Of a stretch of DNA of 64,000 bases, positions 1 to 64,000 are shown one piece after another. Under the pieces are notes generated by a model, which saw nothing but the letters and a program-made list of their open reading frames with translations, did no database searches and was not told the DNA's origin. The stretch is from positions 54,372,028-54,436,027 of the forward strand of contig OX638372.1 of the NCBI GenBank assembly GCA_951812925.1, in the 5' to 3' direction. The position numbers were made by a program, and so were the translations under genes. Each line of letters begins with the position of its first letter. The first letter of the stretch is position 1. This DNA is from Calliopum simillimum (taxonomy: Eukaryota; Arthropoda; Insecta; Diptera; Lauxaniidae).

Positions 1-306
1 GAAGGATATCGTTATAAATGTAAAGTTTGTGATAAAGAATACACAAACGCAGTAAGTTTTGGAAAACATAAGCTCACACACATTGGCATAACTATGAAAT
101 GTTCAATATGCGGCCAGGGTTTCAATGACAAATTTAAGTATGTAACGTTAATTGTTATAATTTTATAAATGAAAATCTTAAAATTTTACAGGATGAAACA
201 TCATATTGCTCGCGTTCACAAAATTGAATTGGATAAAACCGAAGAATTAATACAAAACGTCAAAACAAAACGAGAATATCGTGGCTACATAATAGATCCG
301 TCATAA
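1..306 (+). CDS. C2H2 zinc-finger protein, 3' end (partial, 2 exons)
   Basis: This is the C-terminal 83 residues of a C2H2 zinc-finger protein, probably a nuclear DNA-binding regulator; the rest lies left of the window. Exons are 1-137 and 192-306. The 54-bp intron (138-191) begins GTATGT, ends TTACAG and is phase 2, interrupting the second finger. Finger 1 has C7, C10, H23 and H27. Finger 2 has C34, C37, H50 and H55, with spacing C-x2-C-x12-H-x4-H once the exons are joined. The linker is a degenerate version of the usual TGEKP. A basic tail of about 28 residues follows and the stop is TAA at 304-306. Class assignment is secure; which zinc-finger gene it is cannot be told. Confidence 0.9.
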
Positions 307-325
307 TACTATAATTTTTAGTGTT

Positions 326-331
326 AATAAA
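326..331 (+). promoter_or_regulatory. Poly(A) signal of the zinc-finger gene
   Basis: AATAAA lies 20 bases after the zinc-finger stop codon, the expected place for a short 3' UTR. Confidence 0.65.
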
Positions 332-367
332 ATTATAGAAATTAAGTTTTGCAATTCTTATGCTTAT

Positions 368-490
368 AAAAAGGGCTGTCCATAAATTACGTCACACGTA
401 TTTAACGATTTTTGGACTCCATCCTCCCCCATGTCAAACTCTGTCACATTTTCATAGGCCCCCTCCCCCTATTTGTGACATCACACTCTA
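368..490 (+). mobile_element. Fragment of small TIR element (GGCTGTCCATAA family)
   Basis: The stretch begins GGCTGTCCATAAATTACGTC and continues into C-rich tracts alternating with GTCACA/GTGACA motifs. The same terminus occurs at 43840 as one end of a complete 164-bp inverted-repeat element, and a relative lies at 6112. Only one end is visible here, so this is a truncated copy. It sits just downstream of the zinc-finger gene. Confidence 0.65.
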
Positions 491-1616
491 ACCTTTTGTA
501 CCTTAAAATTAATTGAATAATTTTTTGTTTATTTTTTAATTTTAAATAAATCACAATCACAAAATTCAACATACCGCCCTGTTCCCAATTCCACTTTCAC
601 GTTGAAAGTGGGTATGAAGTCGATGAATACTATGTAATGGTAAAAAGTAAGTCCTACGCCCTCTCTCCAAACAAAAGTTTTACTTCTAACGCAAATACAA
701 CCTAAGCTTCACGAGGTTTACTTTTAAAACGGGCCTCGTCATAAATGAATATTCTAGAGAATATTTTCTCAGACTGCCTTGTAGTCTCCATTGCAGTCTG
801 AAAAACAAATCTTAAATATACAGTGCTTATTCATAATGACCCTCAACCTGAAATGTGTCCCTTAAAAAGAACATTTCGTCACCTCAATACTTCGACTAGG
901 TTAATCTTATTTTCTAGTTTTGAGATAGTTAAATTTATAAATTTGAATTTACACTGATTTTCGACTTCTGGTTTTATTCTTTTCTTATAACTTTGAAATG
1001 GTGCCACTTTAGAGACCACTGTGTGTCTTAACATGTTCATCCACCCAGCTCATCAATTGTGCACCAAACTATAGGTAAAGAATATCTTTGGCTACTAATC
1101 CCATGAATGATAATTTAGGAGTTATCTAGTTGTAGTATTGAGCTGACGATTTCAGAATTGATTACTTTCCAGAGCCAGAGTCAGATTCATTGACCTTGTA
1201 AACAACCCCCTCAAAGCCCCTTGACCTGTCTGACTTGTTAAATAAAATAAAAAAGGACTTATGTAGTTATCAAGCAAAACTGAACCAAAAATTTCAAGAA
1301 CAATCGTTAAAACTGACAAAAAGGACTCATAAAACAAAAAAATTGTAATGAATCCGCTTTGTATATAACATATATTAGAAAAAATACATAGGTGTTCAAC
1401 GTAATTTCGGGTTTACACAGTAAAACTGTTTTAATTATAATATTATAAATAAATGTTAGTTTTATAAGCGTTATATACATTTGCTCAACTATTCTGTATG
1501 AAATTTGCCTATGCCCATTTATGATTTCTAAACATTATTTGAACTATTATCTATAAATACACGCTTAACAACGCCGTAGAACAGCGAATCATGGAACTGT
1601 TGTAACCGATCGATTC
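491..1616. other. Intergenic DNA between convergent genes
   Basis: No coding signal was seen on either strand. A TTTAAT at 1430-1435 reads ATTAAA on the minus strand and could be the poly(A) signal of the Alr gene, 180 bases past its stop. No repeat recognised elsewhere in the window occurs here. Confidence 0.5.
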
Positions 1617-2599
1617 CTAATCGCAAGAACCGTCCAACCAACCATCTCGCCATCGTTCGTTGACTTTTTTGCAGTCGAACACTTTTTTTCCCAGTTTAAC
1701 ATTGACGCGATTATGAAAGTTGCATAGCCACTGTGATAGCGCATGTTGTGAACTGACGTTTATTGGATTTTCTTTCATGCTGTAAAAATAATAAACAAAA
1801 GCCAATACATTAATCAATACCAAATTAGAGTCCCTTATTACTTATCAAAAATGTTTTTTTTTTATTTAATTTTTCTCTATAAAATAAGGCTTAAGTGTAC
1901 AAAAAACGTTTCATAAGGTTGCAAATATTTAAAGAATATCTTATAGACTTTTAATGTTTCAAATAAGGATGCAAATTTTGTTTTTGACTCAAGTGAAGGA
2001 GAGACTTTAATTGTGCTTACGTAATGTATGAAAATCTGTTACTCATTAGTACACATGAAATCTTAAAAATAATGAAAATTCATGAATTATTGTCCCTCAA
2101 ATAAGATAATTTTCTTATGAATGTCAAACAATCCACAACAGATAAATACTTACTCTTTTCGAAAATCTTTCGCACAGTATTCACAAGGATAAATCCGTGC
2201 TAGAACTTCAAAGAATGATTTTACATCCTTTTTATGACTATCTGTGGGATTTTCATCGTAGAAAGCTGCCATAGTGTGTAAGAGCCCCCATGTTGCACGT
2301 CCTAGCGCAGACTTATCCAAAGGACAATCTTCACGCTCTTGTCCATTACCACCTGACGAGTGTCCCGAGTCAGAACCTTTGTCCTATATGATAATCAATT
2401 AGTCAATTTATTCTATGTATGTCAAATACAATTTCACATGCAGTTCCAAAATATTTTGGAACGTATTTGTTCACTTACTTACCGGTGTCGCTTTGTGAAA
2501 GATTTGTCTTTGCTGTTTGGACCAGTATTTAAAATCTGTACAAGTTCTACAATTGTTATCTGGTCTGCTAGGCGTTCCATAGGAATCGTAATTGGACAT
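1617..2599 (-). CDS. Alr: FAD-linked sulfhydryl oxidase ALR (Erv1 family)
   Basis: This gene encodes the flavoenzyme that makes disulfides in small proteins of the mitochondrial intermembrane space, reoxidising the Mia40 import receptor and passing electrons to cytochrome c. Exons on the minus strand are 2599-2483, 2383-2154 and 1779-1617; introns of 99 and 374 bp both start GTAAGT and end AG. The joined protein is 169 aa. An N-terminal shuttle pair C17-x2-C20 is followed by a linker. The Erv/ALR core starts near C59 and has W71 and H75 in the FAD-contacting helix, the active-site pair C106-x2-C109, and the structural pair C135/C152. It ends in the near-invariant RWRDGW and GSCD stretch. The start is the ATG at 2599-2597, giving the expected short N-terminal shuttle region. 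The gene looks intact and is convergent with the zinc-finger gene. Confidence 0.95.
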
Positions 2600-2835
2600 A
2601 TTTTCTTATTTAAAAATGAATGCAGTCAATTTATGTGATTTTATAAATTTAATAGAAAAAAAATCAAAGCAAAAAGAATTTATTTTCCTGCAATAGCCGT
2701 CATTTGTTGTGAAATGTCAGTTGCAAATCAAGAAAATCTGGTTGTCAGTTTGTCCGTAAAGTGCTGTCAGTTTGTACATGTTGTTACAGTTCCAGATTTT
2801 TGAGGTGATGCGTTCGTAAGTCATTGTTATTCTGA
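2600..2835. other. Upstream flank of Alr
   Basis: This is the presumed promoter and 5' UTR side of the minus-strand Alr gene. TTTGT/GTCAGT motifs recur but no TATA box or other recognisable element stands out. Confidence 0.3.
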
Positions 2836-3765
2836 TTTTTATACCCTACACCCTGGCATGGTTGAGTTATCCTGGTTGCAGTGAGCGATAGCAAATGCTG
2901 CTACTTCTTAAACTACGGAAATGTCAAAATTTTCTAGTCTTTTGACAGATAGCAAGGCAAAATCAGGGTTCCATTTTTTTTTATTTTGACAACTTGCCAA
3001 AACCATTGTTATTGAATCATGCACCCAGGGTATATTCACATTGTCCTTCCGTTTGTAATGCAGAGAAGGAGGCGTGGCAGGTATGGAAAAGTATATATAT
3101 TCTTCATCAGCGTCACCTCTTGAGTCAATATAGCCATGTCCGTCTGTCTGGGTGGCTGGACATCTGGGTGTGCGTGGAAATACATTTGAGGCAAAATTGA
3201 GCAAGATAATTCAATGAAATTTGGTACTCTGCCTCCGTCGTTAAAGTTAGCTCGAGGGATTGAAAGAATATGTTCAAAACGGAATATTAAGAGCATTATT
3301 TGGGACAACGCAACCAAAATATACATAATTACTAAGGATAGTAAATACAAGCTCTGAGCAAAAACTAGACAAATTCAGACTAGAGGACATGGCACCTGCC
3401 ATATAAGCAAAAGGTTAAAAATGTTATACTGAAACCGTTATTTGAGATAATCCAACCAAATCCAACATTAACACCACGAACCGTAAAACCAGGCTCTGAC
3501 GAAAAACTAGGTGAATTCGGACATGAGGGCGTGGCACCTCCCATACAAGGAAAACTTTCAAAATGCTATGCTGAATGCGTTATTTGAGATAATCCAACCA
3601 TATTTCACTAAGACACTAAAAACAGTAAAGCCAGGTTCTGAGCAAAAACTAGGTAAATTAGGACTAAAGGGCGTGGCACCTCCCATATAAGCAAGAGTTT
3701 CAATATGTTATACTGAATGCATTTTTAAAGATAGTCTAACCAAATTTCACTTAAACACTAAAAAC
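2836..3765 (-). mobile_element. 142-bp-module repeat family, copy A (minus orientation)
   Basis: Read on the minus strand this copy matches the copy at 60640-61732. The terminus ATACCCTACACC lies at 2841, the conserved TGAGTCAATATAGCCATGTC core near 3120, and at least three tandem modules follow. The motif GGCACCT starts at 3391, 3533 and 3675, exactly 142 bp apart. The copy stops in the middle of a module near 3765, so the far end is missing. Short open frames inside it do not match the other copies in frame and are not genes. An unrelated insert sits at 2854-3026. Confidence 0.85.
2854..3026. mobile_element. Small insertion nested in copy A
   Basis: Comparison with the uninterrupted end at 61700-61728 shows that 173 bases split the sequence ACACCC/AGGGTATATTCAC. 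CACCC is present on both sides (2849-2853 and 3022-3026), consistent with a 5-bp target duplication. The insert has no obvious terminal repeats and no coding capacity. Confidence 0.55.
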
Positions 3766-6009
3766 ATTAATTGCAATTACATAAAAAATCATGTGGCCGG
3801 GAGGGAAAAGATAAATTTTTGGATGGCAATCGAAATAATAAAATTTTGTGTAGCGTAAACGATTGGATTTAAGAGGTTAAATAGTAAGCACCCTTAAATA
3901 ATCCAAGGATAATTACACATTTCGTTTTTTCCATACTTTGTGTCAATATTACATATTGATTTGAGTTCTTTATACCATACATCCAGCACAGGCATGATAT
4001 TCACACTACTCCAATAGTACTTTTTTTAAAAAAGCCAATAGTACTTTGGGTACTTTTTGTTTTTGCAGCCTTGGGTATAGGATATATAGAAAAGAAACAT
4101 TGCGCATAGTAAATTTTTTCGCTTCACCCGCGCGTTATTCGATGAGAGGACTGTTTATTTCAATTTAAATATATCATTATATAGAAATTTTCAAAATCAA
4201 TTAGTTTTTCAAATTAAATAAGTCTAAATTCAATTGCATTACATATAAAAAATCTAAAAAATTTTATTATTTAATGAATAAAGTTTATTTTCATAAAAAA
4301 AATACTGAAATATTTAATGTCGAAGTTTGGCGAACGTTGAATAAAATAAGGGTTAATGAAGCACAAAATCGTGAATCAAGAAATCCAAAAATATCACTTT
4401 CGTGCATAGAAAAAAGCCTTATTTTAAACACAGTGTATCCTGCACTCAAATCAATAAATGTACAAAGTTATGTTTACTATCTGTGGGCTTTTGACAAAAC
4501 AACCTAACTCAAAACTTACGAATAGCCAAAAAAGCATACTCGAATGTTATATTTATGACTAAAATAATGCAAAACTGTCTAATTTCGACATACATAGATT
4601 GTTTTGTTAAAAGTACTTAGATATTACTGTAATAATTCTTCTTCCAATGGTTTAGTATTTGGTAAATTTTTGGAAACTTGTTAGTAAAATCTCAGTACCA
4701 ACATCAAAGTTATAACAACAACAATTTGTTGACTTAATTAAGTCTTTTCCTTGTATCAGAGCTGAGCACGTAGATACCGCCAAACAATTTTGACATCTAG
4801 TTTTTATCAAGTTTTATTTAGAAAATATTCTCCGCACATTTGCAGAAGAAATCTCAATTGATAAAATTCCCTGTGCAATTCTGTATATATTTTCAAACAT
4901 CTTTTCTCCTAGTTAATTTTTTAATACATCCTACAATAATCCTATATGTCCCAGTGAAGTATTTTGTGAATTGCTATGGCAAGTTTGAATACTAATTTCA
5001 GAAAAAAAAGGAAAGGACTTTTTCGAGGCAAAAGTACTTCAGTACTTTTGTAATGTCAATAGTACCAAAAAAAGTACGATTCCACTAGAAATATCATCCC
5101 TGATCCAGCATAAATAAACTTTGTTCTTACTTACTTTACTTTCAGTCAAATCGCATATGTTACTTGTTCTGTCTAACATATTCTAATAAGATGAAAAATA
5201 ACCTTGTTCTTCCGTTTATAACGCTGATGAAAATCTGAAGGGAGTTTCCATTCTCGAGAATATGCTTTCTCTCTGAGAGGGAGCACAAGAAGTAGTGAAT
5301 ATTTTATGAATGGAACTCCCCTTCGTGTGGGAATGTTTTCTTATTTTAATATTGTTGACATTTTCAGATATAACCAGTTTGCAACGCTTTTTTTCCAATA
5401 CCGTAGACGTTTAGCACAAAAAAAAAAAAAAAAAAAAAAATTATCGACATTTTGCGCAAACAATCAGTTTGAATGTTAACTTTTTCCAAGACCGTAAGCA
5501 TTTTACACAAAAAAAAAAAAGTGGCAACGCTGTTTTTCCAATATCGTTAGTTTTGATATCTAACTTAAAAAATTAAGTGAAAGCTTTGCTTTTTTAATTA
5601 AAAAATGACTTTTTAATCATTTTAGTGGATTTTAAAAATCAAAAGTTGGCACCAAAAAATTAAAAAAAGAAAAAATAATATGAAGTGAAAAGTTGGAAAA
5701 GCTTGGATGGATATTAAAGATTTAAATGTCATATGAAAGCTATTTCAGTAAGCAATAAAATTGTACTAAGTTTTTAATTTGTCAAACGTTATTTAGAATT
5801 ACATATTCATTTATACATAATTATTCCCTAGCAAAAAGTTGAGTTAAATTTTGCATTAAACGTAAAAAAACTCGCTCTCAAACTATTGCCGATTGCCTTA
5901 TTTTTCCATCTAATTTTCCCCTTCCAGAAATTTTTTTTTACGATTGCAAAATAGGGAGTAAGAGAATAAATTCTCGAGAATATTTATTTACAATAAGGCC
6001 CTATATGTA
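3766..6009. other. AT-rich DNA without recognisable genes
   Basis: No coding signal or repeat family found elsewhere in the window was recognised. It holds A-runs near 5421-5441 and 5509-5520, a run of lysine/asparagine-rich random frames (for example 4274-4507), and two copies of a CAACGCTTTTTTTCCAATA phrase near 5382 and 5525. Confidence 0.4.
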
Positions 6010-6111
6010 GGTATATTCCTGAGCACCGTTCCCTCCTGAGTCGATATAGCCATGTCCGTCTGGCTGGCTGTCTGTCCGTGGAAATATTTTTCATGGGATA
6101 CCTAAGAGGCC

Positions 6112-6213
6112 GTCCATAAGGGACGTCACGGCTTCAGGGGTAGGGGAAGTTTAGCAAAATGTGACCATATGCGACAGATAGGGGGGAGGGGGTTCATGAA
6201 AATGTGACGTTCG
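6112..6213 (+). mobile_element. Fragment of small TIR element (CGTCCATAAGGGACGTCACG)
   Basis: It is related to the elements at 368 and 43840: a GTCCATAA terminus, a GACGTCAC motif, then G-rich tracts and TGTGAC repeats. It interrupts copy B of the 142-bp-module family, so it inserted later. The other terminus was not found. Confidence 0.5.
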
Positions 6214-6461
6214 GAATAATATTTCCAGTTGAGTATCTTTCCAGCCGAAAAATTTCCTATTCCATACGATCATCTTGCCCTTCAGTCCAAAAAGATCTGG
6301 AGTCGAGAATTTGTCAATCATGGCACATATATTTCAGTTCAAAGTAATGCTCCATAAACACATAATAGTTTTGCACAAGACTAACTAGAAGTCGAGTAAT
6401 GTATTGCCGAAAATTCGACCCATTAGAGTAGCAGCAGATCAAGTGGATTGGTTAGACGAGT

Positions 6462-6500
6462 GAATTCACGTGATCACGTGTAGTACGAATTCACGTGATC
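6462..6500 (+). promoter_or_regulatory. Cluster of three CACGTG palindromes
   Basis: GAATTCACGTGATC occurs at 6462-6475 and again at 6487-6500, with a further CACGTG at 6475-6480 between them. CACGTG is the E-box bound by bHLH factors in general. No gene is near, so a regulatory role is not shown. Confidence 0.3.
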
Positions 6501-6955
6501 CGACAGCTCTAATACATATGTTTTGAAAAACCATGGCAAGAGATTTGAAAGAAAATTCTTCCGACATGATTTTATTGTTATTTTTGAAATGTTATCATAA
6601 ATAAATGTTTCTATTAATGGCTTTGAATTCTATTTGTTTTTAGAGCTATTTATTTACCACAAGCTATGACGATATTGTATGGTCTTCGTTGTAAAAGTTA
6701 GCTCGGGGAAATGAAAATGGGAAAAATTGGTTGACGGACACGCCTACCGCCCATACACAAATAAATATTTACGAAAATTCAACCAAATCATACACAAATA
6801 TTAAAAACACTAATGGCAAAATCTAAGCAAAAACTTGGCGAAAGTTTAAAAAATTCTATAGTGGGAGCATAATTTGAGATATTGCAACCAACTTCCATAC
6901 AAATACTAAAGGTTGTGAATTTAAGCTCTGAACAAAACTATGTGCATTTGGACAG

Positions 6956-7939
6956 GGCAATTTTATGTTTGGATTCGGCTTCGGCATCGAAAAATATATC
7001 GAAAATGACTAATCCTTGATGATGTTGAAAAAATAAGAAACAATTTAATGTCTCGATTGAATATGTGTATATGTCTCGTAACAGAGATTAGCTCTATTCT
7101 GGACTTAGTGAATAAACCTACTAAATTACTGCCTTCTAAATTAATAGAACCAAAATTGCATTTGTTCATTCACTTAATCTAGAATAGAGCTGTCACATTT
7201 CATCCGATCTTAGTCTCGCACGGACTCAAAATTTTCGTAATAAAATATGTTGCTAATAAAAAAAAAAGAATAAAATAAAAATAAATTTTTTAATCTTTCA
7301 ATTTTATTATTTTAAATGCTTATAACTCGAAAAGGTCGAATTGAAAGTGGTAAAAGTACGGGTTGTTTCAAGTAATTTTTAGCTATCCGAATCTATTAAT
7401 TTTTTTTTTTTTTTTTTTAATTATTGAATTGGTTGGCGGAAAAAAATTTTCTCAAAGTGCCAGGGTAAACTCTAGATTGAAGGAAAGGTTGTGAAACAAA
7501 AGTCAAAAAGACAATTTATAAAAGATCAATAATCTAAGTTTCTTTAATAAAATCAATTAATGAAGTATAATCAATTAGATTCTTAGAATTTAAAATTTGA
7601 AAAAGATTATTATATCGTAAGAATGAATCTATTAATAAAACTTAATTTAGCTATTTGCTGTTTTTGTTTATAGCTTTCAGTAGACATCAAAACACTTTAA
7701 AGCAAGGATAGCTCAGTATTCTGACGTGATAGAATTGTAAATAGGAGGTTCAAAAAAACTACGAGGAGGGTTGGAGGATAAAAAAAACGAACCATCGCGG
7801 ATTCTGACAACATCCAGTTTCCATTTTTCTTGGGGTCTTAATCTAGAAGAATCTGAGTTTTTGGTGCTCATATTTAGCATACTTGAGTTCATTTTAACTT
7901 TTGCTTTAAGATCGCGAAAATCAGTTTTTTGCAAATATC
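6956..7939. other. AT-rich DNA, nothing recognised
   Basis: No coding signal. Poly(T/A) runs occur at 7260-7268 and 7399-7419. The overlapping open frames near 7713-8031 lie opposite each other and run into the repeat copy that follows, so neither looks real. Confidence 0.35.
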
Positions 7940-8500
7940 TTGGGTTTGTACGGGAGTTGCAACGACTTCTTGTCCGAATTCACATAGCTTTTGCTCAGAT
8001 CTTGTACTTACTGTCCTCAGTGTCTGAGTGAAATTTGGTTGGATTATCTCAAAAAATGTTTTCTGTATAGCATTTTGAAGCCTTTGCTTATATGGGAGGT
8101 GCCACGCCCTTTCGTCCGATTTCGTCTAGTTTTTGCTCAGAGCTTTCTTTTATTGTTCTAAATGCTTGTGTGAAATTTATTTGGAGTATATCAAAAACGT
8201 TTTCAGTATATTATTTTGAAACTTTTGCTTATATGAGAGGTGCCACGCCATCTTCACCGAGTTCGCCTAAGTTTTGTTCAGAGCTTGCGCTTAAGGTTCT
8301 TAGTTTTTTATGTGTATTTTGGTTGCATTGTCGCGTAATAAAACTCCCAAAGTTACATTTTGAATATAGTTTTTGTTTGGGCGATAAGCGGAGACAGTGT
8401 ACTAAATTTCATCGAATTATCTTGTTCCCAAATAATATAAAAATGATTTCAACGGACAAACAGACAGACAGACTGACATGGCCTTATCGACTCATAAGGT
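7940..8500 (+). mobile_element. 142-bp-module repeat family, copy C
   Basis: Plus orientation. Two modules contain TTTGCTTATATG starting at 8083 and 8224 (141 bp apart), followed by the GGGCGATAAGCGG equivalent of the family's middle, an ATTTCATCGAATTATCTTG block and a CAGACAGACAGACTGACATG end near 8460-8480. Both termini are lost. A 136-aa open frame (8092-8502) is an accidental reading through the modules. Confidence 0.8.
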
Positions 8501-8910
8501 GAATCTCATTTCACTTGACTGAGGTGAGTCTCATTTCACTGGACTAAATCTCCTGAACTCTGAGGCGAACGAATGCAATTCTTACTACTTTTCTATATGA
8601 AATTTCTAGAGCTACTAAGTTTCTGATTAAATTTGTTTCCTAAAAGTAAACTTTTAACACTAAAATAAAGTGATTCCAATAGGAAAATTTCTGACTCTAA
8701 TTTTTGGAAGCTAATGCTTCCTTATCGGACGTTTTGAGAGGCAGAGTCTGAACAGCGAAAACATGCAACGAAAAAGTGTAACGGATGTTTGCAACGAAAA
8801 TGCGTCACACATATAAAAATAGAGACGTACTGTATACAAAGTACAGTATACAGTATATATGTATGTATACATATATATATGTTTATAAACATTGCGCGCA
8901 CCAGCTCATG

Positions 8911-8937
8911 CTCTCTCTCTCTCTCTCTCTCTCTCTC
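8911..8937 (+). repeat. (CT)n microsatellite
   Basis: About 13 CT units in a row, preceded by a degenerate TATA/GTATAC tract at 8830-8890. Confidence 0.95.
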
Positions 8938-8940
8938 GCT

Positions 8941-10152
8941 TTTTTAATACTCCAGTTCAACATTTTACCTCTTACTTAATAATAAACAAATTTTAAAATA
9001 TCAATTTATTATAAGTTTTAACTATAATAAGTTTTAGCTTATTATATTAGCTTATAATAAGCATTAGCTTCCAATATCATCGGCCACTCCCCGAGTGCCA
9101 CCTGCCGTTTTTTTGATCGGAGATCTCTTTAGATTCTAATTTTTCTGAACTATGTATTACAAAGTAATCCAATACCAATTGAGAAAAAAACTGTTGACTG
9201 AAGTATCAATTTTTTTTTGTTGTTAATTTGCGATCGCTGATTTCGAATCTGGCAAACTGTTTTTCTCTATCAGGTCTAGGATCCGAGTTATCCTTGCACA
9301 AAAACGCTATTTTTAGACACATGCCGCATATTCAGAAAGTAAGAGTATTTCCCTTCCATAAACATCATTGGTCAGGCATAATCTTCCCCATAAAATTTCA
9401 CCTATTAACTTTTCCTATTGGATCACTGGTGTATCTCGGAAAGTTATGATACAAATGGAAAATTTAAAAGGTAAGATTTAATGAAGAAGATTGAGGTTAT
9501 TCGATGACGTTGGCAAAAGCGAAAAGCGTTGTCCGTACATTCGAGCAAGGATAAATCGGATTCTAGACCTGATAGAAAAAAATGGTTGCCAGGTTCGAAT
9601 TCTGCAACCGCAAACTACAATAACTAGAAAAAGTTACCGATATCTCGTTCAAAATTTTGCATGGCACAGTATTATTTATACATATTTAATTAGCATTTCA
9701 TATCTTTTTAAAATAATATAGCACTATTGCATAATGTTAAGGAAACTACTTAACACTCAATTGAATGAAATAAATTATTTAAATATTTAGATATTCAAAT
9801 CCAAATCCGAATTATAAATATTAGCAGAAGAAACTTTATGAAAGTCTAAAAATATAAAAAAAAACTCAACATTTTTGTATGTTTCTCTTTCTTATTTTGA
9901 ATAACAAATAAAAAAAAAACACACACTTGACATGTATATAAAAGCCCTTTATTCAGGACGCGTTTGGCCTTGTGGTTTGCCATATCCTTTGCAACGCAAA
10001 TGCATAATAAAGCAAAGCGAAAGCGAAATGGAAAAAACAGGACAAAAGCATTCAATCCACACACATGGCTGGCTGGCTGGCACATGCTTTTGTTTTGAAT
10101 CTCTGTTGTATCATATGAAGGTACCAATGGTTAACGAATATCTTACAATAGG
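8941..10152. other. AT-rich DNA, nothing recognised
   Basis: No coding exon is visible. Around 9230-9290 a phrase (GATTTCGAATCTGG, then GAGTTATCCT) recurs at 16730-16780, so part of this may be an old repeat. TTATAATAAG is tandemly repeated around 9007-9062. Confidence 0.35.
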
Positions 10153-10285
10153 GTGACCAACCGCCCCGGATTTCGCGGGACTGTCCTGGACTTTGCCCTA
10201 TCGACCCAGAATGAAAAAGTCTCTAAAATGTCCCGAATTTTTATGTACATATGTCTTGTAATTGTCCCGGGCTTAAAATGAACGC
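10153..10285 (+). mobile_element. Possible hAT-type MITE remnant (GGGTGACCAACCGCCCCGGA)
   Basis: The start AGGGTGACCAACCGCCCCGG and the repeated CCCGG/GTCCTGG wording resemble the ends of many animal hAT non-autonomous elements, from memory. TGTCCCGGGCTTAAAATG near 10264 could be the opposite end. No target duplication was seen. Confidence 0.35.
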
Positions 10286-10301
10286 ATATTTTTATTTATG
10301 A

Positions 10302-10475
10302 TGGAAGCGTTGCGTGCAATAAGACCCTAAGTCCCTCTTCGTGAAAAAAGGAGAAGCACATAACATGTATCGACCCAAGCAAAAGCAAATAACTTGTACT
10401 TGTGTCGATACATGTTATGTGCTTTTGCTTTTTTCACAAAGATGGACTTAGGGCGTTACTGCACGAAACGCCTCA
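10302..10475. repeat. Hairpin element, about 80-bp arms
   Basis: The left arm (about 10302-10380) contains CCCTAAGTCC, TTCGTGAAAAAAG and GCACATAACATGTATCGAC. These occur as reverse complements in the right arm (about 10395-10475) with a short spacer. Such symmetry is typical of a small fold-back element. Confidence 0.8.
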
Positions 10476-10489
10476 ATTGTAATATCCCA

Positions 10490-11560
10490 GTGTGCCAAAC
10501 GGACCCGTTTCGAATCCGTAACAGGTTCATATTTTCGTACTTTTATACGTTACGGATCCGTTACCGACCCGTTTGCGGGAGAAATTCCTAAAAAAAAGCG
10601 AATTCATTTTGAATTCGAGCTTATGAGTTCGAAACGGATTCGCTTTTTTAATAATGTTAATTCTGTTTATAAAAAAGAAAAAAAGATGTTAAAGCGCTTA
10701 TTTTCAATTAAAAAAAAGAATATATAAAAAAAAGTTACCACCAACCGGGGGGATGTGAACCTAGACTCCCGGCGTATTAATTTACAAACAGTAGACTTTA
10801 GACAACTATTGGCCTACGGATATATGCTGTAGACTTATCTGATGTTGAGATATAAAGTTTGTATATTAAACAAATTTCTATTGTTTTTTTTTATAAGTGT
10901 TCTGTTTTCTTTCACTTCCCTTCTTTTGATAAAAATATAACCCAAATTTGGAATCAAAAACGTTTACAAAAAATTACACAAAATCATACGCATAAAAATA
11001 AAAGGATAAAAAAAAAACAAATAAAAAATGTTTTTTTTTATCATCATTAACATTAATTAAAGCAAATCCGTTTTGAGTTCGTAATTGAAGTATTTATGGA
11101 TTCGAAACGCATGTACTTAGGTTCAAATCCTACCACAGGTGGATTATTATCCGTTTTTTCTTCCTTTTTTTCTTATTTATATTTTTTTTTTTAATTGTTA
11201 ATAAGCGCATCAAAATGGTTTTTTGTTCTGTAAATATACAGCATTAACATTTTTAAAAGAGAATCCGTTCTGAGTTCGTTTTTAAATACGTTTCGGATTC
11301 GAAACGGGTCCGTCACTGCGGATCTACCCGGGTTCGAATCCTATTATAGGCAGATCGTTATATTTTTTTTTCTTTTTTCCTTTTTTTTCTTATATTTTTT
11401 TTTTTTAATCACTAATAAGTGCTTCAAAATGTTTTCTTTTTTTTTTTTAAAACACAGCATTAACATTATTAAAGGCAAATCCGTTTTGGGTTCGTTTTTG
11501 ATGTAAGTTACGGGTTCATAACGGATCCTCATCCGTTTTTGTGCACATTGGGATGAACCA
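10490..11560 (+). repeat. Composite repeat with GGATCCGTTACG motifs
   Basis: Several blocks carry variants of GAAACGGATTCGC, TTCGAAACGGGTCCGT and an AATGTTAATTCTG/CAGCATTAACAT phrase (10500-10650, 11060-11130, 11250-11300, 11480-11530). The same assembly, reverse complemented, occurs at 46740-47860. A tRNA-like module lies at 10738-10830, and B-box-like GGTTCAAATCC and GGTTCGAATCC occur at about 11119 and 11331, each followed by T-runs. No protein is encoded. Confidence 0.7.
10738..10830 (-). repeat. tRNA-like (Pol III box) module
   Basis: On the minus strand a TAGTTGTCTA A-box-like segment is followed about 50 bases on by CTAGGTTCACATCC, which fits a B box, and then by the T-run TTTTTTTT near 10725. 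The matching plus-strand module is at 47675-47750. It is too divergent and loosely spaced to call a functional tRNA; a SINE or tRNA-derived relic fits better. Confidence 0.4.
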
Positions 11561-11569
11561 TAGACCATA

Positions 11570-12118
11570 AATTATATAAATTCTTTTAAGCCCTATAAAA
11601 CCACCCTTAGAAAGCTCATACAATTAGCTAAAACTTTATTATCTATCGTGGCCGACGCTCGCTCAAAGACGAATTCCGTGAAGGTCGTCCAAAATCAGTT
11701 GTTGTGCCACAAAACATCGATACATAAGTTTCACTCCAATACATTCGATTTTGCATGAACACTTAGTTGTAAAAAACGTTTGTTCTCGTTGGAAACCCCA
11801 TAATTTATCAATCGCTTAAATTATCAAAGGAAAAATTGATTTTCTTAGCTCACTGTCAACAAAACAAATAGCACTTGTACATCAAAACGTTGTGAGTACG
11901 TTTATGCTAAAAAATGTCAAACTTTCTAATTGAAATGTCAGATTGCACCTGGCAACACTTAGTGTTGCCTAGGCCAGAAATATATATAGCAGCCTACGTA
12001 TAACTCTTGAGGGGTTCATTTTAGACCCTTCCCATCCACGTGTAATTTTTATTTAGACTAGGTCTCCTCTATCACCTCACAGAAGATTCGTAACTTTATG
12101 TAATACACCCTATATATT
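11570..12118. mobile_element. Fragment of the 41-kb fold-back family, split by a mariner relic
   Basis: Positions 11580-11640 (AAGCCCTATAAAACC, AGAAAGCTCATACAATTAGC) and 11998-12115 (TATAACTC...GAGGGGTTCATTTTAGACCC, then AGGTCTCCTCTATCACCTC) match successive parts of the palindromic element at 41012-42549. Between them lies a mariner transposase fragment, so the relic is nested. Confidence 0.6.
11650..11825 (+). pseudogene. mariner-type transposase fragment
   Basis: The first frame reads GRRSLKDEFREGRP and continues to a stop after about 24 residues. Another frame then continues with LHEHLVVKNVCSRWKPHNLS. Both match the N-terminal, DNA-binding half of mariner transposases just before the catalytic domain. 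There is at least one frameshift and one stop, and the D,D,D catalytic part is absent. It is not functional. Confidence 0.8.
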
Positions 12119-12226
12119 ATGGACCATAAAGGACAGATCATAGACCAAAGATTATGGACCAAAGACCATAACGGATTTATTATAGACTATAGATTATGGA
12201 CCATAAAAGACTGATTATAGACCATA
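12110..12226 (+). repeat. Degenerate ATTATGGACCATAAA tandem repeat
   Basis: Variants of ATTATGGACCATAAA and ATAGACCATAAA recur about every 15-30 bases from roughly 12114 to 12226, with a stray copy at 11555-11575. Confidence 0.6.
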
Positions 12227-12775
12227 TAGAGTAGAACGGGGTAATGTCGTGCAGGGGGTAATGTCGTGCACTGGCTGTTTTAGCCCAAGGAATTGAATGA
12301 TTTACCAACTGTTCGTAAGGTAGGGACCTGCTGACCTACTGAGCTTATGCATATAATACTAGCAATTTTCACCAGTTCGTCTCTACAGAGTAACCTTTTT
12401 TTCAAAAAGTACGCTTTCGGGACGATAAAAGTGTTTTTTCATCGGGTCAGAAAAATAATTTTCCTTGCGGGAAAATATACCAGGTAAGTGATTTCTGAAA
12501 CGAAATATCCTGCCAAAGAAAAGAAGTATTTGATTTGCAAAAAAATTTTGGGCTTCACCGAGTTATCGAAGTTGACCTTTAAAACGACCATTGGGGTAAT
12601 GTCGTGCACATTCACTTATACAAACACAATTTCTCGCTACACAAATGTTGTTACACATGGATGTAACCAATGAAATTATCTTTCGATCGGATGCTTACTC
12701 GTTGCATTCGCTTGAGATGTACGGCTTTACGAGCATGTCAAAGTTGAGTGCACGACATTGCCCCGTTCTACTCTA
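12227..12775 (+). mobile_element. MITE with TAGAGTAGAACGGGGTAATG ends
   Basis: The left end TAGAGTAGAACGGGG (12227) and the right end CCCCGTTCTACTCTA (to 12775) are inverted copies. The adjoining AATGTCGTGCA and TGCACGACATT are also inverted, with one mismatch, giving TIRs of roughly 28 bp. Both termini begin or end in TA, as for Tc1/mariner insertions. The 549-bp interior has no transposase. A GGGGTAATGTCGTGCAC copy also lies internally at 12594. Confidence 0.85.
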
Positions 12776-12903
12776 CACAACATATTATGTACTTCACACT
12801 TGTATAATAATGATTAAATACATGATAATGCTAAATCTCCTCTAATAGAACCACTACCTATCATTTCTCACACATTTTGGTACCTTTACTATACTCGGAA
12901 AAC

Positions 12904-13128
12904 AATGCACGACATAACCCCACAAATTTTGAGGGGGGTAATGTCGTGCACATTTTTTTTTTCTTCACTTACACAAATACAATTTCTCGCTACACAAATG
13001 TTGTTATACATGGATGTAACCAACGAAATTATCTTTCGATCGGATGCTTACTCGTCGCATTCGCTTGAGATGTATGGCTTTACGAGCATGTCAAAGTTGA
13101 GTGCACGACATTGCCCCGTTCTACTCTA
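12904..13128 (+). mobile_element. Second, partial copy of the AATGTCGTGCA MITE
   Basis: Positions 12936-13128 repeat 12594-12775 almost base for base, including the right end CCCCGTTCTACTCTA. An inverted TGCACGACATAACCCC lies just before it at 12905. It may be a partial tandem duplication or a separate insertion. Confidence 0.75.
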
Positions 13129-16100
13129 CTATGTACTATAACTTTTGCTCCACTTATATAAAATGATTTTTTTCCCCGTCACGAATTGGGCTATCAAGAA
13201 AATGGTCAGCCTATCTCACAAACTATTCTTGAAAAAATACAGTACCACAGATGTGTAGTAGATGAAAAATACGAGCGAGCAAATATTTGCGAAAACGTAT
13301 TTAGAAGATGCTTGCTGGGTGGGAAGGAGAGAGGATGAAGAGCGAAACAGGAGTAGCAGCCAGCATTGCGCGAGGTTAAGGAAAAATATTTCAAGCAAAT
13401 ACACAAAACTCTTGAGCGATTACAAAACTCAAACCTGACACCGATACCAAAACCATCAACAACATGGTACAACAGACCATAATACCCCCAATGTTTGTAT
13501 GTACGCGAGTATAAACAACAACAGAAAAATGGAGAAAAAAGTTTACCTTTCAAAATCACCTGTAACACCTGCTGGGCTTTACGTACGTAGTACTAGTATT
13601 AAGCTGCTCAGCTTGTAAAGCTTTCGAACAAACACCCAACACCCTTTGAAGCTTTTACGTACATTGTTTTTTTTTTTTTTTCGTTGTAAAATATTCGTTA
13701 AAAAGCTTGAAAACTTTTAGAAGAAATTATCCAAACGGCTCTTAGACAACGAAATTTCAGTCTTCGTGAGGTTCTATTCGTATTAACAACACTTGAAAAA
13801 TACGCGCGTTCTGTATGATAGGGCTCAAAAATATTTAAAAAAAGAATTAAATTAAATATGTAGAAAAAATCAACAAGAAAAAACTAGAAAATATTAATAA
13901 TTTAAAATTGTTAAGATTTGTTAAAAAAAAGTCTAAAAAACATACGGGTTTAATAGAAATTTAAAAGCATTACAGTGCATTAATTTAAGTATGGGGGGAA
14001 ATTTTAAATGACAACCCAGCGAATAAGCAAATAAAAAATCACCTTACTACTTATATAAGTTTTCAAAAAAAGCTACAAAAAACAAAGCAAAAATAAAATA
14101 TATGTATAAATATAATATAATAATAGTTAAATATTTCAATAAAAAGCAATATTATAAATAAATAGTTTATTTTATCGTGAGTGTGTGTACTTCAAATTAT
14201 TAATAAAATCAATTTAATTAACAAAAAAAAAAAAAAAAAAATAAAAAAATAAAGTCAATGTTCAATCACTAAAGTAATCACAATATTACACGTATGTTAA
14301 ATAAAAAATTTAATAAAATCACCACTTTTGATTAAATCTCTTTGTTAGTGCAAAATTAAATTAAAAATTAATACTCGTAAGAATAGAAAAAAGTGTTTTT
14401 TCAGTTAAGCTACGAGTCTTTGTGTCTGTGGTTGCACTTATTTTTACACAGTTCGCGACAACATCAACATATATATGTATATGTATTAGCTAAATTAAAA
14501 AAGCATTAAATTAATAAAACAAAACAGAAAAAAAACGTAGTAGAAGTAGTAGCAGCAGCATAAAGCATTTCCATACAATTGCAAAAAAAGGTAGTAACGA
14601 ATACAGACATACACAACAAGCATATGCGTACACTCGTACATACACATGCAAAGCAAAATACTTTTAATATTAAATAACCGTTATTAGCACCGTTAAATTC
14701 ACAAAAAAAAAGTATTTAAATTAATAGTTTAATTCAATTAGCATAATTCAAAAAATGTTTATGGTGTCATTGCAATTTAATTAATTAAATAATAAAACGT
14801 TAATTATTAATTAAAAAAAAACCAACAAAACAAAATAAAAATAATTAACGCAATCGTAATCTGTTTCTAAAATATAATAAAGTGTTACCTAATTAAAAAA
14901 ATCAAAAAGTAATCTTCAAAGCAATATATTAAGGTAATTATAAATAATTAAAAAGCTTAAGTAATCTACTCCAAATGTATGTAGTTAGAAAAATATAACC
15001 TGTAATATCACTGTGCTCGAATCCGAAACTTTTTTTTCTCTAGCATTGATTTATCCTCAGTAGTGAACACAGTTGCAATACGCTGAGTTTGAAAATTTTT
15101 CATCAAAATACTCACAAAAACACGTATGAACAAGAGGAAGTTTTTAAGTTCACGGAATGGGTGGTAGGTTAGGTAGCGAGGGCATCATCGGCATATATGT
15201 AAGCCAACTTCCACCAATGGACCAATCTGTTGTTCCATTGTGATCCCTCTTTAAATACGGTACATAGTTCTAGGCTACATATACAATTAATTTAATCATT
15301 CATCATACTACTATATAAAATACAACGTCGGTCTATCTGTGTCTCCATAACTCGAGAACCATTCGGCAAGATTTAAGGATACATTTTGAAACACTACTAT
15401 AATTTTATATACCATCGGCATCGCCTGGAATATTAAAACGTTCTGGCGATATAAAAAATGACCTTCTGAGACTGTTTGACGGATATGGATGGGATTAAGT
15501 ACACGTATTAAATTCCGATTTTTAAAAAAAAGTTTGAAGTTTATTCGGAAAAAGTATGAAATTTATTCCAAAATAGTATAAAATTAATACTTTTTTTTTG
15601 GCACTGTTCTATATAAATACTTTTTGGTCTTAAAATTTTCTTTCATAGATATTTTGAATTGCAAGGTTTTAGAATGCATTTAATTTCGAAAAACCTTCTT
15701 CTTCGTCCAGGTTCTTGAAAAATCCCATAATTCGAAAATCAGTTATCCGATTTGCAAGATTTTTTACTTTCAAAGACATGCTATGAGGTGAAATTCAAGA
15801 ACAATCTCTAATTTGAAATTCCCGCGATTTCGCATGTGATATAGAAAAATTCTTGCACCTGGAGAAATAATATCCGCTGAAAAAATGTCCAACACAGCGA
15901 TATAAAAAAAGAAGATATTCCGAGGCTATTTGACTATTTTATTTCACTCCTTACTACCATTCCGCGGACTTAAAAATTTCCCTTGGTATTTTTTTTTTTG
16001 GCTACTTTAATTATCATTAAACAGATCCCCTATTGAGCTAGATTAAATTTCTTCGTTTTATGAAATATTTTCCAGTTTTTCATTATCACTAATTGGCTAT

Positions 16101-16849
16101 TCATCACGACCAACGCAAAAAGTGCCGTTGGTAAGAAAATTTAGTTTTTCATATTAATTAAATGTTGCTCATACGACATGTTGTTCTTGATATAGGAAAT
16201 AATTTGGAAAATGGCTATAACTTTTGCAAACACTACGATAAATTCTTATTTTTTTTACCATGTTATGAATGAAATGTTCAAATTTTAGAAAAGTCATGTT
16301 TTTTACACTAGCTGTACATTGTTTTTGATACTTTTTTTTTAACCCTTTCGACCCTGAAAAAAACTATGGGGTACACAATATTTGTGATAGGTTAAACATA
16401 GAAACTGAATTTTAGTAAAATGTTTGACCGTCTCTAAATTCAAGTTTTCACCGCCAGATGCGCTTCCGGTCTATACTCCCAACAGAAGTTTTTGATTTGA
16501 ATTTTCGGGATGCAATATCCTTGGAGTGGTTATAAGAAAAAACAGCGGTTATTAATTCATTCAATTTAATTGACGTTAATAACCGAGTTATATTATTCAA
16601 AAGTATTTATTCAAAAATTTTTAGGATATATTGTCCCAACCGGTTCGAAAGGGTTAAACAAAACATGGAAATGTGTAAACACATTAAATAGTAGTTTTGG
16701 TAGTTTTTTACTGGGGGTGGCAATCACTGATTTCGAATCTGGTCTCAGAATTGCTCTATCGTGTATGCTTTTTGAGTTATCCTAGCCTTAAAGTTCAAAA
16801 CAACGGTTTTTTGCTATATAAGAGGCAGGGATGCCAATTTTCAGGCTTT
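13129..16849. other. AT-rich DNA, no gene supported
   Basis: 13200-13620 is less AT-rich and has a 120-aa minus-strand frame without recognisable domain. 13660-15000 is very AT-rich with many A-runs and AGTAGTAGCAGCAGCA near 14545; it could be an untranslated leader or intron. 15310-15370 carries ACGTCGGTCTATCTGTGTCTC, wording seen in insect dispersed repeats. No splice-consistent coding exon was found. Confidence 0.35.
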
Positions 16850-17575
16850 TACTGATCCCGGGATTTTTGAGATTTTGAAACGCAATCTCAGGATCGTCTC
16901 CCAATCTTGATTAAATTTTATGACATATATGAGCCGGTTATTTTGATAGTGGCCTAAGTCCATTCAAGAGCAAAAGTAATGTCATATTATGAATCGGCTG
17001 ACATTTTGTCAGAATTTAATAAATTTGGGCTCTATTTTCATGCGAAATTTACTTCATAGTGTCGAATTAATGGTATTATGTTTAAAATTGATATGAGTTC
17101 AAAAACCGATTATTATGGCACATAATGTGTATGACATTACTTTTGCACTTGAATGGACTTAGGCCACTTTCAAAATATCCGGCTCATATATCCAAATGAA
17201 GAAAAGCATCTTTAAGTTTTAACGCTCTTAAGTTGAAAGGTGGAAAGAAAATTAAAAGCTTTTAGGGGATACCAGCCTCGAACTCCTGCGTTAGAAAATA
17301 ATTCCATTTCTTTTATTAAAACTTCAGACATGGTATAAGTTTTTCTGTTCGTACTTTGGGTAAAATTTTCAAAAGCTCTTTGCAACTGTTTTTAAATTAT
17401 TTGGTGATTGAAAAAATGGATAACTTGTTTAGTAAATATAATTTGAGTCTACTAAAAAAGCTCTAAATTGACTAAATATATTCATTATAAAAATCCCGGG
17501 ATCCATCGCCACCAAGCCCGGAATTTTCGGGACTGAAAAAAGGCCGGGATCACGTGATCCCGAAATGACATTCCT
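16845..17575. mobile_element. Outer element with CCCGGGATTTTT ends
   Basis: GATGCCAATTTTCAGG and TGATCCCGGGATTTTT near 16830-16870 are mirrored by AAAATCCCGGGATCCATC and GGGATCACGTGATCCCG near 17490-17570. This gives a loosely palindromic outer element around the clearer MITE at 16925-17191. Boundaries are approximate. Confidence 0.4.
16925..17191. mobile_element. 267-bp MITE with about 62-bp TIRs
   Basis: The left arm 16925-16986 (ATATATGAGCCGG, then GTGGCCTAAGTCCATTCAAG) and the right arm 17130-17191 are inverted copies with only about three mismatches. Both ends lie in TATA, compatible with a TA target duplication. There is no coding capacity. Confidence 0.9.
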
Positions 17576-19500
17576 AATATGAGGCTATATAACAAGACAA
17601 ATTTAATTTCTGACTACAAGTCATGAAACGGATAAAGTAGTCAAAAGCGCTTTTCTTTTTTTTTAACCCAATACAAAATATCTTTATTTTTCTCGGATAA
17701 AGATGTCCGATAAAGATGCGCGACCAGTAAATGTCAATTTTATGGTTTCTCCTTGTACCAGAATTATTATTTTCTATCCTTGCAACTATTAAACCTGTTA
17801 AAAACCAACAATAAACCTGCCGTCTCGTGCAGGACATTACTAGTAATTTCAGAAGAGTAAATCTTTGATCAATATACGACGGTCTATTCGGTCAGAAGTC
17901 GGTTTTTTCCAAATATTTTGCTTCACGACTTAAAATCCAATTGGCAGTATTCAATTAAATTTTCAATTCAATTCAATTTCAAGACATGTTTAGCAAAACC
18001 GGGGCCTTCCCTGAAAAGTCGAATTCTGTTGAATACTAACAAGTGAATGCAGATGATAGAATTTCTTCAGTTTATCAGCACAGCACAGCACAGCACTGTA
18101 ACTTGTAGAGCTATTTATTATATAAAAATTACTTCTTTCAAGCAAAATCTTTTGATAATGGATGCGTTCTCATGAAAGCTGCACTTAACCTGATTTCGTA
18201 CCTTCTTAGTCTAAGTATATATGCTTACTGCTATGAAAATTAAGTTCACAAAAGCCTACCAATGCGGGAGAGATGCTGGTTCATATTCAACCATTTTTTA
18301 CAAAATCTGTTTCCAACATTTCCAATGTAGGCAAACATTAATCATGTTACAAAAGTGTACATAGTATAACTATTAGAAAATGTATGTTTTTAAATTAAAG
18401 GTACCAGGAAGTGAAAAATTTTCTTAATTAAATATTTACATAGGAAGCCGTTGATCAAATTAACAGCGCATTCTATTAATTAATCAAAATCACTCGGTTG
18501 CGGGTCATCACGACAAGGCGTTAGCACAGAAGAAGAAGTAACATTTACGGCACAGGGAACATACAACTTTGTCGGTGAGTGACTTGCAATCAATCAATTT
18601 CACTTTGGCTAAAAGTTACCCACATTAATTTTCCACAACATGATGTTATGTAGTAAAAGAAGGTTTTTCTTTTTTCTATTGAAAATTTTACAAATTATTT
18701 GCTATAAAAGTTTGCAAAAAAAGTAACATATGAAAAACCTTCCTTTGGCGCTATCATTTACTTACGTAAATATATGCAGACGTACTGCGAATAGCTCTCA
18801 AGTTTTGTGAAATCAACCTACATTTGCAAAAATGAACTCATACGCGTAAAGTCAATTTGCGCCCACAGCTCCTTTCTACTTAAGTTCGAAGGATTAAAAT
18901 GTTAGGAAGCAAAAAAATAAAAATATATATGTATAAAGGATATTCGATGTTTATGAATAAAAAAAAACAAACCGACAAGCACGAAATGCAAATTTCGTTA
19001 ATTTGTTGTTTTATTCATTTCTGTTTATTTTTTGTTTCACTTCTAGGAATTTACATACGAAAGCCTGGCATTAATGTGTTACTCGATAGAAATCCCGCTG
19101 GTATTAGATAATGAAATAGACTTGAGTTTGAAACAACAGCAAAAACAAATTTAATAATGGAAACATTATTGGTATAATTAACCAAATTGTCACCACAAAG
19201 CACACTCACCTCAGTATTATGACAAAGTCGTCCATTTGCTAAAGCAGCTAAATTTAATTTTATTTTGATATTGGTATTTTTGGATAGCTAGGAATCCATG
19301 ATATTGGTATTTATTTAACTGCTAAGTATTATAGCCTGTTTTTCCTTGCTTGACTAAGACGATTTTGTTAGTTACGTGTACGCACAAATGGCTTGTTATA
19401 TAAAGTTGTCATATAATATGATCCTTTTTTTAAATAAATCAGATAATTCACAAAATAAATGTCAGCACGTGGTATGCGTTTCAACAAATTCTGAAAAGTA
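17576..19500. other. AT-rich DNA, nothing certain
   Basis: No coding exon recognised. CAGCA units are tandem at 18078-18097. A GTGAGT donor-like site at 18574 follows a less AT-rich 80-base stretch that could be a non-coding exon, but nothing supports it further. Confidence 0.35.
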
Positions 19501-19840
19501 TCGGTATCATTTTCGTAAAAATGTGATCATTTTCTCAGGCTCATATCTTGCAAACCGTTCAGAATTTCGATTTACTCTCTGAGACAAAGTTGTAGCTCTT
19601 GTCATAAAGAACAAAAATTGCGAACATATAAAATCAAAAAAACTTCACCTTCCAGATCAAAATCGCAAAAAACTTTAAAAAATTCGATTTTTTTTTACCT
19701 TTTTTCCCGTGTTCAGGTCCATAGGTAGCAAACCGTTCAAAATTCAAGGAAACAATCAACTACAAAAATTTAACCTAAGATCTCAATAAACAAATTTCTA
19801 GAACATATAAACTTCCTAGAGATGATTCTTAACACTGTTT
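19501..19840 (+). repeat. Left terminal inverted repeat
   Basis: It matches the reverse complement of 22587-22925 throughout, with about 98% identity by eye in the outer 250 bases and slightly less at the inner end. It holds two direct copies of a roughly 30-bp unit centred on GCAAACCGTTCA (19537-19567 and 19714-19744), candidate transposase-binding sites. Confidence 0.95.
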
Positions 19841-20190
19841 AGGTAGCACCCAAAAGTGAAAAATTTGCCGAAAATTTTTTAATCTCACTTTTTAATAAAA
19901 ATCTGGTTTTCTCAAAAAACAGCCCTAGTAAACTTATTTATTCCTAGACTCCGTAAAAGACAACACTTCAAGCTTTTTTTTAAGGTATAATACTCCGCAT
20001 TTACACTTCTAAGACCGGAGATAGTGAGGTTTTTCTAACAAAAGTACTTTCAACAAAAATGTTGATTGTAAATAATTGTCAGTGAGGAGGCCGACTGTGT
20101 GAGTGCACTGTACCTTCAATGATAGTAAGTGCATTCTAATAAAAATTCTCAAGCTGGTGGGTGAGTTCCCGTTTCCAAACTATTAAACAA

Positions 20191-20344
20191 CTACCTGGAA
20201 GCAAACATCTGCATTGAATTCACATAAAAACAAGCCAAAATATAAAAATACCTGGAAACACATTGTCATAAAGATGAAATTGTGAACATATAAAATCAAA
20301 AAACTTCTATCAAAAAACTACCTGGAAGCAAACATCTGCATTGA
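20191..20344 (+). repeat. Subterminal direct repeats before the promoter
   Basis: CTACCTGGAAGCAAACATCT plus the next seven bases occurs at 20191-20217 and again at 20318-20344. The interval also carries a displaced copy of inner TIR wording (GTCATAAAGATGAAATTGTG, GAACATATAAAATCAAAAAA) and GACCGTTTAGGTAGCGC echoes 19834-19850. These could be binding sites or scars of rearrangement. Confidence 0.8.
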
Positions 20345-20393
20345 CCGTTTAGGTAGCGCTTAGGTATCACGCACCGACAGCAGCAGCACACAA

Positions 20394-20430
20394 TATAAAA
20401 GCGACACGACGCTCACATCGAGGCATTACA
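20394..20430 (+). promoter_or_regulatory. TATA-type promoter of the transposon gene
   Basis: TATAAAA at 20394-20400 lies in a locally GC-richer stretch with TCACATC (about 20413) and GCATTAC (about 20423) as possible initiators. The distance to the chosen ATG (20505) leaves a leader of about 80 bases. Confidence 0.6.
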
Positions 20431-20504
20431 CAGCGCGACGTCAACGAGAGCTCAGCGGTGAAAGTTATAAAGTGACAGTGAAAGTAAAAAAAGTGAAAGT
20501 GTTA

Positions 20505-22497
20505 ATGCATAATTCGCACACAACATTGGCAACTGACAATTTCAATATGCAGTGTGAAAAAATTGATTTATTTTGCTACGTTTGCGGTCATCAAACCAGA
20601 AAAAAAACATCTACAAGATTTCAGAAGGAAAATAATCTTTTAACTAGTAAATTCAAAAGAGCATATACATTGTTTTTCGACGAAGTGGACTTGACCGGTG
20701 AAAATTACACACCTAATACAGTGTGTCGCCAATGTTATAACAATCTCATGGCATGGTTGAGTGGAGGCAGAGGTACTATGAAGTATTGTAAGCCGGTAAA
20801 CTGGATTAATCGCCCAGGTGATCATGATGCAACCAGTTGCTATGCATGCGTAAATTACACATGTGGTCTAAATCGACATGCTGAGAAGATCAAAATTTAT
20901 AAAGCAACTGCAACAGCCACACTACCAGTGCTTGTACCTGAAAATTTTGTATCACCAAGGCCGCCAACTCCAGATCGTAGTACAGAATGTACAGGAATGA
21001 CTAGAGCAAGTGGTGTTACTTATGAAGATCCATTTGATACCGATTATGAGCCCCAACAGGGAAGAGATGGACCACAACTAATAACACAAATGGAAATGGA
21101 TTTCATTGTGGCCATATTGGTATTATCGCAGCGACTTGCAATATTTTTGACAGCTTTTTTAAAGCAAAGAAAACTCACACATGCTAATGTTAACTCTACG
21201 GCGTACCGCAAACGACAAGCTGAATTTCAGATGCTCTACACTCTAAATGATGACAATTCGTTCGCTTACTGCAACGATATAAAAGCTTTGGTGGTAAAAA
21301 TGGGAATGAACTACATCGCTAGTGAGTGGAGATTATTTATTGATGGTTCTGTTTCAAGCTTGAAAGCAGTGTTGTTGCATGTGTCGAACCGAAAACCTTC
21401 CATTCCGCTAGCAATGGGTATCAACATGAAAGAAAGCTATGAAACATTGAAAGATATAATGGAAAAAATCAAATATTACGAAAATAAATGGAAGATTTGC
21501 TGTGATTTGAAGGTCATCAACATTTTGCAAGGGATCATCGATAAGGGCGGCTTCCCAAAATTCTTTTGTTTTCTTTGTAATTGGGATTCACGCTCACCTC
21601 TGAATCAATTCCAATGTAATTCGTGGAGGCCAAGAGGAAGTGTGGATGAACAAATACAACAACATAGACTGAAGAATGCACCTTTAACTGACAATACTCA
21701 AGACATCTTGCTGCCACCGCTCCACATAAAATTGGGAATTGTTAAAAAATTCATCGAAGTGGCCGTTGTAAATTATCCAAACGCATTCGACTATTTGAAA
21801 AGCGTTTTCCCAAAGCGTAGCGATGACAAAATTAAAAAAGGTATTGTAGTAAATTTAAAACGAATTTTTGTTCACCTAATTGTACTATTTACACTATGTT
21901 AATGTTTTCTTTTCTGTCTTTATATTTTGTTTTCATTTAACAGGCGTACTTAATGGCCCTGACATTAGAAAGCTATTCAAGAGCAACTTTGATTCATCGC
22001 TTGATGAAAATCATTCAATGGCATGGATTTGCCTTCAGCGTGTATGCACCAGAGTCTTGGGAGGGGATCGAGACGCGGAACCGGAAGCAAGAGAATGGGT
22101 GAAAGAAATGCTGCATTATTTTGAGATAATCGGCGCATCGATGACATTAAAGCTGCATTTTCTTCATTTTCATTTTGACGATTTTATCAAACAACTCCCT
22201 ACCGAATCCGATGAGCAAGGAGAACGGTTTCACCAAACCACAATGCCAATGGAAAAACGGTACAAAGGCAAAAACCTCGACGCATTGCTTGCAGAGGTAT
22301 GTTGGTGGAGTCACAAGATCACCCTGTATGATGTTAATGAAGTATTTGAAGAAGAAAGAGCTGATGATGGAGGGCAGTCTGGAAGCAACGTGCCTGTGGA
22401 CACCATAAGTTCTGAATCAGAGTCAGATTCGGACGACGATTTGGATCCACAACTCAAGAGAGCGCGATTTGCAAGTCCAGGGCCATCAACATTATAA
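20505..22497 (+). CDS. Transposase-like protein of an unnamed animal family (2 exons)
   Basis: Exons are 20505-21840 and 21944-22497. The 103-bp phase-1 intron runs GTATTG to AACAG, and the junction KIKKG/VLNGPDIRKLF restores a motif typical of the family. The product is 629 aa. CxxC pairs at C24/C27, C74/C77 and C112/C115 form a likely zinc-binding DNA-recognition region. A block at 276-345 (LFIDGS with D280, LKAVLLH, KICCDLKV with D334) resembles the first strands of an RNase H-fold DDE nuclease. C355/C358 form a CxxC insertion, and SDEQGERFHQ (534-543) offers E539 as the third acid. The tail at 600-612 is acidic and serine-rich. I recognise homologous proteins across animals, usually unannotated; the DDE reading is inference. 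The frame can open at a GTG at 20472, but the first ATG is 20505. The gene lies inside perfect TIRs. Confidence 0.9.
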
Positions 22498-22563
22498 ACA
22501 TAATACGAATACTTTTTTTTAATATTTTTGTAATAGATAGCATAGTATCTCAATGTTGAAGTA

Positions 22564-22569
22564 AATAAA
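22564..22569 (+). promoter_or_regulatory. Poly(A) signal of the transposon gene
   Basis: AATAAA lies 67 bases after the stop and before the right TIR, so the transcript can end inside the element. Confidence 0.65.
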
Positions 22570-22586
22570 AAACACATGAAATTAAA

Positions 22587-22925
22587 AAACGGTGTTAAGA
22601 ATAATTCCCAGGAAGTTTATATGTCATAGAAATTTGTTTATTGAGATCTTAGGTAAATTTTTGTAGTTGATTGTTTCCTTGAATTTTGAACGGTTTGCTA
22701 CCTATGGACCTGAACACGGGAAAAAAGGTAAAAAAAAATCGAATTTTTTAAAGTTTTTTGCGATTTTGATCTGGAAGGTGAAGTTTTTTTGATTTTATAT
22801 GTTCGCAGTTTTTGTTGTTTATGACAAGAGCTACAACTTTGCCTCAGAGAGTAAATCGAAATTCTGAACGGTTTGCAAGATATGAGCCTGAGAAAATGAT
22901 CACATTTTTACGAAAATGATACCGA
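22587..22925 (-). repeat. Right terminal inverted repeat
   Basis: This is the inverted partner of 19501-19840. The two GCAAACCGTTCA units are present here too in inverted orientation (around 22682-22712 and 22859-22889). Confidence 0.95.
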
Positions 22926-23069
22926 GGCCCCAAATCTTTGGCGGCCCATAAAAAAAAAAGTGGAGGACTTTGGGAAAAATTGGGAGACACGGGCCTTTTT
23001 TTTTTTAGTCTTTTATCACGTAGTGGTGTCCGTATATTGTTATTTTGCCATGACTTAAAAAATTACACA

Positions 23070-24035
23070 CAGTGTTATCTCAAAAAATGCTTTCAGTATA
23101 GCATTTTGGATCTTTTACTTATATGAGTATAACATTTTGAAACTTATGCTTATATGGGACTTGCCACGCCCTCTTTTCCGAGCTTATTTAGTTTTTTCTA
23201 AGAGCTTATGCTTACTGTTCTTAGTGTCTGAGTGAAATTTGGTTCGATTATCTCAAAAAACATTTTTAGTAAAACATTTTGAAACTTTCTCGTATATGCA
23301 CTCAGAAAAAAAAGGTTGCTTGGAAAGTATTTGCGGCAAATTATCGAATATTTGAAACAAACACTTATTATTTCAAGCAAACATTTATCTTTTGTCCCAA
23401 CTGATAAGTATTTGCAGCAAACACTTGGCAAAATATTTCACTTGATACAAATCAAAAATAAGTCGTCGGGAATATTTCTATAACTTCGATGAACCATTTC
23501 ATGAATTGTTGCACCCAAATCTTTTTATCGCTTGCGACAAATCACAAAAATATTTGGCATCCATAGGCGCGGGTTCAAGTCCCAGTGTGGGTCATTTTTT
23601 TTTTAATTTTTTTAATTTTTTTTATTTTATATTTTTTTTTAGTTCACTTCTCTATTTTCCTTTTTTTTAATTTATTTACTTTTGTTTATTAATTATATTG
23701 AAATTAAATACACAATAAAGCATTCGAATATTAAAGAGCGTATAAAAATTGTATGCCTAGTATTTATGTGTATTTTGATTGCATTGTCGTGAAAAAAACT
23801 CATAAAGTTACATTTTGAATATATTTTTGGTATGGGCGGTAGGCGTATCCGTTGATCGATTTCGCTCATTTTCAATCCCACATGTTAACTTTACGACGAA
23901 GCAACTGTGCCAAATTTCATCGAATTATCTTGGCTAGTTTTTCCGTGAAAAATATTTCCACGCACAGACATACACCCAGCCAGCCAGCCAGACGGGCATG
24001 GCTATATCGACTCAGGAGGTGACGCTGATCATATA
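23070..24035 (+). mobile_element. 142-bp-module repeat family, copy D, interrupted
   Basis: It starts inside a module (TTATCTCAAAAAATGCTTTC), has at least two shortened modules, is broken at 23299-23755 and resumes with TATTTATGTGTATTTTGATT. It then continues through the GGGCGGTAGGCG block, CAGCCAGCCAGCCAG and the core GACTCAGGAGGTGACGCTGA near 24010-24030. Confidence 0.8.
23299..23755 (+). mobile_element. Insertion with B-box/T-run module inside copy D
   Basis: About 457 bases interrupt the repeat. The left part is rich in AAATATTTG/AAGCAAACA wording. At 23568-23590 GCGCGGGTTCAAGTCCCAGT fits a tRNA B box and is followed at once by T-runs. The tail after that (TTTTCCTTT...TTGAAATTAAATACACAATA) matches the tail after the B-box modules at 32950 and 33150, defining a shared family. 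Confidence 0.6.
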
Positions 24036-24506
24036 TGAAGCAAAACACGCCAAGTGTACCAAAATTTGGCAATATGGTAGTCCCGGTGTGTAAGAACTAT
24101 AATCCGGGAGGATTTGGTCCTAGTAACAATTGTTGTTAAAATACAGGGTGTTGAAGTTGGCGTTTTTAGTTATTTTCATGAAAAGGGTGTTTTTTCAAAA
24201 ATTTATAGCTTACACCAAAGATTGTAAATTGATATATGTTAGTAACTGGTCCAATTCACTCTTAAGTGTTCTTTTTACAAAAAAATATTACTTGGTGAAA
24301 AACATTTTTTGCACCAATATTTTTTAAACTTAAAAATACTTTTGAATTTTTTTTAAAAAACCCCCCTTAAATTTTTTTTGAAAATAATTTAAATTAAAGC
24401 GTGTTTTATAAGCTTTAAAATGATGTATGATTCAAGATGGGATTCGGTTGCTAGATGAGAGCTTTTGGCTTTTGAACGCCCGCGGCAAGCAAAACTCTTT
24501 GTTTAC
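24036..24506. other. AT-rich DNA, nothing certain
   Basis: It consists of T-rich and A-rich runs and no coding signal. Confidence 0.3.
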
Positions 24507-24784
24507 TCAAGAGATAGCCATCTTACTAAGGAAGTGTACCAGGCATAAAATGCTTAGAATCGTCCAAGAAATACGTGTGAATTTTTTTGCAATTTTTCAA
24601 AATCTTTTTTTTTTAAATATTTCTGGAAAATTTTTTTTTGCAAAATTTTTTCAAAAATTATTCAAAGAAAAAAAATTTTTTTTTAACTTTCCAAAAAATT
24701 CCAAAAAATTTCACACGTATTTCTTGCACGATTCTAAGCATTTAATGCCTGGTACACTTCCTTCGTTAGATGCCTACCTCTTGA
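24507..24784. repeat. 278-bp inverted repeat
   Basis: The left arm (TCAAGAGATAGCCATCTTAC, AGGAAGTGTACCAGGCATAA, AGAAATACGTGTGAA) recurs inverted up to 24784 around a T/A-rich centre. A diverged relative forms the core of the hAT-like element at 37737-38758. A 126-aa open frame across it is an artefact. Confidence 0.85.
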
Positions 24785-25272
24785 AAAATTTTGAGGCTCG
24801 AAATTAGTTTCAGAGGTATGGGCAAAAATTCTTAAAATGCTGCAAAGAACACCGGCCCCTACACGGAGAAAAAAAATAGTACTTGCTTCTTTATTTCTCA
24901 TGAATTTTTCCAGAATTTCAAGTCAGAATAATGACAACTCCACACTCCCTAATGTTTTACTCAATTCAGAATGTATGCATGCTGGTAATTTTTTGTCAAA
25001 AAATTGACGTGATATTTACTTTACTGTAAAGTTCAAAGTACAGAAAAACGTCCAGTTTGAAATCTTTGAAACAGTGTGAATAGGTAGTGCACTTGTTCCA
25101 TATGCAGTTTGATATTAATTGAAACTTTGTAATGTCTAAGCGGAAATTTCTTTGTTTTCTTGTCTCCATTCAGGTCGATCTTTCTAAAATTTGAAATGAA
25201 ATATCGCAAAACAATTGTGAATCGTTTTTTATATTTGAATTTTTTAAAAAGAAATAAACTTGCACCAACTCA

Positions 25273-26319
25273 CAGTGCGAAATTTTCAGAGTCTAGCGGA
25301 ACTTAATTCATATCTCAGCACATATAGCAGTTATAGTTATGAAACTTAATACTTGGATATATATTTAATTGGCAAAACACTATGCAAAAATTAAGAGGGC
25401 AGACAAGGGATTATTATACCCCCCATATATGGAAATGCTTAAAACGTTGTATTTCTGCTCCCATACCAGATATCGCTATGAAACTTGATAGATATAACCA
25501 TTTTCTTATCAAAACACCATTAAAAAAGGAGGGGGTAAGACAAGGGGTATTTGCTGTTTCTTGCATTTTTATTCAGAAATGCTTCTAAATTTCGAGAGGA
25601 TTCCCCCTACCTTTTTTGTATATTATAAACTAGCGTATGAATAGTTGCCTTTAAACTATGGAGAGTGTCAGATGTTAGTGTTGGTGAGCCTATTTTTTCC
25701 AAAACAAAACCAACGATGCCGTCCGATGTCGGCTTTCCATGAAATTTCGGTGTTATATGAAATTTCCAAAGACATTCTGGAAAAGGTTTAGTTTAAAAGA
25801 GGATCTCAAAATATCGCGGAAGATGTTTTGTGTTTCCAGTAGAGGATAAACCTACCTTTCAAATTTTGTACGTTTCAAAATGGCGATTTGTGGTAACACC
25901 TTTTAAAGTATCCAATGAAGTTGAAAATGTAAATCTTATGAACTTCTTAAAAAGCACAATTTTCACAAACAAATCACGCACGAGTAAGAAAAGATTCTGC
26001 AATTATTTGAATGCCAATAAGTTACAATTTTATTAAAAAATAAATGAAAAAATTTTCGCGTCCTACCGACTTACCGTTTTTATGTACCAACCTATAAACT
26101 AAAACAAATCGAAAAGCTTTCTATAGTCAAAAAGTATGAATGAATAAGTAATGCAAGTTTCAGGTGCATTTTGCAGTTGTTTCGCAGGGTTATTCACCAA
26201 ACTGAGTATGAGGTTTTTGAGGTGGGATATTAAGCTACCGAAATAATGTTTAATCTTATGCGTTTTATGTATTTCAAAAATTGAATAAAGTTCCGCTAAA
26301 CCTCCCAAATTTCGCACTG
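25273..26319. mobile_element. Fold-back element with hAT-like CAGTGCGAAATTT ends
   Basis: CAGTGCGAAATTT at 25273 is mirrored by AAATTTCGCACTG ending 26319, and a second block containing TAGCGGAACTT is also inverted. Left and right flanks share CAACTCA next to the ends (25266-25272 and 26322-26328), an imperfect target duplication. The interior is AT-rich without a transposase; the modest open frames show no domain. Confidence 0.65.
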
Positions 26320-26329
26320 TGCAACTCAG

Positions 26330-27137
26330 CGAACTTTTATTAGACTAATCGCTATTTGCTTCTGTCAAATATTCTACTGTGTTAACTATCACCATGGTTT
26401 GTTCATATAACCAAAAAAATGAAAAGATTTTGTTTCCATTGTTTTTTTTTTTTTTTATTAAAAAATGTTTAGCGTTGTGATTTTCTCATAATGAAATGAA
26501 TACACCACCAAATGTTTTGTATTTTCTGCTAATGATTACGGTACGAAATGTGAAATATTGGCTCCCTTTTTTGACTTTTGACTCTTTTATTGAAATTTAT
26601 GTACGTTATGCTTTATATCTTCAAAATATGAAATTCAATAAATTATACGTACCTTATGTAGTAGGGAAAATAAATTTTGTTTCTACTTTTCTATGAATAA
26701 GAGATGATTAAGAGTAATATTTGGGCATCTGTCTAGCATTTGTGGTATAATTTTGATAAATGTATGTAAGTGACGTAAGGGTTTTGCAAATAAAAAAAAT
26801 TATGATATTTACATATTATTAAAGATATGTAGATTATTTTCGAAAGTTCAAAAGTCGCATACTTATTTTGGTCAAATAGAAATGGCTGGGGAGCTGCATC
26901 ATCTACAGCCATGGAATAAAAATATGCAAATGAGCTCTAATTCTCAATTCAAAAGGAAGTGCAGATTTTTAAGTTCACTCTCCTTTTGTTTGTCATCCCA
27001 TCATAGAACATTTTATTTTCAAGCGGTCAGTTTAATTTTTGAAAATTTTTATATTTTAAGGTTAATACTGAGATTTTCATAAAAAAATAGAAAAACATAA
27101 TCTCATATTAATAAATAAAATAATAAAAAAAAAATTT
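26330..27137. other. AT-rich DNA, nothing recognised
   Basis: No gene or repeat family recognised; a T-run lies at 26441-26457. Confidence 0.3.
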
Positions 27138-27210
27138 TGGTTGGCGCGGGATTTGAACTCACGACCCTTTGCGTGGAAAGCTAAAGTCTTATGTGCTGAT
27201 CCACCGTGGA
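27138..27210 (-). repeat. tRNA-like (Pol III box) module
   Basis: The minus strand reads GTGGATCAGCACATAAGAC (A-box-like), about 25 bases later GTGAGTTCAAATCCCGCGCC (B box plus acceptor-like 3' end), then AAAATTTTTTTTTT as a Pol III terminator. Length and spacing fit a tRNA-derived sequence. I cannot fold a full cloverleaf with confidence, so a tRNA-derived SINE or tRNA relic is more likely than a working tRNA. Confidence 0.5.
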
Positions 27211-27327
27211 AACAACATTTTTTTTTTTTTTTTTTTTGGAATAAAATGCAACATAATTTTAGGGGCTTATTTTATAATTTTGTAACAACATTTATCTATT
27301 GTTTGATTATTTTGGCATAAATGATTG

Positions 27328-27357
<30 letters not shown>
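27328..27357 (+). repeat. Poly(A) run
   Basis: About 30 A residues, directly before a fragment of the CCCAAGAGGAAAAATTT repeat. Confidence 0.9.
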
Positions 27358-27361
<4 letters not shown>

Positions 27362-27366
27362 TAATA

Positions 27367-27515
27367 GCCCAAGAGGAAAAATTTCTAGCGCTTCTGATAC
27401 AAGCATTTCAAAAGCGTTTGTCCCCATATAAATTTAGAAGCACTTTCACAATGATTTTTTATAAGACTGCAGTAAGAACAACATGGATTCGAACCCAGCC
27501 CAGGTCTAAAATCTC
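27367..27515 (+). mobile_element. Fragment of the 32.8-kb palindromic element
   Basis: CCCAAGAGGAAAAATTTCTA through GATTCGAACCCAGCCC matches the left part of the element at 32839, including its B-box-like segment. The remainder is missing. Confidence 0.75.
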
Positions 27516-27994
27516 TCAAGAAGAAAGAAAGAATTGTTCACTGCATCTGAAAAGTTTATCTACTTTGGAGTAAAGGTCAATCCCATATATGTACGTATCG
27601 ATGCCTCTCCCGAAAAGAAGAATGATTCATTTGTCTTATGAAAACTAACTGATTCTAGTGGCAAAAAGTAGGAACTTCACCCTACTTTTGACGAAAATTT
27701 GGGTGTTTCATTTTATATAACGAAAAATACATAGAATTTTTTTTAGGTTTTACTTAAGTCGAAAATTAGGACGTTCCAGAGTACATGTCGAAAAGTATGA
27801 TGTCTTTTTTTTGACCAAAACTAGCACATTTCAATGCCTCTTACGGAAAGTAGTATGATTCCTTATGTATTCATACATAAATGACATAATAGTACAGATT
27901 TGTTAAAAAGGATTACCATATAACACAATTGTAGTTGCGAACTATCGAATTTTTTTTTTGCTACAAGATGGTATGTATGCATGTGCTGTAACTC
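27516..27994. other. AT-rich DNA, nothing recognised
   Basis: No coding signal; loosely repeated AAAAGTAGTATGATTC-like phrases occur around 27610-27860. Confidence 0.3.
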
Positions 27995-28885
27995 CTAGAA
28001 GGAGCAAAGGGCCAAAATGAAGCGTCTCCATTTGTGACAATCAATTGCGATGACTTTTATCTTTTGCTGCGACATTCCCGATTCTTGGATTTTCTGCTCC
28101 AACAACCTTTTCCATGTGATTCTTGTTTTACTTCGTCCTTTACTCCCTTGTGAATTCCACTCATGGGCAGCAGACTGTTTGGTTTCCGTAGAGTATGACC
28201 TACCCTTACCCATTTGATCTCATTAACTATGAGCACCTGTTTACGTTTGTGTTGTAGTTCGGTGTTTGAGATAGTGCGTCTCAAGAACTTCTCGATGAGC
28301 ACCAGCCGCTTAGATATATTTTGTACCAAAACCGATTTCACTTTCGAATAAATAATGCGCACTTTCGTTTTGGTGAAGATAACGGAAAATTACCATATTT
28401 TGTTCAGTTGAGAAAACGCTATTGATATTCTTGAGTTGATATCCTCTTTAGCTCTACCAACCATGTAAATAAGGCTGGTTAAACACGTAAAGCTATCGAC
28501 GTTTTCAATATCATCATTGCTAGCTTTAAAAGTGAAGTGATGTCATTTCTGGTTGTGTTCAGTTTTATGCTTTTAGTCCTGGACGCATTGATTTTTAGGC
28601 CGGCCTTTTGCGATTCCAAGACAAGGTTGTCAATCTTGCATTGCATATTTGAGTGTTTGGACGATAGAAGGCACATGTCGTCAGCGTAGCAAAGATCCTC
28701 TTGACGTTCGGTAAAGTTCCATCGCATATGGGCATATCCGAAAATAATTTTTCCAGGACTTTGTGGCAATACCTCTTCGCTTTAGTGAAATCCATATGTT
28801 TTTTCAGAAGACACTGTCGTAGGTGGTGTTATAGTCTACGATGACAAATTGAAGCGCATCACGCAACTTGCATGATTGTTTAACA
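27995..28885 (-). pseudogene. RTE-like LINE reverse transcriptase, broken fragment
   Basis: On the minus strand the remnant begins with VIVDYNTTYDSVF (RT palm, first acidic motif) near 28850. It continues with the catalytic YADD motif near 28680-28690 and the conserved LVLESQKAGLKIN stretch. It ends with a C-terminal region containing HEWNSQGSKGRSKTRITWK, typical of RTE-like LINEs. Frames shift several times and the endonuclease is missing. The same element is represented at 31280, 46931 and 50598. It is not functional. Confidence 0.85.
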
Positions 28886-29092
28886 ATTATTTTAAGAGTG
28901 AAGAATATATTTCAAAAAATGATCTTTTCAGAAAAAATTTTTTTGTCGTATGTGAAGACAGTACATGAAAACGAATTATTTCGGATTAGCTCGACGAGCG
29001 AGCTCAAAATCGAGAATCATATCTTGGAGGAATAACAGTTCTTTTAGATTATTAATAATGCAAGATTTGTATTAATAAATATGCGTACTTAC

Positions 29093-29970
29093 TTAAGGGA
29101 GTAGTCAGGTAGAAGTAGCGTTTTTGCGAAACAATTTTTTTTCATATAAATTTTAATTCAACATTTTTGATGTTTTTATATGTTATTGTACATATTTTTA
29201 AGTAGCAAAAAAAATATGTTTTTCAATTTTCGTTGACTTCCGGTGAAGATATGGGCGACCGGAAGTAAGCCGGTTTTGATGTGGTACCCACGATTTCTCG
29301 ATTTCAGATCATCTGAAACACAAAAAACAAATTGCATTTTAAAGTACATGTGAATGGCTATCTTGGGTACTAGAACTAGAAAAAAATATTGATAAATAAA
29401 CAAGTAGTGCAATTTTCAATTTTTTTGGTCTTTTTCAACCTCGTTTTTTGTTAATAATATTGTTAAATATTTATTGACAGTATTGATTCTAGTACCCAAG
29501 ACAGCCAAATCTATTACGAACATTTAAAAAAAAAATTGAAGTAAATCGGTACAGTAGATCAGCCGGAATCGTGGGTACCAGTTCAAAAAACACTGTTCTG
29601 AGAAAAACGCGTTTAAAGATTTCACAACAAATTATCAATATTATCTACACAATAATACATATTATAATTATTTCTTCAAAACCTGAGTATTGTACTTTAT
29701 GTTTTTTGGTGCAATTATAAGTGCACGAGTCGGGAAGTAATAGGACTTTTGCAAAACGCATGTTTTTACGACAGAAGAGCACGATTCGACAACAAATGTA
29801 CACTAGTTTTTAAACTAGTTTTTAAAGTAGAAACTAGTTTTTAATTACTTTCCGATAACATCTGAGGGAAAAGAAGGTTTCTACATTATTCTTGAAGGTT
29901 TAAAGTATCCGAAACGGGAAAAAAAAAAAATTTTTTTTGTTTGAAAAAAACTACCTGACTACTCCCTTAA
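29093..29970. mobile_element. TIR element flanked by TTAA, internally palindromic
   Basis: TTAAGGGAGTAGTCAGGTAG (29093-29112) and its exact reverse complement (29951-29970) bound an 878-bp element. Inside, GGCTATCTTGGGTACTAGAA (about 29350) is answered by an inverted copy near 29490, and a CCGGTT/GTGGTACCCACGATT region has an inverted partner near 29560. TTAA at both edges could be a piggyBac-type target, but the ends begin GGG rather than the usual CCC. There is no transposase. Confidence 0.85.
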
Positions 29971-31014
29971 ATTTTTTTGTTCCCATGTTTCTCTGTTGTC
30001 AATTCAAATCAGGACCCCCTACTACAACATACAAAGTTACATGTAGGGAGCAGCGGTAAAATGAAATAATTTTTGAAAACAATAAATTTCCAACTTTGCA
30101 AGTTGTTTTCCACTTTTATTACTTGTACGACAAAAGAAATCAATAAAATGGCAACAAAAAAAAAAAAATAAAACAAAAAAATATCGGGGTCGTACCTACT
30201 ACTTATGTAGATAGAGACGAATTGACTGGAAGGAATATTCCTACAAAACAGAAATAAATTATTAAATTTTAGTAGCATTTTATGTTTTTGTTTGCCTTTT
30301 TTTTTTTTGGTGAAATAAATAAAACCAACCAAATAAATTGGAAAAATAAAATAAATTAATTAAAAGTTTTTCATTTAAGTTTCCGCAAAAGTTCACTTAA
30401 AAGAAAAATCCAAAAAAGAAACAGAAAGTCAAAGAAAAAACGAATGGTACAAGACGTAAGGGCACTTGGCAATTGGAATGGGGAAATTAAAAACCAAATA
30501 AGCTTCAAGGTACTGGCAAAAGAAATTATTTTGCAATGTTGCCAACATTCTTTTTTATTTTTGCTTACGTTATGCATTTTTGTTGTTGTTGTTGTTTAGG
30601 TGCTGATGGTGTTGTTTAAAAGCCTTCCATCATTTCCTACAACGTTCTATTGCTCCTGGTTTGGTACGGCTATGTTGCTCCTTTTGTTTTTTGTATTTTT
30701 CAATGTAGCCATCCATCGCCATTTAGCTGTTGACCCAATTTACCAACATTTGAGTGCGATTATTTTCGTTGATGTCTGGAAATGTGGCTTCTTTTACCTT
30801 TTCTGTGATTTATTTATGAGAAAATCGCATTAAAATTTATTTCATCATTACAGTTGAAAGGGTTTCTTTACGCCATATTTGATTTGATTGTTTCATGAGA
30901 AATATTCAGACTTGAACATATTGTGCACATCGTCGTCAAAACTTTTGAATAGCAGAATATTATGATTGTCATATTAAAGGATAAAGACAAAAACAAAAAA
31001 ATAAATTGAATTGA
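29971..31014. other. AT-rich DNA, nothing certain
   Basis: No coding exon supported. A TTG-repeat (GTTGTTGTTGTTGT) lies at 30580-30596. Confidence 0.3.
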
Positions 31015-31275
31015 ACTAAATAGAATGGGGTTGAAATAAATTAAATTAAATTAAATTGAATTAAATTGAATTGAACTGAACTGAACTTACTTGAATTGAA
31101 TTGAGTAAAAATGAACTAAATTGATAACAACTGAAATAAATGGAATCACAATAAACTAAATATAATTGATCTAAGCTAAATTGAAGCGAAATGAACTAAA
31201 TGAAATTGAATTGAATAAAGTTAAACAGAGTTGTTGAACTAACCTGCATTAAATAAAATTAAGTCAAATTAATCT
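31015..31275 (+). repeat. AAATTGAATT-type cryptic simple repeat
   Basis: Variants of AAATTGAATT, AACTGAACT and AAATAAATTAAATT follow each other for about 260 bases. The same wording resumes at 32585-32700 on the other side of a LINE fragment. Confidence 0.8.
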
Positions 31276-31279
31276 AATG

Positions 31280-32605
31280 AATTAGTGCTCAAAACCTTAG
31301 GCAACTTTAGGATATCACCCGCAGACTATGTGGCGGAAAATTTTAACAAAATTGCCCTATTCGATCAAATTAGAGCTTAGCCCAATAACATGAGCTAAAA
31401 TTCTACATCCTCTGCTCTCTAGAATCTGGAGTGAAGAGCGTTTACCATCAGAATGGCTACATCATATGCTAGTCAAGTTGCCAAAAAAATGTGGCCTTTG
31501 CTCTCAGAAACCCTTAAAAGTACTGACATTAGCTCTTCGAAACAGAGTAAGCGAAAAACTTGATTCAGCCATCCGAAAGCAACATTCAGGGTTCTGGCGA
31601 AAATCGATTAAGCGTGGATACATTTTAAAGCCCTTAGAATAATTGTTGAACAATTATGAGAGTGCCGTGCTGCGTTTAACTTGTCTTCGTAGAATATAGC
31701 ACTCCCTTCGACAGTGTCTTCAGAGAAAACATATGGGTTTCACTGCAGCAAAGAGCTACGGCCGCAAAGACCATAGACGAAGTATGAAGACTTTAAATAC
31801 AGTGTGCTACACATCGGGCATCGCTCAGGGTTGTTTGCTATCATCATCTCTCTTTTTACCTTTCTTGACGATATCCTAGACAAAGCTCTAAATGAGGCCA
31901 AAAGAGGTGTGCGGAACTCTACCGCATATCTAGAAGATCTCGACTACGCAGACAACATCAGATATGCAAAGTAAAATTGAAGACCTTGTCTTGGAATCAC
32001 AAAAAGCCGGCCTAAAAGTAAATGTATCCAACACAAAAAGCATGGAGCTAAACGCAAAAACGAATGACATCGAGTTTAATGATGGCAGTGATGACATCGA
32101 AAACGTCGATGGCTTCACATATTTTGGCAACATTATCTCCATAGATGGTGGAGCAAAAGAGAATATCAAAGCAAGAATATCAAAAGCAAAAGGCACATTC
32201 GCTCAACTGAACAAAATATGGACATCTTCCGTTATCTGCACTAAAACTAAAGTTTGCATTTTTGATTCAAATGTTAAATCGGATTTGTGATATAAATAGG
32301 TGCGAAACGAGAATTGTTATCGAAAAACTAATAAGCAATCTGCAATTATTCGTCAACCACGCTTAAATACTCCTAAAATGCAATCAGATTCCTATTTCTC
32401 TACTCTCCGGAAACCACATACCGAATTCTGTCGTCAGGCTCTTGAGGGGAGTCCACAAGGCAGTAGAGGACGAGGTAGACCAAGAACTACCTGGAAAAAA
32501 TCGTTGAATAAGTAAATACAAGAATCGGGAAAGTCGTGGCAAGAGATGAAAGTGCACACAAAGGATCGTGACAAAAGGAGACGTTTCATTTTAGCATTGG
32601 ATTAA
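31280..32605 (+). pseudogene. RTE-like LINE, RT to C-terminus, broken
   Basis: In order, with several frame changes, the remnant shows WSEERLPSEWLHHMLVKLPKK (31420), RVSEKLDSAIRKQ (31540), an RT block TSGIAQGCLLSS (about 31815) and a YADN in place of the catalytic YADD (about 31945). It then shows LVLESQKAGLKVN, DGFTYFGN and a C-terminus with GSPQGSRGRGRPRTTWKKSL (32435-32500) that reaches QEMKVHTKDRDKRRRF. Stops and the D-to-N change mean it is dead. It lies inside an AT-rich simple repeat. Confidence 0.9.
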
Positions 32606-32705
32606 ATTGATTTGTATTAAATCAAATCAATATAAATTTAATTGATTTGAAATAAATTGAGTTTAACGAATTAAAAAAACAAATTAAATTAAATTAATTA
32701 GGTAA
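32585..32705 (+). repeat. AAATTGATTT-type simple repeat after the LINE
   Basis: It continues the composition of 31015-31275. It may be the LINE's own 3' tail repeat or the far half of a simple repeat split by the insertion. Confidence 0.65.
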
Positions 32706-32838
32706 AAATTAAAAAAAAAAATAAATTTATTACACAAAATTTACAATTTTGTCGTCGCTGGGATTTGAAGCTGAATACATATTGGGCTTTTCGAAAAATA
32801 TATATATGTATGTTATGTACATGTGTGTCTACACCAAA

Positions 32839-33733
32839 CCCAAGAGGAAAAATTTCAAGCGCTTCTGATCCAAGCTCTTCAAAAGTGCTTGTCCCCATAG
32901 AAATTTAGAAGCACTATCACAATGATTTTTTATAAGGCTTCAGTAAGAGCAACGTGAGTTCGAACCCAGCCCGGGAGATTTTTGTTTTACTTTTTTTTGC
33001 TTTATTTTTTTTTTATTAAAATATTTTTTATTCAACATCTTTTATTTCACTTTCCGATTTTCCTTTCTCTTATTAATTTAATTTTGTTTAACTGAATTGA
33101 AATTGATTGCACAATGAGTTCATATAAGGCTGCAGTAAGAACAACGTGAGTTCGAACCCAGCCCGGATGATTTTTTTTTTTCCGTTTTTTTATTTGTTTT
33201 TGGTTCATTTTTTTTTTTTTATTAAAATATTTTTTATTCAACCTTTTTTATATCACTTTTCTATTTTCCTTTCTTATTTTTATTTGCTTTTGCTTACTTG
33301 AATTGAAACTGATTGCACAATGATTCTATGTAATGCTGCAGGAGCATTTGTATGTCAACATTTTGTTTGGACAACATTTGCTTAATATACAATTTTAATA
33401 CCTCTTCATATCATCGAGCGTTGGTGTAGCGGTCTAAAGGGTTGGTAAATGTAAGAAAGAAATATCTAGCATTCGGATGGTCGTAAATTCAAATCCTGGC
33501 ACGGCCGGTTTTTTTTTTTTTTTTTTAATTTTATTGAAAAAACGCTTACCGCAGCATTACAAATAAGCGCTTTAAAAACTCTGTTTTGGTAATGCTGCTG
33601 TAAGCTTTTGCTCACTTACATCCTATGACATGCAATGTTAAAAAGGAAGTATTGTTCTTATGGAGCGGAAGCGCTTATAGGTGAAAATGATGCACTTCAG
33701 AAGGGTTTTTGAAGCACTTCTTTTCCCCTTGGG
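32839..33733. mobile_element. Palindromic-end element carrying tRNA-like modules
   Basis: The left end CCCAAGAGGAAAAATTTC with AAGCGCTTCTGATCCAAG is mirrored at the right end by GAAGCGCTTATAGG and TTTTCCCCTTGGG. Inside, a unit (GCAGTAAGAACAACGTGAGT, then TCGAACCCAGCCCGG, a T-run and a shared T-rich tail) occurs twice (about 32936-33120 and 33126-33320). A longer tRNA-like module lies at 33417. No protein is encoded. Confidence 0.65.
33417..33508 (+). repeat. tRNA-like (Pol III box) module with T-run
   Basis: TTGGTGTAGCGGTCTAAAGG is A-box-like. After a spacer resembling a long variable or intron-like region comes GGTCGTAAATTCAAATCCTG (B box), CACGGCCGG and then 18 T residues. The arrangement fits a tRNA-derived Pol III unit; mismatches to the B-box consensus argue against an active tRNA gene. 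Confidence 0.5.
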
Positions 33734-33899
33734 AAGTGTCATTTTGATGAAAGAACTTTTAAAATATGTAGCATACCTTTAGGATCACGAATTACAGGGT
33801 GTTCAAAATAATTTAAAAAAATACTGTAAGCGAAAATTTAACAGGAGAGACGAGGTACATTCATCTCAAGGAATAATAATAATTTTTATAATTTCTTAC

Positions 33900-34984
33900 T
33901 AGCCCAGGAAAATAAGACATTTTCTGCGAAAAAATTCCTAGTGGAAATTTTTCACCGGGATTGTCTTTATTTATGCATGATACACAAACTGTGAAAAGTC
34001 CATTGCAAAGTCGTGTGCGCATAAAAAGTTATTCGGGCTCAAAGGTCGCTAAAATCAGTTTTTTGCAAATATCTCGCTAATGCTTACTTTTACAGAAAAA
34101 TGTTGGTCTCCAATTTTGTAGCACAGGAAATTTCCTACAAAAATACGTTAAAAGTATTTGCGTACAACTTCTAGCTTAGGAGATCACCCAATTTAAAAAG
34201 TTGTTAACAGTTATGATATGAAATACTACCCATGAGATCATATTAAAGTATCTTACTTTTTAAATTGCAATAACTCTTCAATGAGAAGCTGTACAAACAA
34301 AATTAAAATGCCGTTTGAAAGATAATTTAATTTTCTATATACCGTACAAATTTTTTTTTTTTCGAACCGCTCATGGCCTTAAAAATATTTTTGAATAACC
34401 GTTAAGGCTTCGAAATTACTGGTTTTTTAAGGATATCTGCGAATTGGTAAGTACTACGAAAAAAAGTAATGGGACCAAATTTGTAGAGAATTACAAGATC
34501 TACAAAAAATAAGCGATATGTGTACACATAGAAGTAAGCCGTTCGTAAAAAAAAATTTTGTACGGTATATAGAAAATTAAATTATCTTTCAAACGGCATT
34601 TTAATTTTGTTTGTACAACTTCTCATTGAAGAGTTATTGCAATTTAAAAAGTAAGATATTTTAATATGAACTCATAGGTAGTATTTTATATCATAACTGT
34701 TGACAACTTTTTAAATTGGGTGATCTCCTAAACTAGAAGTTGTACGCAAATACTTTTAACGTACTTTTGTAGGAAATTTCCCGTGCTACAAAATTGGAGA
34801 CCAACATTTTTCTGTAAAAGTTAGCATTAGCGACATATTTGCAAAAAACTGATTTTAGCGACTTTTGAGCCCGAATAACTTTTTATGCGCACACGACTTT
34901 GCAATGGACTTTTCACAGTTTGTGTATCATGCATAAATAAAGACAATTCCGGTGAAAAATTTTTTGTCTTATTTTCCTGGACTA
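33900..34984. mobile_element. 1085-bp giant palindrome (fold-back element)
   Basis: The arms run from TAGCCCAGGAAAATAAGAC (33900) to about 34360 and from about 34555 to the mirrored GTCTTATTTTCCTGGACTA (34984), with a loop of about 200 bases. Identity between the arms is high over more than 400 bases. TA at both ends fits a TA target duplication. A degenerate half-copy seems to end at about 40606. There is no coding capacity. Confidence 0.9.
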
Positions 34985-36170
34985 TACGTTCTATATTTAT
35001 TTTAAAATAGTTTTTTTGGGGTTGAATCTCAAAGTTCAATTTTTTATTTTATTTTTAACACTCAAAAAGACTGAACCGAAAAAAATTAAATTTTACAGTA
35101 GAAGTTTTTTTTTTTTTTAATGTTCTTTGCAAACATTGTAGTACAATAGTCAAAATTGCTTTCGCTATAACTCCGTATTGGTAACGGCTTATGAAGTTTG
35201 AAGTAAATTGGGGATGCAACTTTATGCCTCCGAGTATGTTTTTCCAAATCTTTTATTCATTTTGTCTTATATCTTTCCAGTTCTAAATAATTCAATATTC
35301 TTTTGCAAAGCCATCAACTTTAAAATGCGATTTCCCAAAAATTTAAAATCGGCTTGTGTGAATGGCTTAATAATACTCAGCCGACGATATATTAAAAGTA
35401 TGCAAAGTTGCATTTTCATATACGTAATGCTCGCAAATTCAAGACACTTAACCACTGTAAATTGAATTTATTTGTGCCATTCAAAAACCGGATTGGTAGA
35501 GTTAAATTACTTTACATATACTTATCTGAGTCTAAAAGGCACTTGCTTAATACTATATACTTAAGTAGTAACTTTTAATTTTAAAACACACACAATTTGT
35601 GTTCAACTCCAAAAGAATATTAATGATAGCAAATTTAAAACATCTGCTTTGATTTCCATAAGGACTTAACTTTTTCGATATGACTACTGGCTTGTTTATT
35701 CATGAATACACCGAATCATTTTTGGTTCGCAAATCAACAATTTTAGCTTGACACTCTTGCTGTAGCTGATATATTTCTCATGGTTTTGTTATTTATGTTC
35801 TTATTTTTTTTTGGCTATATGGAGATATGTATGTACAATATGAATATATACAAATTTATTTTACTTCCCAGCAAACATTTGGAAGATTTTCACAATTTTC
35901 GGGAATGCATTTGTTGTTCTCTTATTATTTTCTCAGAAAATGAAAAATTTCCGCCCTCAAAATAGGTCGAATAACGGTATTTTAGGAAAAAAATTTCTCA
36001 ATGGCAATGTTGATTCCGATTCCGGTCTCTCAATTGCTCATGATTTTTAAAATTTGCTGATCAAAATGTTCAAAAACACGATTTTCGAGGTAATATCGTC
36101 GATTTAAAAAAAATATATCTACTTTTTTTTTGATGTTTTCTGTTAATTATATCGAAACATGAAGAAAAAC
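34985..36170. other. AT-rich DNA before the TTAGG array
   Basis: No gene or family recognised. GATTCCGATTCCGGTCTCTC near 36012 faintly resembles wording at 9238 and 16730. Confidence 0.3.
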
Positions 36171-37384
36171 GTTAGGTTAGGTTAGGTTAGGTTAGGTTAG
36201 GTTAGGTTAGGTTAGGTTAGGTTAGGTTAGGTTAGGTTAGGTTAGGTTAGGTTAGGTTAGGTTAGGTTAGGTTAGGTTAGGTTAGGTTAGGTTAGGTTAG
36301 GTTAGGTTAGGTTAGGTTAGGTTAGGTTAGGTTAGGTTAGGTTAGGTTAGGTTAGGTTAGGTTAGGTTAGGTTAGGTTAGGTTAGGTTAGGTTAGGTTAG
36401 GTTAGGTTAGGTTAGGTTAGGTTAGGTTAGGTTAGGTTAGGTTAGGTTAGGTTAGGTTAGGTTAGGTTAGGTTAGGTTAGGTTAGGTTAGGTTAGGTTAG
36501 GTTAGGTTAGGTTAGGTTAGGTTAGGTTAGGTTAGGTTAGGTTAGGTTAGGTTAGGTTAGGTTAGGTTAGGTTAGGTTAGGTTAGGTTAGGTTAGGTTAG
36601 GTTAGGTTAGGTTAGGTTAGGTTAGGTTAGGTTAGGTTAGGTTAGGTTAGGTTAGGTTAGGTTAGGTTAGGTTAGGTTAGGTTAGGTTAGGTTAGGTTAG
36701 GTTAGGTTAGGTTAGGTTAGGTTAGGTTAGGTTAGGTTAGGTTAGGTTAGGTTAGGTTAGGTTAGGTTAGGTTAGGTTAGGTTAGGTTAGGTTAGGTTAG
36801 GTTAGGTTAGGTTAGGTTAGGTTAGGTTAGGTTAGGTTAGGTTAGGTTAGGTTAGGTTAGGTTAGGTTAGGTTAGGTTAGGTTAGGTTAGGTTAGGTTAG
36901 GTTAGGTTAGGTTAGGTTAGGTTAGGTTAGGTTAGGTTAGGTTAGGTTAGGTTAGGTTAGGTTAGGTTAGGTTAGGTTAGGTTAGGTTAGGTTAGGTTAG
37001 GTTAGGTTAGGTTAGGTTAGGTTAGGTTAGGTTAGGTAAGGTAAGGTAAGGTTAGGTTAGGTTAGGTTAGGTTAGGTTAGGTTAGGTTAGGTTAGGTTAG
37101 GTTAGGTAAGGTTAGGTTAGGTTAGGTTAGGTTAGGTTAGGTTAGGTTAGGTAAGGTTAGGTAAGGTTAGGTTAGGTTAGGTTAGGTTAGGTTAGGTTAG
37201 GTTAGGTTAGGTAAGGTTAGGTTAGGTTAGGTTAGGTTAGGTTAGGTTAGGTTAGGTTAGGTTAGGTTAGGTTAGGTTAGGTTAGGTAAGGTAAGGTAAG
37301 GTTAGGTTAGGTAAGGTAAGGTAAGGTTAGGTTAGGTTAGGTTAGTTTAGGTTAGGTTAGGTTAGGTTAGGTTAGGTTAGGTTA
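36171..37384 (+). repeat. (TTAGG)n array, about 243 units
   Basis: The unit GTTAG is repeated without a break from 36171 to about 37030. After that it continues to 37384 with scattered GTAAG variants and one GTTTAG. TTAGG is the ancestral arthropod telomere repeat. The array is interstitial here, flanked by ordinary AT-rich DNA on both sides. It could be an old telomeric insertion or a microsatellite expansion. Confidence 0.97.
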
Positions 37385-37736
37385 AGGCAATAGGCAATAA
37401 TACCACACATAGACCACAAGGGTTCTCTTCTTTAGCCTCTTTTTTGTTCAAGCTCCCTCTTTTTCTCCCGAAAATGAATGAAAGATGCTAAAATCCTTTG
37501 CTACCAATGCGTTGCAACTTGCAAGTGTTACCATATCATAAATTTTGTTGTATTTTTTCTACTCGCGAGTTTGACACAGACATGCAGTTTTTGTTTGTAT
37601 AAGACACAGTACACTGAAGTATTTGCTAGGTTTCTCTTCACACTGATAAAACAAGAATGTATACTTTATTGTCAAAATGAAGTCTTGATTTTTTTGTGTC
37701 AAATACATCAGTTCAGTGTAAAATACGAGTGTAGAG

Positions 37737-38758
37737 CAGTGCTGTCGTTTACACTTCAATTGAAGTGTTTTGCTCCTTTTTTATCAAAAACACTTCGCCA
37801 CTTCCCCTTTCATAAAATCACTTCACTTTTTCTTGAATACAAAATTTGCCTTAAAATTTGCCTATTCTTTTTATGAGAGTTCAGGAACATACTTTTTTGT
37901 ATGCCCGAAGCCTGCCCTGGCTGAAAAGTAATTTGTTTTTTCAATATATCAAGCGAACAAAGCAAGATTTCGATATGAGGAAATTTTTTGTAGAGAATTA
38001 AATTTTCCATCGAAATAGTTTATAGACCAAAAAACGAAAGCAAAAATTTCAAATTCTTGTGTTTCTTACGCTTTTGTCTATAACTGTTTTAAGGTCAGAG
38101 ATAGGTAAAGATATAGCAGAATATCATAAAAGTAGATAAAATTTCCTTTAAAACGCTTGATTATAAAATTTTTAGGTGGAAAATTGGCCGAAATATGGCT
38201 ACTCGAACATTTAAATTTTTTTTAAGAGGTCGGAAAATTTTTTTTTACTAAAAAAAAGGCGTCATACGAGAAAAGTGTATAATGCCTAAAATACTTAGAA
38301 TCATTTAAAGAATACGTTTAGTTTTTGGGTACATTTTATAATTTTTGAAAAATTGGTAAAAAAATTAAAAAAGTTCCAACAAATTCTGAAAAAAATTTAC
38401 ACATATTTCTTGGACTATTCTAAGCATTTTTTGCCTTATACATTTTTTTCGTAAGATGCCATGTTTTGAGTAAAAAACGTTTTTTCGACCGCATAAACGA
38501 AATTTCCATGTTCGAGTGGCCGGCCATATTTCGGTAAATTTTTGACCAAAGAAATTTTTTATTTATTTTTTTCATATTTTTTTAAAATATATTTTAAAAT
38601 TTTGTTACGTGTAGCATAAAAATGAATGAATTGAATAAATAAAATTGTGATTTTTATATTCACTTCGCTAATACTTCACTTTTTCAGAATTTTACTTCGC
38701 AACACTTCACTTTTTGCAAAATTTCACTTCGCTCAAACTTTTCAAAACGACAGCACTG
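37737..38758. mobile_element. Non-autonomous hAT-like element with 8-bp target duplication
   Basis: The ends CAGTGCTGTCGTTT and AAACGACAGCACTG are perfect inverted 14-mers. They are flanked by identical 8-mers GTGTAGAG at 37729-37736 and 38759-38766, the size hAT transposases make. The centre (about 38170-38550) is a palindrome related to the 24507-24784 inverted repeat. No transposase is present, so it would depend on one supplied elsewhere. Confidence 0.92.
38170..38550. repeat. Palindromic core of the hAT-like element
   Basis: GGCCGAAATATGGCTACTCG on the left is matched inverted by CGAGTGGCCGGCCATATTTC on the right. The AAGTGTATAATGCC and ACTTAGAAT phrases are matched by inverted CTAAGCATTTTTTGCC and ATACATTTTTTTCG. 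Confidence 0.8.
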
Positions 38759-38766
38759 GTGTAGAG

Positions 38767-40379
38767 AAAAGTACACGATGACTTGTACAGGCCGGGCCCC
38801 TACTCTTTAACTGCGATACAAAAAGTTTGCTGGGTTGAAATTGTGTTTTCTTAAAAATAAATTTTTTTTTTTTTTTAATCAGAGTTTGTATTTTATTTTC
38901 TTTTTGCATTTTATGGTATTTTCAACAAGCACGCGATGTAACTTCGCGAAATTTCTGCTGCTTAAATTACAAAAAAACCAAAAAATACATACACAAATAA
39001 ATAAATTTATTTCTTTTATTTGCTTATGCCTTCTTGCAGGACTCCAAACAGTGCCGGATTTACTTTTACGGAGATGGTGGAAAGTTTTTACAAGCGTGTA
39101 CTATGATCTCGGCTTTGAATTGGATGATGATGATTATGATGATGGTGATTAAAAAAAGCCATGTTAAAAACATTTGTGTAATTTTTTAAATAAAAAATAA
39201 AATTATAATATTGAGGTGTTGCGTGCTTATGCAATATACATATATGGGTACACGCAAGAGTACCTCTACACAACATCAGCAGAAAGTTGTTAAAAGCCCC
39301 AGTGGAAATCATTAACGGCGGGTCACCACACTAAGGACACCACTATTCGTCACGTTAATATACATACTTCATTATACGTACGGGTGGGATATAAACAAGG
39401 GTCATATTTTATTGAGTTCCCCCGTGACGGTTTCAAGGTAGGCTGCTGCTTGCGCTTTGATAACCCTGTTTCAAGTTGAAAGTGAAAAAAATATACTATA
39501 CACAAACACATACAAACAAAGATATTTACTTGCCCATACAAATTATGAAATAAAAAAAGTAAAATCCTTGCAAATTCAATTTAATTTGTAAAAGGAAAAA
39601 GTGGCAAAAAAGTGCGGTGCACGAGCGAAAAACTTGCAACACAAGTGAAACTTTTAGTTAAAACAACTTCAATGGCTGACTACCCCCTAATTGCGTATAA
39701 ATTTGGATAACTTAAGCAATCCTTCAAATGATTTTCTGGTAAGTGCTTGCTATTTACTTACATTTTTCTCTTTTTTTAAAATTAATATGAACTTTATAAA
39801 ATTTTAAACCTTAAAGCTTTTAGAATAATTAAAATATAATGTGAACGTAAGTACGTGGCGATGCTCGAAGGGAATACAGTAGTTAAATGTGCATGGCTGC
39901 GCAGTAGGGAGTTTTTCGATAAAAGAAAAAAGGATTTTATTGTTCTTGGTATCAAATTTAAATTTTTGTGAATTTCAATATGTTTTATGTGCAAAAACTA
40001 CAAAACATTAATTCGCTGAAATTAATTTTATTTAAATATCATTGTACCGCCCCTATTCGAAGTACTTGAGTCACGCAAATTTTTGACACGGAAGATAATA
40101 CGTAGGTACCTATACATGTATGTACGTACTTGAATATTAAAAATATTTGCAACACGTGTTATGGCATTGACATGTTTTTTTATATACAAAATATTATATT
40201 TTCAATTTTTATTAAAAAGACACATATAGGTTTGAGCTTAGAATTTGCTTCAAAACATTACTTTTTTAAACTTTTAATGCTCAAAAAGTTTTTCGTCAAA
40301 CACTATTCTAACTAATGTCTTTTGTGCCGGCTTAAAATGTTACATTTAAAAGCGAATTTCCATACCTATTCTATAGAAA
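38767..40379. other. Intergenic DNA, weak exon-like spots only
   Basis: A good acceptor (CTTATGCCTTCTTGCAG at 39025-39041) precedes a short frame ending in an acidic run and a stop at 39152, with AATAAA-like signals near 39187. A GTAAGTGC donor-like site is at 39740. Neither has supporting homology. Confidence 0.25.
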
Positions 40380-40606
40380 ATATCCTGAGCTAAAAAATTA
40401 TCGAACAACATTTTTCTGTAATAATAGCCGCCAGAGAGATATTTACAAAAACTTTTTTTTGTGTCCTTTGATCTTGTCAAACTTTTTTTAACCTCACATG
40501 CAATCAATAGGGCTTTTGAAATTTTATTTGTAACAGTGTATTTAAGACATATTTTGAGCTCCATGCGTATTATTTCAATTTCAAATCTCTAATTTGCCTG
40601 GACTAC
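40380..40606. mobile_element. Degenerate half-copy of the 33.9-kb palindrome
   Basis: ACAACATTTTTCTGTAATAA, AGATATTTACAAAAAC and the end GCCTGGACTA follow the order of the right arm of 33900-34984, with many substitutions. Confidence 0.45.
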
Positions 40607-40934
40607 ATTATGAAAGCGTAGAGTGAAAAAACTCCTTCGAGCAGCATACTTTTGAGTGTAATTTTAAAAATGCTTACGGCTTGGAAAATTTTTCAACGGT
40701 TTTGAATTTATTATACAATAGTTTAAGTGAATGGTGCAATTTTTTTTAGATTTTTTAAAGTCATAGAATATAAAAAGATGCCTTTGTAGGTTTTAATTGT
40801 AGCTAGCGTAGCATGTCTCAAATCCAGACTGTGATACCAACTAAAAACAATTAGCAATTTTTCACAACAGATGGCGCTAGTGAGCTTTATGATCTATACA
40901 TATAGCGTTCTTGTACAGAGGAATTTGTCCTTAG

Positions 40935-41011
40935 CAAAAGCCTAATTGGTAAAGCACCGCATTCTCTTTCATTAGAAAACCGGAGGCAAGGGTTCGAGTG
41001 TGGCTTCTGAC
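40935..41011 (+). repeat. tRNA-like (Pol III box) module
   Basis: AGCCTAATTGGTAAAGCACC is close to a tRNA A box and D-arm. About 30 bases on, GGCAAGGGTTCGAGTGTGGC is B-box-like. The module ends exactly where the palindromic element at 41012 begins. No clean acceptor stem is visible. Confidence 0.45.
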
Positions 41012-42549
41012 CACGGTGATACGGAAGAAAATTATTTACGTATAAAAGTGTCGCTAAAATCGGTTGATATGAAAAAATTTGTGTTTTTTTCCTGATTCAG
41101 AATCTGTTTTTAGCGAAATCCTATCACATCCCCTTCAAAAGTTATACTAAAAATACCTTTTAATAAGTATTTTTGGAATTCTTCAATTAAAAATATGTTG
41201 TTACATTTTCATAAGGTTACGAAGCTTCTCGAAGGTAATAGGGGAGGCCTAGATTTACAAAAAATTGCACCCCGTGGGGGTCTAAAATGTACCCCTAAGG
41301 AGTTATAGGGTTAAAACTGATTTTCTGCCTCTTTTCAGAAAAAAAAATTTTCTTGGATCACCCTAACGTTTTAGGGAAAACATTTCTATGGCAAAGATTT
41401 AACTAATTGTAAGAGCTTTCAGACAGTGTATATGGTTTATAGAGTTTAAAAGGATTTCGCAAAGTTCTGGACCTTTAAAATTGATATTTTAATTATTTTT
41501 CCCCATTTTTTGACTTTGATGGCCTTTTTAGTATGAAAAAGGTCCTATTAATATAGCTTTTCGTAATTCTTTTTGAAATCTTCGTTAAATATTCTTTCAT
41601 CCGATAGTACATTTGTCATACCAATTTTTTTGATTGAGGTTAGACAACAATACTTTTCTATGTAACACACGTGTTACTCGCATGCGTTGCGCTGCATATG
41701 ATGTAGTGCACGGTGATACGGAGGAAAATTATTTACGTATAAAAAAAAGAAAATTATTTACGTATAAAAGTGTTGCTAAAATTGGTTTGGATGATAAAAT
41801 TTATTTTTATTTTGCTGATTCAGAATCTGTTTTTAGCGAAATCCTATCAGATCCCAATTAAAAGTTATACTAAAAATACCTTTTAATAAGTATTTAAAGG
41901 AATTCTTCAATTAAAAGTATGTTATGTTACATACATACATACATATATGTTGTATATATATGACAAATGCACTATCATATTAAAGGATATTTAACGAAGA
42001 TTTCAAAAAAAAATCACGAAAAGCTATAGTAATAGGACCTTTTTCATACTAAAATGGCCATCAAAGTCAAAAAATGTGGGAAAAAAATTAAAATATCAAT
42101 TTTAAAGGTCCAGAACTTTGCGAAATCCTTTTAAACCCTATAAGCCATATACACAATCTGAAAGCTCTTACAATAAGCTAAATCTTTGCCATCGAAACGT
42201 TTTCTCTAAAACGTTAGGGTGATCCAAGAAAATTTTTTTTTCTGAAAAGAGGCAGAAAATCAGTTTTAACCCTATAACTCCTTAGGGGTACATTTTAGAC
42301 CCCCACGGGGTGCAATTTTTTGTAAATCTAGGCCTCCCCTATTACCTTCGAGAAGGTTCGTAACCTTATGAAAATGTAACAACATATTTTTAATTGAAGA
42401 ATTCCAAAAATACTTATTAAAAGGTATTTTTAGTATAACTTTTGAAGGGGATGTGATAGGATTTCGCTAAAAACAGATTCTGAATCAGGAAAAAAACACA
42501 ATTTTAGCGACACTTTTATACGTAAATAATTTTCTTCCGTATCATCGTG
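41012..42549. mobile_element. 1538-bp fold-back element with about 600-bp arms and TGAC duplication
   Basis: The left arm 41012-41622 starts CACGGTGATACGGAAGAAAA. The right arm 41958-42549 is its inverted copy with few mismatches. TGAC flanks both sides (41008-41011 and 42550-42553), a plausible 4-bp target duplication. The central spacer contains a second start, CACGGTGATACGGAGG at 41708, followed by a direct copy of the first 190 bases of the arm. Relatives are at 46024-46725 and 11570-12118. No transposase is encoded. Confidence 0.9.
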
Positions 42550-42553
42550 TGAC

Positions 42554-43480
42554 AAGAACTATCTAAAACTGATCGGATGAGGCTATATACATGTTTATTA
42601 ATTTTATATATTTGCAAAATTTTTATTATCTTATTTTTATTCTTTCGTCATTACGAATTAGCTTTAAGTACACTTTTGTTACCTAGTCTGTAAGGAATTT
42701 ATATTCAAAGGCTTAAATAAATAAATACTAAATAATTTCTTATAGAAACTTGACGAACTCTGACCATATTGCAATATAAATTAAGAATTTTTTCGAATTA
42801 TATTAAAAACTCCCGATAAGAAATTAGTTCAGTTATTCCGGATTAGGATCAGATTCGGATTAGGTAATCCTTAATATGGTCATCTGATCAGTTTCTCATC
42901 AGGACTTTATACCAAAAATCTTAATACGATCTTAGTGCGCTGTTTAAATCAAATTTCCAGAACTAAATTGTAGTATGGAATTTAGTTCATCTGATCCAGT
43001 CCTTTTGTAATACATATTCCATAACAAAACGTCCATAGAAAGTTTTCTCAAACATATTTTACGTGGTTATCATGTTTATATCATAACAAATGCATATATT
43101 AAATCAAACGTATTAATCAATGCTACAAAATGTTTTAGGAAAGCGTTTTGTGAGCGGACGAAATTAAAATTAATTTACATGGATATGATCCCATCCTCAC
43201 TAATAAATATATTACTTTTCTGATGAGGGCCTTAAATATCCTGGTCCGTTCCTGAAAACTTTATGGGATCCAGACCGGATCAGCTCAAACGGATCAGGTC
43301 CGTTTAATATGAGGTGTCACGTTTATTCGTCATTGTCGGATCAGAAAGCCTGACTCGTTCCTGATCATTCTTCAAACAAGCCTGATCCGAATCGGATTAA
43401 AACCTGAACTTTTTTCTAGTCGGGCTAGCATATCCCGATGTCTGTGGGAGGCATGAAATCTAAAATTTTTTCAAAGGATT
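42554..43480. other. AT-rich DNA with many GGATCAG/CTGATCC motifs
   Basis: From about 42830 to 43420 GGATCAG, GGATTAGG and CCTGATC motifs recur in both orientations, suggesting a diverged repeat. No coding signal. Confidence 0.35.
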
Positions 43481-43489
43481 TTATTTGTC

Positions 43490-44060
43490 CCTAAGAACTT
43501 TACATATGTGCCAAGTCTCATCGACATGGCGAATTTTATTCGGGCGTAACAACGCTCATTTTTCTAGTGAACATTATGTATCCCGGTGCTCTTTACACAT
43601 GTACCAAATCTTATCCATGTGCGTTAAATATTTTTAGAAAGTATGATGAAGTAATCTTTTTGGGGGCGTGGCACCGCTAATTTTTTCATTGTAAATTATT
43701 AATCCAGGTATTTTTTACATACATAAGTACTAAATCTCATCGATGTTCTTTAAATAGGCTCAGATATGATGAATTAATTTTTTGGGGGGCGTGCCACCGC
43801 CCATTTTTTTAGCCATATAGACATAGTATCTTCCGATACTTAGGGGCTGTCCATAAACTCCGTGATGCTAAAATTCGCTATATTGAACCCCCCCTATGTG
43901 ACGGTAGTTTCATATAAAAAATAATAAAAATACACCAAGCGTGACGCTTGCTCGAACCCCCCTTCCCCCGAGGAGCGTCACGGAGTTTATGGACAACCCC
44001 TAATATGCTTGTGAAAGTTACATTAAAATCGGTTGATGAGTTTTCGATTCAAATATATGT
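43490..44060 (+). mobile_element. Second tandem-module repeat (GGGCGTGGCACCGC), interrupted by a MITE
   Basis: Three imperfect modules near 43500, 43590 and 43710 each carry CTTTACA-ATGT-CCAAATCTCATCGATG and then GGGCGTGGCACCGCCCATTTTT. The copy continues after 44003 with TGTGAAAGTTACATTAAAAT. The GGCGTGGCACC phrase is also found in the 142-bp family, but the rest differs. Confidence 0.5.
43840..44003. mobile_element. Complete 164-bp MITE (GGCTGTCCATAAACTCCGTG)
   Basis: TTAGGGGCTGTCCATAAACT (left) and AGTTTATGGACAACCCCTAA (right) are inverted with one mismatch, and the inner CCGTGA/TCACGG extends the pairing to about 26 bp. The interior has C-rich tracts and TGACG motifs. It defines both ends of the family also seen at 368 and 6112. 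Confidence 0.9.
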
Positions 44061-45000
44061 ACAAACAAACAAAATTAAATATTTTTACAGCAGTTGATTT
44101 TTGTCAGTATATTTTATTTCCCTCAAACTGTGGTTTGCTTTCATAAAAAATCAAGAAACCGAAATAGCGTCGTCAAACAAAAACATTGTTGTTCCGTTTC
44201 GCTGGGCATTGCTTCACTTCACCATCAATTCATTCATTCACCACAGCGCACAAGGGTGAATAACAATGGAAAAAATGCGTGATTTGTTACCACCTCCTAT
44301 AAGTATGCAATGTTATTTTCTATTTGTATTTGTTTTTTTATTGCGTACGTGATTGCTGTTCTTATAATTCGAAAGAACTTTTTCGTTATATGATTTGTAC
44401 AAGTTCGTGTTAACAACATAGTATGTGGCAGCAGCGGCGCATGTTGTTCGAGTCTTTCATGATTGTCTTTCGGGGTTACAAACGAGTTCTTGGTAACTCT
44501 AATAAAACTTTTCCGCTCGCGGTTAGTTTAATTCCTCCACCCTGGGGAAAGTCCCCGGGCCTAGGATAGAAAGTATCCAAGGTGTAAAAAGTGTTATTAA
44601 AATAGCAAAAGTGTTATTTAATAACATTCGCCTATATTTCGGGGAAATCCGCCATTGCGTTTAATGAAGACATTCTAACGAATCGAATTTTGCAATTGGT
44701 GTCTCCGGAAATGTGCCAGAATTTCTAAGAAATCGACAGTTAAGTGGAATTCGTTCTGCTTTACACTGAATGGGGCTTAATTTGAGAAATTCGAACAACC
44801 AAACTGCTTTTTTGTTTTATGTGTGTTTGTTTTACTTTAATTTTGTAAACAGTTTTATGTTATTTAATGACAAATAGAACGCAATTATTTGATTTACTGA
44901 AAATTTATGACTGACGCCTACTAAGCGAACTTTTGCTAGGCCCTCCGTATAACAATGAACCTGCTGTAGTGAGGCGAAAATCGTTAAAAAACCGCAACAT
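44061..45000. other. Intergenic DNA
   Basis: No gene recognised. At 44919-44955 CTACTAAGCGAACTTTTGCT with AGGCCCTCCGTATAAC is nearly identical to 51730-51766, just after a mariner relic, so it is probably a transposon end. Confidence 0.35.
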
Positions 45001-45039
45001 TACCGACTGTTAACATTGGAAAATCGTCTATTATGACTT

Positions 45040-45445
45040 GGAGGTGGCAGAAGAGTAGGAACTTTTGTTCTATAGACATAAACATAACCTAAGAACAATA
45101 TTTTACCATAAAACATTGAAAACCTTGTCATATGGCAAACCCCATTTCAAATTCAATCAGCATAACGATTCAAAGCATAAGCGACTATGGTGCTTCAGTA
45201 TAACTATTGCAAAGTGATGGATGCATTAGCCCAAAGTCCCGACTTAAATCCTATCGAAAATTTGTGGGTCATTTTAAAGAAAAAGGTCACTCAATTTCAA
45301 CCAAAAATTTAACTTCATTCAAAACTATAATATTGGAAGATACTGAGTAATTACAATACAACCTGAAAAATTTGTTTGATTCTAGATGCTAATAGTGGCC
45401 ATGCGAAGAGGGCTATAAAGAAGGAAGATACTAAAAATTTAATAT
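45040..45445 (+). pseudogene. Tc1-type transposase C-terminal fragment
   Basis: The upstream part (around 45145-45200) reads NQHNDSKHK in one frame, matching the motif around the second catalytic aspartate. From 45230 another frame reads AQSPDLNPIENLWVILKKKV, the hallmark D-x34-E end of Tc1 transposases, followed by a helical C-terminus with stops. Frames are broken and the first catalytic region is not visible. It is a dead relic. Confidence 0.85.
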
Positions 45446-45799
45446 GAAAACAATTTATTTTCATTTGTGTAAACAATTTTTTGATAGTTACATTCTTCAA
45501 AAATTGAGTATTATTTGTTTTTGTTGTATTTTTCCTATATTTTGCATTGAATTCGCATTTTTTTCTTACGAAACCTTTTCGAATTCAATAAATAACAATT
45601 ATTGGTTAAAAGAATTTTGGTAAAAAAATATCATTTAGATGTCGCTTATTGCAGTTTTATGCAAAATCTCAGCTTGTTCCAAATATTATTTTATTATGAT
45701 CTCAAAAATTCTCCAAGGAATCGTGCAAAAAATTTAATTTTGAATCAAAGTATTGGGTCTGAAAGTTATTAGTTTCCAGCGTCATTTTTTTCCAAAACT

Positions 45800-45990
45800 T
45801 GAGACCTTATTGTGAAAAAATCGTTACAAATTTTTTTATTCAAAGTACTTATTGTCCATCGGAAGCTACAACTTTTTCCCATCTTTCTGGCAATTTATGA
45901 ATTCCGGACCAAAAAATTTTTCATCTTTTGAGCCCAACAACGAATCGATTCAATTTTTGATTTCCTCGACTGAAGTGAAGCGTATTACGT
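45800..45990 (-). pseudogene. mariner transposase C-terminal fragment
   Basis: On the minus strand, two frames together give FTSVEEIKN and then GIHKLPERWEKVVASDGQ, the C-terminal end of mariner transposases. Stops and shifts are present and no catalytic motif is left. Confidence 0.75.
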
Positions 45991-46023
45991 TAAGAGCGTT
46001 CTGCATCGATCGAAACAAGTAGT

Positions 46024-46725
46024 ATTTTCTTGGGTCAACTTAACGTTTTAAAGAAAACTTTTTTAGGGGAATCTTTTAGCTAATTGTATTTCTAAGAATG
46101 TAGTTAGTTTATAAGGTATAAAAAAATTTCGCAAAATCCTGGACCTTTAAAGTTGATATTTTCAATTTTTTTCGATAGTTTTTGACTTTGGCGTCTATTT
46201 TGGTATGAAAAAAGTCCCATTATCATACCTTTTTATAATTTTTTTGGAATTTTCGTTTAATTTGCATTTATTCGGTAGTACATTTATCATACCAGTTTTT
46301 GAATTTGATGTCAAAAAAAAAAAAAAAAAAATTTCAAGAACAATCTATTTGAAGGCTCTGCTAAATAATGGGCAGAGCGCGTGCAACGAGCGCATCATAT
46401 GCAGCGCAACATGCAAGTAACGTGTGTGTTGTTACACAAAAGTATTTTTTCTGATTTCAATTCAAAAAATTGGTATTGCAAATGTTCTACCGAATTAAAG
46501 AAAATTTAACGAGGATTTCAAAAAAAAAAATTATAAAAAGGTGTGTTACTAGGACCTTTTTCATACTAAAATGGCCGTCAAAGTAAAAAAAAGAAATTTA
46601 AGGTTCAGAACTTTGCAGAAACTTTTTAAATCCTATAACCAAATATAGTACACCATTAGAAAGCTCATACAATTAGCTTAAAGTTTCCTATAAAAAAGTT
46701 CCTGAAGAACATTTTTTTTTTTTGT
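46024..46725. mobile_element. Diverged copy of the 41-kb fold-back family
   Basis: The left half (CTTGGGTCAACTTAACGTTT, GGACCTTTAAAGTTGATATT) is answered inverted by the right half (ACTAGGACCTTTTTCATACT and onward). The centre holds GCATCATATGCAGCGCAACA, the reverse complement of the core at about 41680-41700. An A-run lies at 46315-46330. Outer ends are missing. Confidence 0.75.
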
Positions 46726-46930
46726 AAAAAAATCCAATGTTCACAAAAACGGATAAGGATCCCTTTCGAATCCATTACGAATTAATAAATGGATAAAAAA
46801 CGTAATCCGCGGTAACGGATCCGTTTCGAAGCCGTAACGTACATCAAAAACGAATTCAAAACGGATTTGCTTCTAATAATGTTGATGCTGTGTTTAAATA
46901 AAAAAAAAATAACATTTTGAAGCGCTCTTA

Positions 46931-47271
46931 TTAGCGAGTGAGACACGCTCGGGAGACACTGTCGAAGGCAGTGCTATAGTCTACGAAGACAAGTTGAAGT
47001 GCAGCACGCCACTCGCATGATTGTTCGATAATTATTCTGAGGGTGTTGATTTGATCCACGCATGATCGGTTTCGCCGGAATCCTGCTTGCTGCTTTCGAA
47101 TGGCCGAATCAAGTTTTTCGTTTACCCTGTTCAGAAGCACTTTCGTCAATACTTTTGATAGCACTCGCTAGGTCACCTTTTTTCGGTAGTTTGACTAACA
47201 TGCCATGTAGCCAATCTTCTGGCAAACGCGCTTCGCTCCAGATTTTGGTGAGCAGAGGATGCGCTGATTAA
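46931..47271 (-). pseudogene. RTE-like LINE reverse transcriptase fragment
   Basis: The minus strand reads IWSEARLPEDWLHGMLVKLP in one frame. After a deletion it continues in another with LLNRVNEKLDSAIRKQQAGF and then QLVFVDYSTAFDSVSR, RT fingers and palm with the first catalytic aspartate. The element is truncated on both sides and belongs to the family at 27995 and 31280. Confidence 0.9.
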
Positions 47272-47674
47272 CAATTAAAAAAAAAAAAAAATGAAAAGAA
47301 AAAAAAAAAAGAAGAAAAATAAAGGATAAAAATTCACCTGTGGTAGGATTCGAACCTGGGTAAATCCGTTTCGAAGCCGTAAATACTTCAAATACGAACT
47401 CAAAACGGATTTGCTTTAATTAATGTTAATGATTGTGAAAAAAACATTTTCGATAGGTTTTTTTTTTTATCTTTTTATTTTATTGCGTATGATTTTTTGT
47501 AAACTTTTCAAACTCTGATTGAAGAAACGTTTTTGATTCCAAATTTGTATGTATGGTAATATTTTTTATCAAAAGAAGGGAAGAGAAAGAACGCAGAATA
47601 CTTATAAAAAGAACAACAGAAATTTGTTTAATACACAAACTTTAAATCTCAACATCAGATAAGTCTACATCATA

Positions 47675-47750
47675 TCGGTCTAGTTGTCTATCGTCTAGTG
47701 TTTAAAAAGTAATACCCTGGGAGCCTGGGTTCGCCTCCCGGGCGGGCAGC
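47675..47750 (+). repeat. tRNA-like (Pol III box) module
   Basis: TCTAGTTGTCTATCGTCTAG is A-box-like, GGGAGCCTGGGTTCGCCTCC contains a near-consensus B box, and TTTCTTTTTTTTTG follows. It is the better-preserved partner of the module at 10738-10830. Confidence 0.45.
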
Positions 47751-47860
47751 ATTTCTTTTTTTTTGTTTTTTTTTTTAACTAAAAATAAGCGCTTCAACAT
47801 TTTTCTTTTTTTTGTAAGCAGCATTAACGTTACTAATGGGTCCGTTTAGCACTCAGGGAT

Positions 47861-50597
47861 ATCTCTAAAATTTTCAGGGGTTATCGTGGAATTTGCAAAA
47901 TTTGTTTTTTTTAAAATTATTTTTTTAAATCAATCTAATGTACATAAGTGATGTGAAAGTTGTACAACACCCAACCAACTTGTCTTCGCCCAAAAATGTA
48001 AATTAAAACGAAATTTTAATCGTTGCAAATGCGCCATCTACCATCATTGTTGCGGACGACGACGACGACGCATCAAATAATAAATTTATACAAAATTTTA
48101 ACAAAACCACTTAAAACCAACAAACATTTTTCATCTTGGTAACCGGGAACCAGAAAAGGTTTCACCGTAAGCCACCATCTTTTTCATATTTCACGTTATT
48201 TTGCGTTCATTGTTCTTTGGTTCGGTACAATTTAACCATTTGGTTCAAAGTTGCTTGCTGTCGTTCCCACAAGAATGAAAAGATTTAAACTTTAAAATGA
48301 AAAATTATTTCAGACACACACCGCACCCCACCGTTGCGTTTAAGCCCAACTCTGGAAAATTTTGGCTTTTTCACTTTGCGCGGATATCTGGTTACTCTGA
48401 TGCAAAAAAACAAAAAAAAAAAAAAAAAAAAAAAAAATTACAACAAAATCAACACTGAATTGTAACATAAAATTTTATCTCATTCGTATTTGATTTTTGT
48501 TGTTTCATTTTGTTGCAATTTTGTTTGGCAAGAAAAGTGTTTTTTGTGTTTTATGCGTCGTTGTCGTCGTTGTCGTCGTCGTCTGTATCCTTGAGTTTTT
48601 TTTATTTTTTTATTTTTTACTTGTGCTCTCGTATATCCTTTTGTATTTGTAAAGTTTGTGCCAAATTTTTATCTTTTCAATTTTCTATGAAATTTCTTCT
48701 CTAAACGAAGTGTTAAATATTTGTACGAAATTAGGGGAAAATGTTTATTACGGCTTTTAGGCGCCAACAATGTGTTTCGCACACGTGCGTTTATGTGTGT
48801 GTGTGAGTGGAATTGTATAAGAGTGTGTGTTTGTGTGTTTACACAAAACCGCTTAATACCTTACCGAGAGAGCTTTATGAATATTCAAGCTTCATAAAGT
48901 TCATACCTTTCATTTAGGCTTAAAGTTGATATAGTCGTTTGAATGTTTGTTTGTTTATTCGCTCTCTTATTTTCTTTCTCTTTCCGCTTAGTCGGCGGTT
49001 GTACGGATTTTTGTAAGCGCGTCAAAATGAAAATCAACAGTTTTAAATCCCATCTAAAGCTTTCTATATGCAACAGTGCTTCCGAAAAAAAAAATAATCT
49101 TCAAATTCAACATGTTTCCAATATCAAAGCATAAGTTTAATTATTTGACTTGAAAGTTAGGGGAAGGGAGGGGGGGAGACACTACACGTTATCACAGGGT
49201 ATGATAAATAATTTAAATAACAAAGGATATTGCATTTTTAATGATGTTTGAAACAAGAAAACTCCAGATTTTGGTATAAGCTTTTTTTCCATGACTTTGG
49301 CTTTTAAACGGAAAGTCTTTAGCCTTTAAAATTAGTCTAGCATGCCACGATACTGCGATGAGGAAAGCAACCTAGCTCAGTGGTTGATGGCGTGGATGAT
49401 ACCAAGTCGACTTGGGAAAAATGTTGAAACATCTGTCCAAGATTTATATTGTAACGATTGTTTTGGTCTAGTGTCCAGGGTCAGAATAAAAGACAATCCA
49501 AAACTTTCAGTTTACAAAAATATTGATTTAATTATTTGCTGGAATTCCTTCAGCAGATAAATTGGTTTCTTTTTAATTTACAGTATGTTTTCCTCAATAA
49601 TAATTTACAAGAAAAATGTGTACTTAATGTTCTTTAGCGTTTATTTATAATTGCTTCAGTATTTTTCGAATATTCTATAAATGATGTTCTCGGCCGGGAT
49701 ATATCAGGGTTTCTGCATCCAATTATCCGATGTTGTACTCTTTGACCGTTTTAGTTGATAGCTGCTTACGTGTCTAAAATGTAGACTAAGTCGTGTTGGC
49801 TGGCTGACCTGTATCGGTAAAATTGTAGGATTATTACACTACCTTGCACACTTGATGAATACTATGAAAACGTATTACACGCACAGACTACTACACTGTT
49901 CAGCAGATGGTGTCCAGGAGCCTTCAGAAGGTATGAAAAATCTTTCCAGCTTACAATACTAACTACCCTAGTGATACCCAAGCAATACAAGGTTTCTGCA
50001 CTTTACCTTTAAGCTTTCAAAATTTAAACATCAATATTTAAATAAAATATTGATTTTGTCGCATCGAACGCTTGGCTGTGACTGCCTACCTTCTGTCTTT
50101 TCGTTCGTTCTTTTATAGTCGTTTAGTTGAGGTGAATATTTTACTTGAGGTGAACATTTCACTTGAGGTGAATATTTGACTGAGGTGCGTATCCTTGAAG
50201 CCGAGGGTGAATATTCAATGTAGGTGAATATACCAATGCAGATAGACATAAGATTTGTGATGTCACTTGGGACATTACAATATTGAAGTCAATGCTACGC
50301 AATCTCAGTTAGAGTCCCGGTCCCGGCAAAAAATTCGTCGTGCTAAAATTAAAGAACGACGAAGTGCGCAGGTCTTCTGTAGAAGAACTTAAAACAGCCC
50401 TGATCGATTATGGTGGGAGCATTGAAGCATCATAGAGCGCCGCTAATGCTTTTTTCTATGATTCCAGTAAGAAAAAAACTTGGGTTCTGATCCTCGGAGA
50501 ACAAGCGCTAGATGAGTGAGTAAACGCTATGTCTTGTTGAAAAAAGAAGAAGCGCGAAAAAACTGAGAAACCAAAAAAGAAAGACGCCGAAGAAGTC
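47861..50597. other. AT-rich intergenic DNA
   Basis: It contains GAC triplets at 48057-48071, an A-run near 48412-48437, GTCGTC triplets at 48556-48582, GT-rich tracts at 48795-48840, and a short minisatellite of GAGGTGAATATT-like units at 50127-50233. No gene or transposase recognised. Confidence 0.35.
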
Positions 50598-50735
50598 TTT
50601 AATGCTCGCAATAAAGTAAACAAAAAGCTTGATTTGGCCATCCGAAAGCAACAAACAGGATTCCGGCGAAACCGAACTTGTGTTTGTAGACTTTTGCACT
50701 GCTTTCGATAGTGTCACTCAAGAAAATTCTTGTGG
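50598..50735 (+). pseudogene. RTE-like LINE fragment
   Basis: NKVNKKLDLAIRKQQTGFRR is followed, after a deletion, by FVDFCTAFDSV in another frame. Both match the fragment at 46931-47271. It lies directly before a mariner relic. Confidence 0.8.
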
Positions 50736-50763
50736 CTCAAGCTCAATCCTGTAAAAATATTTA

Positions 50764-51664
50764 GTGAATGCCAAAGAGCATTTGAAGTTAATGCGCCAGC
50801 CCTTCCTGACTATTTCAAAGTGGTTCCGAATATTCCAGACAGGTCATTATTCTGTGGAGAACGAACCTCAAGAGGGCCGCTCAAAATCTTCTAAAATTGA
50901 CAAAGATCCAAGATTGTTCCAGGAAATCATAGCTGAGGAACTGGGCTTGAATGCCATGGCTGTATCGCGAATAATAAAAAATGATCATGGATACACGAAG
51001 AAATCTGCACGATGGGATTTTAAGTGATGCTCAAAGTATTTTCTTGAAAAATTCAAAAACGGAGAGTCTCACACATTCAAGAAAATTGTAACAGGTAATG
51101 AAGCATGATTTTACAAGTACGACCCTGAAACCAAACAACAATCCATGGCATGGAGCCCGGAAGGTGCAAATCACCTAGTAAAGCGAAGCAACAAAAGTAA
51201 TGAAGTCAGTTTACTTCACCAGAGAGAAAATTGTAGCTGATATTTCTTTGAAAAAAGTTCAGATGGTTACTACTAAGTAATATACTGAAACCTGCTTACC
51301 AAAAGTTTTCCAATATTTATTGGGAAAACGCCAAAAAAAGGAGCTTAGGCGCTACTTTCTACATCACGATAGTGCGCCAGCGCACACTGCTGAAAAAACG
51401 ACCGATTTTATTGCGCTTTCAGGCATCGAAGAAATTCGTCCAGCACCTTATTCCTCAGATCTAGCGCCTTGTGACTTCTGGTCGTTTTCAAAAATAAAAA
51501 AAAAAAATTTGAGAGGGAGCGTCTTCAACAGCAATGTGGAGATAATAAATGCGGTTAGTGATAAAATTGTAAAACTGCTAAAAGCCGATTTTGAAGGCTA
51601 TTTTTCAAGCTGGATTTATCGACTTCAAAAATACTTATATCAAAATAAATGGCGATTACGTTGA
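50764..51664 (+). pseudogene. mariner-type transposase, nearly full length but broken
   Basis: It begins with an N-terminal helix-turn-helix region (HLKLMRQPF, EPQEGRSKSS, then an ELGLNAMAVSRII helix). A stop at about 51026 is followed in frame-shifted pieces by VTGNEA, where the first catalytic D is N, and YDPETKQQSMAW. The last open stretch (51320-51664) has HHDSAPAHTA and YSSDLAPCDFW with 34 residues between the second and third aspartates, the DD34D signature of mariner. Several stops and the lost first D make it inactive. Confidence 0.92.
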
Positions 51665-51729
51665 AAAAATACAAACAGATGAAAAATAAAGTTATAAATT
51701 TAAAAAATTTTTATCCAGTTTTTTCAATT

Positions 51730-51766
51730 CTACTAAGCGAACTTTCGTTAGGCCCCTCGTATAACT
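51730..51766 (+). repeat. Probable transposon terminus shared with 44919
   Basis: CTACTAAGCGAACTTTCGTT plus AGGCCCCTCGTATAAC matches 44919-44955 with few differences and lies 65 bases after the mariner stop. The facing inverted copy was not found. Confidence 0.5.
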
Positions 51767-51852
51767 ATTTAATTTCGGTTATTTCAAATTCGATTTTCTT
51801 AAACAAATTATTGATTTTATGGTGTTACACTGAAATGTTATTGCATTCGTAA

Positions 51853-53235
51853 CAAGTGGAGGTTAACTAAAAACAAAACAAAATATATGTACAAGTATGT
51901 AAGTACATAAGAACATACAAATGTACATTTCGCAAATGGTTTACATGTCGTATTAAAATTGAACGTAAAAGCACTCAACATTTTTACGAACCCATCAGCA
52001 AGAGCAGCACCCTTTCACCAAGTAGAAAACAAGAATTCCTCCCTAGCTATCATTTAGCGCACTACTATTTGAAACTACCTCCTACTCCGAATACCTACGT
52101 ATCGTAACGTATCGTATTTAGAACACAAGACATCACCACCTCCACCAGCTCCACCGAAAAATCAATACTTGAATGTTGAGGGTGCGGAAAAAAAAACACA
52201 AATATTTAATGCGACGTGACGGTAAATATCGCACAACGATGACTTTTGGCATAATGTTTGAATTAAACTGTCAAAATACAAGACATTTTTACTGTCAAAT
52301 GTTACATTTAATGTAAAAATTTCTTTAGAATCAAATATTCAGTAGCTCGCATTTAATGGTATAAATTTTGCAAATCGTGCGTAAAAGTCTGTGTCATTTC
52401 GAAACACAGCAAATGCGCAATACATTTGACAGATGGGTAAATATTTATTTTTGCCAGAGAGCATGTGAGAGAGAGAGAGAGAGAAGTAGGAGTAGGTACA
52501 ACAGGTTCGAGAACATCGTTATATCACTAACCATTTTAAATTTTAATCATATCTTTCGTTACGTGGTATTACTTTGGCATCAATCTTTGTCATTAATATT
52601 TAACATAACGTTTTTAGCAACTACACCTTGGAGAATATGAAAACACGCCACTTCGCTGAGTGTGTGGAAAATTCTTGAATTCTTGGCAATAACCCATGGT
52701 TTCATTAAGTTTTGCATGAGAATAGAGGTTGTTTTGATTTGTTAAGTCAGCGCTAGAAGCTGGATGACATTATTGGAACTTTTGTTTTTAATATGATTAC
52801 GAAAAATCCGCCGCCTCTGACTTGTTTTGGGAGTTGATATTCAAGTAACGAACTGTTGCTGAAAAATATGGTGTCATTAAAGGTGAACCAGCTTGACTTT
52901 TTAGATTGGCCTAGAACACCAGCAAAAAGAGGGAACCACAATCACTTATTAAAAGGTATTTGTTACAAAATTTTTAATATCTACCAAAAAAACTCAAATA
53001 AAATTGATTTTTTCATCGCCTCGAACAAAAATTAAACCCATAACCCAACGCGTTTAAGGAAGTTGCCATAACACAAGGATATATCGATTCTTGACGTTCA
53101 ATTAGTGTTTGTGTTCTTTGAGTCGTGTACAATAAACACGGAAATAAGTACGCAGGGCAACAAAAAAACCTTCAGATTCACTTAGGTTATTAAGATATAT
53201 ATACTTATATGCTGTTGATCAGTAGGAGCCTCCTA
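51853..53235. other. Intergenic DNA
   Basis: Contains a short (GA)n tract at about 52468-52483. No coding signal accepted. Confidence 0.3.
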
Positions 53236-53239
53236 GGCA

Positions 53240-53690
53240 AAAACTGGAGACTCAGATCAAAACTAAGCCTCTGAATGTACACAGCAATCGTCTGACCCAT
53301 TCTTAGGTATGGTGTAAAAGGTGCAGCAAAAATTGGCACAAGTCAAACTACAAAGAATGGCTTGCATTTGAGTCACAGGGCATATGATATACCACATTTA
53401 CATTTGCGCATAAGAACGGAAGCGTTAAAGTTCGTAGCAAAACTTATGTTTCTGGAAAAAGGAAGGGCTAGAACAATCAAACATTCCGCAGCAGGGAAGT
53501 AGCTGAACACCATCAATATTAGCGATTACTATTGGAAAACATCTTTCCAACATGGGAGTAGTCCAGGATGAATCCTATAGATTCTGTTATAAAAATGAGG
53601 AACATATTCTATGTCATTGTGACAGGGCGTTGGAGAAACCTGGCAGAAGATAGTGGCAGTTAGCAGTCACTCTTGTTTCGTAGTAGGTAG
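53240..53690 (+). pseudogene. LINE (jockey/LOA-like) ORF2 C-terminal remnant
   Basis: Pieces read WRLRSKLSL, MYTAIV, PILRYG, then LHLRIRTEALKFVAKLM, and DESYRFCYKNEEHILCHCDR with a CCHC-like cysteine cluster. This is the order found after the RT domain of jockey-like LINEs. Frames are interrupted repeatedly. Confidence 0.7.
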
Positions 53691-53699
53691 GGTTGTGGA

Positions 53700-54640
53700 G
53701 AAGATTGTCTCTTCCGCAACTCAGAAGAGAGGGAATGGTTTGGTCTGGTCCAGTATTTCTTACCTAGTGTTGTGCACGGCCGGTTATAAGGGGTGTCAAA
53801 GTTGTGGACTAAATGGTCGCAATGGAGGAAAAAGATGATGACGCATGGGGTGATGGAGTATCTAGGTCCTCCCCACCCAGGTTGTCGAAAGATGGTGAAG
53901 CATGGGGTGATGTTGGGCCGGCTCTGAATCATCCAGTTATTTGGTGGGGATGGGAGATCTAATCAGACAATCCGGATCTCCTTCCGCCAGAAATCGCAGT
54001 CTTTTATGGCATAGAAGATTGATTGGTGACTAAGCGTTGGTTAACAGGAGGTTAATGGAGCAGTTGGCTACACATTATCCCAGTCTGGCCTCCAGCAGCC
54101 TGCTGTCTCCCAGCGTCAACCCCTGGTAAAGGTGGTTGGTGGTGACACTGTTGACCGTAGTGTCGCTGTCGGCTTCCAGCCAAAGCAGAAAACCGGAAGG
54201 GCTTGACTTTTGGAGAGCTAAGGGTTTTTCCCTTTTATCCCAATTGTCACGTAACGCATATGGCAAAGTGGTAAAAAGCAATCCAAAATAGGATTTCGAG
54301 GGTTTTCCTGAGAAATCCGCACTTGGTAACGTGTTCCCACGATCCAAAGTAAGTCGCGTCGTACATGATAAAGTGGCGTTAGCAACCTTGGGTAGGACTA
54401 CTTCGCCCAAGAAAGTCTTGAGCTTTCTTGAAGGGAGGGATGCACTAAGAAACGAGTTCCCATAATCCATGATAAATCGACAGGCGGATCAGAGTCATAT
54501 TAACAGAAGCGTATTGCTATGAAATCTGACCAGATATTATTCTGGTGCCACGGAAGTTAGTAGCCCTTTGGAGTATCCGGTTTGCTGGATATTCCAACTG
54601 ACTATTGGAATGGCCCTTCGTGAAGTTTCGTGGGGCTGTG
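53700..54640. other. GC-richer DNA of unknown origin, possibly transposon 5' region
   Basis: Less AT-rich than its surroundings. GAAGCATGGGGTGATG and GACGCATGGGGTGATG repeat at 53840 and 53897. A 131-aa minus-strand frame (54075-54470) has no domain I recognise. It could be the 5' part of a LINE; that is a guess. Confidence 0.3.
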
Positions 54641-54747
54641 GCTTGAATCTATAAAAAAAAAACATAAAAATTGATTAAACTTAGCTCACTCTTCTGAACT
54701 TTCTTTTTAGACAACCTTATATAAAAGCATTTGCTAGAAATGAAAGT

Positions 54748-55975
54748 CAGGGTGGCTGATGAATATTGCTACATAAAGAAAGTTAAACAACTTTTTTTTT
54801 TAATTCATTTTGCTTTCATTCATTTACATTTATATTTAGTTTAATTAAGTAGTTTTAAAAATTAAAGAGTTTAAATGGCCTCCACGCTCGGTGACGCATA
54901 AGCGGCATCTTAGTAAAAAGTTGTTCATAACTGTGTGAAGAGTTGCAGCAGGAATCGCTGCAATTATTGTTCGAATGGATTGCTTTAAGTCGTTCAAATT
55001 TGCTGGTTTTGTTTTATAAACTTCCTGTTTGCAATAACACCATAAGAAAAAATCAGGTGCAGTAAGGTCAGGCTGGGCAATGTGAGGAGTTGCACCATCT
55101 TGTTGAAACCACACAGAGTTGAGAGAGATTCTGATTCGGCGTAATTCTGGGTAAAAAAATTCTTTTAACATTTTTAAGTAACGGTCTTCAGTGACCGTAA
55201 CAGTAGCACCGTTCTTTTCAAAGAAGTAAAGCCCGACAATGCATTTTGATGAAACTGCACACCACAATGTGGCGCGTAGTGGATGCAATTCCGTCTCATG
55301 GAGTATTATGGGATTATAATCACTCCATATTCGACAATTTTGTTTGTTAACATTGCCATTTAGGTCAAAATGAGCCTCGTCAGGCATAAAAATACAGTTT
55401 GAGACGTTTTCATCCTCTTCCACCATTTGAAGGATCTTCTGGCAAAATTCCAAGAAAATCGGCAAGTCTGCTGCATTCAGTTTATTTGTATGGAAACAAA
55501 TTCAAATTTTTGTGCATAATTGTCTGCAGTGACTGTCTGCTGGTACTTATTTGGGCAGATAAGCTCCATGTCGAAATTCTGGGATTGGCTTGTATGACAG
55601 CAGCTTCATTATAGCTCCGAGCAGATGAGCTATGATGAGGCTCCTAAAAAATTTTGCCGAGCACGAGACAATTGAAAGAAGGCCTCATTATCGAAACGCT
55701 TCAGTTCGGACGCAGGAAACTATCGCTGCTGTAGCTGCTGCTCCGAGCAGCTGAGCTATAATGAGGCGTGCGCCTATATTCTCTTTGTACTGAAACTACG
55801 GACTTCAATGCGTGATAACGGCGGACAATCCAAATTCTTGTCTCAGTGTCCCAATCCTCCATTTTCGTTAAATCTAAAGATTAATCTGTAAAATAAAAAA
55901 AAAAATGGAAAAGATTAATTGGTTAAAAAAAACGTTATAATATTTTTTTGGTAGCAGTTTTCATCGGCCACCCTG
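54748..55975 (-). mobile_element. Tc1/mariner-superfamily element with 25-bp TIRs
   Basis: CAGGGTGGCTGATGAATATT (54748) and AACTGCTACC-type inner bases pair with the inverted end GCAGTTTTCATCGGCCACCC TG (to 55975), with four mismatches over 25 bases. A degraded transposase gene fills the 1228-bp interior on the minus strand. The right side has TA next to the end; the left side reads GT, so the TA duplication is not intact. Confidence 0.85.
54845..55878 (-). pseudogene. Tc1/mariner-superfamily transposase pseudogene
   Basis: The N-terminus MEDWDTETRIWIVRRYHAL at 55860 reads into an altered, stop-containing middle (around 55450-55780). From 55465 a 206-codon open frame holds FMPDEAHFDLNGNV (first catalytic D), WFQQDGATPHIA (second) and DLTAPDFFLW (third). 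Compared with relatives I recall, about 25 residues are missing between the second and third motifs, so DD spacing is destroyed. The C-terminus (RTIIAAIPAATLHTVMNNF, GGHLNSLIF) is well kept. Confidence 0.9.
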
Positions 55976-56087
55976 TATTTCAGGTTTTGGATGTCTTTGG
56001 GCTTTATTCTTGGTTTTTACATGCTCTAGTTTGAAAAAAATAACGTATAAAGTTAAGCAATTTCTTTAAACACTTAACCATTTAAAG

Positions 56088-56733
56088 AGAGTGTCGAAAA
56101 CAACTTTGCACGTAAACTTGGATCAGAAAGAAAAAAAAAGGTCCAATAAACATTGGTAAGGCAAAAGATATCGAACAACTCTTTCGAAGAGCTCCGAACA
56201 CTTCTGTTAGAAAACCAGCTCGTGTAGTGAAACGCCCTGATTCTTTTGTGTACAGAACCAAAGCTAATGCTGGGTTGAAGTCGTATAAAGTTCAGAAAGT
56301 TCCAGATCGCAATGCGATAAAGAATTTAGAGGCAAAAAAATTGAGGTCTAATTTTATAAAAAAATTTACGTGTCGTGTGATTGATGATGAAATCTATTTT
56401 CTGACTTTTCACAACTTCCGGGTCAAGATTTTTATGTGACTGATGGACGAGGTAATATTCAGGAACGATACAGGACAAAAAAGCAAACAAAATTCCCTAA
56501 GAAGTTTCTTGTGTGGCAAGCCATTTGCAGTTGTGACAAAAGAAGCCAAGCATTTGTGACATCAGGAACGATAAATACAGAAATGTATACTTAGGAGTGC
56601 CTTCAAAAACGGCTTTTGCCTTTCCTAAAACAGCACAGAGTTCCTACATATTTCTGGCCCGATTCAGCATCATGCCACTATGGAAAAAAGGCCCTTGAGT
56701 GGTATGCAAATAATAATGTAATGTAATTGGTTT
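56088..56733 (+). pseudogene. Tc1/mariner-superfamily transposase fragment (DD37E-like)
   Basis: After a basic N-terminal region, VIDDEIYF carries the first catalytic acid. A frameshift follows, then FPKKFLVWQAICSCDKRSQA, CLQKRLLPFLKQHRVPTYFW and PDSASCHYGKKALEWYANNN with the second D. The element stops there, before the third acidic motif. Resemblance to mosquito-type ITmD37E transposases is from memory. Confidence 0.85.
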
Positions 56734-56739
56734 GAAAAT

Positions 56740-58792
56740 CGCCTAAAACTGCAAGAGTCGTGCATTTGATTTGGATAAAGGATTTTTGTTCGAATTTCGG
56801 CCTTAGTGCGTACTTTGACTCTAAATAGGTTTTTCTATCACTGCAAATAAACTGTATCTATATGAAGCTTCAGTTCTTAGCTGAAATCTTTTTAACAGTT
56901 TTTCACTTGTTATTCTAAATAAATAAACAAATTCAAATGTGAGCACCCACTTCTCCCTTAAGTACACTGTAGTATAATCATTATTTTTTAAGGATATTGA
57001 ACAAGAGTACACTCGAATTATGTTATATATGTAAATACCTATACTGTATTTGAGATTCTTTCAAGGGCTGAGTTAAGTGCGAGTTATTTATGTGCTTTTG
57101 CTAAGTGGGCACTTGTTGCGAAAATACACTCAACTCAGTTAAGGCTTAATAAAGTTAAAAGTCATCGTTGTTTAGCACAGCATCATTATCGATGGTAAAT
57201 GGAAAGTTTATTTTCAAATTTTCCTTTTTTCGTTCAAGTACGAGTACTTGTGTTAAATACTTCGAAGAGTGAACAAAGAATGACAGGTGATTTACGTTTT
57301 ATTTGACTAAGCAACACTTTTGGGACAAAACAATTTTCCTTTATTTAATGCTTGAGTTATCTTATAGATATCTTAATTGGTGCTGTTAATAAATAATGAA
57401 AATTTTCCTAACAATTCCATGTTTGATGACATTGTAAATATTTCGATTTCATAATAAATATTTCTGTATAAAAGTAAACAAGATAAACATACCTATCTAA
57501 GGCAAAAAAAGATGATTGCTTTCATATAAAAGACAGCGCGGTACGTTAGTTATACGCTGACATTTCTTGGAATTTGACTACCTTTGTAGTTTTGCCGGAT
57601 GCCCACATCAAAAATGTGCAAAAAAAATGGAAGAAAATTGAAAAATGCTCCTGTATTCAGTAGTAATGGCTGATGGCTGCTGGCAGCAATGGAAAAATTT
57701 TTGATATACGAGTAGGCACACAACGGCGACGACAAACAGCAAAAAAAAACATGAAAGCAAACAGAAACTTCAGGGCCTAAATGACTTTCCACTTAGCTTT
57801 ACAACAACAACAACAACTAAAACAAAAGCAACAACAAAGCAAGCGACAAATTTATAATTAATGAGAAAAAGTAAAATACAAACCAACAAACAAACGCGAC
57901 GGCAAAGAAAACGAAATACGAGCGAGCACCCAGGAGCCGCCAGAAGGACCCGCTTCTTTTGATGGAAAATTGCAAAATACTGAAATACACAAATCCATCC
58001 ATGTCGCTTCTGCGTAAAAGAACGCAATTAAAGCAACTGCTGCTGTTGCTGCTGCTGCTTTTGTTACAGTTGTGCTGCCTGCCTGCCTGCCTGTGGAATA
58101 AAAAAAGGCCAAAGGTTAAACCTTCAAGAAAGACGTACGAAAAAGACGCAAGCCGCCGCACCTTTAAGCAGCAGCAGCAGCAACCAGGTTAAAACGCATT
58201 CACGCGACCACCAGTAAGCGAACAAAGAAACAAACAAACGAACAAACATTGGTAATACACAACAACAACAACAACGCCTATTGCACAGTAGGCAAATTTC
58301 TAGTTTTGATTTACATACAAACACCACCATCTTAAGTATTAGGTTACTCCTCTAATGTGTTAACATGTTGGCCTAATCTTAACGAGCGGTTAGGAGCTAC
58401 ATATATAATTTGTGAGGCAATTGCTCAAAGTTGGATTAAAAGTAGCGTGTTTTTTATACATCAGCTATGAATTATAATTGAACGATACCTTTTGATCAAG
58501 GACGAAAGAAACAACTGGACCGAACTATAGAACTATAATATTTTTTTTCCACCGAAAGTTTTTGAGCTGATTTAAGGCTATTTTGAGATTTATCTCTTAA
58601 TCTGGGCGAAAATCATGTAATTAGTCATACAAAAATATATCTTTTTCTGGGGAGATTTATTTCAAATCTGCATCTAAATCTCAGCAGGGCTACCAATTTT
58701 CGCTATTTTTGACCAAATTTTACAGTTGGTATTAAATGTAATTAAAAACAAAACAACAGGGTGATAATATTAAGAAGAAAAGGAACTAGATA
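56740..58792. other. Intergenic DNA with triplet-repeat-rich stretch
   Basis: 57790-58280 is less AT-rich and full of AAC, CAA, CTG and AGC triplets plus TGCCTGCCTGCC. Overlapping open frames on both strands are by-products of the triplets. It could be an untranslated leader of a distant gene; no splice or homology evidence. Confidence 0.35.
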
Positions 58793-59518
58793 GGGCCTGG
58801 ACAAACATTAAATACCCTACACTGCAGTATTTTGGAAATTTTGCTTGTACGGGGGATGCCACGACCACTTCTCCGAATTCTTATAGCTTTTGCTCAGATC
58901 TTATAATCAGTGTCTGAGGAAATTTGGTTGCATTATCTCAAAAAATGCTTTCAGTATAGCATTTTACATCTTTTACTTATGTGGAAGTTGCCACGCCCTC
59001 ATGTCTGAGTTCGCCTTGTCTATGATCAGAGCTTGCAGTAACTGTTCTTAGCGTCTGAGTGAAATTTTGTTGGATTATCTTAAAAAACGCTTTCAGTACA
59101 GCATTTTGAAACTTTTGTTTATATGGGAGATGCCACGCCCTTTCCTGCGATTTTGCCTAGTTTTTGCTCAGAGCTTGAGCTTATCGGCTCTAGTATTTTT
59201 GTGTATTGTGGTTGTATTGTCGTGAAAAAGTTACATTTTGAATATATTTTTTATGTGGGCGGTAGACGTGTCCGTTGATCGATTTCGATCATTTTCAATC
59301 CCACGAGTTAACTTTTACGATAAAGTATCTGTTCTAAATTTCATCGAATTATCTTGGTTAGTTTTCGCGTGAAAAATATTTTCGCGCACAGCCAGCCAGA
59401 TAGACAGATGGACATGGCTATAACGACTGATCAAGAATATACATATATACTTTCCTATACCTGCCACGTCTCCTTCTCTACGTTACAAACTGAAGGACAA
59501 AGTGAAGGGTACAAAAAC
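58793..59518 (+). mobile_element. 142-bp-module repeat family, copy E
   Basis: It starts GGCCTGGACAAACATTAAAT and then ATACCCTACACTGCAG. Modules begin TTTGCTT-like at 58840, 58972 (10 bp short) and 59114. It continues with GGGCGGTAGACGTGTCCG, the CAGCCAGCCAG block and the GACATGGCTATAACGACTGA core, ending GTGAAGGGTACAAAAAC near 59518. Confidence 0.9.
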
Positions 59519-59554
59519 ATATCGATGATCATGGAGCACTAAGTAGATTATGAT

Positions 59555-60440
59555 TGTTCATTAAATTTTCCATAACCTTTGAACCTACTGAAGCTAAAGC
59601 TATAGGTCGGTAGTTTGAGGGACAAGTCTCATCACCTTTTTTCGGAATCCTCTGGCAAAGGACATAATCAAACAATTTGTTGCTTTTAATACCTTTCAGT
59701 TCTATCATTGATAATAAGAGCTTGTTTTGCCGAATAAGTTGAACCTTTTATTCTTTTAACAAAAGACCGAAAAGATTTGCTGACATTGGAATATTTTTTA
59801 CCAAACCGATTGGTAGCATAAGAATTTGGCACGTCTTGAAATATCCGTACATTCATTTCTAGCACTTATGAAGAGGTGTCTATTTTCAATAGTATGATTT
59901 TGGCGCCAAAGGGTAAAAGCCTCTTCTTTTTTTTCTGGATGTCAGCTGCACAAGTTGAACAGAACCAAATCTATGCTTTTGGTTTCAGATGAGTTAAATG
60001 ATATAAATTTGTTTTGACTTTTTGGTCAGAAGTTCCCAACGAAAATAGCACATCAGTTGAGTAGTTTAGTGAATGAGAGGTCAAAAATAGATCTAGTGTG
60101 GACTGGCTTTAAACATCTGATACGCGTGTGACTTTGTCAATTAACTGGCACCAAAAATCTCAGTATGAAGTCCTTCTGCTGTTGTGTTGGACCGGAATGA
60201 GAAAGCAAGCTGGAATTTTGGACGTTAAAATCACCTGCGATTGTGATTTGACTTGTGGGAAAATGGGTAAAAATATTGGTTATTGAATCTGAAATACGAT
60301 CCAGATTATCAATAGCGTTCTCAGGTAAGCTTCTACAGAATTGACGCTTTCCAAATCTTTCCCACGCGCTCTGGCATCAAAAACATTTTGCGTCAACATC
60401 CATTTTATGATCACTTAGTAAAGCATAAAACCTTCTTTTT
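59555..60440 (-). pseudogene. LINE endonuclease/RT remnant (jockey/CR1-like)
   Basis: The minus strand reads SQITIAGDFNV near 60221-60255, the GDFN motif of the apurinic-type endonuclease that opens LINE ORF2. It continues through a linker (RRQNHTIENRHLFISARNE). Near 59560-59650 it shows PKKGDETCPSNYRPIALASV, the start of the reverse transcriptase. Much between is deleted and stops are frequent. Confidence 0.88.
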
Positions 60441-60639
60441 GCCGATCAATTGCTCAAGCTCAAGACTGTATCTTATACGGAAATATCATCGTCATCTATA
60501 AGTTTCTTTGATATTCAAATTTGACGTTGGTACTTTTGTGTATTAAATTTTACAGAACATAGTTCGCTATATTCGTATTCTTGTTACTCTTTTTAGGGTC
60601 TTAGATGTACAATAGAAAGCTTAACTAGTAAGGGTGTAA

Positions 60640-61732
60640 ATTTTGGCCTGGCCAAAAAATAAATACCCTACACTGCAGTATTTTGAAAATTTTGCTTATA
60701 TGGGAGGTGCCACTCCCTCTTGTCCGAGTACACCCAGTTTTTGTTCAGAGCTTGCATTTATAGTTTTTAGTGTCAGAGTGAAATTTTGTTGGATTATCTC
60801 AAAAAACTCTTTCAGTATAGCATTTTGAATCTTTTGCTTATATGGGAGGTGCCACACCCCCTTGTCTGATTTCATCCAATTTTTGCTGAGAGCTTTCATT
60901 TATAATTTTTAGTGTCTGAATCAAATTTGGTTCGAATATCTCAAAAAACGCTTTCAGTAAAGCGTTTTGAAGCTTTTGCTTATATGGGAGGTGCCACGCC
61001 CTCTTGTCCGAGTACACCCAGTTTTTTTTCAGAGCTTGCATTCATAGTTTTTAGTGTCAGAGTGAAATTTAGTTGGATTATCTCAAAAAACTTTTTCAGT
61101 ATATCATTTTGAAATTTTTGCTTATATGGGAGGTGCCACGCCCCCTTGTACGATTTCAACCAATTTTTGCTGAGAGCTTTCATTTATAATTTTTAGTGTC
61201 TGAGTCAAATTTGGTTCGAATATCTCAAAAAACGCTTTCAGTAAAGCGTTTTGAAACTTTTGCTTATATGGGAGGTGCCACGCCCTCTTGTCCGAATTCG
61301 CTCAGTTTTTTATCAGAGCTTGCGCTTACAATTCGTAGTACTTATGTGTATTGTGGTTGCATTGTCGTGAAAAATACTTCTAAAATTGCATTTTGAATAT
61401 AATTTTTGTATGGGCGGTAGGCGTGTCCGTTGACCGATTTTGCTCATTTTCAATCCCCCGAGCTAACTTTGACGACGAAGGCAGTGTACCAAATTTCATT
61501 GAATTATCTTGCTCAGTTTTCCCAAAAAGTGTATTTCAACACACAGCCAGCCAGCCAGCCAGCCAGCCAGCCACCCAGCCAGCCAGCCAGCCAGACAGAC
61601 GGACATGGCTATATCGACTCAGGAGGTGACGCTGAACAAGAATATATATACTTTTCTATACTTGCCACACCTCCTTCTCTGCGTTACAAACGGAAGGACA
61701 AAGTGAATATACCCTGGGTGTAGGGTATAAAA
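60640..61732 (+). mobile_element. 142-bp-module repeat family, copy F (most complete)
   Basis: ATACCCTACAC at 60663 and its complement GTGTAGGGTAT ending 61728 enclose 1066 bp. GGCCTGG upstream at 60640 is shared with copy E, so the true end may lie further out. Five modules carry TTTGCTTA at 60691, 60833, 60975, 61117 and 61259, exactly 142 bp apart each time. Then follow the GGGCGGTAGGCGTGTCCGTT block, an AGCC microsatellite (about 61549-61590) and the GACATGGCTATATCGACTCA core. The open frames across it are products of repetition, not genes. Confidence 0.95.
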
Positions 61733-64000
61733 ATGTTTCCACTGACATTTGTTTTTGAATGATTTTCTATCTTTGGTCGCTATCGCTGGAGAATGTAACT
61801 TTCAAGTGTTGCGCTGCCCCAAAACTATAATGCCCTACTTTCAGAATACTGAAGAAACTTCCTCTTTCCATTCTTGATTCAAACTTAAACTAAACTTTGT
61901 GTTCCTTGAAATTGAGCTGATTCTTCTTTAATTTTATTTAAGGAAAGTTCCCTTGCTTCCTCTTAATCACCTCCAACATTTCATCCAATATATTTATTCA
62001 CTAGCTTCAAAGTATCGTACAGATGTAGTTACCCGGAATCTGATAGATATAAGTGCCAGTAACCTATGCGTCGTCATAATCATTCCATAATTTCAGTGAA
62101 ATATGAAGTTTGCGATTCTAGAAGTTGCAGAGCCAAAGATTCCTAAAATGCATGACAGATCTCTGACGAGAGAACATGATTTGCAAGCATGTGAACACTT
62201 GATTTGAATAGTTTTTGTTTGTTTTATGGTGTCCAATAGTTTTGTCAAGCAAGCAATCAAAGTCCCTTCACAAAGGGCAATTTTTACTGCTCCACAAATT
62301 TATTTAAAGAAATAATTGAATTTAACTTTTGTGTGAACTGTCTATAAGCATTGAACCTACTGTCATTTGTGTGTTCCAAAATAAACGATGTAACAAATCT
62401 AAGCGATGGCAGGACGAAGGAGTATAAACAAAACTTTGCACTCAAAGAAAAGTGATAGCAGCCCAAAATGTGTCAGAATAAAAGCAAAAAATGAAATATG
62501 AGCTGTTGTAAATGGTGAGTGAACAATACGAAAATTCTCGTACTTTGGCTTCATCCAATTTTTAATAAATGGTTGAACTTTGACCTAAAAAATACAAGAA
62601 AAAGAAATTCAGTTTATTTCCATGCGCAGTATTTTGCCATATTGTTGTCTATATTTGGGAATAGGTGGATAAACAGCAACACCTCGCTGCAATTGTACTC
62701 ACAGTGTAATCATACCACATGTAATATATATGAATATCACTTTTTTGTACTTCTTCAACTTATTCTTTCCGGATAAAGTTGCAAGTTACTATACCAAATT
62801 TACCAATACACGCAAATTACTTAATCAAACATTGTTCGAACTTTATTAACGCTCGCATTCTATATTTCATCCATCAATTCATATTTGTCCATAAGAGATA
62901 TGTATAATCAAATTCTCATACTACGCATTAGTTGCAGCCGTCCAATGGCAATGAATTTCCACTTTGTGAATTGTTTCCGTTGGCTTTTACAGATTATGAA
63001 TACGAAATAAAAGAATTTTCATATTCTGTTCGAGTAATCGTACCCTACATCGAGGTTGAATCCTCTCAGTTTATACTCCCTTTGTAGCGCATAGGAGAAG
63101 GAATAGAATAATATGCATACGTATACGCTTAAATATTTTTCTTAAGCGTCTTCTTCTGAGTCGATAAGTTCATGTTATTTCGTCAGCACATCCATATATT
63201 TTCGAAAATAGCTCTTTGAAATGTGGGTGAAATCTGAAAAAAATTTATAATTTTTTTGTTATCTTTAAAAAAAAAGACAAATTTTAAAAATGAAGTGAAT
63301 GTCAGGAGAATGACAAGTCAGAAGAATGCTGAAATATTGCAAAAATTATAAAGTCACAATGACAATAGCAAATATTTTTAAAAAACTTGAAACTCGTGGA
63401 TAGGGATCCTAATTGGAAATTGATTTTATTATCTAAAGATAAAAGAATACGTATAGTAATATAAAAAAATCTTCCAGGAGAATGTCGCACACTAGTGTTC
63501 TTTACGTAATATCTTAACTTTAAAAAAAAAAAAACGCATTAATATTGAATGTCGAAAAACCAAGACTGACTGAGCTTAGAAATAACTGGGTCTCCTCTGT
63601 GCCTTCATTTTCAGTATTTCAATATTTAAAAAATTTAAAGTGACAATAAGAAAAGTTGAGCGGAGATAACACAGGCCTGCAAATTCGACACTTTGTTTTC
63701 CTCCCTTAAATTTTGAAGCCAATAATGGTGGTTTGGGACCTCCTGATCACGAATCTAAACTTGGTTTCTTTCCATCACGTCAGAATTTTGAGATATTCCA
63801 GTTTTCATAACCTCAAAAATAATGGAAAATCGTGTGTTTTTCACTGTTTTTTTAAATTTTCTCAAAATTTGGACGTGATAGAGCAATTCTGTAAACGGAT
63901 TTGGGCTCAGCATCAAAAAATACATTAAAAAGCACTCTCGTAATTTTAAGAGGGGTACCCTTGTTCGTCTGTGCAGCATTTGAAAACTTATTAATTCAAT
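61733..64000. other. AT-rich DNA at the right edge
   Basis: No gene supported. A badly decayed minus-orientation piece of the 142-bp family (GTACCCTACATCGAGG, then TCTGAGTCGATAAGTTCATG) lies at about 63040-63175. The two opposed open frames at 63713-63979 are mutually antisense and lack domains. Confidence 0.4.

What the first reader, a model, noticed from the sequence alone, without database searches (positions are those of the whole stretch)
19501..22925. Intact long-TIR transposon encoding an unnamed transposase family
The sequence shows 340-bp inverted ends about 98% identical around a single, undamaged two-exon gene with its own TATA box and poly(A) signal. I recognise the protein family as common in animal genomes but usually listed as uncharacterised. 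Finding it neatly enclosed by long TIRs makes the case that it is a transposase of a DNA transposon superfamily that may lack a description.
Basis: partly seen in the sequence, partly recalled or inferred. Interest (0 to 1): 0.9.

Follow-up and report, generated by a model that had tools for sequence, protein, structure and literature searches.

The report
Chapaev3 transposon with RAG-like ends
This is a young but one-ended copy of a known kind of jumping gene (Chapaev3, kin of the enzyme that builds our antibody genes), not a new superfamily; the unexpected part is that its family and five related families in the same genome have two ends that differ by one turn of the DNA helix, much like the signals that the antibody-gene enzyme uses.

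The parts
19501..23074 (+). remnant of the transposon: left end truncated, right end complete
   Evidence: comparison with 25 two-armed copies from the same genome
19501..19840 (+). left arm of the long inner inverted repeat, cut off at 19501 (about 138 bp of the end lost)
   Evidence: 329/340 identity to the right arm; other copies continue outward
22587..23046 (-). right arm of the inner inverted repeat, true extent
23047..23074 (-). terminal part of the right end (end A, the 'long' end): heptamer CACTGTG read inward from 23074 to 23068; in this family a 30-bp spacer separates it from ATATACGGACACC
23075..23077 (+). TTA at the right junction; similar uninterrupted sites (..A TTA TCTC..) in several 142-bp satellite copies of this window
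20547..21840 (+). exon 1 of the transposase (N-terminal zinc domain, D266, D320, C341-x2-C344, L392-H393)
21841..21943 (+). intron, 103 nt, GT..AG
   Evidence: relatives P0002, P0003 and P0028 carry extra residues at the same place, as if unspliced
21944..22497 (+). exon 2 with stop (H503-x4-H508, E525)
20394..20401 (+). TATA-like box
22564..22569 (+). poly(A) signal AATAAA
19535..19566 (+). 32-nt motif repeated at 19713-19744 (81%) and mirrored in the right arm: possible transposase binding sites (inference)

Best explanation
A recently active Chapaev3 (CMC/CMCT group) cut-and-paste DNA transposon, present here as a left-truncated copy with an open transposase gene. The transposase has a RAG1/Transib-type RNase H catalytic domain (D, D, E with a C(2)C..H(4)H zinc site) behind an N-terminal zinc domain. 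Shown: the element anatomy, CAC..GTG termini, 3-bp mostly TWA duplication, motifs, predicted fold of a close relative, and two ends whose inner repeat lies one helical turn further from one heptamer than from the other. Inferred: the zinc domains bind the inner repeats, the DDE site cuts at CAC, and the excised element joins target DNA with a 3-bp stagger, mostly at A-TWA-T. Also inferred: the one-turn difference makes one long end pair with one short end. The window copy cannot move by its own two ends, but its gene could still supply transposase.
Confidence: 0.9

Rival explanations
1. An undescribed transposon superfamily.
For: No Pfam family over its cut-off in the window protein or in six relatives, DUF1280 (linked to Chapaev) included; sequence-level PDB hits are not transposases except a weak RAG1 N-terminal match, E 0.28.
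Against: CAC..GTG termini, TWA duplication and C(2)C/LH/H(4)H are the stated Chapaev3 hallmarks.
Confidence: 0.06
2. A Transib/RAGL-type element, a closer sister of RAG1 than Chapaev3 is.
For: Equal best Z to RAG1 and Transib; heptamer CACAGTG identical to the RSS consensus quoted in PMC8289069.
Against: Transib and RAGL make 5-bp, GC-leaning duplications (PMC8289069; PMC4411706); here they are exactly 3 bp and A/T-rich. Identity to RAG1/Transib over the best structural alignments is only 12-13%.
Confidence: 0.03
3. The 10-11 bp end offset is shared ancestry or chance without function, not a 12/23-like pairing rule.
For: The six families are related, so they are not independent; inner blocks of families B and C look alike by eye; no functional assay; resemblance to the RSS nonamer at the expected place is at chance level (8% in each end).
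Against: The offset is 10 or 11 in 6 of 6 families while identity at offset 0 is at background, 0.24-0.33, and while the shared blocks of A, D, G, H and B/C look unrelated by eye. In family A the long end is on the other side of the gene, yet the difference keeps its size.
Confidence: 0.4

Closest known systems
Chapaev3 (Garfield, Merrow, Conan; PMC4079192)
   Same: CAC..GTG termini, TWA duplication, C(2)C, LH, H(4)H motifs, DDE, a two-exon gene as in Garfield and Merrow
   Different: longer element (3.9 kb against 2.3-2.5 kb for full Garfield and Merrow), 615 aa against 556-562 aa, other intron position, long inner inverted repeat; the paper's main text has no word beginning 'asymmetr' or 'subterminal'
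RAG1 / Transib / ProtoRAG
   Different: 3-bp instead of 5-bp duplication; 12-13% identity; only the transposase gene was found between the ends; one-turn spacer difference here, 4 bp in ProtoRAG
CMCT group (EnSpm/CACTA, Mirage, Plavaka, ESTA, Lanisha; PMC12730594)
   Same: C(2)C and H(3-4)H motifs, CA..TG termini, 2-5 bp duplications (passages)
   Different: other transposase families, not compared directly here

Membership tests
[quoted passage not shown]
   26 of 26 end-A matches begin CACTGTG and 32 of 32 end-B matches begin CACAGTG (found by patterns that begin with these bases, up to 3 mismatches); the ends are where copies stop matching and the duplications sit
Chapaev3 | 3-bp TWA target duplication | tested here: met
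   22 of 24 exact 3 bp, 17 of 22 TWA; 10 of 10 exact 3 bp in five other families, 8 of 10 TWA
Chapaev3 | insertion between A and T | tested here: inconclusive
   A before in 15 of 22, T after in 17 of 22; a majority, where the paper says always
Chapaev3 | transposase motifs C(2)C, LH, H(4)H with DDE | tested here: met
Chapaev3 | groups with Repbase Chapaev3 transposases in a tree | not testable with these tools
   no named Chapaev3 sequence was available; the listed hits carry no such name
Chapaev (other than Chapaev3) | match to Pfam DUF1280 (PF06918), which PMC3985635 ties to Chapaev | tested here: not met
   no match at E up to 10 in the window protein and in six relatives, none at E up to 0.1 in 82 relatives
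RAG1/Transib | RAG1-type catalytic fold | tested here: met
   (model of relative P0009)
RAG1/Transib | 5-bp target duplication | tested here: not met
   longest match is exactly 3 bp in all 22 copies with a duplication
RAG1/Transib | N-terminal Chapa-type zinc domain (RAG1, TransibSU, Chapaev) | tested here: inconclusive
   weak matches only: RAG1_imp_bd E 0.083, RAG1 chain 21wb_A E 0.28-0.4
ZAD (zf-AD) proteins | zf-AD domain above Pfam cut-off | tested here: not met

The most novel reading that the evidence does not exclude
Chapaev3 transposons use a 12/23-like pairing rule. Each element has one short and one long end (terminal CAC block, spacer, inner repeat) that differ by one helical turn. 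Counted from base 8 to the first shared inner block, the spacers are 20/30 (window family) and 12/22, 13/24, 11/21, 9/19 and 11/22 in five other families; the absolute values depend on where the block is said to begin, the difference does not. The RAG1-fold transposase would synapse one of each. The bipartite, one-turn-asymmetric recombination signal would then not be private to vertebrate RAG but be found in a RAG1-related transposon lineage outside RAG and Transib.
Probability: 0.4. Interest if true: 0.88.

Novelty: new member of a known kind. Interest (0 to 1): 0.58.

Why it matters
As a transposon it is a young family of a known group. The ends matter more. How the 12/23 arrangement arose is unsettled (PMC8289069, passages). 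The amphioxus ProtoRAG already prefers asymmetric ends (27/31, same paper), while PMC7204232 (passage) suggests that invertebrate RAG-like enzymes are relatively insensitive to end asymmetry. A RAG1-fold transposase group whose ends repeatedly differ by one helical turn gives a simple, testable outgroup for how paired asymmetric signals arose. The protein family (over two thousand clustered relatives, all those listed without a Pfam domain) also deserves a Pfam entry.

Tried and rejected
Rejected: a palindromic CG or TA duplication at 19501/22925, an early idea made void once the true ends were found. RSS-nonamer resemblance 11 and 21 bp from the heptamers: at chance level, 8% each. Scans of viral contigs and of prokaryote genomes found no relative; BFVD has no fold match below E 1e-3. 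The N-terminal domain alone has no PDB fold match below E 0.001. No held paper has the peptide LPPLHIKLG. Literature searches that might have shown asymmetric Chapaev ends; in the listings I saw none that links the two, but I opened only some of the papers. Two sources are not held (PMC3093488, PMC1131882), and Repbase Reports were not looked up, so absence from print is not shown. Families and matches left out of the six-family count because ends were not found or not fetched: L041, L046, L047, L057/L058, L060, and the matches for which no flanks were fetched. In families B, C, D, G and H the offset was computed on one copy each; G and H are single copies.

Full report
Observation. The window holds inverted repeats at 19501-19840 and 22587-22925 with 329 of 340 aligned positions identical. 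Between them lies a gene with no internal stop, one 103-nt GT..AG intron, a TATA box and AATAAA.

True boundaries. The window's own genome (690 Mb, 334 contigs) answered: 53 matches to the arm, from 40 scored of 273 candidates. I fetched 32 loci. Two arms could be placed in 25 of them, and in all 25 the repeat runs on beyond both reported ends. Outward of 22925 the two ends share about 121 bp more and then differ. End A finishes 5'-CACTGTG (read inward) and end B 5'-CACAGTG. In the window, end A is complete and stops at 23074, followed by TTA inside a 142-bp satellite; several other satellite copies in the window show the uninterrupted site ..A TTA TCTC... The left end stops dead at 19501; a copy of 3908 bp has 138 bp more there. 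So this copy has lost one end. Some other copies are damaged at an end too (L019, L025, L032).

Target duplication. For 24 of the 25 copies both ends could be read (L025 not); 22 have an exact duplication, in each case exactly 3 bp: TAA 12, TTA 5, ATA 2, TTT, CAA and AAA once each; A precedes it in 15 and T follows it in 17. The two without it (L018, L027) carry TAA on one side and TTA on the other.

Age and coding state. The window differs from 15 other near-full copies by 0.5-0.8%; a sixteenth, L027, misaligned and is dropped from this statement. In 9 of 32 fetched loci both exons are full length without stops or gaps; start codons and splice sites were not checked there. The ATG at 20505 is TTG or TTT in all 16 other aligned copies, and the ATG at 20547 is shared by 16 of 17 rows, so the protein is 615 aa.

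Filing. PMC4079192 (passages and two sections) gives as Chapaev hallmarks CAC..GTG termini and C(2)C, LH, H(4)H motifs, and for Chapaev3 a TWA duplication between A and T; Garfield and Merrow have two exons. PMC12730594 (passages) groups Chapaev with EnSpm, Mirage, Transib and others as CMCT. PMC4411706 (parts 1-3 of 4; passages) treats Transib, TransibSU, Chapaev and Chapaev3 as clades of one superfamily, with a Chapa zinc domain in RAG1, TransibSU, Chapaev and Chapaev3. Against it: no named Chapaev3 protein could be compared, and Pfam DUF1280, which PMC3985635 (passage) assigns to Chapaev transposases, does not match. PMC4411706 calls Chapaev3 distant from the other Chapaevs, which would account for that.

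End architecture. In family A (window) the block ATATACGGACACC lies 30 bp after the heptamer at end A (24 of 26 matches measured, all 30) and 20 bp at end B (29 of 32; 19 twice, 21 once). Searching the genome with relative P0106 gave further families, and for five I could find both ends: B (L042-L044, L061-L063), C (L048, L064-L069), D (L071-L074), G (L059), H (L045, L070). All begin with CAC. In B, C, D, G and H the outermost 12-18 bases are identical at both ends without offset, while the inner repeat is offset by 10, 11, 10, 10 and 11 bp. In A only the first 3 bases agree without a break, the best offsets are 11 and 10, tied at 0.69 identity because of a homopolymer run, and the first shared block gives 10. 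Identity at offset 0 is 0.24-0.33 in all six. All 10 copies examined of the five other families have exact 3-bp duplications. Window exon 1 is 33-41% identical to the matched parts of B, C and H, and 39% and 27% over two stretches of G; D was not compared. The long end is at the gene's 5' side in B, C, D, G and H and at its 3' side in A. I read this as a bipartite end with one-turn asymmetry, formally like the RSS (12 and 23 bp) and unlike ProtoRAG (27/31) (PMC8289069, passages). That it acts as a pairing rule is inference. The families are related, so six of six is weaker than six independent cases.

Mechanism.

Noticed in passing
about 36171 to 37500: Long (TTAGG)n array, the ancestral arthropod telomere repeat (recalled), far inside a 117-Mb contig; it also speaks against my first guess of a fly host.
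   Followed up: partly
44449-44792 (+): RNase MRP RNA gene, Rfam RF00030, 107 bits.
   Followed up: no
3263-3776, 7922-8309, 23075-23991, 58809-59415, 60539-61570: Dispersed 142-bp satellite-like repeat; the transposon is inserted in one copy.
   Followed up: partly
41075-42505 and 33945-34962: Two fold-back structures with 500-nt (96%) and 416-nt (97%) inverted arms, perhaps non-autonomous elements.
   Followed up: no
51281-51664 (+) and 54845-55501 (-): Reading frames that look like decayed mariner/Tc1 transposases by eye (recalled motifs); no Pfam match at 1e-3.
   Followed up: partly
window 20547-20936: The N-terminal zinc domain resembles the insect ZAD domain and, more weakly, the RAG1 N-terminal region; insect ZAD zinc-finger proteins may share its origin.
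   Followed up: partly
G000 matches, e.g. in L016, L019, L009, L010: Twelve of the arms listed are followed by a second partial copy of the arm's inner part (about 150 bp), which the window copy lacks.
   Followed up: no
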